From: Bacilli bacterium | GTDB lineage: Bacteria; Bacillota; Bacilli; Alicyclobacillales; SLC66 | Length of the DNA: 32,814 bases | Reading direction: 5' to 3' | NCBI GenBank assembly: GCA_013044175.1 | Contig: JABEUY010000028.1 | Span: forward strand, 1-32,814 | Shown here: positions 1-32,814 of the stretch, piece by piece | Numbering within the stretch: position 1 is the stretch's first letter | How the letters are laid out: each line of letters opens with the position of its first letter | Notes under the pieces: model-generated | What the model saw: the letters and a program-made list of their open reading frames with translations, nothing else | Databases searched by the model: none | Told to the model about the DNA's origin: nothing | Program-made: the position numbers and the translations under genes

Positions 1-465
1 ATTTTGCGTCTGAATGACACCACTGATGTAATTTTGGTTATTCAATTTGTTCAATATCGCCGAATTCGTCAATCCATTACTGAAATCGGCGAGATTACCA
101 ACTTGCGAGACCAATTGATTTTGACTGTCAAAAACATCGAGAAAATTAAGATCGTTAAAAACAGAAGTGGCCGCATCCACATTCGCTACAATCCATTTGA
201 CGTCATGTTTTTGCAGTGCCTGATTGAAAGCATCCCATTTCGCAAAGGAAATATCTTGTTGCAAAAGATTTTCACTCTGTGTCTGCATCGTACTTTGGAG
301 TGATTGTGCGGTGCGCACAGCACTGTCTTGCTCAAGCGAACTTAAACTTGCATCAACTTTAGCAAAAGCAAAGTAACCGATCAAAAGAACAGGTAAGATG
401 ATACAAAGAAATAAGGCAATGATCAACTTTACGCGGATGGGAAAACGTATTGTCTGTTTCTCCAT
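1..465 (-). CDS. CHASE4-like sensor protein, N-terminal part (runs off the window)
   Basis: This minus-strand frame opens with ATG at 465 and stays open for 155 codons to the window edge, so the C-terminal output domain is not visible. An AGGAGG ribosome site lies about 9 bases before the ATG. The protein starts with a short basic segment, then one membrane helix (about residues 13-35, rich in I, L, V and F). An extracytoplasmic region follows, with the pattern FAKWDAF and VKWIVANVD and later a LNFLDVFDSQNQLV stretch. The W-D and N-V-D arrangement is typical of CHASE4 ligand-sensing domains. Family knowledge: CHASE4 proteins are membrane receptors that usually end in a histidine kinase, GGDEF or methyl-accepting output. 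Which output this one has, and its ligand, cannot be told here. Identification rests on pattern only. Confidence 0.6.
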   Translation of the reverse strand, partial: MEKQTIRFPIRVKLIIALFLCIILPVLLIGYFAFAKVDASLSSLEQDSAVRTAQSLQSTMQTQSENLLQQDISFAKWDAFNQALQKHDVKWIVANVDAATSVFNDLNFLDVFDSQNQLVSQVGNLADFSNGLTNSAILNKLNNQNYISGVIQTQN

Positions 466-581
466 AGAATCATCCTCCTGAAATTCCACTGCCCCTACCA
501 AAGGATATTCGACGGGATAAGAAAAACTCCTTTTTTAATTCACATTCTGTTAGCGATATCTTTGACAAACGTGCCCTACAG

Positions 582-1235
582 TTAGTTTTTCTTGGCCTCT
601 TTGCGCTTCTCCACTTCCCGACGAAAACTTTCCGATAGCGCATCGACGCTAAGCACCCGTTCGATCGATGCCTGATCATCGTGGTACATCACACGATTAA
701 CTTGTGAAACCGATACTCGTAAAGGATGCCGTTCTTGAAGGATCAAGGGATCCTGTACCGAGGCAACACCTTCTTTGAGCACACGAAATAAAAATCCCGT
801 ATTTCCCTCTTTCGCCATTACAGAAGCAAGATCCGACAGCCCATATTTTGCAGCGATTTTATAGCAAGGAATCCGCGGTTGGGATATCTGAATGATCGCT
901 TGTCCGAGCGAGTACACATCGCCGATACACGCTTCTTCTTCGATTAAGCCGATCGAAGAGAGATTTTCACCAAAAAGCGCACCCTCTTGCAAGAAAGAAA
1001 CTCCATAATTCAGCCAAAAATCACGATGATCATCCGCGTACAAACAAAGTGCTTTTTCCTCACCACCATGATATTCTGGCGTTTGTTCATCGCCTTGAAT
1101 GCCTATTCGCGTAATCAACACTTCATCAAGGACAGGCATCTTATTAACGGCAGTTGAAAAAACTTTATCCCCATAAGTCTTTGTCACTATTTTTGCTACG
1201 TTTATCGAACGCAAAGGATATGTATTTTTCATCAA
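582..1235 (-). CDS. MOSC domain-containing protein (YiiM-like)
   Basis: A 217-residue protein of the MOSC (molybdenum cofactor sulfurase C-terminal) family. The stretch GIQGDEQTPEYHGGEEKAL near residues 46-64 and the conserved cysteine in QPRIPCYK near residue 125 are the family hallmarks. YiiM-type proteins are soluble and are linked to molybdenum-cofactor-dependent detoxification of N-hydroxylated base analogues; the substrate here is unknown. The start is ambiguous: TTG at 1235 sits about 8 bases after AAAGGGG, while the adjacent ATG at 1232 sits about 11 bases after it. The gene diverges from the small gene at 1314. The 116-base gap to the sensor gene downstream contains only that gene's ribosome site and no clear terminator. 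Confidence 0.85.
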   Translation of the reverse strand: MMKNTYPLRSINVAKIVTKTYGDKVFSTAVNKMPVLDEVLITRIGIQGDEQTPEYHGGEEKALCLYADDHRDFWLNYGVSFLQEGALFGENLSSIGLIEEEACIGDVYSLGQAIIQISQPRIPCYKIAAKYGLSDLASVMAKEGNTGFLFRVLKEGVASVQDPLILQERHPLRVSVSQVNRVMYHDDQASIERVLSVDALSESFRREVEKRKEAKKN

Positions 1236-1313
1236 GCAACTAGCCCCTTTAAGTATTTTTATCTTTTCGTTTCAAGCCTTGATCGTTATACTATCACTAG
1301 GGAGGTGATTGCA

Positions 1314-1541
1314 ATGTTACTTTCCAGCGTCCAATCATTTGGTATCAATAACCAACAATTGGATCAACCGTTGCTTTCACAATTGCAACAGCATCAACAT
1401 GTCAATGCTGTAAAAGTGCAGTTGCCATCACAACAAGCCTTACCAGGTGCTACACCTGGTCCAGCTTCCACGGATGGTGACGGGGATCATGGCCAAGAAC
1501 TGAGTGGTCACAAAGGCCAACTCATCAATACGCTAGCCTGA
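1314..1541 (+). CDS. small 75-residue protein of unknown function
   Basis: ATG at 1314 follows an excellent ribosome site, AGGGAGGTGAT, at about 1299-1309. A GTG at 1305 lies inside that site, so the ATG is the start. A TATACT at 1287-1292 could be the -10 box, although no good -35 is visible; the leader would then be very short. The product is soluble-looking. It has a Gln/Leu-rich first half (QQLDQPLLSQLQQHQ), a Pro/Ala/Gly turn (LPGATPGPAS) and an acidic segment (TDGDGDHGQ). It has no signal peptide or membrane helix. A strong terminator follows 21 bases after the stop, so it is probably monocistronic. I do not recognise the family. The coding call rests on the ribosome site and the terminator. 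Confidence 0.6.
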   Translation: MLLSSVQSFGINNQQLDQPLLSQLQQHQHVNAVKVQLPSQQALPGATPGPASTDGDGDHGQELSGHKGQLINTLA

Positions 1542-1556
1542 TCCTACTTGTAAGCA

Positions 1557-2762
1557 CTACAGATCGCGACCTTCGCCATAAGAGGGTTGCGATTTTTTTT
1601 CCGTCAAAAAATAAAGAAAAGCAAAAAGAGGAATGAGCATACCGATGACCGCAATACCTTGCCAAGAAAAACTTGTCAACAACCACCCCGATACCGCAGA
1701 ACCAACTGCACCGCCGATAAAAAACACACTCATAAAAATGCTATTCACCCGTCCGCGCAAGGAAGCGGATAGACTATATATCGCACGCTGACCAACCACC
1801 AGATTGGTCGAGACGGCCATATCGAGTACGATAGCACACAGATAGAGTACAATGAGTCCTGCAATCGATCCTTGTGGCACGATCACTGTCGACAAATAGG
1901 CGATCGGCGCTGCCAAAAGGGCAAAAGTCGTCAAGATCTTCGAGTGCCCCTTATCTGCCCATCTTCCTGCTATCGGCGCCGCAACCGCACCTGCCACACC
2001 GACAAAAGCAAACAGTGCAATATCTTGTTGGGAATAATGATACTTATCGATCAACCAAAGGGGGGCTGAGGACCAAAAAAGACTAAACACGCCAAAGAGA
2101 CTCGCCTGATATAAAGCTCGACGACGTACGACAGGCGTATGGATGAATAAACTCCATAAGGAACGAATCAACTTCTGATACGACAATTCCGTAACCGGTA
2201 TTCGTTTTGGCAAAAGAAAGTACAACAAGAACCACAAGAGAATACAGACGAGCGCTGAACTTAGATAGATTGCGTGCCATCCAAAATAAAAAGTCACGAT
2301 ACTAGCAATCGGACGAGCAAACATAATACCTAAAAGTAGACCGCTCATGACCATGCCTACCCGACGTCCCCGTTCAAGCGCATTGGATAATTGGGCTGCG
2401 AAAGGTACGATGATCTGTGCCGCAACTGCACCAAGTCCGATCAGGCATGAAGAGAGAAAAAACACGAAAGCATTATGACTCATGCCTACAAGGAATAAGG
2501 CAACAATCAAAATGGTCACCACAAAAAGAATCAAACGACGATTTTCAATTCGATCAAATAAGGGCACTAAAAAAAGCAATCCAGCGACAAAACCAATCTG
2601 CGTCATCGTCACGATCAAACCCGTCATAGAAAGTGGTAAGGAGAGATCATGACCAATCGGTTTTAATAACGGCTGCGCATAGTACAAATTGGCCACCAAA
2701 ACACCACAAGCGATCGCAAAAATCAGATAGATGCTTTGCGGCGATGAGGATCGCTCGTTCAT
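1557..2762 (-). CDS. MFS family transporter, probable drug or metabolite exporter
   Basis: A 401-residue major facilitator superfamily protein with about 12 hydrophobic segments. The N-terminal ANLYYAQPLL motif is typical of a bacterial exporter subgroup; an acidic/basic cytoplasmic loop (FDRIENRRL) follows helix 2, and a loop with GRWADKGH lies after helix 7. Length is normal for the 12-helix family. The start is the ATG at 2762, preceded by AAGGAAGGTG about 5-8 bases away. The gene diverges from the glycosyltransferase gene at 2821 with only 58 bases between starts, so the promoters must be close or overlapping. Its final codons form the terminator of the opposing small gene. The substrate cannot be inferred from sequence. 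Confidence 0.85.
   Translation of the reverse strand: MNERSSSPQSIYLIFAIACGVLVANLYYAQPLLKPIGHDLSLPLSMTGLIVTMTQIGFVAGLLFLVPLFDRIENRRLILFVVTILIVALFLVGMSHNAFVFFLSSCLIGLGAVAAQIIVPFAAQLSNALERGRRVGMVMSGLLLGIMFARPIASIVTFYFGWHAIYLSSALVCILLWFLLYFLLPKRIPVTELSYQKLIRSLWSLFIHTPVVRRRALYQASLFGVFSLFWSSAPLWLIDKYHYSQQDIALFAFVGVAGAVAAPIAGRWADKGHSKILTTFALLAAPIAYLSTVIVPQGSIAGLIVLYLCAIVLDMAVSTNLVVGQRAIYSLSASLRGRVNSIFMSVFFIGGAVGSAVSGWLLTSFSWQGIAVIGMLIPLFAFLYFLTEKKSQPSYGEGRDL
1563..1600 (+). terminator. rho-independent terminator of the small gene, inside the convergent MFS gene
   Basis: A 12-pair stem (1563-1574 with 1582-1593, two G-T wobbles) and a 7-base loop are followed by a run of eight T residues to 1600. 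The hairpin lies within the last codons of the convergent MFS gene (stop at 1557), so these bases serve both as coding sequence and as terminator. Confidence 0.75.
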
Positions 2763-2820
2763 ATTTTCACCTTCCTTCTACCATGCAGTACGAGGTATAC
2801 TCATCATACCGTAAAGCGAG

Positions 2821-3999
2821 ATGAAAGGAAGCGTCGAAGTGTATATCGTCTCATGGCTAGTCGCGTCAATGCTCGTTATCGCATGGGTAATCTTCTCGAT
2901 TCTATCTTATCGAGGTTTACGCCGTGCTCAATCGCTAGAATCCATTGAATATACCGAGCCTTTTTGCCCTCTTGTATCCGTAGTTATCGCAGCCAAAAAT
3001 GAAAGTCACGCCATTGAAGCGACGATCGACTCCCTTCTGGCACAAAGTTGGCCAAACCTAGAAATCATCGTCGTCGATGATCGATCCACCGATGATACTT
3101 TACCCAAACTACGCAAGATCGAACAGTATCATCAGCAGGTGACAGTCCTAGCTATCGACCAACTTGAGCAAGGGTGGTTAGGTAAAAATAACGCCCTACA
3201 GCAAGGAGCACGTCTAGCTTCTGGCGACTGGATTCTCTTCACGGACGCTGACGTCTCATTTTCTAAAGAAGCGATCACCACCGCCATGCAATTTTCTTTA
3301 GACCAAGAGATCGACCATCTAGCGTTATCACCCCATCTTATCGCCAAAGGATTTTGGCTAAAGATGACCATTTATTTCTTCTTATACAATGTGATGATCA
3401 TCTTTCGTCCGCAAAACGCTTCTTGGCCACGTTCAAAAGCTTATGTAGGCATTGGCGCCTTTAATTTGATGAAAAAAAGCGTCTATCATAGCGTTGGTGA
3501 ACACCAACAGATTGCTCTTCGATCTGACGATGATCTCGCTTTGGGTGAAAAAATCAAAAAAGCAGGCTATCACCAAGTTTTTGCCGGAGGCTCTTCTTTA
3601 ATCGCTGTCACTTGGTATCCCTCATTGCCCGCCATGGCACGAGGTCTAGAGAAAAATGTAATGGCGCCTTTTCACTATCGCTTTTATCGCTTTCTTGGTG
3701 CCATGCTTGCGATGACCATCTTTTATGAAGGCCCAATTCTCGGTATGCTATGGGGACATGGTGAATCGCGTGTCCTTTTTCTACTCGCCTTTCTTATAGA
3801 ATGGGGTCTTTTTGCGTTAACGCGAACTTATAGTGGCGTTTCTGGATTCTGGGGATTGTCGATCCCATTCTCCTTACCGATAACCGTCTTTATTTTTCTT
3901 CGTTCTGCCCTTTTATGTGCTTGGCGAGGTGGAATCGTCTGGCGGGGAACTTTCTATCCCTTACAAGAACTACGACAACAGTCGACGAAAAACAGATAA
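2821..3999 (+). CDS. membrane glycosyltransferase, family 2
   Basis: A GT-A-fold family-2 glycosyltransferase of about 392 residues. One N-terminal membrane helix (about residues 9-29) precedes the catalytic domain. That domain has VSVVIAAKNE near residue 53, IIVVDDRSTDDT, the metal-binding DAD in LFTDADVSF, and a later acidic RSDDDLALG that resembles the catalytic base region. Two or three helices close the C-terminus. The layout resembles CrtQ-type carotenoid and HpnB-type hopanoid-associated glycosyltransferases, so a lipid acceptor is plausible but unproven; no carotenoid or hopanoid genes are nearby. The ATG at 2821 has a poor ribosome site. A GTG at 2839 lies 9 bases after GGA of AAAGGAAG and may be the true start, giving 386 residues. 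Confidence 0.8.
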   Translation: MKGSVEVYIVSWLVASMLVIAWVIFSILSYRGLRRAQSLESIEYTEPFCPLVSVVIAAKNESHAIEATIDSLLAQSWPNLEIIVVDDRSTDDTLPKLRKIEQYHQQVTVLAIDQLEQGWLGKNNALQQGARLASGDWILFTDADVSFSKEAITTAMQFSLDQEIDHLALSPHLIAKGFWLKMTIYFFLYNVMIIFRPQNASWPRSKAYVGIGAFNLMKKSVYHSVGEHQQIALRSDDDLALGEKIKKAGYHQVFAGGSSLIAVTWYPSLPAMARGLEKNVMAPFHYRFYRFLGAMLAMTIFYEGPILGMLWGHGESRVLFLLAFLIEWGLFALTRTYSGVSGFWGLSIPFSLPITVFIFLRSALLCAWRGGIVWRGTFYPLQELRQQSTKNR

Positions 4000-4038
4000 A
4001 AAACCGCCTCCACCATCGAGTCACTATGGTGAAAACGG
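3998..4038 (-). terminator. strand-specific rho-independent terminator without an obvious gene
   Basis: Read on the minus strand, a 13-pair stem (4026-4038 with 4004-4016, loop 4017-4025) is followed by six T residues. Four of the pairs form only on the minus-strand RNA (U with G or A), so the element works in that direction. No minus-strand gene ends here, and the A tract overlaps the stop of the glycosyltransferase gene. Confidence 0.6.
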
Positions 4039-4268
4039 CTTGGTCGCAACTATATTCCTGCAAGGCAAACAACGTTAATAACAAGGCATAAGGCTACGTA
4101 CAAAGATACGGCACCATGCTTCAAACGTGATTGAAACATGTCCTGAATTCGCTTTCATGCTTGAAAGATGCGTAAGATCGATAGCAATTCTTCTCGTCTC
4201 TACAGGCATCACCTCCAACATCAAAGGGTAACGCACCTATAAGCGCACACATCTCGTTGCTACTCGCA
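4003..4268 (-). ncRNA. candidate small RNA or short-peptide transcript between promoter-like TATAAT and terminator
   Basis: On the minus strand a perfect TATAAT (4276-4281) lies about 270 bases before the terminator at 3998-4038, and the span holds no recognisable gene. A GGAGGT ribosome-site-like element (4211-4216) lies only 2 bases before an ATG at 4209. That ATG opens a 44-codon frame ending at 4075 (starting MPVETRRIAID). The spacing is poor, so translation is doubtful. The -35 region is weak. The span could be a regulatory RNA, a short-peptide mRNA, or chance. I do not recognise an Rfam family. Confidence 0.3.
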
Positions 4269-4275
4269 CTTTATT

Positions 4276-4281
4276 ATTATA
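4276..4281 (-). promoter_or_regulatory. TATAAT -10 box of the orphan minus-strand unit
   Basis: A perfect TATAAT on the minus strand lies in an AT-rich stretch. No convincing -35 hexamer at 16-18 bases was found. Confidence 0.35.
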
Positions 4282-4395
4282 ATGGAAAAACAAATTGCCA
4301 CTACACAAAATGTACAAATAATATCAAAAGCGCCGACAACGTTCTTCCAAGAAATATTCTACGACGGATCACACCAAATTGCAATACTTTCTAAC

Positions 4396-4446
4396 AAAAA
4401 TCATCCCCCGTATAGACGCCATAACCGTCTACGCACGGAGGATGAT
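4396..4446 (-). terminator. terminator of the sugar transporter gene
   Basis: Just downstream of the transporter stop on the minus strand, a 12-pair outer stem (4435-4446 with 4400-4411) is extended by an inner TAGACG/CGTCTA stem. A run of five T residues follows. It closes the 4459-5835 transcription unit. Confidence 0.85.
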
Positions 4447-4458
4447 CCAGCAAAACTC

Positions 4459-5835
4459 TTACTTTTGGGCAACCCAATCCGCTTGAATACTTTCCATTGT
4501 CCTCCCAGACGTTTCAGGCACTTTTCTTTTCATGAAAATCGCCATAATCACACAAAACACTGCAAAAATCCAGAAAGTAATCGTACCTCCGACAGCTTGT
4601 AAAAGTATCGGAAAGAACTGAGCGACAAGATAAGTCGCAAACCACAGGGCAAACGAAGCGATCGACATCGCCCGCCCACGTATGCTATTAGGATAAATCT
4701 CAGCAAGTACAATCCACACACCACCGCCCCAAGATAATTCATAAGCAATCGTATGCAAGAAAACTAAACCCATAACCAGCCAAGTGATCATATGTGGCAA
4801 GGCAAAAACAAGGCCAAGCAACCCAAGAAAGATCGCCATAAAATAACCATTCCAAACGAGCAAACGTTTACGCCCAATACGATCGACGATCAACATCAAC
4901 ACAATAACGAAGACAACCTTAATCGCGCCAATCCATACTGTGTCATAAAAAGAAGCATTGACCCCAGCACCTGCCGCTTTAAAAATCATCGGCGCATAAT
5001 AGCCAACCGCATTTGTTCCCGTGAATTGTTGAAAAATCGCGAGTAACACCCCAATGCCAAGCGCTTTTCGAATACCTGGACTGGTGATCTCTTGAAAAAA
5101 AGAATCCGGTACGATTTGTAGAGATTCACGAATCAAATTCACTTCTATTCTGGCTTTTTCAGTTCCATTTACTCGCGACAGCGTGTGCATAGCTGCTTCT
5201 TCTTGATTTCTCTTCATCTGAAAGCGTGGACTTTCCGGAACGAAAAATAAGAGGAAAAAGAAAATAAGTCCCGGAATTACGCCCATCGCAAACATATAGC
5301 GCCAACCTTCAGTCTGATTCCAAACCGTCGAATGCGTACTCACGATGGCAGCGTTTACAAAGTAGACAATAAATATACCTGAAACGATGGCTAATTGATT
5401 TGAACCAATAAGACGACCTCGTATTTTTGCAGGTGCGATTTCAGCAATGTACATGGGGGACAAGAGCGACGCAAGTCCAATTCCAATTCCACCAAGAAAA
5501 CGACCAAGAACAAGCAGGGTAACTCCATTCGCACTAGCCGTGATCAAACTACAGATAATAAAAGTAAGACCAGCAACCATAAGCGCCTTTTTTCTTCCAA
5601 TCGCGTCACCAAGAACTCCTGCTACAACGACACCGACCATCGCCCCTAGATCAATACTACTTGAAACAAGACCTGTCATACCTGCATTCAAGTGAAATTC
5701 TGATTTCAAAAAATCATTGGCACCTGCGATCACACCGGTATCATAGCCAAAAAGTAAGCCGCCAAGTGATGCGATCATCACAACGATCGTAATAAAGCCA
5801 AGCGATGCCATCGATTCCTGTTGTTTGACAGACAC
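4459..5835 (-). CDS. sugar porter family MFS transporter (sugar or uronate:H+ symporter)
   Basis: A 458-residue protein of the sugar porter branch of the major facilitator superfamily (XylE/AraE/IolT type). Visible hallmarks are GYDTGVIAGA in helix 1, GRKKAL after helix 2, the PESPR motif at the end of helix 6, DRIGRKRLL after helix 8 and PETSGRTMESIQ at the C-terminus. About 12 helices are present. The start is GTG at 5835, eight bases after GGGAGG. An ATG two bases upstream is out of frame. It diverges from the LacI-type regulator gene and shares with it an operator-bearing promoter region. With the uronate operon nearby, galacturonate or a related sugar acid is the likely substrate. This is inference, because sugar porters usually carry neutral sugars or inositol. 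Confidence 0.85.
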   Translation of the reverse strand: MSVKQQESMASLGFITIVVMIASLGGLLFGYDTGVIAGANDFLKSEFHLNAGMTGLVSSSIDLGAMVGVVVAGVLGDAIGRKKALMVAGLTFIICSLITASANGVTLLVLGRFLGGIGIGLASLLSPMYIAEIAPAKIRGRLIGSNQLAIVSGIFIVYFVNAAIVSTHSTVWNQTEGWRYMFAMGVIPGLIFFFLLFFVPESPRFQMKRNQEEAAMHTLSRVNGTEKARIEVNLIRESLQIVPDSFFQEITSPGIRKALGIGVLLAIFQQFTGTNAVGYYAPMIFKAAGAGVNASFYDTVWIGAIKVVFVIVLMLIVDRIGRKRLLVWNGYFMAIFLGLLGLVFALPHMITWLVMGLVFLHTIAYELSWGGGVWIVLAEIYPNSIRGRAMSIASFALWFATYLVAQFFPILLQAVGGTITFWIFAVFCVIMAIFMKRKVPETSGRTMESIQADWVAQK

Positions 5836-5913
5836 ATCGGATCCCTCCCTTTCAAGTTGAGCAACGAATATACATCGAAAGAAACCGTCTTCATCTCCTT
5901 CACGTTAATTTAC

Positions 5914-5926
5914 TGTTAATATAACA
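5914..5926. promoter_or_regulatory. operator TGTTA-N3-TAACA for the LacI-type regulator (perfect palindrome)
   Basis: TGTTAATATAACA is a perfect palindrome with 5-base arms. It lies in the divergent region and overlaps the AT-rich -10 area of the minus-strand transporter promoter. The same arms recur at the kdgK promoter (13739-13751), which makes binding by the adjacent LacI-family protein likely. Confidence 0.6.
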
Positions 5927-5966
5927 TATATAATTGCGTAATATGAATCTTTATGTGTATTTTTTA

Positions 5967-5979
5967 TGTTAATTTATCA
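5967..5979. promoter_or_regulatory. imperfect second operator
   Basis: TGTTAATTTATCA matches the TGTTA-N3-TAACA pattern with one mismatch. It lies about 23 bases before the -35 box of the regulator gene. Together with the perfect site 53 bases away it could allow looping or autoregulation. Confidence 0.35.
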
Positions 5980-5989
5980 TAATCATCGA

Positions 5990-6018
5990 TTGAATCCTTC
6001 CATGAACCTATTTATGTT
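5990..6018 (+). promoter_or_regulatory. sigma-A-type promoter of the LacI-type regulator gene
   Basis: TTGAAT (5990-5995) is separated by 17 bases from TATGTT (6013-6018), about 38 bases before the ATG at 6057. Confidence 0.5.
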
Positions 6019-6056
6019 ATTATGTGTTATGCAATCTTAGAACGAGGTGTACGTAG

Positions 6057-7058
6057 ATGATCACGATGGCCGATGTCGCAAAAGAAGCTGGCGTATCCAT
6101 CATGACCGTATCGCGGGTGGCTACAGGTACGGGATACGTCAAAGAAGGAACGCGTAAAAAAGTGTTGCGCGCTATGAAAGCTTTAAACTATAAACCTAAA
6201 AAAACAACGCTTGAAAATTTAGAAGCGGGCAAGATGACGCTTGCCTTGATCGTCCCTGACATTACCAATCCTTTTTACACGTTAATCGCCCGCGGTATGG
6301 AAGATGTAGCACGCAAAAATGGCTACCGAGTTTTTATCGCAAACACCGATGAAAACTTGGATAAAGAGTCCGAATACATCGATATGTGCATTTCTTTAAA
6401 CGCTGACGGGGTACTGATTGCTCCCGTCGGTGATCCCTCTGCACAAAGTCTCCAGTTGCTCGCAAAAGCTACCATTCCTTTTGTCCTTGTCGATCGTCTC
6501 ATTCCCGGTATCGAAGCCGATACTGTCAAAGGCGATATCACCAAAGCTTCCTTTCTACTGGTCGATCATTTGCTGTCCTTAGGTCATCGACGAATTGCGA
6601 TCATCACCGGCCCATTAGCAAGCGCATCTAGCCGTGAACGACTCGAAGGGTATCGACAAGCACTTTCAGAAAGGCAAATAGCCTATGATGATCAACTTGT
6701 GGTCGAATCGGTCATGACCCGTCAAGTCGATCCCTCATTTCTTGAAGATTTACTCAGCCTAGATCCTGCTCCAACCGCGATTTTCGCCGCGAATCTCTTT
6801 CAGTATGCGCATATCTATCACTGGTTGCGCGAACATAACATCGCGATTCCCACAGCGATTAGCCTCGTATGCTTTGGTAATTCCGATACCTTAATTGGCA
6901 TCGATTCCCCTGTAACATGCGCCATTCAGCCTACTTATAATTTTGGTTCCCTTGGTACGCAGTTGTTATTAGAAAGAATCGAAGGCATTTCACTTCGACC
7001 TCGCAAAATCATTCTTGAAGCTGACGTGTCCTATCGCAACTCAACTTGCGCACGATAA
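6057..7058 (+). CDS. LacI/GalR family transcriptional regulator of the uronate locus (KdgR-like)
   Basis: A 333-residue regulator. The N-terminal helix-turn-helix is plain: MADVAKEAGVSIMTVSRV, then the hinge region with LNYKPKK and a short LENLEAGKM linker. The remainder is a periplasmic-binding-like effector domain with LALIVPDITNPFY, GYRVFIANTDEN, ADGVLIAP, VDRLIPG and the GHRRIAIITGP strand. Proteins of this family are usually repressors released by a sugar-derived ligand. Position and shared operators point to control of the divergent transporter and the kdgK operon; KDG or a uronate is a reasonable effector guess. ATG at 6057 follows GAGG by 9 bases. A second ATG at 6066 is too far from it. 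The C-terminus has no dedicated U-tract terminator, only the hairpin at 7082-7126. Confidence 0.9.
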   Translation: MITMADVAKEAGVSIMTVSRVATGTGYVKEGTRKKVLRAMKALNYKPKKTTLENLEAGKMTLALIVPDITNPFYTLIARGMEDVARKNGYRVFIANTDENLDKESEYIDMCISLNADGVLIAPVGDPSAQSLQLLAKATIPFVLVDRLIPGIEADTVKGDITKASFLLVDHLLSLGHRRIAIITGPLASASSRERLEGYRQALSERQIAYDDQLVVESVMTRQVDPSFLEDLLSLDPAPTAIFAANLFQYAHIYHWLREHNIAIPTAISLVCFGNSDTLIGIDSPVTCAIQPTYNFGSLGTQLLLERIEGISLRPRKIILEADVSYRNSTCAR

Positions 7059-7081
7059 GTGAACTCAGCCAATTTCGCAGA

Positions 7082-7126
7082 CCATCCTTCGTTACGTAAG
7101 GGCTCTCCTTGCGCAACGAAGGATGG
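7082..7126. repeat. long two-tier hairpin between convergent genes
   Basis: A 12-pair outer stem (7082-7093 with 7115-7126) encloses a 7-pair inner stem (7095-7101 with 7107-7113, one wobble) and a 5-base loop. No T tract follows on either strand. It may stop or stabilise the 3' ends of the regulator and uronate-operon messages, but it is not a classical terminator. Confidence 0.5.
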
Positions 7127-7156
7127 GTTATCGCATCACCGAGCTACTGCGTGACA

Positions 7157-8233
7157 CTACCTCACCAAAATATCCGGAAATACAAACTGCTGCTCCCCCT
7201 CTTCGACAACAATCGTCGGCCACTTTACAGGAGCTGTTAGATTAACATTGCCTTGCGCTTCGATCAGATACGTATCCTCTGCTTTTACACCTTGAATGGT
7301 AGGATTCCAGGCAACTACCATACCCGCTTGTAATCGTAGCGACGTATCGGCTACCGCTTTTTTCTCCCGCGAAAGATATCCCGCGAGACCACCTTGATGA
7401 TGTTGTTTCCATTCTTGCGGATACCCCACCTTAGCGTAAGCGGCGACACCCTCTTGAAAAGCCTCGCCCAACGTTCGCCCCACCTGACTTGCCTTTAACA
7501 ACGAAGCGTGTACACGAAGTACGGCTTCATAACGTTGCCTCCATAGATCAGGTACTTTATCAAAAAAGATCATCCGCGTCATCGAAACGGTCAATCCATG
7601 CCGTCTAGCGCCCACAGAGAGGATCGCGTACTCACCTAACTTTTGATTCGTCGGCGTACCATGACGGTAACAAACCGCCCTGCTTGCACTTGCGATAAGA
7701 TTCACGATCGGTTCAATGCCACGGCGCAAGCAAGCTTTTGCAACAAGTCCAGCGACCTCATTTTCAGTTTGCCCTGACCGTAACTGCGGACAAACTTCTT
7801 CGATAGCCAGCGCAGTTTCTTGTCCAAGCGTCCTCACATCTTGTAAACTTGAATCTGTAAGGACATAACGCAGCGTTGCGATTTCTTCCTTGACAGCCGA
7901 TTCCTCAACAATATTTCGTCGAGCGAGCCATCGTGTTTTTGTTCCATTGCGAAGCGACTCATCATACCAAGGATAGATAATCAATCGATCACCGACGAGA
8001 TGTTCTTCACGTTGTAGGCGCTCAACTTCGATCGAATTAACGAGGACTTCAACGCTATCTTCGGTGACCAATACCTCGATACAAGCAATATGCGTTGCGA
8101 TGCTGATATGATAATGACCTTGAAATAACCAATTCACCGAAGCTTCCTCAACTAAAATGACGCCATGCAAAGATCGTTCCGAAAGCAACCGACGAATCGC
8201 TTCGATACGCTTCGTAAACTCATGATCATTCAT
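7157..8233 (-). CDS. M24 (pita-bread) family protein lacking most metal ligands, last gene of the uronate operon
   Basis: A 358-residue protein with the two-domain layout of aminopeptidase P/creatinase-type M24 proteins: an N-terminal domain of about 130 residues, then the pita-bread fold. By comparison with the E. coli PepP pattern, four of five metal ligands are replaced. The two Asp positions are Ser206 (AILSVGA) and Ser217 (VSMTRM), the His is Gly282, and the first Glu is Asn310 (AWNPT). Only Glu319 (KAEDT) remains. His278 and His279 persist near the usual active-site loop. A dinuclear metallopeptidase activity is therefore unlikely. Creatinase shows that this fold can work without metal, so a hydrolase or binding role on a small metabolite is possible. 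It starts one base after the IolB-like stop, so it belongs to the operon. Residue assignments are by eye. Confidence 0.7.
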   Translation of the reverse strand: MNDHEFTKRIEAIRRLLSERSLHGVILVEEASVNWLFQGHYHISIATHIACIEVLVTEDSVEVLVNSIEVERLQREEHLVGDRLIIYPWYDESLRNGTKTRWLARRNIVEESAVKEEIATLRYVLTDSSLQDVRTLGQETALAIEEVCPQLRSGQTENEVAGLVAKACLRRGIEPIVNLIASASRAVCYRHGTPTNQKLGEYAILSVGARRHGLTVSMTRMIFFDKVPDLWRQRYEAVLRVHASLLKASQVGRTLGEAFQEGVAAYAKVGYPQEWKQHHQGGLAGYLSREKKAVADTSLRLQAGMVVAWNPTIQGVKAEDTYLIEAQGNVNLTAPVKWPTIVVEEGEQQFVFPDILVR

Positions 8234-8234
8234 C

Positions 8235-9023
8235 TTACGCTTTTACCCATTGGTGACTCGGATCGTCATGAGGAATCATCACGCGATCCTGAGACCCTGC
8301 CATCATCCATAAGTAGTAAAGCTGATACCCTCCCGCAGCACACACGGGATGATACCCTTTATCAATCAAAAAAGTGTCACCATGCTGAACACGAAACGCT
8401 TGATCTACCGACCCATCCAACGTATATTGCGCCTGCAAACCGAATCCTTCTTTTGGATTGAGCTGGTAATAATAAATTTCTTCCATTTGTGCTTCAACCT
8501 GCGGAATATAATCGTCGTGTTTATGGGGCGGAAAACTCGACCATTTCCCCGCTGCATTGAACGTTTCGCCAACGATGATACGGTGCACTTTTCCTTGCGC
8601 ATTTTTCACGATGATATCATGCACTTCACGTTGCCATGCCTCTTTACCGACCACTCGGGATTCCACATCGTCCGGACCGACCATAAAGGGGGCAAATACT
8701 TCTTGAGAAGGTGTCCCGCACACCGCAATTCGAGTTGTTGTCATGACTCGTACTTGATAATTAGTCTTTGCCGGTACGTAGACTGCTGTCGCTTTTCCGG
8801 CAAAAACATGCTCCCTGGATCCTGAAAAAACTTGCTGATTTACCGTGACTTGCATCGTCCCCTCAAGCAAAACCAGCACTTTCTCCTCATCTCCGGTTTG
8901 TCCTTCATACCTTTCATCGGCGCCAAGATGCAATAAAGCAAACGTTAGTAAATTGAGTTTTCCATTATCCTTGCCCACAATTTCTTGATAGCCTTTTACT
9001 TCTTTATTTCGAATGACCGTCAT
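8235..9023 (-). CDS. IolB/KduI-type cupin isomerase (5-deoxy-glucuronate isomerase-like)
   Basis: A 262-residue bicupin of the KduI/IolB family (265 if GTG at 9032 is the start). The C-terminal cupin holds the metal-site pattern: GKWSSFPPHKHDD, then EEIYYYQ and the DKGYHPVCAAGGY strand, supplying the His-His-Glu-His set. Family enzymes ring-open and isomerise sugar acids: IolB converts 5-deoxy-glucuronate in inositol breakdown, and KduI converts 5-keto-4-deoxyuronate in pectin breakdown. The sequence looks closer to IolB, yet no other iol gene is here. In this operon an aldose-to-ketose uronate isomerase (UxaC) is missing, and this protein is the best candidate to fill that step. ATG at 9023 follows the weak AAGAG by about 8 bases; GTG at 9032 has an even weaker site. 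Confidence 0.85.
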   Translation of the reverse strand: MTVIRNKEVKGYQEIVGKDNGKLNLLTFALLHLGADERYEGQTGDEEKVLVLLEGTMQVTVNQQVFSGSREHVFAGKATAVYVPAKTNYQVRVMTTTRIAVCGTPSQEVFAPFMVGPDDVESRVVGKEAWQREVHDIIVKNAQGKVHRIIVGETFNAAGKWSSFPPHKHDDYIPQVEAQMEEIYYYQLNPKEGFGLQAQYTLDGSVDQAFRVQHGDTFLIDKGYHPVCAAGGYQLYYLWMMAGSQDRVMIPHDDPSHQWVKA

Positions 9024-9038
9024 GGCAAACACTCTTTT

Positions 9039-10523
9039 CTATTCGTATTGTTGAATCGTTGCTACGACACCGTAACGTCGAAGTTGTTCAAGATCAAACG
9101 TGACGTGATCAACAAAACCCGGGATTTGACTTAAGTCTTCACCCCAAAAAGCAAGATCGGAACAAATGGCCTGCACACTCCTGCGTAATCCTTCTTGATG
9201 CTCAAGCTCCCAAGCCTCTTTAAGACGATCTTGCTTGCCGACGTCATCACGCCAAACCCAAGATCGCGTAGCTTGCGTTGCTGGATGGGTAAAAAGAAGT
9301 TGACCAGCAAAGGCCAACATAAGATGCGCAGGTAAACGGTTTTGTAATTGGTAATACGACAAAATCGAAGGCAATACGCGTTCGCGTAATTTGGCAAGCA
9401 TATTTAATTGCAAGGAAGCGATCGCATGATGCAGCAAGGGATTCGTAAAGCGTTCGATCACATCGTTCGTAAAGTTCACAACATCAGATTGAGCGAGCGT
9501 CGAATTTTGTAATGATACATGCACCTCCTGCTCCAAAAGATGTTTTATAAAAGTTCCAATCACAGGATGCTGTATCGCTTCACGCACCGTCTCAAGCCCC
9601 GCAAGGGTTGCCAAACCAGCAAGCGACGTGTGCGCACCATTTAAGATGCGAACTTTAATCCGGCGAAAAGGGGTAACATCCGCCACGTAACGAACACGTA
9701 ATCCAAGTTGTGAAAACGGTAATTTGGCTGCGATTTGGTCATCCCCCTCAATGACCCAGAGATAAAACGGTTCACGCAAGATACCATTTTTGTCCTCATA
9801 CGTTACCGACGATGGCAAATCTGCTGAACCTGGTGACTGAAAAGCGGTAACAATGCTATCAACTAGCGTATTGTAAAAATGATTAGCTTCCTTTATATAA
9901 AAAATAAAACCGTCAGGAAGGTGCCAATCTTGCGCATGACGCAAGACGATCTCACGCAATTGATCACCATTTTGTTCAATTAGCTCGCAAGGAATAATCA
10001 TCATTCCCGTCTGCGGATCACCATCAAACGCCTGATAACGAGCATAAAGATAGGCGGTCACTTTTGCCGGAAATGAAGCCGGACAACGATGCGGATCATA
10101 CGGTTCCGTTTCATAGGCAATACCAGCTTCTGTCGTGTTCGATAGGATTATGTCGATCGTTCGATTTTCAGCACAGCGAAGAATCTCCTGCCAATTTTCA
10201 TACGGATCGATAGCCCTAGCGATCGATTGAACGATTTCCGCTTGATCGATCACTTGTGCATTCTCATTTCCACGCAACCAGACCGTGTAAAGACCGTCTT
10301 GGTCATTGATTTCTTTAATCTTTTTGGCTCCTGACGCAAGTGGCGTGACAACAACCACACTACCGCCAAAAAGTCCACCTTGATTCAATCGGTGAAACAG
10401 CCAATCGACAAAACCTCGCATAAAATTACCCTCGCCAAACTGAATCACTCGCTCAGGATGAAGGGGCAACCATTCGTTTTTACGATGTTCTTCCAACCAA
10501 GCACGCGTCAATAAAGAAGCCAT
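9039..10523 (-). CDS. uxaB: tagaturonate reductase (altronate oxidoreductase)
   Basis: A 494-residue NAD-dependent dehydrogenase of the mannitol/altronate dehydrogenase family; the length matches UxaB (EC 1.1.1.58). The N-terminus carries the family motif VIQFGEGNFMRGFVDW, followed by VVVVTPLASG and DGLYTVWLRG. The C-terminal half has KVRILNGAHTSLAG with the conserved Lys and His. It reduces D-tagaturonate to D-altronate, the second step of galacturonate breakdown. Fructuronate reductase (UxuB) is a relative, but pairing with an altronate dehydratase favours UxaB. ATG at 10523 is preceded by AAAGGTG. It lies 30 bases after uxaA and 15 before the IolB-like ATG, in the six-gene operon. Confidence 0.9.
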   Translation of the reverse strand: MASLLTRAWLEEHRKNEWLPLHPERVIQFGEGNFMRGFVDWLFHRLNQGGLFGGSVVVVTPLASGAKKIKEINDQDGLYTVWLRGNENAQVIDQAEIVQSIARAIDPYENWQEILRCAENRTIDIILSNTTEAGIAYETEPYDPHRCPASFPAKVTAYLYARYQAFDGDPQTGMMIIPCELIEQNGDQLREIVLRHAQDWHLPDGFIFYIKEANHFYNTLVDSIVTAFQSPGSADLPSSVTYEDKNGILREPFYLWVIEGDDQIAAKLPFSQLGLRVRYVADVTPFRRIKVRILNGAHTSLAGLATLAGLETVREAIQHPVIGTFIKHLLEQEVHVSLQNSTLAQSDVVNFTNDVIERFTNPLLHHAIASLQLNMLAKLRERVLPSILSYYQLQNRLPAHLMLAFAGQLLFTHPATQATRSWVWRDDVGKQDRLKEAWELEHQEGLRRSVQAICSDLAFWGEDLSQIPGFVDHVTFDLEQLRRYGVVATIQQYE

Positions 10524-10553
10524 TTCTTCACACCTTTCTGTTCCGGAAAATCA

Positions 10554-12059
10554 CTACAGCGTCACACCATCTTTAAAAATTGCGATTTCTCGAAATGCAT
10601 TTTGCTCATTTTTCGTCATCGTCTTTCCAGAAGCCACATCAATGATCTGCCGATAGAGTTCTGCAGCAAGATCATACTGTGTACTACCCGTCAAAAGACG
10701 TCCGGCATCAAAATCGATCCAATGCGGTTTTTGGCTAGCCAGTGTCGAGTTCGTTGCAATTTTTAGCGTAGGTACGGCACCGCCAAGTGGCGTGCCACGA
10801 CCGGTTGAGAACAATACGATATGCGCACCGGCATCGATGAGCGCTGTTACGGATACCATGTCATTACCTGGTGCTTCAACCAGATTTAATCCAGCATTTA
10901 CCGAGACATCCCCGTAGGCAAGGACATCTTGCACCGTACTGTGACCGCCTTTTTGCGTACAACCGAGTGACTTCTCTTCAAGCGTCGTGATGCCACCCTC
11001 TTTATTACCAGGACTCGGATTTTCATAGATCACCTGGTTATGACGCGTATAGTAGTCCTTAAATGAATTGATCAAATGAACAATTTTATGAAAAACTTCT
11101 TCATTTTTTGCACGATCCATCAAAATCGTTTCAGCCCCAAACATTTCTGGCACTTCTGTTAACAGCGAGGTCGCCCCATTGGCAACCAAAAGATCAGAGA
11201 CCGCACCGATCAAAGGATTAGCCGTAATGCCCGAGAAACCATCTGAACCGCCACATTTCAAACCGACTTTGAGTTTAGCAACCGAAACAGTCTGACGACG
11301 ATCCTGCCTAGCCTGCTCGACGAGTTGTTCAATTTTCGCCATGCCTTCTTCCCATTCATCTTGCACACTTTGTACTTGCAAAAAGAGAATGCGTTGTTGG
11401 TCGTATTGACCCAGATGCGGTAAAAAATCTTGGATACGATTATTTTCGCAACCTAACCCGAGAACGAGCACACCGGCTGCATTAGGATGACTTACAAGAC
11501 CTGCCAACGCTTTTTGCGTATACAAAAGATCGCCACCAAGTTGCGAACATCCATAAGGATGCGCGAAATGATACACGCCATCGACACCTTGACCGGCAAA
11601 CCGAGCATGCGCAGCGGCAGCAAGGCGCTCTGCGACTTTATTGATGCACCCCACCGTGTTGATGATCCAAATCTCATTACGAATTCCGACCTCACCATGG
11701 GTACGGACGTACCCTTCAAAAAACTGAGGTAGTGTTTCGTCCGCATTGTTTTTTTCCGACAATGCGACAGGTTGATACGTATAATCCAATTTCCCACTAA
11801 GATTGGTTACCAAATTATGCGCATGAACATGACCACCTTCCGGCACATCGCTGATCAAATGACCAATCGGTGCCCCATACTTCATCACGTGGTCGCCAAC
11901 CGTTAAATGACACAACGCCATTTTGTGACCTTTCGGTATTTTTTCCTTAGCAACAATCGACCTTTCATTCAAGACAAACGCTTCGCCAGGTTCGACATCA
12001 CGCAGTGCGACAGAAACATGATCATGAGCATGTATCTGTAAAAATGCGGATTCAGCCAT
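10554..12059 (-). CDS. uxaA: altronate dehydratase
   Basis: A 501-residue fused altronate dehydratase (EC 4.2.1.7). An N-terminal SAF domain of about 100 residues (VSVALRDVEPGEAF, GDHVMKYGAPIGH) is joined to the catalytic UxaA/GarD domain. That domain shows NEIWIINTVGCINK, HPYGCSQLGGD, LGLGCENNRI, GLKCGGSDGFSGITANP and VLFSTGRGTPLGGAVP. The enzyme removes water from D-altronate to give 2-keto-3-deoxygluconate in the cytoplasm. Full length suggests it is intact. The ATG at 12059 lies 4 bases after the eda stop, so translation is probably coupled. Confidence 0.92.
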   Translation of the reverse strand: MAESAFLQIHAHDHVSVALRDVEPGEAFVLNERSIVAKEKIPKGHKMALCHLTVGDHVMKYGAPIGHLISDVPEGGHVHAHNLVTNLSGKLDYTYQPVALSEKNNADETLPQFFEGYVRTHGEVGIRNEIWIINTVGCINKVAERLAAAAHARFAGQGVDGVYHFAHPYGCSQLGGDLLYTQKALAGLVSHPNAAGVLVLGLGCENNRIQDFLPHLGQYDQQRILFLQVQSVQDEWEEGMAKIEQLVEQARQDRRQTVSVAKLKVGLKCGGSDGFSGITANPLIGAVSDLLVANGATSLLTEVPEMFGAETILMDRAKNEEVFHKIVHLINSFKDYYTRHNQVIYENPSPGNKEGGITTLEEKSLGCTQKGGHSTVQDVLAYGDVSVNAGLNLVEAPGNDMVSVTALIDAGAHIVLFSTGRGTPLGGAVPTLKIATNSTLASQKPHWIDFDAGRLLTGSTQYDLAAELYRQIIDVASGKTMTKNEQNAFREIAIFKDGVTL

Positions 12060-12063
12060 CTTG

Positions 12064-12696
12064 TTATCTCACCTTTCTCACAAAATTTTCGGCTCGTAGG
12101 GTGATCGCAGCATAATCCTTGCTTTCAATCTCCTGTTTTGGTGTTAAAAAACTTCCCGCGCCAACGACAGATACCCCCGCTTGAAAGAAGGACAACACGT
12201 TATTTTCATCGATACCACCGGTTGCCATGATGGGAAATCCAGCAAATGGACCGAGAATATTTTGGACAAAGGTAGTCCCTACAGTACTTGCCGGAAAGAT
12301 CTTCACCATAGAAACACCGAGTTTTCGCGCTTGTTGCAACTCACTTGGCGTCATGATACCCGGCACGATCGTTACACCCGCCTCATTAGCCTGCCGAATC
12401 AATTCAGGGTCAAGGTGCGGACAAACGATAAATGAAGAGCCGGCATGGATAGCATCGATCAATCGATCTGGCGTGAAAACCGTTCCGGCACCGATCAATA
12501 CCTCGTTACCCAAGGCAAGACGCAAACGTTCAATCTGTTTTTTCCCGTCATCGCCCTCCATCGTCACCTCAAGCGCCCGGATGCCACCCTTGACAAGCGC
12601 TTCTCCGATCGCTTCGATTTTTGCTAATGGCAATCGGCGCAAAACTGCGACGATTTTTTCTTGTTGTAATCGCACAATCACATTCGTTTCCATCAT
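12064..12696 (-). CDS. eda: KDPG/KHG aldolase
   Basis: A 210-residue class I aldolase (EC 4.1.2.14). The Schiff-base lysine is Lys132 in MVKIFPAST, the catalytic Glu43 lies in RALEVTMEG, and GAGTVF and ATGGIDENN form the phosphate-binding barrel loops. It splits 2-keto-3-deoxy-6-phosphogluconate to pyruvate and glyceraldehyde-3-phosphate, the last step of the pathway. The ATG at 12696 overlaps the kdgK stop by 4 bases (ATGA), which indicates coupled translation. A second ATG at 12693 is also possible. Confidence 0.93.
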   Translation of the reverse strand: MMETNVIVRLQQEKIVAVLRRLPLAKIEAIGEALVKGGIRALEVTMEGDDGKKQIERLRLALGNEVLIGAGTVFTPDRLIDAIHAGSSFIVCPHLDPELIRQANEAGVTIVPGIMTPSELQQARKLGVSMVKIFPASTVGTTFVQNILGPFAGFPIMATGGIDENNVLSFFQAGVSVVGAGSFLTPKQEIESKDYAAITLRAENFVRKVR

Positions 12697-13697
12697 CGCG
12701 TCACTTCACTTTCCCCAGCTAGGTAACGATCGACCGTTTCGGCATCTGGATAACCACTGGCATCACCAAGGCTCGTCACAGCATAAGCTCCGAGGATCGA
12801 GCCCCGTTTAAGCGCTGCGTCAACAGAATCTCCCCGCAGTAACCCCGCGATAAATCCAGCATTAAATCCATCACCAGCGCCGACCGTGTCGACCACTTGA
12901 TCGACGGGGATAATCGGACAATCGATCTCTTCGCCTTGAAGACAAGCGGTAGAACCCTGAGCGCCTTTTTTTACTACAATTCCATGTCCTTGAAAGCCAA
13001 GTTCACGTAGCAACAATTCCAATTTCTGCGGGTTCACCATTTGAAAAAGAAAATCCGCCTCTTCATCACCAAGAAAAAGCCAATCAACATAGCCAATCAC
13101 TTCGCGAAGATTTTGCAACCAAGCCTCATGATCGCCCATTTTTCGGCGTACATTGATATCAAAAGAAATCGGGATACCGTTTTCATGTGCCATCCCTAAA
13201 ATCCGATCTGTTTCTTGGCGAGCTTTTGCACTAACCATTCGCAAAATTCCTGTCGTATGAACCCATTGATAACAGTCTGTTAACAGGTCGTTCACACAAG
13301 CATCTGCACGCCAATCACCAACTGCCATCGGTGAAAGCGTACGATAAGAAAGAACAACAGGGTCTTTTTGCAGGGGATTACGCTTCTTAAAAAGCACGCC
13401 AGTCTGACGAGTTGGCACCACATCAACATGCTTTACCTCCACCATCTCAGCACGTAGCTCACGCAAGATAAATTCGCCAAACAAATCATCGCCGACCGCA
13501 CCCGCAAAAGTGACAGGAACCCCCATTCTACCTAGCGCAATCGCTGTGTTAAGTTCCGCCCCTGCAAGATCGAGCAAAAAGCGACGATCAAGACTGAGAC
13601 GTTCTAGGCTACCATGACTACAAACAACAAGCGGTTCCCCAAATGTTAGTACTCGCTTTCGCTTTTCCTGTGCCCCGAACACTTCGATTGCTTGCAT
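12693..13697 (-). CDS. kdgK: 2-keto-3-deoxygluconate kinase, first gene of the uronate operon
   Basis: A PfkB-family sugar kinase (EC 2.7.1.45) of about 334 residues. Motifs in order: VLTFGEPLVV at the start, AGAELNTAIALGRMG (PfkB signature 1 region), GVLFKKRNP, FDINVRRKMG, and DTVGAGDGFNAGF, which contains the catalytic Asp (PfkB signature 2). It phosphorylates KDG to KDPG in the cytoplasm. ATG at 13697 has AAGGTG about 5-8 bases upstream and is preferred over the in-frame ATG at 13721, which lacks a ribosome site. The promoter and operator at 13739-13782 lie just upstream, giving a leader of about 50 bases. Transcription probably continues through eda, uxaA, uxaB, the IolB-like gene and the M24-like gene. 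Confidence 0.9.
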   Translation of the reverse strand: MQAIEVFGAQEKRKRVLTFGEPLVVCSHGSLERLSLDRRFLLDLAGAELNTAIALGRMGVPVTFAGAVGDDLFGEFILRELRAEMVEVKHVDVVPTRQTGVLFKKRNPLQKDPVVLSYRTLSPMAVGDWRADACVNDLLTDCYQWVHTTGILRMVSAKARQETDRILGMAHENGIPISFDINVRRKMGDHEAWLQNLREVIGYVDWLFLGDEEADFLFQMVNPQKLELLLRELGFQGHGIVVKKGAQGSTACLQGEEIDCPIIPVDQVVDTVGAGDGFNAGFIAGLLRGDSVDAALKRGSILGAYAVTSLGDASGYPDAETVDRYLAGESEVTR

Positions 13698-13738
13698 ACC
13701 TGCACCTTTTTCTTTTAACATAAATATCGTTTTATTTC

Positions 13739-13751
13739 TGTTAAATTAACA
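13739..13751. promoter_or_regulatory. operator TGTTA-N3-TAACA at the kdgK promoter
   Basis: TGTTAAATTAACA is a perfect palindrome whose arms match the site at 5914-5926. It lies 3 bases downstream of the -10 box and covers the expected transcription start, a position suited to repression by the LacI-type protein. Confidence 0.65.
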
Positions 13752-13753
13752 TT

Positions 13754-13782
13754 ATTATAAGACGAAATATGTGATAATTCAA
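13754..13782 (-). promoter_or_regulatory. promoter of the uronate operon
   Basis: On the minus strand TTGAAT (13777-13782) is separated by 17 bases from a perfect TATAAT (13754-13759). The operator follows directly. Confidence 0.75.
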
Positions 13783-13785
13783 CAT

Positions 13786-13815
13786 AAAAAAAACGCGCAA
13801 ACCTTCGCGCGTTTT
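13786..13815 (-). terminator. terminator of the histidine kinase/DUF1345 operon
   Basis: A 9-pair stem AAAACGCGC/GCGCGTTTT (13790-13798 with 13807-13815, 8-base loop) is followed on the minus strand by a run of eight T residues. It insulates the uronate operon promoter immediately downstream. Confidence 0.8.
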
Positions 13816-13841
13816 GTAAATGCATGGTGATAAAACGAACA

Positions 13842-14540
13842 TTAAGCGATATTGATTGCCCTCGCCGCAAGTACAGCGATAATCACAAGTGAAAGTGAAG
13901 ATTGAGCCATCATCAAGCTTTTAATGCGTCTTGATAAAGCCAAAGTATCTGTAGGGCTAAATGCAGTACTCGTATTAAACGCGAGAAATAGATAATCGGA
14001 AAATGTCGGCAGCCAATTCTCCCAACCTGTTGTCGGTGAAGCCATTTGAACGAATAAAAGATCAGGACGATCCGATATTTTTGCGTGACGACGAATCGGC
14101 CCCCCACGGTCGATCTCAAAATACCAGATAGCAAAAGTCAAGATATTGGCAGACCACAAAAGAGCTGCATCAATCAATAATTGCGTCGCATTTTCAGTAT
14201 GGCGGAATAAGGCAATGATCAACAAGACCACGCTCGATACTATGGCGATCGTTAGCACGGCAGTAATCAGTAATCCTAAGATTCTGGTACTTCGATGTCG
14301 CGCATTGAGCACCGCATAATAGAGTGGCAGAAGCAAAACAACAGGAATCGTGATAATTAACCATTTCGGTCCAAAAAGCAGGCGATCGGAAAGCGCACTA
14401 AGAAGTATAGCGGTCAAAAGAGTAGCTACGAAGAACGATCCACGATTGACTTTTCCCTTAAACTGCGCGATTTCATGAATTTCTTCGACCAAATCTTCCT
14501 CAAAATCTTGAACAACACCTTCCCACTTCCATTTTCGCAT
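13842..14540 (-). CDS. DUF1345-like integral membrane protein
   Basis: A membrane protein of about 232 residues. A soluble acidic-basic N-terminus (about 35 residues) is followed by two helices (about 36-54 and 60-78), two more around 88-110 and 120-143, and a last one near the C-terminus. The segment WLPTFSDYLFLAFNTSTAFSPTDTLALSRR resembles the conserved pore-loop-like stretch of DUF1345 proteins, which recalls two-helix ion channels. Function is unknown; an ion-conducting role is a guess. GTG at 14543 and ATG at 14540 are both possible after AAAAGGGG. The gene follows the histidine kinase stop by a few bases, so the two form an operon and perhaps a functional pair. Confidence 0.65.
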   Translation of the reverse strand: MRKWKWEGVVQDFEEDLVEEIHEIAQFKGKVNRGSFFVATLLTAILLSALSDRLLFGPKWLIITIPVVLLLPLYYAVLNARHRSTRILGLLITAVLTIAIVSSVVLLIIALFRHTENATQLLIDAALLWSANILTFAIWYFEIDRGGPIRRHAKISDRPDLLFVQMASPTTGWENWLPTFSDYLFLAFNTSTAFSPTDTLALSRRIKSLMMAQSSLSLVIIAVLAARAINIA

Positions 14541-14544
14541 CACT

Positions 14545-15810
14545 TCATTCCCCTTTTGACGGGAAAAGGATTAGAGGAAACGTCACGGTTACGATTGTCC
14601 CTTGACCTAACTGACTTTCTATTTCAATAGAACCTCCAAAAAGATCGGTCAATCGTTTCACGACATAAAGTCCAATTCCTTGTCCACTTTTTTCTTCGTT
14701 AATTTTACCGTATTTACGAAAAAGTGAACGCATTTGCTTCTGGGTCATTCCGATTCCTTGGTCTTCAATAATAAAACAGACCTGATCGTTAACAAGATGA
14801 ATCGTAAATCGTACAGCCTCTCCTTCACGAGAGTACTTTAAGGCATTACTGATGAGATTAGAGAGAATTAACCTAAGCCCCATGGGATTGCCCATCATAA
14901 AATCGGTTAACGACAATGGACGTTCAACGATAAAATCAATATGTTGAACATGACTTTTCGTGCGCATCATATCGATGACTTGTAAAATCGGTTTTTCAAT
15001 GCAAAAAGCATCAAGCTTGATATACAATTCTTCAGCGAGCATCTCTTCCGTTTCAATAAGATGCGATAATTCCTGATCGATCGATTTTACATAATGTGAA
15101 ATTCCATAAAGTTTTTCTTTACCGCGAGGACTAATCGACGGTTCCGTCTCTAGAAGAATCGTTGCAAAGCCACTCAAAATCGTCAGTGGATTTCTGACCT
15201 CATGAGAAACAACATGGACAAAATCCAGTTTTTTCTTATATAAATCAAGCTCATTATCTGTCGACGATTGTGACGATAAACTTGGAACTTTGGAAGAATC
15301 TTGAGGAAAGAGAGGAGATACCAACAATTCATGATCGGTCATCAAATACTCGTGGGTACGCAATAAAGAAAAAACTTCCTCGCCTGATAAAGCAGCGATA
15401 CCGTGAGCATGCACAAATAGCTTAGGCACATCAATATGTCTTTTGACAGTTTCTAATCGCATCAGGTCAACTCGATCATGCAACCAAAATCGATTAGCTT
15501 TAGGGATCGAATCAGTCTCAGCAATCTCCTGATCTCCCCAAAATAAAAGATCAGAAGAACGACTATAAACATCCTGAAATATGATTTCAGATAGAAAATC
15601 ATCAGAAAATTCCGAACTTAAAATTTGAATTACGTGTTTGTATGCGCCCAAATCATCAAAGAGATAGATCTTATGTTGCATGCGTAAGCCATCGCGGAGA
15701 AAGGCAAGCAAATTCTCTAGGTAGATCTCTTCTTGGTCATACACATAGAGGATTGAGCCACCGTCGAGTACCGGCAGACCCCTCGTTAAAGGTACCATTT
15801 TCGCCGACAT
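14545..15810 (-). CDS. soluble sensor histidine kinase with N-terminal MEDS domain
   Basis: A protein of about 421 residues without membrane helices. The N-terminal third (GGSILYVYDQEEIYLENLLAF, then a long alpha/beta stretch) fits the MEDS sensory domain found in DcmR-type regulators. A linker rich in Ser follows, then the HisKA H-box VVSHEVRNPLTIL. The HATPase domain has the N-box LILSNLISNALKYS, DQGIGMT, and GQGIGLYVVKRL with the G2 region. No cognate response regulator is adjacent. ATG at 15810 has GGAG 7 bases upstream and is preferred. An upstream TTG at 15873 would add 21 residues without a clear ribosome site. It is co-transcribed with the DUF1345-like gene, and the ligand is unknown. 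Confidence 0.82.
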   Translation of the reverse strand: MSAKMVPLTRGLPVLDGGSILYVYDQEEIYLENLLAFLRDGLRMQHKIYLFDDLGAYKHVIQILSSEFSDDFLSEIIFQDVYSRSSDLLFWGDQEIAETDSIPKANRFWLHDRVDLMRLETVKRHIDVPKLFVHAHGIAALSGEEVFSLLRTHEYLMTDHELLVSPLFPQDSSKVPSLSSQSSTDNELDLYKKKLDFVHVVSHEVRNPLTILSGFATILLETEPSISPRGKEKLYGISHYVKSIDQELSHLIETEEMLAEELYIKLDAFCIEKPILQVIDMMRTKSHVQHIDFIVERPLSLTDFMMGNPMGLRLILSNLISNALKYSREGEAVRFTIHLVNDQVCFIIEDQGIGMTQKQMRSLFRKYGKINEEKSGQGIGLYVVKRLTDLFGGSIEIESQLGQGTIVTVTFPLILFPSKGE

Positions 15811-15875
15811 CGAAACTCTCCATTTCCGCATGTTCTTGCTTGTATTCTGTATTATGAGCATTTCCTTAGACAAGT

Positions 15876-15889
15876 AGACAACTTTGTCT
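15876..15889. promoter_or_regulatory. 14-base palindrome upstream of the histidine kinase gene
   Basis: AGACAA-CT-TTGTCT is a perfect palindrome lying 66 bases before the preferred kinase start. It is a candidate binding site for an unknown regulator. Confidence 0.35.
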
Positions 15890-16121
15890 GACTAATCAGT
15901 TTTCACAAATAATACAGTAATTCTAAGGTAAGTCACTATTAAAAAGCAAGTAATTTTCTACAAGCGTGTAAAATATAAAATTTACTTAAAAAGATTTATC
16001 CCATCATACCTAACATGATAGCTTAATTTCAATTAAAATAAACTTTATCTGATCGATATTTGATCATAATAAGTCTATGATTGTGATTGAAGATTTAAAC
16101 ATCTACATAGGGGGCATTACC
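15890..16121. other. AT-rich divergent intergenic region
   Basis: No gene is seen. It contains a perfect inverted repeat TGATC-N7-GATCA (16050-16066), which lies between TTTATC and TAATAA and could be part of a promoter or operator of the secreted-protein gene. On the minus strand, TTGCTT about 18 bases before TAGAAT is a possible kinase promoter. Both are tentative. Confidence 0.35.
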
Positions 16122-16697
16122 ATGAAACATCGATTACTACTCACTTCTGTTATCGCGTTAGCATCGCTCAGTCTGAGCGCATTACCAGCGTTTGCTGCCG
16201 GTTCGAACACCGTGACACCAACCTTTAATTTTAATCCAACGGCAACTTGGTAGTCGACAGGCATCCAAGTGACGCAGGGAGAAGCTCTTACCATCACGGC
16301 AAATTATCTCGTTCACATTTCCCCGGAGAGTCAACGCAAGCAATATCCTGATCAAACACCGACAGGCGAAGCGACTCCAGCTGGCGTTGGTTATCCTGCA
16401 CCCACATTGAATCGTTATAGTTTTATTGGCAAAATCGGAAGCAACGGTAAACCTTTCGAAGTAGGTTCTTCGTATACAGGTACCGCTTCAGGCGCTGGTA
16501 CACTTTATCTGATGATCAATGACAATATCCTTTATGACAATTCTCTTTCAAGTAAAGTTACCCCCACGATAACGGTCAACAACACACCACTTGAAGGTCA
16601 ACTTCCTGAAGTACCCTTTGCCGCATTACTGCCTGCAGCGCTCGTCATCGGTGGCGCAGGGATCTACGCTGCATCACGAAAGAAACGCACAGTATAA
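16122..16697 (+). pseudogene. secreted, membrane-anchored protein interrupted by one amber codon
   Basis: ATG at 16122 follows AGGGGG by 7 bases. It opens a classic signal peptide: MKHRLLL, a hydrophobic core, and ALPAFAA as the cleavage region. The frame hits TAG at 16251-16253 (codon 44, after TATW) but continues open in the same frame to 16697, for 191 codons in all. The continuation STGIQVTQGEALTITANY resembles the PA-IL/LecA-like beta-sandwich opening, where a residue such as Gln or Thr usually follows W. The protein ends with PEVPFAALLPAALVIGGAG, a membrane helix and an RKKR tail, a cell-surface anchor without LPXTG. Everything except the single TAG looks intact. A recent nonsense mutation, read-through, or a base-calling error would all explain it. 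Confidence 0.7.
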
Positions 16698-16716
16698 TTC
16701 GATAGGCATGCTGATC

Positions 16717-16757
16717 AAAAACGGCACGTGAATTTTTACCTTCATGTGCCGTTTTTT
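16717..16757. terminator. bidirectional terminator between convergent genes
   Basis: A 15-pair stem (16717-16731 with 16741-16755 approximately) has T runs on both strands. It serves the secreted-protein gene on the plus strand and fabV on the minus strand. Confidence 0.85.
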
Positions 16758-16769
16758 CTTCAACCTACG

Positions 16770-17945
16770 TTACACTTGCATGGGATCAACATCTTGTTCA
16801 TAATCGACATGATCATACGCAAAACCAAAAAGACGTAAAAAGTCGTTACGATACCCTTCATGATCGGCGATCTGCTCAAAATTCTCCGAAGTAACTTGCT
16901 CCCACAGGGCTTTCACTTCTTGTTGCACATCCTCACGCATTTCCCAATCGTCAAGGCGCACATAACCATGTTCATCGAGAACGGGTTGATGATCTCCATA
17001 TAACTTTTCGCTAAATAAACGCGTGATCTGTTCGATACAGCCCTCATGCAAACCTTTTTCTTTCATCACTTTGTACAAAAGAGAGATATACAGAGGTACG
17101 ACGGGAATGGCGGAAGAGGATTGCGTGACAAGACCCTTATTGATCGAAACATACGCTTTCCCTTGCTTCTCCACCAAATACTCCGTCAATCGATGAGCCG
17201 TCGCTTCGAGATCGTCTTTCGCGCGACCGATCGTACCGTTACGATAAACTGGCTTCGTCAATTCAGGTCCAATATACGAATACGCGAGCGTAACCACACC
17301 TTCTGCTAAGACGCCTGCATCATTCAATGCTTCGATCCAAAGCGTCCAATCTTCCCCGCCCATGACGTTGATCGTCTGCGAAATCTCGTCTTCTGTAGCT
17401 GGTTCAAGATCGATCATCGAAACAGCGCCCGTTTGAATGTTAACCGTCTTACTTGAATACGCTTGACCGACTGGCTTTAATACCGAAGTGAATGTCTCAC
17501 CTGTCTTAGGATGCGTACGTCTTGGTGAAGCAACACTATATACAACCATATCCACCTGCTGTAATTCTTCTTTGATCAGGGCGATCGTCTCTTCTTTGAT
17601 CGCATCGGAAAAAGCATCGCCATTGATGCTTTTCGCATACAGTCCAGCCTTATGGGCTTCTTCTTCAAAAGCGAGCGAATTATACCATCCAGCTGTACCT
17701 GTTTTATTCTCGGAAGCTGGCTTTTCAAAAAACACACCGATTGTCGCAGCACCAAACATAAAAGAGGAGGCAATACGCGAGGATAAGCCATACCCTGTGG
17801 ATGCCCCAATGACAAGAACGCGTTTAGGACCCTCAATTTTTGGTTGTTGTTTCACATAGTCGATCTCTTCTCTCACATGTTGCGCGCAGCCAAGGGGATG
17901 CGCCGTCGTACAGATAAAACCGCGAATTTTCGGTTGAATAATCAC
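16770..17945 (-). CDS. fabV: trans-2-enoyl-ACP/enoyl-CoA reductase (FabV type)
   Basis: A 391-residue NADH-dependent enoyl reductase of the FabV class (EC 1.3.1.9/1.3.1.44). The N-terminus has IIQPKIRGFICTTAHPLGC, and the nucleotide-binding loop GASTGYGLSSRIA occupies about residues 47-59. The catalytic Y-X8-K pair is Tyr222 and Lys231 (AYSYIGPELTK). FabV reduces the last double bond in each fatty acid elongation round and is typically insensitive to triclosan, unlike FabI. Length is normal for the family. GTG at 17945 follows GAGAGGAAG by about 8 bases. It is monocistronic, ending at the shared terminator. Whether it is the only enoyl reductase cannot be judged from this window. Confidence 0.93.
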   Translation of the reverse strand: MIIQPKIRGFICTTAHPLGCAQHVREEIDYVKQQPKIEGPKRVLVIGASTGYGLSSRIASSFMFGAATIGVFFEKPASENKTGTAGWYNSLAFEEEAHKAGLYAKSINGDAFSDAIKEETIALIKEELQQVDMVVYSVASPRRTHPKTGETFTSVLKPVGQAYSSKTVNIQTGAVSMIDLEPATEDEISQTINVMGGEDWTLWIEALNDAGVLAEGVVTLAYSYIGPELTKPVYRNGTIGRAKDDLEATAHRLTEYLVEKQGKAYVSINKGLVTQSSSAIPVVPLYISLLYKVMKEKGLHEGCIEQITRLFSEKLYGDHQPVLDEHGYVRLDDWEMREDVQQEVKALWEQVTSENFEQIADHEGYRNDFLRLFGFAYDHVDYEQDVDPMQV

Positions 17946-18100
17946 GTTAGACTTCCTCTCTTAACACAAACTTATGCCTATCATTGTACGTTAGTTCTCT
18001 TAGTGGATTCAATCTCTTGTTCACCTAAAAGCGAGGTAATCACAAGGTAAGGCTTACCGTCTGCTGAAAAAAGTTATTTCCATCGATATCAAGGAAATGA
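17946..18100. other. intergenic region upstream of fabV and the DUF2075 remnant
   Basis: No gene is seen. The N-terminal part that a DUF2075 protein should have is not present here in any frame. Confidence 0.5.
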
Positions 18101-19651
18101 TATATTTATACGTGGGGTTATCTTGGAATTGAACTTTCAGCTTGCGCTTATTTACATAACTATAGCTATCAACAAGAAGATCCTTTACTCGATGATAAAT
18201 TCCACAAAGTCATCAAAAAAAGTCCTGTCTATTCTGGCGACGATGTCGTTTCCTTAGCTGAATTTTTGCAAAAAAAATTAGCGAAAGGGCAAGGCATGGA
18301 CGTTCTCAAAGAAATCGAGCAAAGTCATTTTCGACCCAGCAAAAAATTAATGGATCATATTGGGCAAACAATCAAAGGAAATTCCTCTTATATCCTGCTT
18401 GATGAACAACTTATCGCCTATGATCGTATCTTTGCTGCAGCGAGAGATGGCTATCATCAAAAAAACAAGCGTATGATCATCATCCGTGGTGGACCTGGCA
18501 CTGGCAAATCAGTCATAGCCTTAAACGTAATGGCTGATCTGTTGCTTAAAGGCTATAACGCGCATTATGCGACAGGATCTCGCGCGTTTACTGAATCTTT
18601 GCGAAAGACCATAGGGACGCGAAGTCAGGCGCAAATCAAATACTTCAATTCCTACACAGAAGCCATGAATGAAGAGATCGATGTACTTTTATGTGATGAA
18701 TCACACCGTATTCGTATCAGTAGTGCCAACCGCTTCACCAAAAAAGAAGATCGCTCCAAAGAAGCACAAATCGATGAATTACTTAAAGCCAGTAAAGTTT
18801 CTGTATTTTTTATCGATGATCGGCAAATCGTTCGTCCTAACGAAATCGGGTCCGTGGCCTATCTTAAAGAAGCAGCCCATCGATTTCAAGCGACCGTTGA
18901 GGAGTACGAACTCGATGCGCAATTTCGTTGTAATGGTTCTTCCGACTACATCAATTGGATCAATAACACGCTTGGATTGGAACAAAATGCGAATGTACTT
19001 TGGAAAACCAGTGACTCTTCCTTTGATTTTCGCATCATGGCGTCTCCGCAAGCGGTGGAAGAAGAGATCGCAAAACGTATTGAGGAAGGTTTTACGGGTA
19101 GAATTACGGCTGGCTTTTGTTGGCCATGGTCAGATCCGGATGAGCATGGTCAATTGATCGAAGACGTCGTCATCAATGATTATCGCCGCCCATAGAATGC
19201 GAAACCTGATGCAAGAAAACTTGGTAAAGGTATCCCTAAAGCCATGCATTGGGCACAAGATTCCAATGGATTTGGCCAAATTGGTTGTATTTACACGGCA
19301 CAAGGCTTTGAATTCGATTATGTCGGTGTCTTTATTGGTCAAGATTTACACTATGATTTTGCCCAAAATCACTTCATCGGACAACCACAGTCATCATTTG
19401 ATTCTGTAGTCAAACGCGCGAAAGGGCAATTTACCGATCTTGTCCTCAATATTTATCGTGTGCTACTTTCCCGTGGGATGAAAGGTTGTTATGTATACTT
19501 TCTCGATGAAGAGACGCGCAAATTTTTTCAAAGTCGAATGAGTCCTTCCCTCGATACTACTTACAAAGAAAACGAGGAAGGCAGCGAAAGAATTCAATAT
19601 GTCGCAGAAAAGTTTGAAGATATTCCCGATTTTTTTGATGAGAAAAAATAA
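18101..19651 (+). pseudogene. decayed DUF2075 (SF1 helicase-like) gene: 5' truncated and amber-interrupted
   Basis: One reading frame runs from just after TGA at 18098 to 19651, broken only by TAG at 19193. The visible protein starts within a conserved region (ELSACAYLHNYSY) and has no proper start codon, so roughly 200 N-terminal residues of the usual protein are gone. Next come the Walker A motif IIIRGGPGTGKSVIA, Walker B VLLCDESHR and a DAQFRCNGS motif. After the TAG come NAKPDARKLGKGIPKA and IYTAQGFEFDYVGV, typical of the Schlafen-group-3-like helicase domain. At the TAG the family normally has Trp (RPWNAK), so TGG to TAG is the likely change. Such proteins are often linked to nuclease or defence modules. 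No partner is seen here. Expression of a functional product is unlikely. Confidence 0.85.
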
Positions 19652-19657
19652 GCGATT

Positions 19658-20203
19658 CTACAATGCGTGAATCACAATCCACAGGCCGAGCAAACCGATG
19701 ACGACTCCTGCCGCTTTCTCGGCCCATTCACCAACATAGGGCTTAAGTTTCTTACCAAAAAAGAGTCCGATAAGAGAAAAGAGCAACGCCTGCACGCCGA
19801 CGACAACACTCGTCACGACTACGGGTACGCCGACCACGCCGATCGAAAAGCCAACGGCGATTTCATCGATACTGATGCTCAGTGCTGTGATCAAAAGAAG
19901 TCGACCAGATAATCGCTTTTGATCGACTTTCTCCAAAGCTTCATCATCATCTTCAAAAAAAGTCATCCACACTGCAACTGCAAGTAACGCAATTCCCCCG
20001 ATCAAGGAGGCATAACGCCCGATCCAATGGCCGATACCTTGCCCTACCAGCAAACCGACGAGCGCCATCACCGCTTCAGCGAGAGCAAACGTGATCGCGA
20101 TGTTGAGACGACCTTTCATTTCGAGCATGCCAAGCGTGATGGACACGATGAGCGTATCAAGACCAAGTGAAATCATTAGCGCGAGTAACGAAAAAACAAC
20201 CAT
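19658..20203 (-). CDS. mntP: MntP-type manganese efflux pump
   Basis: A 181-residue membrane protein of the MntP (DUF204) family with six hydrophobic helices in two related halves. The paired motifs are SLGLDTLIVSI near residue 9 in the first half and ALSISIDEIAVGFSIG in the second, carrying the acidic residues thought to bind Mn2+. A charged loop (FFEDDDEALEKVDQKR) separates the halves. It exports Mn2+ and protects against manganese excess; some family members have other divalent-metal substrates. ATG at 20203 follows GAGGAGGGG closely and is preferred over the upstream frame extension. No yybP-ykoY manganese riboswitch pattern was recognised upstream. Confidence 0.85.
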   Translation of the reverse strand: MVVFSLLALMISLGLDTLIVSITLGMLEMKGRLNIAITFALAEAVMALVGLLVGQGIGHWIGRYASLIGGIALLAVAVWMTFFEDDDEALEKVDQKRLSGRLLLITALSISIDEIAVGFSIGVVGVPVVVTSVVVGVQALLFSLIGLFFGKKLKPYVGEWAEKAAGVVIGLLGLWIVIHAL

Positions 20204-20268
20204 AGACACCCCTCCTCTACCAATCAACACACGCATCTTTCACTTCTCATCTTATCATGGTAATGCCA

Positions 20269-20302
20269 AAGCCCCATGGAAATGTGCTTCTCCATGGGGC
20301 TT
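20269..20302 (+). terminator. orphan 12-pair hairpin with weak T tail
   Basis: AAGCCCCATGGA (20269-20280) pairs perfectly with 20291-20302, with a 10-base loop and then CTTTCG. It could be a weak terminator. No plus-strand gene precedes it, and on the minus strand it follows a short coding-like remnant. Confidence 0.35.
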
Positions 20303-20326
20303 CTTTCGTTCAATACTCCAATACCA

Positions 20327-20474
20327 TTATGCTTGCTGTCTACGACCTAAAGCTTCATAAAAGACGTCTTCTTGCGCATTATACATGGCTGTAGCCGTAG
20401 AAAATTGAAAATCGAAGCAAGATCTAGTGGTATACAGGTTAATTTCCTTGAAGAAAATTTTATATTACAATAAG
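20327..20474 (-). other. coding-like 3' remnant, unknown family
   Basis: A minus-strand frame of about 48 codons ends with TAA at 20327. Its last part (STATAMYNAQEDVFYEALGRR) has the composition of a real protein C-terminus. No ribosome site precedes the only ATG (20386). With the hairpin just downstream it may be the tail of a lost gene. I cannot name the family, and chance is possible. Confidence 0.2.
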
Positions 20475-20499
20475 GATACGTCAACGATAAGGAACGATT

Positions 20500-21825
20500 A
20501 TGTCCCGTTTGTCTTTACCACAACCCGCGCGCCAGATTTTCGCCATCGCCATCCCTGCGATCGGTGAATCCTACTTGCAAAATCTTCTTGGCGTGGTCGA
20601 TACGTTTTTTATCGCTCATATCGGTCTTACGGCGATTGATGCCGTGGGGATCACAAATGTCTATAGCATGACGTTTCTTGGCGTTTTCGCCGCTGTGGCC
20701 AGTGCTTTATCGGTATACCTCGCACGCGCTTATGGGGCGAAGGATTCTGATCGAGGACATGCCGTCTTACGCCAAGGGCTTTTACTCGCTTTACTCACAG
20801 GAAGCGTGACGGGTCTTTTGGCCTTGCTTTTCGCCCGTCCCTTGCTCGCCTTACTAGGTGCACAAGGAAATCTCCTTGGCATCGCATTACCTTACTTTAT
20901 GATTGTGCTCGGATTATCGCCGATCGTCGCGCTATTCACCGCACAAGCTGCCGCCTTTCGCGCGCTTGGCGATACGAAAACACCACTTCGCATCAGTTTA
21001 GAAATGAATATTTTTCATGTCATCGCCGATTATTTTCTGATCTTTGGCATCGGGTCTTTTCACGGGCTTGGGTTACAAGGCGCCGCCATCGCGATGATTC
21101 TCGCGCGCGCGTATGCGTTTCTTCGATTAACGAGCAAAGCCCACGCAATTCCCACATTACGCTTTTCATTTCGACAAAAAGCGCCGCAACAGGACGCTTT
21201 GCTTCGCACGATGACCGCCTTTGCGGTTCCTGCGGCTCTAGAGCGTCTTTCCATGCGACTGGGTCAAGTCGTCTATTTTGGCCTGATCGTTCGCATGGGT
21301 GTTGACATCTATGCGACACACACGATCGCAGGTTCCCTCACGGCGTTTAGTTCAACGATCGGCAATGGATTTGCGGTAGCCACCACCGCGATGATCGGTC
21401 AAGCGATCGGCGCAAAAAATACCCAACAAGCATCAGCCTATCGACGCTATGCCTATTGGGAAGCAGCCATCCTGATGACACTCGTCGCGATCCTGCTCTA
21501 TGTAAGCAGTGCGTGGTTAGGTCACTTTTTTACCCCCCATAAAGATGTCATTCAACTGCTAGGGATCATTTTATTGATTGACGTTTTCTCACAACCGTTT
21601 CTCGCTTCCGTCCTCATCGATACCGCTGCGATTCAAGCGACAGGAAATAGCCGTTATCCGATGATCACAACCATGATCGGCATATGGGGCGTACGCACGT
21701 TTGGCGTCTACCTGTTTGCCTGGCAACTACACTTTGGTCTTCCTGCTGTTTGGGTATGCATCGGACTCGATAACGCGTTACGAACGCTGCTCTACGCCCG
21801 TTATCGTAACAGGTCAAAAATCTAG
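20500..21825 (+). CDS. MATE family efflux transporter
   Basis: A 441-residue multidrug and toxin extrusion family protein with about 12 helices in two homologous halves. The first half has the family pattern IAIPAIGESYLQNLLGVVDTFF and VYLARAYGAKD. The loop with QAAAFRALGDTKTPL, found in both halves of MATE proteins, is seen near residue 150, and TAAIQATGNSRYPM is its counterpart near residue 380. The family exports cationic compounds using Na+ or H+ gradients; the substrate is unknown. ATG at 20500 follows AAGGA by 7 bases. A mosaic, partly deleted copy of this gene lies at 22660-22880, so the locus has been duplicated. No U-tract terminator was found after the stop. Confidence 0.9.
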   Translation: MSRLSLPQPARQIFAIAIPAIGESYLQNLLGVVDTFFIAHIGLTAIDAVGITNVYSMTFLGVFAAVASALSVYLARAYGAKDSDRGHAVLRQGLLLALLTGSVTGLLALLFARPLLALLGAQGNLLGIALPYFMIVLGLSPIVALFTAQAAAFRALGDTKTPLRISLEMNIFHVIADYFLIFGIGSFHGLGLQGAAIAMILARAYAFLRLTSKAHAIPTLRFSFRQKAPQQDALLRTMTAFAVPAALERLSMRLGQVVYFGLIVRMGVDIYATHTIAGSLTAFSSTIGNGFAVATTAMIGQAIGAKNTQQASAYRRYAYWEAAILMTLVAILLYVSSAWLGHFFTPHKDVIQLLGIILLIDVFSQPFLASVLIDTAAIQATGNSRYPMITTMIGIWGVRTFGVYLFAWQLHFGLPAVWVCIGLDNALRTLLYARYRNRSKI

Positions 21826-22128
21826 GCATCATCTCTTCATCCCAATTCGAATCAGTTACTCCCCAGCGAATACTATTTACGCTTTGGACCAAATGAAGAG
21901 TCTTTATATGATACGACCGTTCATTCATTATTATCACGTACCTTGTTTTGCAAGCTACTAGCTTCTATATTGTATAAAAAGGTAAAATTATAAATACCTA
22001 TTCGAATCTTCTTTCCAGTAGAGAGGCGACGCATCTTCTTATTTATTCTTATACTGGTATACGATTACGAGCCTTCCTGCCAAGCGTGGGAAAGCCTTTT
22101 GGTGCCCGAACCAATTAGTATTACGTCA
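21826..22128. other. gene-free stretch between the MATE gene and hicA
   Basis: About 300 bases, AT-rich around 21960-22000. I see no coding frame with a ribosome site, no terminator with a T tract and no repeat. Confidence 0.4.
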
Positions 22129-22356
22129 CTAGACACCTAACCATTCAAGGATCGCATCGACGGTTAGGGCGGATTGTCGAAGAATTGAGTGTAACGTGCC
22201 AGGGGCAAGTTCTCGATGCATTGGTATAATCACAGTGCGTCCATCGAAATGACGCATTTTGAGATGACTGCCTTTCTGACTGACCGTAAAAAAACCAAAA
22301 TGCGATAAGCAAGATACCATTTGATGTCCGGATAAAACCGGCGCACGAGGGCTCAT
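22129..22356 (-). CDS. hicA: HicA-family toxin (mRNA interferase)
   Basis: A 75-residue HicA toxin of type II toxin-antitoxin systems, with a double-stranded-RNA-binding-like fold. The motif order is clear: LSGHQMVSCLSHFGF, then SQKGSHLKMRH, whose His is the catalytic residue, RTVIIPMHRELAPGTL, and SILRQSALTVDAILEWL. It is intact and of normal length. The ATG at 22356 overlaps the hicB stop by one base (TAATG), so the two are translationally coupled. The order hicB then hicA is found in part of the family. HicA cleaves mRNA when freed from HicB. Confidence 0.9.
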   Translation of the reverse strand: MSPRAPVLSGHQMVSCLSHFGFFTVSQKGSHLKMRHFDGRTVIIPMHRELAPGTLHSILRQSALTVDAILEWLGV

Positions 22357-22553
22357 TATACGTTAACCTCGACGGGTGCAATGATGGGTGCCATGCCTGT
22401 AGGCACATCGTGATCTTCAAAATAAAGTTCAAGTGCTTCTTGCAGGTTACTCATAGCGCTTTCTAAAGTTTCACCTTGGCTAGTCACTTCGACTTCAAGA
22501 CAACGTGCAACAAACCATAATCCTTCACGCGTAATAGCCGATGTTAAGCGCAT
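22356..22553 (-). CDS. hicB: HicB-family antitoxin
   Basis: A 65-residue HicB-like protein with the partial RNase H fold: MRLTSAITREGLWFVARCLEVEVTSQG and then ESAMSNLQEALELYF. It lacks the extra C-terminal DNA-binding domain of long HicB proteins, so operator binding may be weak or absent. ATG at 22553 follows GGGGG by about 8 bases, and the upstream frame extension has no support. It neutralises HicA. The pair lies on the opposite strand between the MATE gene and its decayed copy. A possible promoter (TTCACT, 18 bases, TACACT) precedes it. Confidence 0.85.
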   Translation of the reverse strand: MRLTSAITREGLWFVARCLEVEVTSQGETLESAMSNLQEALELYFEDHDVPTGMAPIIAPVEVNV

Positions 22554-22659
22554 GCCGCTACCCCCTAATCCAATCGTGCTTTTAGTGTACCACGTTAAAA
22601 CTAATCGAGTGAAGATGATCCAATACCCAAGCAACGTAAATCTCTTTCTTTAGGGAGAG

Positions 22660-22926
22660 GCGAAGGATCCTGAACGAGGATATGCCGTCTTACGCCAAGG
22701 GCTTTTGCTCGCAGGATGCGTGACAGGTCTTTTGGCCTTGCTTTTCGCCGCACAAGCTGCCGCCTTTCGCACGTTTGGCGTCTACCTGTTTGCCTGGCAA
22801 CTACACTTTGGTCTTCCTGCTGTTTGGGTATGTATCGGGCTCGATAACGCGTTACGAACGCTGCTCTACGCCCGTTATCGAAAGCAGAAAAAAAATCGGG
22901 ATGGTCAATTTTTTAACCCAACTTGA
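22660..22926 (+). pseudogene. mosaic remnant of the MATE gene with three in-frame deletions
   Basis: Three blocks match the MATE gene at high identity in the same order. 22660-22749 matches 20737-20835, with 9 bases missing inside. 22750-22770 matches 20941-20961. 22771-22880 matches 21697-21806, with about two differences in 110 bases. The missing pieces are 9, 105 and 735 bases, all multiples of three, so one reading frame (GLLALLFAAQAAAFRTFGVY...) runs through all blocks to a stop at 22924-22926. No ATG or good ribosome site exists, and an in-frame TAG at 22651 precedes it. It overlaps the 3' end of the convergent membrane protein gene. Probably a recent duplicate that decayed by deletion between short similar sequences. 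Confidence 0.85.
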
Positions 22927-23501
22927 AGAAGAAGTTGTCCTTGACGCAATGTCAATTGTTTCACATAACGACCAAGTAACCATGTTCGAATGGCGGTAGA
23001 CAAAAGAACAATACCGAGGATCCCTTGCATCAGAGCATTACTCATTGTGAAATAAGAAATGGCAGGCATACTATGATGAATATGAATCCATGTAGTGATG
23101 TCCATACTAAAAATGCCGATCGCCAATAAAGCCATGACGCCTCCGAAAACGCGGTTCAATCCACCTGTAACATCTTCACGGATCACTTGCCATTCGCCTG
23201 CAAATGGTTCCTTCTCAAATCGTACGATCTTACTTTGTTGATCATATCGAATCGCTATCCTACCAACTTTCGAACTTTTCATCGATCGGTTCAGTTGCAA
23301 AAATAAAAGAATAACGACAATAACACCGAAATAAGCGTCGGACCACCACCAAGTACTCGAAGATAACGCTGATTTTTGCCATTCATACGTTTGAAGCGAA
23401 AGCCATCCGATCACCAAGATACCAAGACTAATCAAAAGGCCTCGTCGCTGCGTTTTCGTCATCATCGATACGAGGTTACCTTGTTTCATCGTATCATTCA
23501 T
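22905..23501 (-). CDS. membrane protein of unknown function
   Basis: A 198-residue protein with about four membrane helices: roughly residues 20-38, 58-70, 115-135 and 150-170. A basic N-terminus carries MTKTQRRG, and between the two helix pairs lies a soluble stretch (RIAIRYDQQSKIVRFEKEPF) that could be a small beta domain. I do not recognise the family. ATG at 23501 follows GAGGGA by about 6 bases, and the promoter at 23545-23573 is strong. It diverges from the SigY-like operon and shares its promoter region, so it may be co-regulated or part of the same stress response. Its last codons overlap the end of the MATE remnant on the other strand. Confidence 0.7.
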   Translation of the reverse strand: MNDTMKQGNLVSMMTKTQRRGLLISLGILVIGWLSLQTYEWQKSALSSSTWWWSDAYFGVIVVILLFLQLNRSMKSSKVGRIAIRYDQQSKIVRFEKEPFAGEWQVIREDVTGGLNRVFGGVMALLAIGIFSMDITTWIHIHHSMPAISYFTMSNALMQGILGIVLLSTAIRTWLLGRYVKQLTLRQGQLLLQVGLKN

Positions 23502-23544
23502 TTTTTATCCCTCATGAAAAATGACATTGATTTCTTATATACTT

Positions 23545-23573
23545 AGAATATGCTACTCAAAAACAGGTGTCAA
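23545..23573 (-). promoter_or_regulatory. consensus sigma-A promoter of the membrane protein gene
   Basis: On the minus strand a perfect TTGACA (23568-23573) is separated by 17 bases from TATTCT (23545-23550). The -35 overlaps a CAACGTTG palindrome (23571-23578) shared with the divergent side. Confidence 0.75.
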
Positions 23574-23577
23574 CGTT

Positions 23578-23599
23578 GAACTTTTCAGCCGTCTGCGTC
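23578..23599 (+). promoter_or_regulatory. possible ECF-type promoter of the sigma factor operon
   Basis: GAAC (23578-23581) and CGTC (23596-23599) resemble ECF -35 and -10 cores, as in autoregulated sigY promoters. The 14-base spacing is shorter than the usual 16, so this is tentative. Confidence 0.3.
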
Positions 23600-23651
23600 G
23601 TATTATCTACATCCATCACAACGAAAGCATCCAGTAAGGCGGTTAGCAGAC

Positions 23652-24224
23652 ATGGAAGAACACGAACAGATAGCTAAAGCGCAAAAGGGCGATCAAAGCG
23701 CACTGGCTGAACTTTTACAGGCGCACTATCTTTTCGTCTTCAAATATCTCGTTCAACTTACCTTACAGCGCCAGCTCGCTGAAGATCTGACGCAAGAGAC
23801 GATGGTACGAGCTATCCAACACATCAAGCGATATCAAGCGACCAAGAGTCGCTTCTCATCGTGGTTGATCACGATCGCTACGCGCCTTTATCTTGACGAG
23901 AAGCGAAAGAGAAAGCGTGAACAGGACTACGTTATCAACGCGGATGCTCTCTCAGCAAACGCTTCGCGCTTATTACTTTGGGAACTCGAAAAGCAACAAA
24001 GTCAGTGGCTAACGATGATGGAAGCGTTAGCGAAATTAACGGACGACCAACGAACTGCGATCCTCTTACAGCATTATTATGGCTATGCTTTGCAAGAGAT
24101 TGCCACGATGATGCAGATTCCCTTAGGCACGGTCAAATCCAGAGTCCACTATGGCATGGAACAAATCAGAAAGGAGTGGGAACAGGATGAAAAGAGGGCA
24201 AAAAACATCGATATCAACGCCTGA
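23652..24224 (+). CDS. ECF RNA polymerase sigma factor, SigY-like
   Basis: A 190-residue extracytoplasmic-function sigma factor. Region 2 is seen in LLQAHYLFVFKYLVQLTLQRQLAEDLTQETMVRAI (about residues 22-56) and the following SRFSSWLITIATRLYLDEKRK (core binding and -10 recognition). Region 4 lies in LLQHYYGYALQEIATMMQIPLGTVKSRVHYGMEQI (about 140-174), a helix-turn-helix for the -35. The closest pattern I know is Bacillus SigY, supported by the next two genes resembling YxlC and YxlD. ATG at 23652 follows AAGGCGG by about 10 bases. Its stop lies within the next gene, so translation is coupled. Activity is probably held down by the downstream membrane proteins. Confidence 0.85.
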   Translation: MEEHEQIAKAQKGDQSALAELLQAHYLFVFKYLVQLTLQRQLAEDLTQETMVRAIQHIKRYQATKSRFSSWLITIATRLYLDEKRKRKREQDYVINADALSANASRLLLWELEKQQSQWLTMMEALAKLTDDQRTAILLQHYYGYALQEIATMMQIPLGTVKSRVHYGMEQIRKEWEQDEKRAKNIDINA

Positions 24225-24546
24225 AGAACATCCACCCGTTATTCGCAGTGATGATCACTTGACGAATGCAGTTCGACAAGCGTTCGACGCAATCGGCTCC
24301 ATCACACCGGTAGAACCTCCAGCTAGAAGTCATCTGCTCGCGCTGGTCGCTGACACTGCAGATCGCCAACGAAAGCAACTCTGGCGTGATCTGCGTCTGT
24401 TCACCTTACTGGTGCTCGCTTTATGCGGATGTTGGTTGCTCGGGTATACGCATGCTGTACTGACGATCTTGCTTTTTAGTACCTTCCTCCTTTCCCTGTT
24501 CATCTTACCTTTCGTCGTTTTATGGACGAAAGAAGAGGGGGTGTAG
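24187..24546 (+). CDS. YxlC-like membrane protein, probable negative regulator of the sigma factor
   Basis: A 119-residue protein: a soluble N-terminal half of about 75 residues with VEPPARSHLLALVADTADRQRKQLWRDLRLF, then two membrane helices (LLVLALCGCWLLGY and ILLFSTFLLSLFILPFVVLW). This layout and the RKQLWRDL-type sequence fit the YxlC family (DUF5345), whose Bacillus member restrains SigY. The ATG at 24187 lies 38 bases inside the end of the sigma factor gene, with GGAG about 10 bases upstream. An anti-sigma role is inferred from family and context. Confidence 0.7.
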   Translation: MKRGQKTSISTPEEHPPVIRSDDHLTNAVRQAFDAIGSITPVEPPARSHLLALVADTADRQRKQLWRDLRLFTLLVLALCGCWLLGYTHAVLTILLFSTFLLSLFILPFVVLWTKEEGV

Positions 24547-24548
24547 AG

Positions 24549-24755
24549 GTGTCGATTCCACCTTCCACGTTACCACTTTGGGCGTTAGGGATGATTCTTC
24601 TTACTGTCGTCGTACAAGGGTATCTGCTCTTTTTGGATGCTAGACGTCATACGCGTTTTGCGTGGCTGTGGGGAATTTGGGGTCTGCTTCAATTCCCACT
24701 ACCTACGATTACGTATCTGCTTTTTGTAAAAAAAATCTGGCGCAAAAGGCGCTAA
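24549..24755 (+). CDS. YxlD-like membrane protein (PLDc_N domain)
   Basis: A 68-residue protein with two membrane helices: LPLWALGMILLTVVVQGYLL and, after the conserved FLDARRHTRFAWLWGIWGLLQFPLP stretch, TITYLLFVKKI. This is the short PLDc_N (phospholipase-D nuclease N-terminal) membrane module, which has no catalytic HKD motif. In Bacillus the comparable YxlD belongs to the SigY operon. GTG at 24549 follows GAGGGGG by 7 bases and lies 2 bases after the previous stop. It is probably co-transcribed and helps control or sense for the sigma factor. Confidence 0.7.
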   Translation: MSIPPSTLPLWALGMILLTVVVQGYLLFLDARRHTRFAWLWGIWGLLQFPLPTITYLLFVKKIWRKRR

Positions 24756-24775
24756 TTCCTGGAGGCGTTTTGATC

Positions 24776-25099
24776 ATGCTTATCGTAACCAAAGAACATA
24801 TCCCGAATTATGAAGTACAAAAAGTCTTAGGACAAGTTTTTGGTGTTACCGTACGAAGTCGTGGACTTGCTGGTAATGTGACCGCTTCTTTACGAACACT
24901 GATCGGTGGAGAAATCAAAGAATATACCAAAATGCTTGAAGACGCTCGCCGTCACGCGATCGACCGCATGGTCGAAAATGCAACCGCGCTTGGCGCCAAT
25001 GCGATCGTGATGATGCGTTTTGACTCGGGAGAAATCGGACAAACGATGTCAGAAATCGTCGCTTACGGCACAGCGGTTGTCGTGCGCGAACAAGCCTGA
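24776..25099 (+). CDS. YbjQ/UPF0145 family protein
   Basis: A 107-residue soluble protein of the YbjQ (UPF0145) family, which forms small oligomeric beta-rich assemblies. Visible pattern: VLGQVFGVTVRSRGLAGNVTASLRTLIGGEIKEYT, then MLEDARRHAIDRMVENATALGANAIVMMRFDSG and EIVAYGTAVVV. Some relatives are annotated as heavy-metal binding, but no function is established. ATG at 24776 follows GGAGG by 10 bases, only 20 bases after the yxlD-like gene. It is thus the last gene of the sigma operon, in a place where Bacillus has yxlE and an ABC transporter. Confidence 0.85.
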   Translation: MLIVTKEHIPNYEVQKVLGQVFGVTVRSRGLAGNVTASLRTLIGGEIKEYTKMLEDARRHAIDRMVENATALGANAIVMMRFDSGEIGQTMSEIVAYGTAVVVREQA

Positions 25100-25191
25100 C
25101 GCAAAAAGGAAGTGAATCCAGCTGGCATCATCATGGCAGGTTCACCAAGACGATTAGAAGCGATCATCAGCGCCCAACAAGAAGGTGCACC

Positions 25192-25383
25192 TTGCGCTCA
25201 GCTTTGCAAGATCGGCCGCATACTTCTTTTCGTCTTTATGATTCCCTGAATCACTTGATGATGAAAAGCCACTATGGGAAAATCCTCAAACTCAAAAAAG
25301 AATATAAAATCCCACAACACGTCGATTCGCAAGTCATTGAAGATATCGCGAACTTTGTGCGGGATCCTATAGTGTTTCAGTGA
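25192..25383 (+). other. short coding-like frame, possible gene remnant
   Basis: A frame of 63 codons has protein-like composition at its end (SHYGKILKLKKEYKIP, then IEDIANFVRDPIVF) but only a TTG start without a ribosome site. An overlapping earlier frame from GTG at 25111 (containing SPRRLEAIISAQQEGAP) stops at about 25250. The two may be halves of one frameshifted gene. I do not recognise the family. Confidence 0.25.
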
Positions 25384-25389
25384 ACACCC

Positions 25390-26003
25390 TTATTCCTTTG
25401 CATCGAACGTCTCTGATGCCTCGATTAGCCTTCCACCATCCTGTGGGGGTAAGGCTTCTACGGTGCGTAAGTGACGTTCGATAGCTCGTGTTCTCGTCGT
25501 AGCTTGATGAATCGTATTACTCGCTTCTTGCAGTTTTTTTGCGTTTTTTCCAGAACATCGCCAAATTTACTGAATTCCGATTTGACCGAACCGAGTACTT
25601 TCCAGACATCGCTTGAGCGCTTTTCAATCGCTAACGTTTGAAAACCCATTTGCAAACTGTTTAACAGCGCTGTAATCGTCGTAGGTCCCGTTACGATGAC
25701 TTTGTATTCTCGTTGTAAAGTCTCCCAAAGACCAGGTCGACGTAAAACTTCAGCAAACAAACCTTCAAACGGAAGAAATATCAAGGCGAAATCGGTCGAT
25801 TGCGGTGGATCGATATATTTGTCGGCGATGCTTTTCGCTTCTGCTTTGATCCTATTCTCTAACGCTTTTCCCGCCTCACTAGCGAGGGCTATATCACCTT
25901 GTTCTTGAGCATCGAGTAATCGTTGGTAATCTTCCACCGGAAATTTTGCATCGATCGGTAAAAACACAGTGGCATCTTCCTCGTTTTTACCTGGCAATTT
26001 CAC
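25390..26003 (-). pseudogene. rmuC: rmuC remnant: 5' truncated and frameshifted
   Basis: The sequence encodes the conserved RmuC core: LPGKNEEDATVFLPIDAKFPVEDY, then IKAEAKSIADKYIDPP, DFALIFLPFEGLFAEVLRRPG, TTITALLNSLQMGF and LAIEKRSSDVW. RmuC limits recombination at inverted repeats. The N-terminal coiled-coil part is absent; upstream lies the rsgA stop instead. In the A tract after EKTQ there are 7 A residues (25534-25540 on this strand as T). An eighth would restore KLQEASNTIHQATTRTRAIERHLRTVEAL and a stop at 25390, the expected C-terminus. Both lesions indicate a dead gene, unless slippage rescues the 3' part. Confidence 0.85.
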
Positions 26004-26028
26004 CCTACACGATCATACCATGGCCAAT

Positions 26029-27027
26029 CTACAGCTCGAAATCCTCCAGGTTCATACGGACTTTTTTGGTTTTTCCCTTACTTTGTCTTTTCTCTTGTAG
26101 ACGTTCATGCGTCGAGATTTTACGTTCCATAAAACGAACTTCTTTTTGCATTTTGCGATAATTCATCCATCGTTCGCTCGGCAACGTTCCTTCTTCGATC
26201 GCCTGCAACACGGCACAGTCAGGTTCGTTTTCATGCGTACAATTGGCGAATCGGCATAGGTCTGCCAACTGTTCAATATCTTCAAACGTAAAATGAATCC
26301 CTTCTTGATGATCGAAAAGTTGAAATTCCCGCATGCCTGGCATATCGACAATCGCCGTTCCATCGGACAAAAAGATCATTTCGCGATGTGTAGTCGTGTG
26401 TTTGCCCCGATCATCACTTTCTCGAACGGCATTCACTTTCATAGAATCATTGCCGACAAGTAGATTGGTCAGTGTCGATTTCCCCACACCCGATGCGCCA
26501 AATAAAGCGATCGTTTTTCCCGCCCCGCGATACGCCTGTAACACATCAAGACTTTCTTTATGCCTTACACTAATCGCATGAACGGCCACACCAATCGCAA
26601 TGTCCCTGACTTCCTCGATTTTCTGTTCGATCGTATCGCAAAGATCCGCCTTACTGAGTAAAACAACGGGCATTGCGTTACTTTCCCAGACAAAGATTAA
26701 CATGCGCTCGATTTTTCGTACATTATAATCCTGATTGAGCGCGGCAAACACAAAGACCGTGTCTACGTTGGTCGCCATGATCTGCTCTTGCACCACTTGT
26801 CCTGCTTCTTTGCGCGAAAACGTGTTTTTTCTTGGCAAAATGGCATGAATGAGCGCTCGCTGTTCGTCCAGTCTTTGCACCGAGACATAATCACCCACCG
26901 CAGGATAATCGGATCGCGTCAACGCACTATGTCGCAATTTTCCTGTTACTTCACCAACGAGATGGTCTTGACCCATTACCATGTGATACGAACCTTTTTG
27001 TTCCGATACAATACGTGCTATTTCCAC
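26029..27027 (-). CDS. rsgA: ribosome small subunit-dependent GTPase A (RsgA-like)
   Basis: A circularly permuted GTPase of about 332-334 residues. An N-terminal OB-fold (GEVTGKLRHS, YPAVGDYVSV) is followed by the permuted GTPase motifs: G4 LLSKADL, then G1 FGASGVGKSTL, and G3 VDMPGMRE. The C-terminal zinc finger is C-X5-C-X1-H-X5-C (CRFANCTHENEPDC). RsgA binds the small ribosomal subunit late in its maturation and hydrolyses GTP. A GTG at 27027 lies 8 bases after GGGGG, whereas the ATG at 27033 is only 2 bases after it, so the GTG is preferred. In many Bacillales rsgA lies beside prkC and rpe. Here it stands apart, so this may be a second copy. Confidence 0.9.
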   Translation of the reverse strand: MEIARIVSEQKGSYHMVMGQDHLVGEVTGKLRHSALTRSDYPAVGDYVSVQRLDEQRALIHAILPRKNTFSRKEAGQVVQEQIMATNVDTVFVFAALNQDYNVRKIERMLIFVWESNAMPVVLLSKADLCDTIEQKIEEVRDIAIGVAVHAISVRHKESLDVLQAYRGAGKTIALFGASGVGKSTLTNLLVGNDSMKVNAVRESDDRGKHTTTHREMIFLSDGTAIVDMPGMREFQLFDHQEGIHFTFEDIEQLADLCRFANCTHENEPDCAVLQAIEEGTLPSERWMNYRKMQKEVRFMERKISTHERLQEKRQSKGKTKKVRMNLEDFEL

Positions 27028-27085
27028 ATGCATTACCCCCTATATAACGTTCAAAAGCCATAGGCAATATGCCCATGGCTTAACG

Positions 27086-27126
27086 AAAAAAGCCTTGGAC
27101 CCGAAAACTCGGTCCAAGGCTTTTTT
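27086..27126. terminator. perfect bidirectional terminator
   Basis: A 16-pair perfect stem (27086-27101 with 27111-27126, 9-base loop) has six T residues on each strand. On the minus strand it ends the 24-codon gene at 27144-27218 and insulates rsgA. Confidence 0.85.
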
Positions 27127-27143
27127 ATTCCAACAACAACGAA

Positions 27144-27218
27144 TTAACGTTTCTGTCCGGATAAAAGAAGCGAGGACCTGAAAAATGCGCGCACAAAAGC
27201 TAAGGTCACATTTTGCAT
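27144..27218 (-). CDS. 24-residue cationic peptide gene
   Basis: On the minus strand ATG at 27218 follows AAGGAG by 9 bases. It encodes a 24-residue peptide (starting MQNVTLAFVRAFFRS and ending GQKR) that stops at 27144. Positive residues (two Arg, then Lys-Arg at the end) alternate with hydrophobic ones, as in an amphipathic helix. A perfect TATAAT with upstream TG lies about 27 bases before the leader start, and a perfect terminator lies 17 bases after the stop, so this is a complete compact transcription unit. The size recalls SpoVM (26 residues) and short membrane toxins, but the sequence match is too weak to name it. The gene is inferred from signals, not homology. Confidence 0.5.
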   Translation of the reverse strand: MQNVTLAFVRAFFRSSLLLSGQKR

Positions 27219-27251
27219 AAAACCTCACTCCTTTTCATCATCATTACGGTG

Positions 27252-27260
27252 ATTATAGCA
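27252..27260 (-). promoter_or_regulatory. extended -10 promoter of the 24-residue peptide gene
   Basis: On the minus strand TGCTATAAT is an extended -10 element (TATAAT at 27252-27257). No strong -35 is seen, which is normal for extended -10 promoters. Confidence 0.5.
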
Positions 27261-27301
27261 TGATTACGCTTGTACAACTAGCCGATGAAAATAATCATCG
27301 T

Positions 27302-27511
27302 TTAGGCTTTCACCAATTCATACCCCGCATCATCGACCGCGGCGCTGATCGCATCAAGCGATACAGGAGCCACCATCGCCACCGTGACTTGACCTTTTTC
27401 TAAATCGACAGTCGCTTCCGTCACGCCATCGATCGCTTTGACGGCAGATTCGACAGCGTTTTTGCAATGATGACAGCTCATACCTTTAACTTGATAGACT
27501 TTTGTTTCCAT
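27302..27511 (-). CDS. copZ: copper chaperone CopZ
   Basis: A 69-residue heavy-metal-associated (HMA) domain protein. The Cu(I)-binding loop is GMSCHHC (CXXC) near residue 12, followed by AVESAVKAIDGV and the rest of the beta-alpha-beta-beta-alpha-beta fold, VDLEKGQVTV and AISAAVDDAGYEL. It carries Cu(I) in the cytoplasm and passes it to CopA. ATG at 27511 has AGAGG about 11 bases upstream; the longer upstream frame has no support. It follows copA by 46 bases and belongs to the csoR-copA-copZ unit. Confidence 0.92.
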   Translation of the reverse strand: METKVYQVKGMSCHHCKNAVESAVKAIDGVTEATVDLEKGQVTVAMVAPVSLDAISAAVDDAGYELVKA

Positions 27512-27557
27512 GATCGATTCAACCTCTTTTTCGATAGATTGTAACGTAAACTTTGCC

Positions 27558-29933
27558 TTACGAACGATACCTGCGTTGTAACAGCAGGCTATTTGACACC
27601 ACACTGACCGAACTCATGGCCATCGCCGCCCCTGCGATAATCGGACTCAATATACCGAACGCAGCAAGAGGAATACCCAGCACATTGTAAAAGAAAGCCC
27701 AAAACAGATTTTGATGAATTTTACGCATCGTCGCTTTAGCGAGCAAAATCGCTTCGACAACCCCAAGCGTATCCGCATTGACCAAAGCGATATCTGCCGC
27801 TTCAAGCGCAATCGCCGAGCCTGTCCCCATCCCGATGCCGATATCCGCCTTGGCTAAAGCGGGTGCATCATTGATGCCATCCCCAACCATGGCGACGATT
27901 CGACCTTGCGCTTGAATTTCAGCTACTTTCGTCGCTTTATCGGCAGGTAGTACTTGGGCGACCACATGGGTAATGCCCACTTGCTGCGCGACCGCTTGCG
28001 CTGTATAGGCTTGATCGCCTGTTAAAAGCCACGTCTCAATACCAAGCGCATGCAACGCCGCGACCGTCCTTGCTGCCTCTGGCTTTATCGCATCGGCAAT
28101 GCCAAACACACCAAGCGCACGTTCTTCATCCGTCATAACAACCGCAGTAAAAGCTTTTTTTTCAAAGTCTTCAAGGATCGCAGTGACCGTTTCGTCGATC
28201 TTACTTTCTAGCCATTGGCGATGGCCGATCGCATAAGTTATGCCCTTAACTTTTCCTTCAATACCTTGGCCAGGGCAAGCTCGAACTTCTTCAAACGTCT
28301 CGAACGCTAGACCTTGCTCTTTGGCATAACGAACGATCGCCGCACCAAGAGGATGTTCACTTTGCTGTTCGAGCGAAGCGGCTTTTTGAATCAACCATGA
28401 AGGATCGACACCTTCTGCCACCCACATCGCGCTAACTTCGGGGTGACCTACGGTCAGCGTGCCCGTTTTATCAAAAATCACACTTTGTACGTGATGAAGA
28501 CGTTCGAGATACTCACCTCCTTTAATCAAGATGCCTTTCTTCGCACCAAGACCGGTACCCACCATGATCGCCGTCGGCGTCGCTAAACCTAGCGAACAAG
28601 GACAGGCCACGACCAGCACGGCAACTGCGGCAAAAAGAGCATGCGACCAACCGGCGAACCAACCCCATAACAAAAAAGTAATGACCGCAATCCCCAAAAC
28701 GATCGGTACGAAAATCCCCGAGATCTGATCGGCTAAACGTTGAACAGGCGCTTTGGAACCTTGCGCTTGATCGACGAGTCGAATCACTTGAGAAAGCATC
28801 GTCTCTGCACCGATCTTATCGATACGCATCATGAACGCCTGGTGCTGATTGACCGAAGCGCCGACCACCTCATCACCCACTTGCTTAGCGACCGGCATCG
28901 ATTCACCGGTGATAAAAGACTGATCGACACGCGTGCTGCCTTTAAGAATCGTTCCATCACTCGGGATTTTTTCACCCGGCAAAACTTGCACGATATCGCC
29001 GATTTGTAACGATTCGACAGGAACATCTTCGAAAGTCTCGCTATCTACGCTTTGACGATGCGCCATTTTAGCACCAAGCTTAGCCAGTTCTTCCACGGCC
29101 GCTGAAGACTTCGCTTTGGCACGCGTCTCTAATAACTTGCCTAGTGTTATCAGCGTGATGACAAGAGCCGAGGAATCAAAGTACGTCTGTGTCGATCCTA
29201 ACACGAGTAAGAATACGCTATAGAGGTAGGCGACACTCGTACCGAGCACCACCAGCACATCCATGTTGGCACTCCCGCCACGCAAAGCATGATAGGCTCC
29301 TCGATAAAAACGCCAACCTACGTAAAACTGCACCGGAGTCGCTAACAAAAAGCTAATCCAATCGGGTAAAAAGGGACGAACGTCAAACAGCCCGAGCACC
29401 ATTTGTACGAACAACGGAAGTACGAGTAAGACGGCAAGCGCAAATTTCTGCTGTTCCTTTTGATACGCTAATTGCTTTTGGCGTTTTCGATCTTGCTGCG
29501 CCTTATCATCGATCAACGAAGCGATATAGCCCGCTTTCGCAATCGCGGCAATCACGTCTTGTTGGCTGATCACACCAGGTACGATCGTCACTTGTCCTTT
29601 TTCGGAGGCGAGGTTGACTTGAATCTGTTGAACACCAGGCAATCGACCGACCACCTTTTCAATTCGCGCTGAACAAGCGGCGCACGTCATGCCTCCGATT
29701 TGTAAAGACAGCGATTCGACAGGTACCTGATACCCTGTTTTTTCAATGCGTTCGATCACGGCTTGCCAACTTGTCGACGGATCGATCACGACATGTGCGC
29801 GTTCGGAAGCGAGATTGACCTGCACTTCTTGAACGCCATCGAGCTTACCGACCATTTTTTCAATGCGTACAGCACAAGCCGCACACGTCATGCCTTCCAC
29901 AGGCAAGTTCATTTCTTTCAACGTTGTTGCCAT
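27558..29933 (-). CDS. copA: Cu(I)-exporting P1B-type ATPase CopA
   Basis: A P-type ATPase of about 791 residues. Two N-terminal HMA domains carry GMTCAAC loops (near residues 15-21 and 80-86). Eight membrane helices follow, with the ion-binding CPC in VACPCSLGLATPTAIM. The actuator loop has the TGES motif (SFITGESMPV). The cytoplasmic domain has DKTGTLT with the phosphorylated Asp, SEHPLG for nucleotide binding and GDGINDAPAL. The enzyme pumps Cu(I) out of the cytoplasm using ATP (EC 7.2.2.8). ATG at 29933 follows AAGGTG. A GTG at 29942 overlaps the ribosome site and is unlikely. Silver may also be a substrate. Confidence 0.95.
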   Translation of the reverse strand: MATTLKEMNLPVEGMTCAACAVRIEKMVGKLDGVQEVQVNLASERAHVVIDPSTSWQAVIERIEKTGYQVPVESLSLQIGGMTCAACSARIEKVVGRLPGVQQIQVNLASEKGQVTIVPGVISQQDVIAAIAKAGYIASLIDDKAQQDRKRQKQLAYQKEQQKFALAVLLVLPLFVQMVLGLFDVRPFLPDWISFLLATPVQFYVGWRFYRGAYHALRGGSANMDVLVVLGTSVAYLYSVFLLVLGSTQTYFDSSALVITLITLGKLLETRAKAKSSAAVEELAKLGAKMAHRQSVDSETFEDVPVESLQIGDIVQVLPGEKIPSDGTILKGSTRVDQSFITGESMPVAKQVGDEVVGASVNQHQAFMMRIDKIGAETMLSQVIRLVDQAQGSKAPVQRLADQISGIFVPIVLGIAVITFLLWGWFAGWSHALFAAVAVLVVACPCSLGLATPTAIMVGTGLGAKKGILIKGGEYLERLHHVQSVIFDKTGTLTVGHPEVSAMWVAEGVDPSWLIQKAASLEQQSEHPLGAAIVRYAKEQGLAFETFEEVRACPGQGIEGKVKGITYAIGHRQWLESKIDETVTAILEDFEKKAFTAVVMTDEERALGVFGIADAIKPEAARTVAALHALGIETWLLTGDQAYTAQAVAQQVGITHVVAQVLPADKATKVAEIQAQGRIVAMVGDGINDAPALAKADIGIGMGTGSAIALEAADIALVNADTLGVVEAILLAKATMRKIHQNLFWAFFYNVLGIPLAAFGILSPIIAGAAMAMSSVSVVSNSLLLQRRYRS

Positions 29934-29956
29934 TATAATCACCTTCTTTTTATACC

Positions 29957-29973
29957 ATACCCCTGTAGTGTAT
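29957..29973. promoter_or_regulatory. CsoR-type operator upstream of copA
   Basis: ATACCCCTGTAGTGTAT has ATAC/GTAT ends and the CCCC core common to CsoR sites. It lies between csoR and copA, 24 bases before the copA start, and resembles the site before csoR. Confidence 0.5.
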
Positions 29974-29990
29974 ATATTACCATAGTTCGA

Positions 29991-30299
29991 TTAGCCCATT
30001 TTCAAAAACTGTCGAAACAAATCCATGAGTTCTTCGATCTTTTCCGTTTCGCCTTCTTGCTTTGCGATCGCGTCGACAACACATCCTTTGGTATGTGCCT
30101 CAAGAAGAGGAAACGCCACCCGTTGCAAAGCACTTTGCACGGCTGAGATTTGCACGAGAATATCGACGCAATAACGATCTTCTTCAATCATTTTTTGGAT
30201 ACCACGAACTTGTCCTTCAATCTTCTTTAACCGCGTTTGTAAATTGGGACGAATCGCATCATAACTGTGCTGATGATGACAGGACGTTTTCTCTTTCAT
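29991..30299 (-). CDS. csoR: copper-sensing transcriptional repressor CsoR
   Basis: A 102-residue all-helical protein of the CsoR/RcnR (DUF156) family. The Cu(I) ligands are visible: Cys in DRYCVDIL, then His and Cys in LLEAHTKGCVVD. A helical DNA-binding surface is given by RLKKIEGQVRGIQKMIEEDR. An N-terminal His/Cys-rich tail (SCHHQHS) may add metal affinity. Without copper it represses copA and copZ; copper binding releases DNA. ATG at 30299 follows GGGAG by 6 bases. It lies 57 bases upstream of copA and has its own operator upstream, so autoregulation is likely. Confidence 0.93.
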   Translation of the reverse strand: MKEKTSCHHQHSYDAIRPNLQTRLKKIEGQVRGIQKMIEEDRYCVDILVQISAVQSALQRVAFPLLEAHTKGCVVDAIAKQEGETEKIEELMDLFRQFLKMG

Positions 30300-30342
30300 C
30301 GTGCTCTCCCTCTCTTTGACCCAATACCGATACTTCAATACT

Positions 30343-30358
30343 ATACCCCGTAGTAGTA
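30343..30358. promoter_or_regulatory. CsoR-type operator upstream of csoR
   Basis: ATACCCCGTAGTAGTA shares ATACCCC and GTAGT with the site before copA, 43 bases upstream of the csoR start. It suggests autorepression. Confidence 0.45.
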
Positions 30359-30361
30359 AAT

Positions 30362-30398
30362 AAGGCTAGCTACCGAGAATGTCTCGACAACTAGCCTT
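30362..30398 (-). terminator. hairpin after the nitroreductase gene
   Basis: AAGGCTAG (30362-30369) pairs with CTAGCCTT (30391-30398) and encloses a short inner CGAGA/TCTCG stem. On the minus strand it is followed by an ATTTAC tail, so it is a weak terminator candidate. Confidence 0.45.
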
Positions 30399-30431
30399 TC
30401 CATCTACCTTCCCGTTTTGCATCGCGCGCAT

Positions 30432-31097
30432 CTAAAACCAAATGACGAGATCATCAAGCGATTGTCGAACTTTTGCACGAACAGGATCTTTTGCACGATA
30501 ACCGAATCCAGCCATCACAGAAACACCAAAATGTTCTGGATCGATCAAGCCTTCATCCACCAAGACACGATCGACTTCTGCTTGCGAAAATCCCTCAATA
30601 GGACACGAATCGATACCGAGGTATGCCGCCGTCGTCATCATATTGGCCAATACGATATACGTCTGTTTACACGCCCAATCAAAATGCGCACGCTCATCTT
30701 CCAGTTGAAAATCATGCTCAAGAAAATTGCGATAAAATTGTCGTCGCCCTTCGATCGCCTCCTCAGGCAACCGATGAACATCGCGCATCAGATTCGTCAG
30801 ATACGCAGAATCTGGTTGTAAATCGACGCTTTTTCGAGCGAGTACAATCACGAAATGACTCGCACCGTGAAGACTATTGCGTGCACCCCAAGCGACAGGA
30901 TCAAGCAGTTGCTTAATCGTAGCATCCCTTAACACGATCAGTTTCCACGGTTCAAAACCGAATGAAGTCGGCGAAAGTCTAGCTGCTTCAAGAATGGTGA
31001 GAAAATCCTCGTCAGTGATCGTACGTAAAGGATCAAATTGTTTACAAGCGTGACGAAAATTCATGGTTTGTAGCATTTCCTCTTGACGCGATATCAT
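30432..31097 (-). CDS. nitroreductase family NAD(P)H-dependent oxidoreductase
   Basis: A 221-residue FMN-dependent nitroreductase-fold protein. The N-terminal FRHACKQFD corresponds to the FMN phosphate-contacting RRSxRxF region, and LEAARLSPTSFGFEPWKLIVL is the flavin loop. Also visible are YIVLANMMTTAAYLGIDSCPIEGF and the C-terminal VSVMAGFGYRAKDP. Such enzymes form dimers and reduce nitro or quinone compounds; the physiological substrate is unknown. ATG at 31097 follows GGAG by 10 bases. The gene is upstream of csoR on the same strand, with a hairpin between them, so it is probably a separate unit. Confidence 0.9.
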   Translation of the reverse strand: MISRQEEMLQTMNFRHACKQFDPLRTITDEDFLTILEAARLSPTSFGFEPWKLIVLRDATIKQLLDPVAWGARNSLHGASHFVIVLARKSVDLQPDSAYLTNLMRDVHRLPEEAIEGRRQFYRNFLEHDFQLEDERAHFDWACKQTYIVLANMMTTAAYLGIDSCPIEGFSQAEVDRVLVDEGLIDPEHFGVSVMAGFGYRAKDPVRAKVRQSLDDLVIWF

Positions 31098-31461
31098 TTT
31101 GCATTGGCTCCTTTATGGGATAAGTATATCGTTACTGCATAATCGTTACCTTGAATGCATCCTTGATTTGTTCACATCAAGTACATTCCTATCGAAAGAA
31201 GGCCTCGCACCATGACCCATTTTCTTAACCTTGTGTTTCCCAGCGTAGCGAATCAACATTTTTCGGGCTTTTCGATTGCCTTATGAGGGCAATCGCAATT
31301 GATCTATGCGTTGAAATTATGGGACGCATGGCCGTCGGCAGAATGAAGCCACCTGTTTTATTACGAGGAAGACCTCCAGGCGGCTATGCCAATCTCATCT
31401 TGTTACCGTTGTCGATGATTATGTTTGTGCTCAGCATATAGCATCTTTCGCAAGATTTGCA
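31098..31461 (+). other. 360-base gap with a short coding-like frame (31283-31441)
   Basis: Most of the region shows no gene. A plus-strand frame of 52 codons (ATG 31283 to TAG 31441) ends in a hydrophobic stretch, NLILLPLSMIMFVLSI, after GRPPGGY. It has no clear ribosome site. The perfect 8-pair hairpin CGATTGCC/GGCAATCG lies at about 31273-31295 and overlaps the start. It may be a remnant of a membrane protein gene. Confidence 0.2.
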
Positions 31462-32334
31462 CTACTCATGCTTTTCGATAAATGTGGAGATCGTGTCTAG
31501 ATACGCATCATGTTCTTCAAGAATCGCAGAATGAGAACTGGTTGCAAAAACATGAAATTCGGCATTAGGTACCAGATCATGATAATAGTCAGTTGAAGCG
31601 GGTGATGCTTCATCATAAAATCCGCAGGTAAAGAGCGAAGGCACCGTGATTTCGCCCAAACGATCCGTTCGATCATAATTCCGTAAAGTGCCTGTCGCAC
31701 AAAACTCAGAGGGTCCCCACATGTAGTTATATACTTGATTGCCAAACGCTTGCTTTTGTTTGGCTTTTTGTTCTTCGGTGCGTTCGACACGGCACACATG
31801 GCGTTTGACATACTCTTTTTCCGCTTCGCGATACGCTTGTGAATCGGTGGTACCGTTCGTTTCGCACTCAAGCAGCACGGCTTGTACTTCTTTAGGTAGA
31901 TCCAGTCGATAGTGATTGGCATCATCCACCCATCGTGATGCGCTTAGACAGGGGCTTGAAAATATCGCCGAAACTACACCGTCTGGTTTCGTTAATAGAT
32001 AGTCGGTTAAAAGCATCGTACCCCAAGAATGACCGAGGATATGCACTTTGGTCAGACCAAGTGCTTCGCGAATCATAGCAAGTTCACGCACATAGCGTTC
32101 GATCGTAAAAAGAGATACATCATTCGGACGATCCGAACGTCCACAGCCAAGTTGATCATAGACGATCACCTGTCTCTGTGCGGCGAGTGACTCAGCGAGC
32201 GGTTGCATCCCGAGATGCGAACTCCCCGGCCCACCATGTAGCGTCAGTAATGGAATTTTTCCCTGTTGCTCTCCATAGATTCCGTACCAAATGCGCCCAC
32301 CTTCGACATCAAGGTACCCTTCGTTCGTGATCAT
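31462..32334 (-). CDS. alpha/beta hydrolase, proline iminopeptidase-like
   Basis: A 290-residue alpha/beta-fold hydrolase of peptidase family S33. The oxyanion motif LLTLHGGPGSSH is near residue 32; the nucleophile lies in LGHSWGT (GxSxG). The Asp is in CGFYDEASP and the His in TSSHSAILEE near the C-terminus. A helical cap insert occupies the middle. Family members release N-terminal proline or act on related small amides or esters; the real substrate is unknown. ATG at 32334 has GAGAGG about 10 bases upstream and is preferred over a TTG at 32364. No signal peptide is seen, so it is cytoplasmic. Confidence 0.88.
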   Translation of the reverse strand: MITNEGYLDVEGGRIWYGIYGEQQGKIPLLTLHGGPGSSHLGMQPLAESLAAQRQVIVYDQLGCGRSDRPNDVSLFTIERYVRELAMIREALGLTKVHILGHSWGTMLLTDYLLTKPDGVVSAIFSSPCLSASRWVDDANHYRLDLPKEVQAVLLECETNGTTDSQAYREAEKEYVKRHVCRVERTEEQKAKQKQAFGNQVYNYMWGPSEFCATGTLRNYDRTDRLGEITVPSLFTCGFYDEASPASTDYYHDLVPNAEFHVFATSSHSAILEEHDAYLDTISTFIEKHE

Positions 32335-32596
32335 TCTTTTGTCGCCTCTCTTCGCTGCCCTCAAGGCTTAAAATATCTACCATCTTATCATCAAACCAGA
32401 CTCGTCTTCATACCATTTCTCATGTACATTTTTGCGAAATAGTCTTAATGGTTAATCATTTTTCTAAAATTTTTCTTAATCCTTATATAAAAATGATGAT
32501 TTAAGCTTCCTTAAAACACTTATTCATGCTATGGTAGTTTCCAAGTCAGCAAAGACTTTTGAACTTTTTCTTACATTTATCATTGGAGGCTCAATA
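32335..32596. other. AT-rich divergent intergenic region
   Basis: No gene is seen. TGCTATGGT around 32527-32535 could be an extended -10 element for the TM2-domain gene. No clear repeat or terminator was found. Confidence 0.3.
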
Positions 32597-32814
32597 ATGA
32601 TGGCAAACGAGAATTTATCATCGAATTTTGTACCGACAAAAAGCAAAGTCGCTGCCGGTGTGTTCGGAATTTTATTAGGTAGTTTAGGTGTTCATAAATT
32701 TTATCTTGGTAAGATCGGTATGGGCATCCTTTATCTCGTATTTTGTTGGACTGGAATTCCAGGCATTATTGGTTTGATTGAAGGTATCATTTATCTTACG
32801 CTTTCTGATGCTGA
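32597..32814 (+). CDS. TM2-domain membrane protein, N-terminal part (runs off the window)
   Basis: ATG at 32597 follows GGAGG by 7 bases, and 72 codons are visible before the window ends. After a polar N-terminus of about 15 residues comes the TM2 pattern: a first helix (AAGVFGILLGSLGVHKFYLG), a short basic turn, then GILYLVFCWTGIPGIIGLIEGIIYL. The conserved G-x-H-x-FYLG core is present. TM2 proteins are small membrane proteins of unknown role. The C-terminus is not seen. Confidence 0.8.
   Translation, partial: MMANENLSSNFVPTKSKVAAGVFGILLGSLGVHKFYLGKIGMGILYLVFCWTGIPGIIGLIEGIIYLTLSDA

Follow-up and report, generated by a model that had tools for sequence, protein, structure and literature searches.

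A distinct, probably misannotated IolB subfamily as the most likely replacement of UxaC in uronate operons of Bacillota

How is D-tagaturonate made by a bacterium whose uronate operon lacks uronate isomerase? This question is raised by contig JABEUY010000028.1 (32,814 nt; the window) of assembly GCA_013044175.1, which is 91.6% complete in 156 contigs. Gene calls and profile searches confirmed an operon with the order kdgK–eda–uxaA–uxaB–iolB-like cupin–M24-like gene, all on the minus strand (Table 1). The first-pass annotation had named UxaB, UxaA, KdgK, Eda and a KduI/IolB-family cupin in this operon, and all five were found. The top NCBIfam match of the KdgK-like kinase is the KDG/KDGal kinase model, under that model's cut-off, and UxaA falls far under the cut-off of the galactarate-dehydratase model (294 vs 731). 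Through UxaB, UxaA, KdgK and Eda, tagaturonate would be converted to pyruvate and glyceraldehyde-3-phosphate. The first-pass annotation had also suggested that the cupin replaces UxaC as the isomerase, and our genome search and survey counts support this reading. We consider it likely that the cupin represents a distinct KduI/IolB subfamily, here called IolB-II, which is predicted to carry out the entry step from D-galacturonate to D-tagaturonate in place of the non-homologous UxaC.

Table 1. Features of the uronate locus in the window
Feature	Position	Strand	Evidence
MFS sugar porter, probable uronate uptake	4459..5835	-	PF00083 368.8 bits
Operator-like site, MFS/lacI intergenic	5914..5926	+	1 mismatch
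Operator-like site, MFS/lacI intergenic	5967..5979	+	1 mismatch
LacI-family regulator	6057..7058	+	PF00356 and Peripla_BP_3
M24/creatinase-fold gene	7157..8233	-	PF00557 71.7 bits
IolB-II cupin, predicted uronate isomerase	8235..9032	-	PF04962 265.6 bits; TIGR04378 232.4 bits, cut-off 205
UxaB, tagaturonate reductase	9039..10523	-	NF002969 535.6 bits, cut-off 359
UxaA, altronate dehydratase type	10554..12059	-	Domains GD_AH_C, GD_AH_second, SAF
Eda / KDPG aldolase	12064..12696	-	TIGR01182 179.9 bits, cut-off 156
KdgK-like PfkB sugar kinase (2-keto-3-deoxygluconate kinase)	12693..13721	-	PF00294 156 bits
Putative LacI operator, palindrome TGTTAAATTAACA, upstream of kdgK	13739..13751	+	Exact match
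Sigma-70-like promoter of operon, TTGAAT-17-TATAAT	13754..13782	-	10/12 consensus matches; chance can give such matches
Second operator-like site, overlapping -35 hexamer	13772..13784	+	2 mismatches
Intrinsic-terminator-like hairpin between operon and upstream genes	13790..13815	-	11-bp stem and T run

The absence of UxaC from the operon extends to the assembly. A whole-genome profile search with PF02614, in which the controls matched, returned no UxaC, in line with the first-pass annotation. Because the assembly is incomplete, this absence is not absolute in the single genome; related genomes back it, and the 40 UxaB-positive genomes with IolB-II described below are likewise without UxaC. Thus, a UxaC hidden elsewhere was rejected as an explanation. 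UxuA was also missing from the whole source genome, whereas close relatives have a uxaC–uxuA operon. UxaC is a TIM barrel of the amidohydrolase superfamily. The cupin carries no PF02614 domain and is unrelated to UxaC in fold and sequence, but it is predicted to perform the step of UxaC and to take over its position next to UxaB and UxaA.

The cupin is clearly a member of the KduI/IolB family. PF04962 is its sole Pfam match, far over the gathering cut-off of 23.9 bits. It also passes the IolB equivalog model TIGR04378, and public records name such genes iolB. Both points would fit an ordinary IolB (5-deoxy-glucuronate isomerase), active in inositol catabolism or a relic of it, with tagaturonate arising in some other way. 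We regard this as very unlikely. The cupin is the only KduI/IolB-family gene in the source genome, and no IolD above cut-off was found genome-wide (best 229 bits vs a cut-off of 715). An ordinary inositol operon was rejected on this result, which for iolD also bears out the first-pass statement that no other inositol gene is present.

We surveyed the IolB proteins of 101 related genomes, using IolD as the marker for inositol catabolism. These proteins fall into two classes. The high-scoring class, whose IolD-linked members reach 278–387 bits with TIGR04378, occurs in exactly the 20 IolD-positive genomes (Fisher p 1.5e-21). IolB-II occurs in 30 of the 101 genomes, every one of which is UxaB-positive (Fisher p 8.8e-16). 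The IolD-linked proteins form a single clade (100/100 support) apart from the source cupin, and eight relatives hold both classes at separate places. Thus, ordinary IolB tracks IolD, whereas IolB-II accompanies uxaB instead. The source cupin is 31–33% identical to IolD-linked members. Both classes keep the probable metal ligands His170, His172, His228 and a Glu at 180, 184 or 185, but they differ at the class-specific residues F116/R119, G155/V156, T157/V158 and W242/N243.

The predicted structure of the cupin (AlphaFold; pLDDT 95.1) matches the IolB structure 2QJV at TM 0.93 and solved KduI structures at TM about 0.7. The fold and Pfam family that it has in common with KduI, and the chance that its hosts meet pectin fragments, would allow the cupin to be a KduI that acts on 5-keto-4-deoxyuronate from pectin-lyase products, in an operon that does not use galacturonate itself. 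We find this highly unlikely. Identity in the structural matches to KduI is 11–15%, and a phmmer search of PDB with the cupin matched IolB 2QJV and not KduI. The substrate of KduI is a keto-deoxy uronate, and the operon has no KduD-type reductase to act as its partner. Additionally, this reading would leave UxaB and UxaA without a substrate. The first-pass annotation had pointed to E. coli KduI as helping to convert galacturonate and glucuronate. The faster loss of both sugars stands, as it was seen in cell-free extracts of overexpressing cells, but isomerization to tagaturonate was offered in that work as a hypothesis (Rothe 2013; PMC3578941). Our literature search, which covered a minority of subscription journals, found no paper joining iolB, uronate isomerase and galacturonate, nor one joining uronate isomerase and Alicyclobacillus. 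In E. coli, the role of KduI on hexuronates is secondary, in a genome that has UxaC.

If IolB-II replaces UxaC, the two should seldom occur together. A wider sample of 103 UxaB-positive genomes was scored for both. IolB-II without UxaC was found in 40 genomes, UxaC without IolB-II in 36, both in 8 and neither in 19 (Fisher p = 4.9e-7 for mutual exclusion). Thus, most genomes with IolB-II lack UxaC (40/48) and most UxaB-positive genomes without IolB-II have it (36/55), the pattern by which the first-pass annotation had proposed to judge its reading. The exclusion was not significant after phylogenetic pairing on UxaB trees, where independent contrasts are few: the tree of the relatives gave 4 supported pairs, averaging 3 opposite and 0 same, and that of the wide sample gave 7 pairs (2.1 opposite, 0.6 same). 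Both types are found within a single genus (g10). The eight genomes with both enzymes count against replacement; in two of them, close relatives of the source (G015 and G016), UxaC is located in the uxuA operon, that is, in the glucuronate branch. The 19 genomes with neither isomerase mean that UxaB is no proof of a uronate substrate.

This last point raises the possibility that UxaB and UxaA are fed otherwise, by a Thermotoga-type inositol route, L-galactonate oxidation or imported tagaturonate or altronate, and that IolB-II catalyses a side reaction. The Thermotoga inositol pathway, with the tagaturonate epimerase UxaE, does feed the UxaB–UxaA branch. A search for a third isomerase in the UxaB-positive genomes that have neither enzyme showed a Thermotoga-type gene set next to uxaB in several of them. 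In UxaB-positive genomes without UxaC this set comprises genes for a Zn-alcohol dehydrogenase, a Gfo/Idh/MocA protein, a creatininase-family protein and a TIM-barrel protein. We nevertheless judge this reading very improbable. The dehydrogenases, the creatininase-family protein and the TIM-barrel epimerase are all missing from the source operon, and no such genes occur in the minimal Alicyclobacillus operons. Alicyclobacillus mali (L004) and its relatives have the core uxaA–iolB-II–uxaB, to which a sugar porter is usually added; UxaC is absent from the A. mali genome. IolB-II is therefore the sole candidate in this minimal operon for the step from galacturonate to tagaturonate. Several Clostridia-type genomes have the order TRAP transporter–M24–iolB-II–uxaB–uxaA, often with UxaE (PF16257), and UxaE genes occur in several IolB-II operons. 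The best PDB matches of the TRAP binding protein are 4X8R and 4N8Y, which are glucuronate- and galacturonate-bound structures (PMC11668362). Overall, 41 of 48 genomes have IolB-II at a distance of under 2 kb from uxaB. Counting against the proposed role, it lies away from uxaB in the remaining 7, and one copy, in Lachnospira eligens, adjoins an SLC13 permease.

The first-pass annotation had passed over the M24-fold gene, which lies inside the operon span. M24 metallopeptidases are marked by five metal-binding residues (D, D, H, E, E). In the operon protein both Asp are replaced and one Glu is Asn310, while the His and the last Glu are kept. An alignment of 26 M24-like proteins revealed new invariant motifs, and the model of the operon protein (pLDDT 94.2) matches prolidases and creatinase. 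As the gene accompanies IolB-II in many operons, has lost its peptidase ligands and has gained invariant residues, the M24-like protein could itself be the replacement isomerase. We consider this extremely unlikely. Its fold relatives are hydrolases, and the gene is absent genome-wide from ten genomes (genera g10 and g13) that have uxaAB and IolB-II and lack UxaC. In these ten genomes IolB-II is therefore the only extra enzyme, and the M24-like gene was rejected as the isomerase. Returning to IolB-II as the isomerase, we tentatively suggest that a widespread Bacillota module for uronate entry might pair the cupin with a metal-free creatinase-fold partner that has a new catalytic role, such as preparing an open-chain or conjugated uronate. 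Under this suggestion, most '5-deoxy-glucuronate isomerase' genes beside uxaAB would be misnamed.

Gene context and co-occurrence point to uronate isomerase (EC 5.3.1.12) as the activity of the cupin. We propose that a metal bound by the conserved His/Glu cluster would assist proton transfer between C1 and C2 of the aldose acid in its open-chain form. Such aldose-to-ketose chemistry would be identical in kind to that of IolB on 5-deoxy-glucuronate. The main difference between 5-deoxy-glucuronate and a hexuronate is one missing hydroxyl.

Control of the operon may lie with the LacI-family protein, a probable repressor of the uronate operon. A lacI gene is conserved next to many such operons, and homologues of the MFS porter (72–83% identity) adjoin uxa operons in other genomes. 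Through a palindrome that they share, the operon and the adjacent sugar porter gene are both probably under LacI control. The classical LacI operator (WGNAANCGNTTNCW) was not clearly above chance; TGTTAAWTTAACA was the better fit.

In sum, the most likely reading is that IolB-II, a distinct IolB subfamily with predicted uronate isomerase activity, has replaced the non-orthologous UxaC, and the database label of this subfamily as an inositol enzyme is probably wrong. If this is true, the missing first step of galacturonate breakdown would be filled in Alicyclobacillus and many Clostridia-type genomes, and annotation would be corrected in current family models, as TIGR04378 accepts IolB-II as an inositol enzyme. 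It would also provide a clean case of non-orthologous replacement, in which a closely related sister family that differs in function is at hand for comparison, and a source of isomerase from acid-loving, heat-tolerant bacteria that could be used in pectin-waste conversion. In this acid-loving member of the Bacillota and many of its relatives, the breakdown of galacturonate, the sugar of pectin, seems to begin with a cupin of predicted isomerase activity.

The kdgK-eda-uxaA-uxaB-cupin operon described in the first-pass annotation is present on the minus strand. A scan of the window found five sites of the palindrome TGTTAAWTTAACA, compared with 1.3 expected. This palindrome and the promoter- and terminator-like sites, which as consensus matches are weak evidence, suggest that the operon, lacI and the porter may be one LacI-controlled unit. 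Elsewhere, a Schlafen group 3 helicase-domain ORF (18266-19195, 309 aa) matches the 354-position profile over its first 249 positions only and may be broken or frameshifted.

Features of the operon and its surroundings
Feature	Position	Strand	Remark
kdgK	12693-13721	minus	operon gene
eda	12064-12696	minus	operon gene
uxaA	10554-12059	minus	operon gene
uxaB	9039-10523	minus	535.6 bits; tagaturonate reductase cut-off 359
KduI/IolB cupin	8235-9032	minus	232.4 bits; IolB cut-off 205
M24-fold gene	7157-8233	minus	operon gene
lacI-type regulator gene	6057-7058	plus	convergent with operon
Sugar porter	4459-5835	minus	beyond lacI-type gene
Promoter-like site	13782-13754	minus	consensus match
Terminator-like hairpin	13815-13790		upstream of operon
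Palindrome TGTTAAWTTAACA	13739, 13772		recurs at 5914 and 5967, porter-lacI gap

The absence of the uronate isomerase UxaC, noted from the operon, extends to the genome: the assembly (2.54 Mb, 156 contigs, 91.6% complete) contains no PF02614 match, no UxuA was found in it, no IolD scored above cut-off, and its single KduI/IolB-family gene is the operon cupin.

Of one common set of 101 related genomes, 43 have UxaB, 42 have an IolB that passes the TIGR04378 cut-off, and 17 have UxaC. TIGR04378 scores were bimodal. Proteins scoring at least 278 bits occurred in 20 genomes, identical to the 20 with IolD above cut-off, whereas those scoring 206-256 bits (IolB-II, which includes the window cupin) occurred in 30, all UxaB-positive. 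Eight genomes hold both classes, at separate places. The IolD-linked proteins form a single clade (support 100/100) far from IolB-II in a 64-sequence tree, and this clade stays intact in a wider quick tree adding 22 Clostridia-type and other members, where one divergent sequence (G193) gives a long branch. The group nearest to IolB-II in the 64-sequence tree consists of Armatimonadota and unclassified MAGs. At the loci of this sister group (L009-L016; the Armatimonadota are Zipacnadia) uxaB is not nearby, and penicillin-binding protein genes lie close by at L012. On a megaplasmid of Lachnospira eligens, a lone IolB-II gene annotated iolB (L211:8971-9786) lies next to genes for an SLC13 permease and a YhcH-family protein. 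The relative G015 has two extra tandem IolB-II-like genes remote from uxaB (L125:414-2154), one of which is reported to be interrupted by a TAA stop codon.

The AlphaFold model of the window cupin (pLDDT 95.1) matches IolB 2QJV at TM 0.93 and KduI structures at about 0.7. His170, His172, His228 and Glu180/184/185 are kept in both classes, and class-specific, (nearly) invariant positions include F116/R119, G155/V156, T157/V158 and W242/N243 (window protein/2QJV). A kept catalytic centre with class-specific residues would be expected for an altered substrate.

Among the 43 UxaB-positive relatives, 26 have IolB-II without UxaC, 11 UxaC without IolB-II, four both and two neither (p = 1.4e-5); genus g10 holds both of the first two types. 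A wider sample of the phylum, 398 genomes, yielded 60 more that are UxaB-positive. UxaC is mostly absent where IolB-II occurs: the 103 genomes divide into 40 with IolB-II only, 36 with UxaC only, eight with both and 19 with neither (Fisher p = 4.9e-7, over related genomes that are not independent). Contrasts in UxaB trees that differ in UxaC mostly run in the expected direction but, with just 4 and 7 well supported, are not significant. In two close relatives with both (G015, G016), UxaC is part of the glucuronate branch, with the operon order uxaC-uxuA-SDR-eda. Four genomes (G034, G041, G047, G060) have a UxuA gene near the IolB-II operon and UxaC nowhere, which suggests that IolB-II may serve glucuronate too in these genomes.

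The M24-like neighbour belongs to a family whose 26 aligned members share the new invariant motifs RHxxPT, HHQGG, AWNP and KxED and have lost three metal ligands of M24 peptidases, both Asp and one Glu. Its model matches prolidases and creatinase; creatinase works without metal. Nearly all members adjoin IolB-II, and the family is absent from mapped UxaC operons. The protein is dispensable, and may have an accessory role in hydrolysing uronate conjugates. It occurs nowhere in ten IolB-II-positive, UxaC-negative genomes of genera g10 and g13. The Alicyclobacillus mali operon (L004) reads uxaA-iolB-II-uxaB and is accompanied by LacI and a sugar porter, and UxaC was not found in that genome. Thus, IolB-II is the sole remaining candidate for making tagaturonate in these operons.

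Several Clostridia-type genomes show the order TRAP transporter-M24-iolB-II-uxaB-uxaA, often with the tagaturonate epimerase UxaE. The closest structures to the TRAP binding protein are 4X8R and 4N8Y, glucuronate- and galacturonate-bound (PMC11668362). In solfatara MAGs (L005:6498-13224, L006:6281-15125), IolB-II adjoins GD_AH genes and genes for a UxaB-like reductase and a member of the isocitrate/isopropylmalate dehydrogenase family; these loci encode a variant pathway.

Several of the 19 genomes with neither isomerase (G116, G281, G358, G388, G470) carry zinc alcohol dehydrogenase, creatininase-family and TIM-barrel genes beside uxaB, most with a Gfo/Idh/MocA dehydrogenase as well. This set has the composition of the Thermotoga inositol pathway, which yields tagaturonate, so that a uronate isomerase would be unneeded there. 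G347 has a second locus of this type in addition to its IolB-II operon. In Clostridia-type genomes, uxaB is joined to the set at L177, L191, L199, L201, L203 and L205. Some genomes lacking UxaC and IolB-II encode a protein of about 416 aa beside uxaB-uxaA-uxaE (L192:3673-4929, L194:13073-14320, L200:8251-9501), a possible third uronate isomerase; the L192 member, the only one scanned, gave no Pfam match.

In extracts with overexpressed KduI, galacturonate and glucuronate were lost faster (Rothe et al., 2013, PMC3578941); isomerization by KduI is a hypothesis of those authors, whose text does not mention purified enzyme. We found no earlier proposal of an IolB-type uronate isomerase in the literature searched. 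The suggestion that an IolB-like cupin replaces UxaC is well supported by comparative genomics, and the window cupin is thus a predicted uronate isomerase acting in its place.

Follow-up and report, generated by a model that had tools for sequence, protein, structure and literature searches.

A probable remnant of a second MATE exporter gene, joined to a broken insertion-sequence end, in a draft genome of a Bacilli bacterium

Remnants of transporter genes that arose by duplication or acquisition are a familiar kind of bacterial pseudogene. Here, we analyzed such a candidate, a short stretch of DNA that lies downstream of an intact gene of the MATE family of exporters and resembles it in pieces, with an open frame running through all of them. 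A search for literature on remnants of this kind gave no match by title or by the opening of the abstract among the matches listed. Taken alone, the remnant matters little, as it has the features of an ordinary gene remnant.

The window, i.e., the whole stretch of DNA that was analyzed, comprises bases 1-32,814 of one contig from a draft genome of 2.54 Mb (156 contigs, 91.57% complete). It was compared with an order-level sample of 59 genomes including its own, the other 58 of which all lie outside the genus of the window, while MATE orthologues were sought in a family-level sample of 17 other genomes. The coordinates of the features discussed below are collected in Table 1.

Table 1. Features at the MATE locus, in window coordinates. 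Copy 1 is the intact MATE gene; G003 is a genome of another genus.
Feature	Position	Strand	Basis or remark
MATE-family exporter gene, intact (copy 1), 441 aa	20500-21825	+	Pfam MatE and NCBIfam TIGR00797
hicBA-bearing stretch common to G003, between copy 1 and the remnant	22013-22617		
Predicted hicA-type toxin gene	22129-22356	-	Pfam HicA_toxin, E 7.2e-16; no NCBIfam match
Predicted hicB-like antitoxin gene; overlaps the start of hicA	22356-22553	-	Pfam DUF7387; adjacency to hicA
IS200/IS605-type element end, truncated, fused to the remnant	22616-22658		Similarity runs over 22616-22660
Open frame across all joins, 90 codons and a stop, without ATG; probably not a gene	22654-22926	+	
Remnant block A	22659-22712	+	Copy 1 20736-20789
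Remnant block B	22713-22749	+	Copy 1 20799-20835, after the 9-base loss
Remnant block C	22750-22769	+	Copy 1 20941-20960, after the 105-base loss
Remnant block D	22770-22884	+	Copy 1 21696-21810, after the 735-base loss
Convergent ORF, uncharacterized, 198 aa	22905-23501	-	Overlaps the open frame, 3' end to 3' end

The product of copy 1 matched the Pfam MatE domain with an E value of 3.5e-44 and the NCBIfam model TIGR00797 with 216.5 bits, the cut-off being 147.4. Of the 17 family-level genomes, four contained a full-length orthologue with 59-64% amino acid identity (E 1e-30), and one contained a distant relative with 27% identity at the same threshold. A plasmid search returned only two MATE genes, both from Alicyclobacillus (65% and 67%), and a scan of genome contigs with the MATE protein gave a single locus at 23% identity. 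Neither of the genes that flank the locus in the window, on the upstream side an Mntp-like gene and on the downstream side the convergent ORF, was found on the contigs bearing the four orthologues, although in these drafts adjacency across contig ends is possible; synteny is therefore silent on which of the two MATE copies is older. The convergent ORF itself showed no Pfam match to E 0.1 and no NCBIfam match to E 0.01, and two of the 17 family-level genomes contained weak relatives of it (25-27% identity). Elsewhere in the window (18266-19651), an in-frame TAG at 19193-19195 interrupts a gene resembling a Schlafen group 3 helicase, which matched Pfam SLFN-g3_helicase with an E value of 6.3e-53; beyond the TAG, the same frame continues to 19651.

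A repeat search placed the beginning of a second, partial MATE copy at 22659. Compared base by base with copy 1, this sequence resolved into four collinear blocks at offsets of 1923, 1914, 1809 and 1074, separated by losses of 9, 105 and 735 bases that all fall in one codon phase. This agrees with the preliminary description, which had reported three losses, each a multiple of three, and one frame crossing all joins. The switch into block D fits any point within 22767-22770. With the switch points set for the fewest mismatches, 216 of the 226 bases of the remnant (22659-22884) were identical to copy 1, leaving 10 differences (95.6% identity). Its 5' part and 849 internal bases are missing, so that about 75 of the 441 codons are kept. 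The remnant thus combines a clear likeness to an intact gene with the loss of large parts of it, as a pseudogene does, and copy 1 is its source or its sister. The preliminary description had also called the event recent; the near-identity stands, while the recency is relative only, as 5 synonymous and 4 non-synonymous codon changes separate the two copies over these 226 bases.

The three residues that correspond to the 9-base gap are kept in all four full-length orthologues. The gap is therefore a deletion in the remnant, and the opposite reading, an insertion in copy 1, was rejected. We also looked for further MATE pieces in 21826-22658 and 22885-23700 and found none (best E value 0.47). Dispersal of the remnant through the genome was rejected as well, since of 20 places only the remnant and three segments of copy 1 had E values below 0.3. 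A difference in age between the two sides of the last join was likewise not seen: 6 of 111 bases differed to its left and 4 of 115 to its right (p 0.53).

Outside the genome, the two DNA matches of the remnant both lay within intact MATE orthologues. Among the other 58 order-level genomes, a DNA search at E 1e-5 detected no mosaic copy; all of them belong to other genera, so that a young gene or intermediate forms would escape this comparison. The exact pattern of joins was not found in viral contigs.

The preliminary description had suggested deletion by short homology at the last join. The comparison supports this and extends it, as each of the three joins falls within a short similar stretch: 8 of 9 bases are alike at the 9-base join (TTTACTCGC / TTTACTCAC), 8 of 10 at the 105-base join (GCTTTTCGCC / GCTATTCACC), where the longest exact run is three bases, and 11 of 13 at the 735-base join (CGCGCGCTTGGCG / CGCACGTTTGGCG). 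Among random join points in the gene (20,000 draws per join), 0.4%, 1.0% and 0.16%, respectively, scored as high. A stricter control, which kept the deletion length and took all positions, gave scores as high at 22 of 1317, 52 of 1221 and 20 of 591 positions (1.7%, 4.3% and 3.4%). The joins are less remarkable under this same-length control, which also marks the 105-base join as the weakest.

Three losses that all keep the frame had been put at about once in 27 by chance, a value that does not allow for the tendency of repeats within coding sequences to share a codon phase. Of the exact repeats in the MATE gene that span 7 bases or more, 59 of 92 (0.64) were in phase; the corresponding figures were 528 of 954 (0.55) for 13 other ORFs in the window and 264 of 849 (0.31) for 20 shuffles of the MATE gene. 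In the 13 ORFs, the share in phase was 55%, 62% and 68% when the minimum repeat length was set to 7, 8 and 9 bases, respectively; for the MATE gene, repeats of at least 9 bases (4 of 8 in phase) are too few to weigh. Pairs of 10-base stretches in the MATE gene with at least 8 matches, the degree of similarity seen at the joins, were in phase in 163 of 317 cases (0.51). Cubed, the share of 0.64 gives 0.26 (0.13 to 0.33 for cut-offs from 6 to 9 bases), and the share of 0.51 gives 0.14. The expected frequency of three in-frame losses thus lies between about 1 in 4, from the exact repeats of 7 bases or more, and 1 in 7, from the pairs with at least 8 matches in 10. Since repeats of at least 7-9 bases in the 13 ORFs lie mostly in codon phase, a set of deletions whose lengths are all divisible by three says little for selection if each deletion runs between short repeats.

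The persistence of the open frame calls for no selection either. A random substitution in the remnant has a chance of about 4.9% of creating a stop codon, so that ten substitutions leave the frame open with a probability of ~0.60. The frame is open because similar stretches in coding DNA are mostly in codon phase and because the substitutions are too few for a stop to be expected. Neither the in-frame losses nor the open frame need selection.

Two further features of the locus are absent from the preliminary description, namely a hicBA stretch between the MATE copies and a join at the 5' end of the remnant itself. The hicBA stretch is shared with G003, with 568 of 606 aligned positions identical (93.7%), and the alignment stops at 22617. 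Its two genes are a predicted toxin-antitoxin pair, as a gene with a HicA toxin domain stands beside a HicB-like gene; the latter matched DUF7387 (E 1.5e-6, above the cut-off) and, below the cut-off, HicB_lk_antitox (E 0.03), with no NCBIfam match. In G003, the corresponding stretch (L029 3109-3713) adjoins a SIR2-like gene (L029 1746-3005), which resembles a defence-type neighbourhood. Beside hicA lies an apparently non-coding stretch of ~100 bases (window 22008-22104; L036 3060-3156; L029 3599-3713) that is 86-88% identical to G003 and 71% identical to G002, where it is found near a Phd/YefM antitoxin gene. It was detected in 3 of the 59 order genomes and stands beside toxin-antitoxin genes in three genera. 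Block D and its counterpart in copy 1 form direct repeats of 115 bases with 4 differences that flank hicBA, and recombination between them would remove it.

From the end of this stretch, 45 bases were 87% and 84% identical to the tnpA-side ends of two elements in G003. The ORFs that adjoin both of those ends matched Y1_Tnp and OrfB_IS605, so that the window holds a sequence like the ends of elements with a Y1 transposase. From its place beside tnpA and from general knowledge of the IS200/IS605 family, we take it to be the left end. The two G003 ends fold into hairpins of -11.9 and -12.9 kcal/mol (z -3.2 and -3.7), as compared with -2.1 kcal/mol (z +1.5) for the window, where MATE sequence replaces the second arm and the terminal hairpin is incomplete. 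Similarity to an element end, with the second hairpin arm replaced, indicates that a broken insertion-sequence end borders the remnant on the 5' side. The tnpA protein of G003 had no match in the genome of the window, in a search that ran without a positive control and shows nothing.

Taken together, these data make it very probable that the region of the open frame is an untranslated remnant of a second MATE copy, and of the two options first proposed for it, a new mini-membrane protein in the making or debris, the latter is the better one. The second copy would once have stood downstream of the intact one in the same direction, and we favor a local duplication as its origin over import from a sister species. 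The hicBA genes and an insertion sequence would then have arrived, after which a join to the IS200/IS605-type end would have removed the interior of the insertion sequence together with the 5' part of the MATE copy. Finally, the 9, 105 and 735 internal bases would have been lost between the short similar stretches by slippage or misalignment, for which no long homology is needed.

Import is a variant within the reading as an untranslated remnant and is already covered by the confidence placed in it. Here, a MATE piece of a sister species would have come with the hicBA and insertion-sequence stretch and then decayed in the same way, which we consider possible but less likely than a local duplication. 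The hicBA stretch and the remnant show a similar divergence, from G003 and from copy 1, respectively; the insertion-sequence end joins the two, and copy 1 and the remnant part abruptly in their last codons, all of which would suit a joint arrival. However, G003 contains no match to the remnant (E 0.001) or to the MATE protein (E 1e-30), and a tandem duplicate is the simplest account of a sequence that lies next to copy 1 and shares its direction.

An assembly artefact, in which reads from a strain variant or another organism were mis-joined, is very improbable. A fragmented and incomplete draft and a sequence that is a partial repeat of copy 1 are circumstances in which such errors could arise, but both MATE copies lie on one contig, and the differences between them are scattered substitutions. 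Moreover, the joins sit at short similarities, as real deletions do, and the neighbouring hicBA stretch was found independently in G003.

The open frame was also considered as a nascent gene. Bounded by a TAG just upstream (22651-22653) and by its own stop (22924-22926), it runs through 90 codons and all three internal joins, and residues 17-35 of its translation have a hydrophobicity (mean 2.11) that would suffice for a membrane helix. Among the codons that differ from copy 1, the synonymous share exceeds the neutral expectation of 0.30; the excess is not significant (one-sided p 0.095, two-sided p 0.14) but leans towards constraint, and part of this lean may belong to copy 1's own branch. 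On the other hand, the frame contains no in-frame ATG. Its in-frame TTG and GTG codons (22705, 22720, 22732 and 22738) would be candidate starts but are all part of what was once transporter sequence, and the GAGG-preceded ATG at 22682 is out of frame. A scan for sigma-70-type consensus promoters found no site on the + strand of 21912-23514; with 8 sites in total, close to the 6.1 in shuffles, the scan says little and is compatible with expression from the frame. The translation had no Pfam match to E 0.1 and no NCBIfam match to E 0.01, while copy 1 matches both, and it lacks the MatE domains that extend along the whole of a functional MATE exporter. With no ATG, no domain match and no need for selection, it is highly unlikely that translation from a non-ATG codon yields a small membrane protein of MATE helices, shortened but still in frame; such a protein, if real, would mark an early stage of gene birth through internal deletion, aided by the codon phase of short repeats.

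Overall, the probable remnant compares closely with bacterial transporter pseudogenes, with which it shares truncation, the lack of an ATG start, deletions at short similarities and insertion-sequence debris alongside; it differs from them in that the frame happens to remain open over all joins. In relation to MATE-family exporters defined by MatE and TIGR00797, its four blocks derive from such a gene, but about 75 of the 441 codons remain, and neither Pfam nor NCBIfam recognizes it. As to IS200/IS605 ends, the 45 bases in the window are like those of Y1_Tnp/OrfB_IS605 elements in a related genus, whereas MATE sequence stands where the interior of the element belongs, and the hairpin is cut off.
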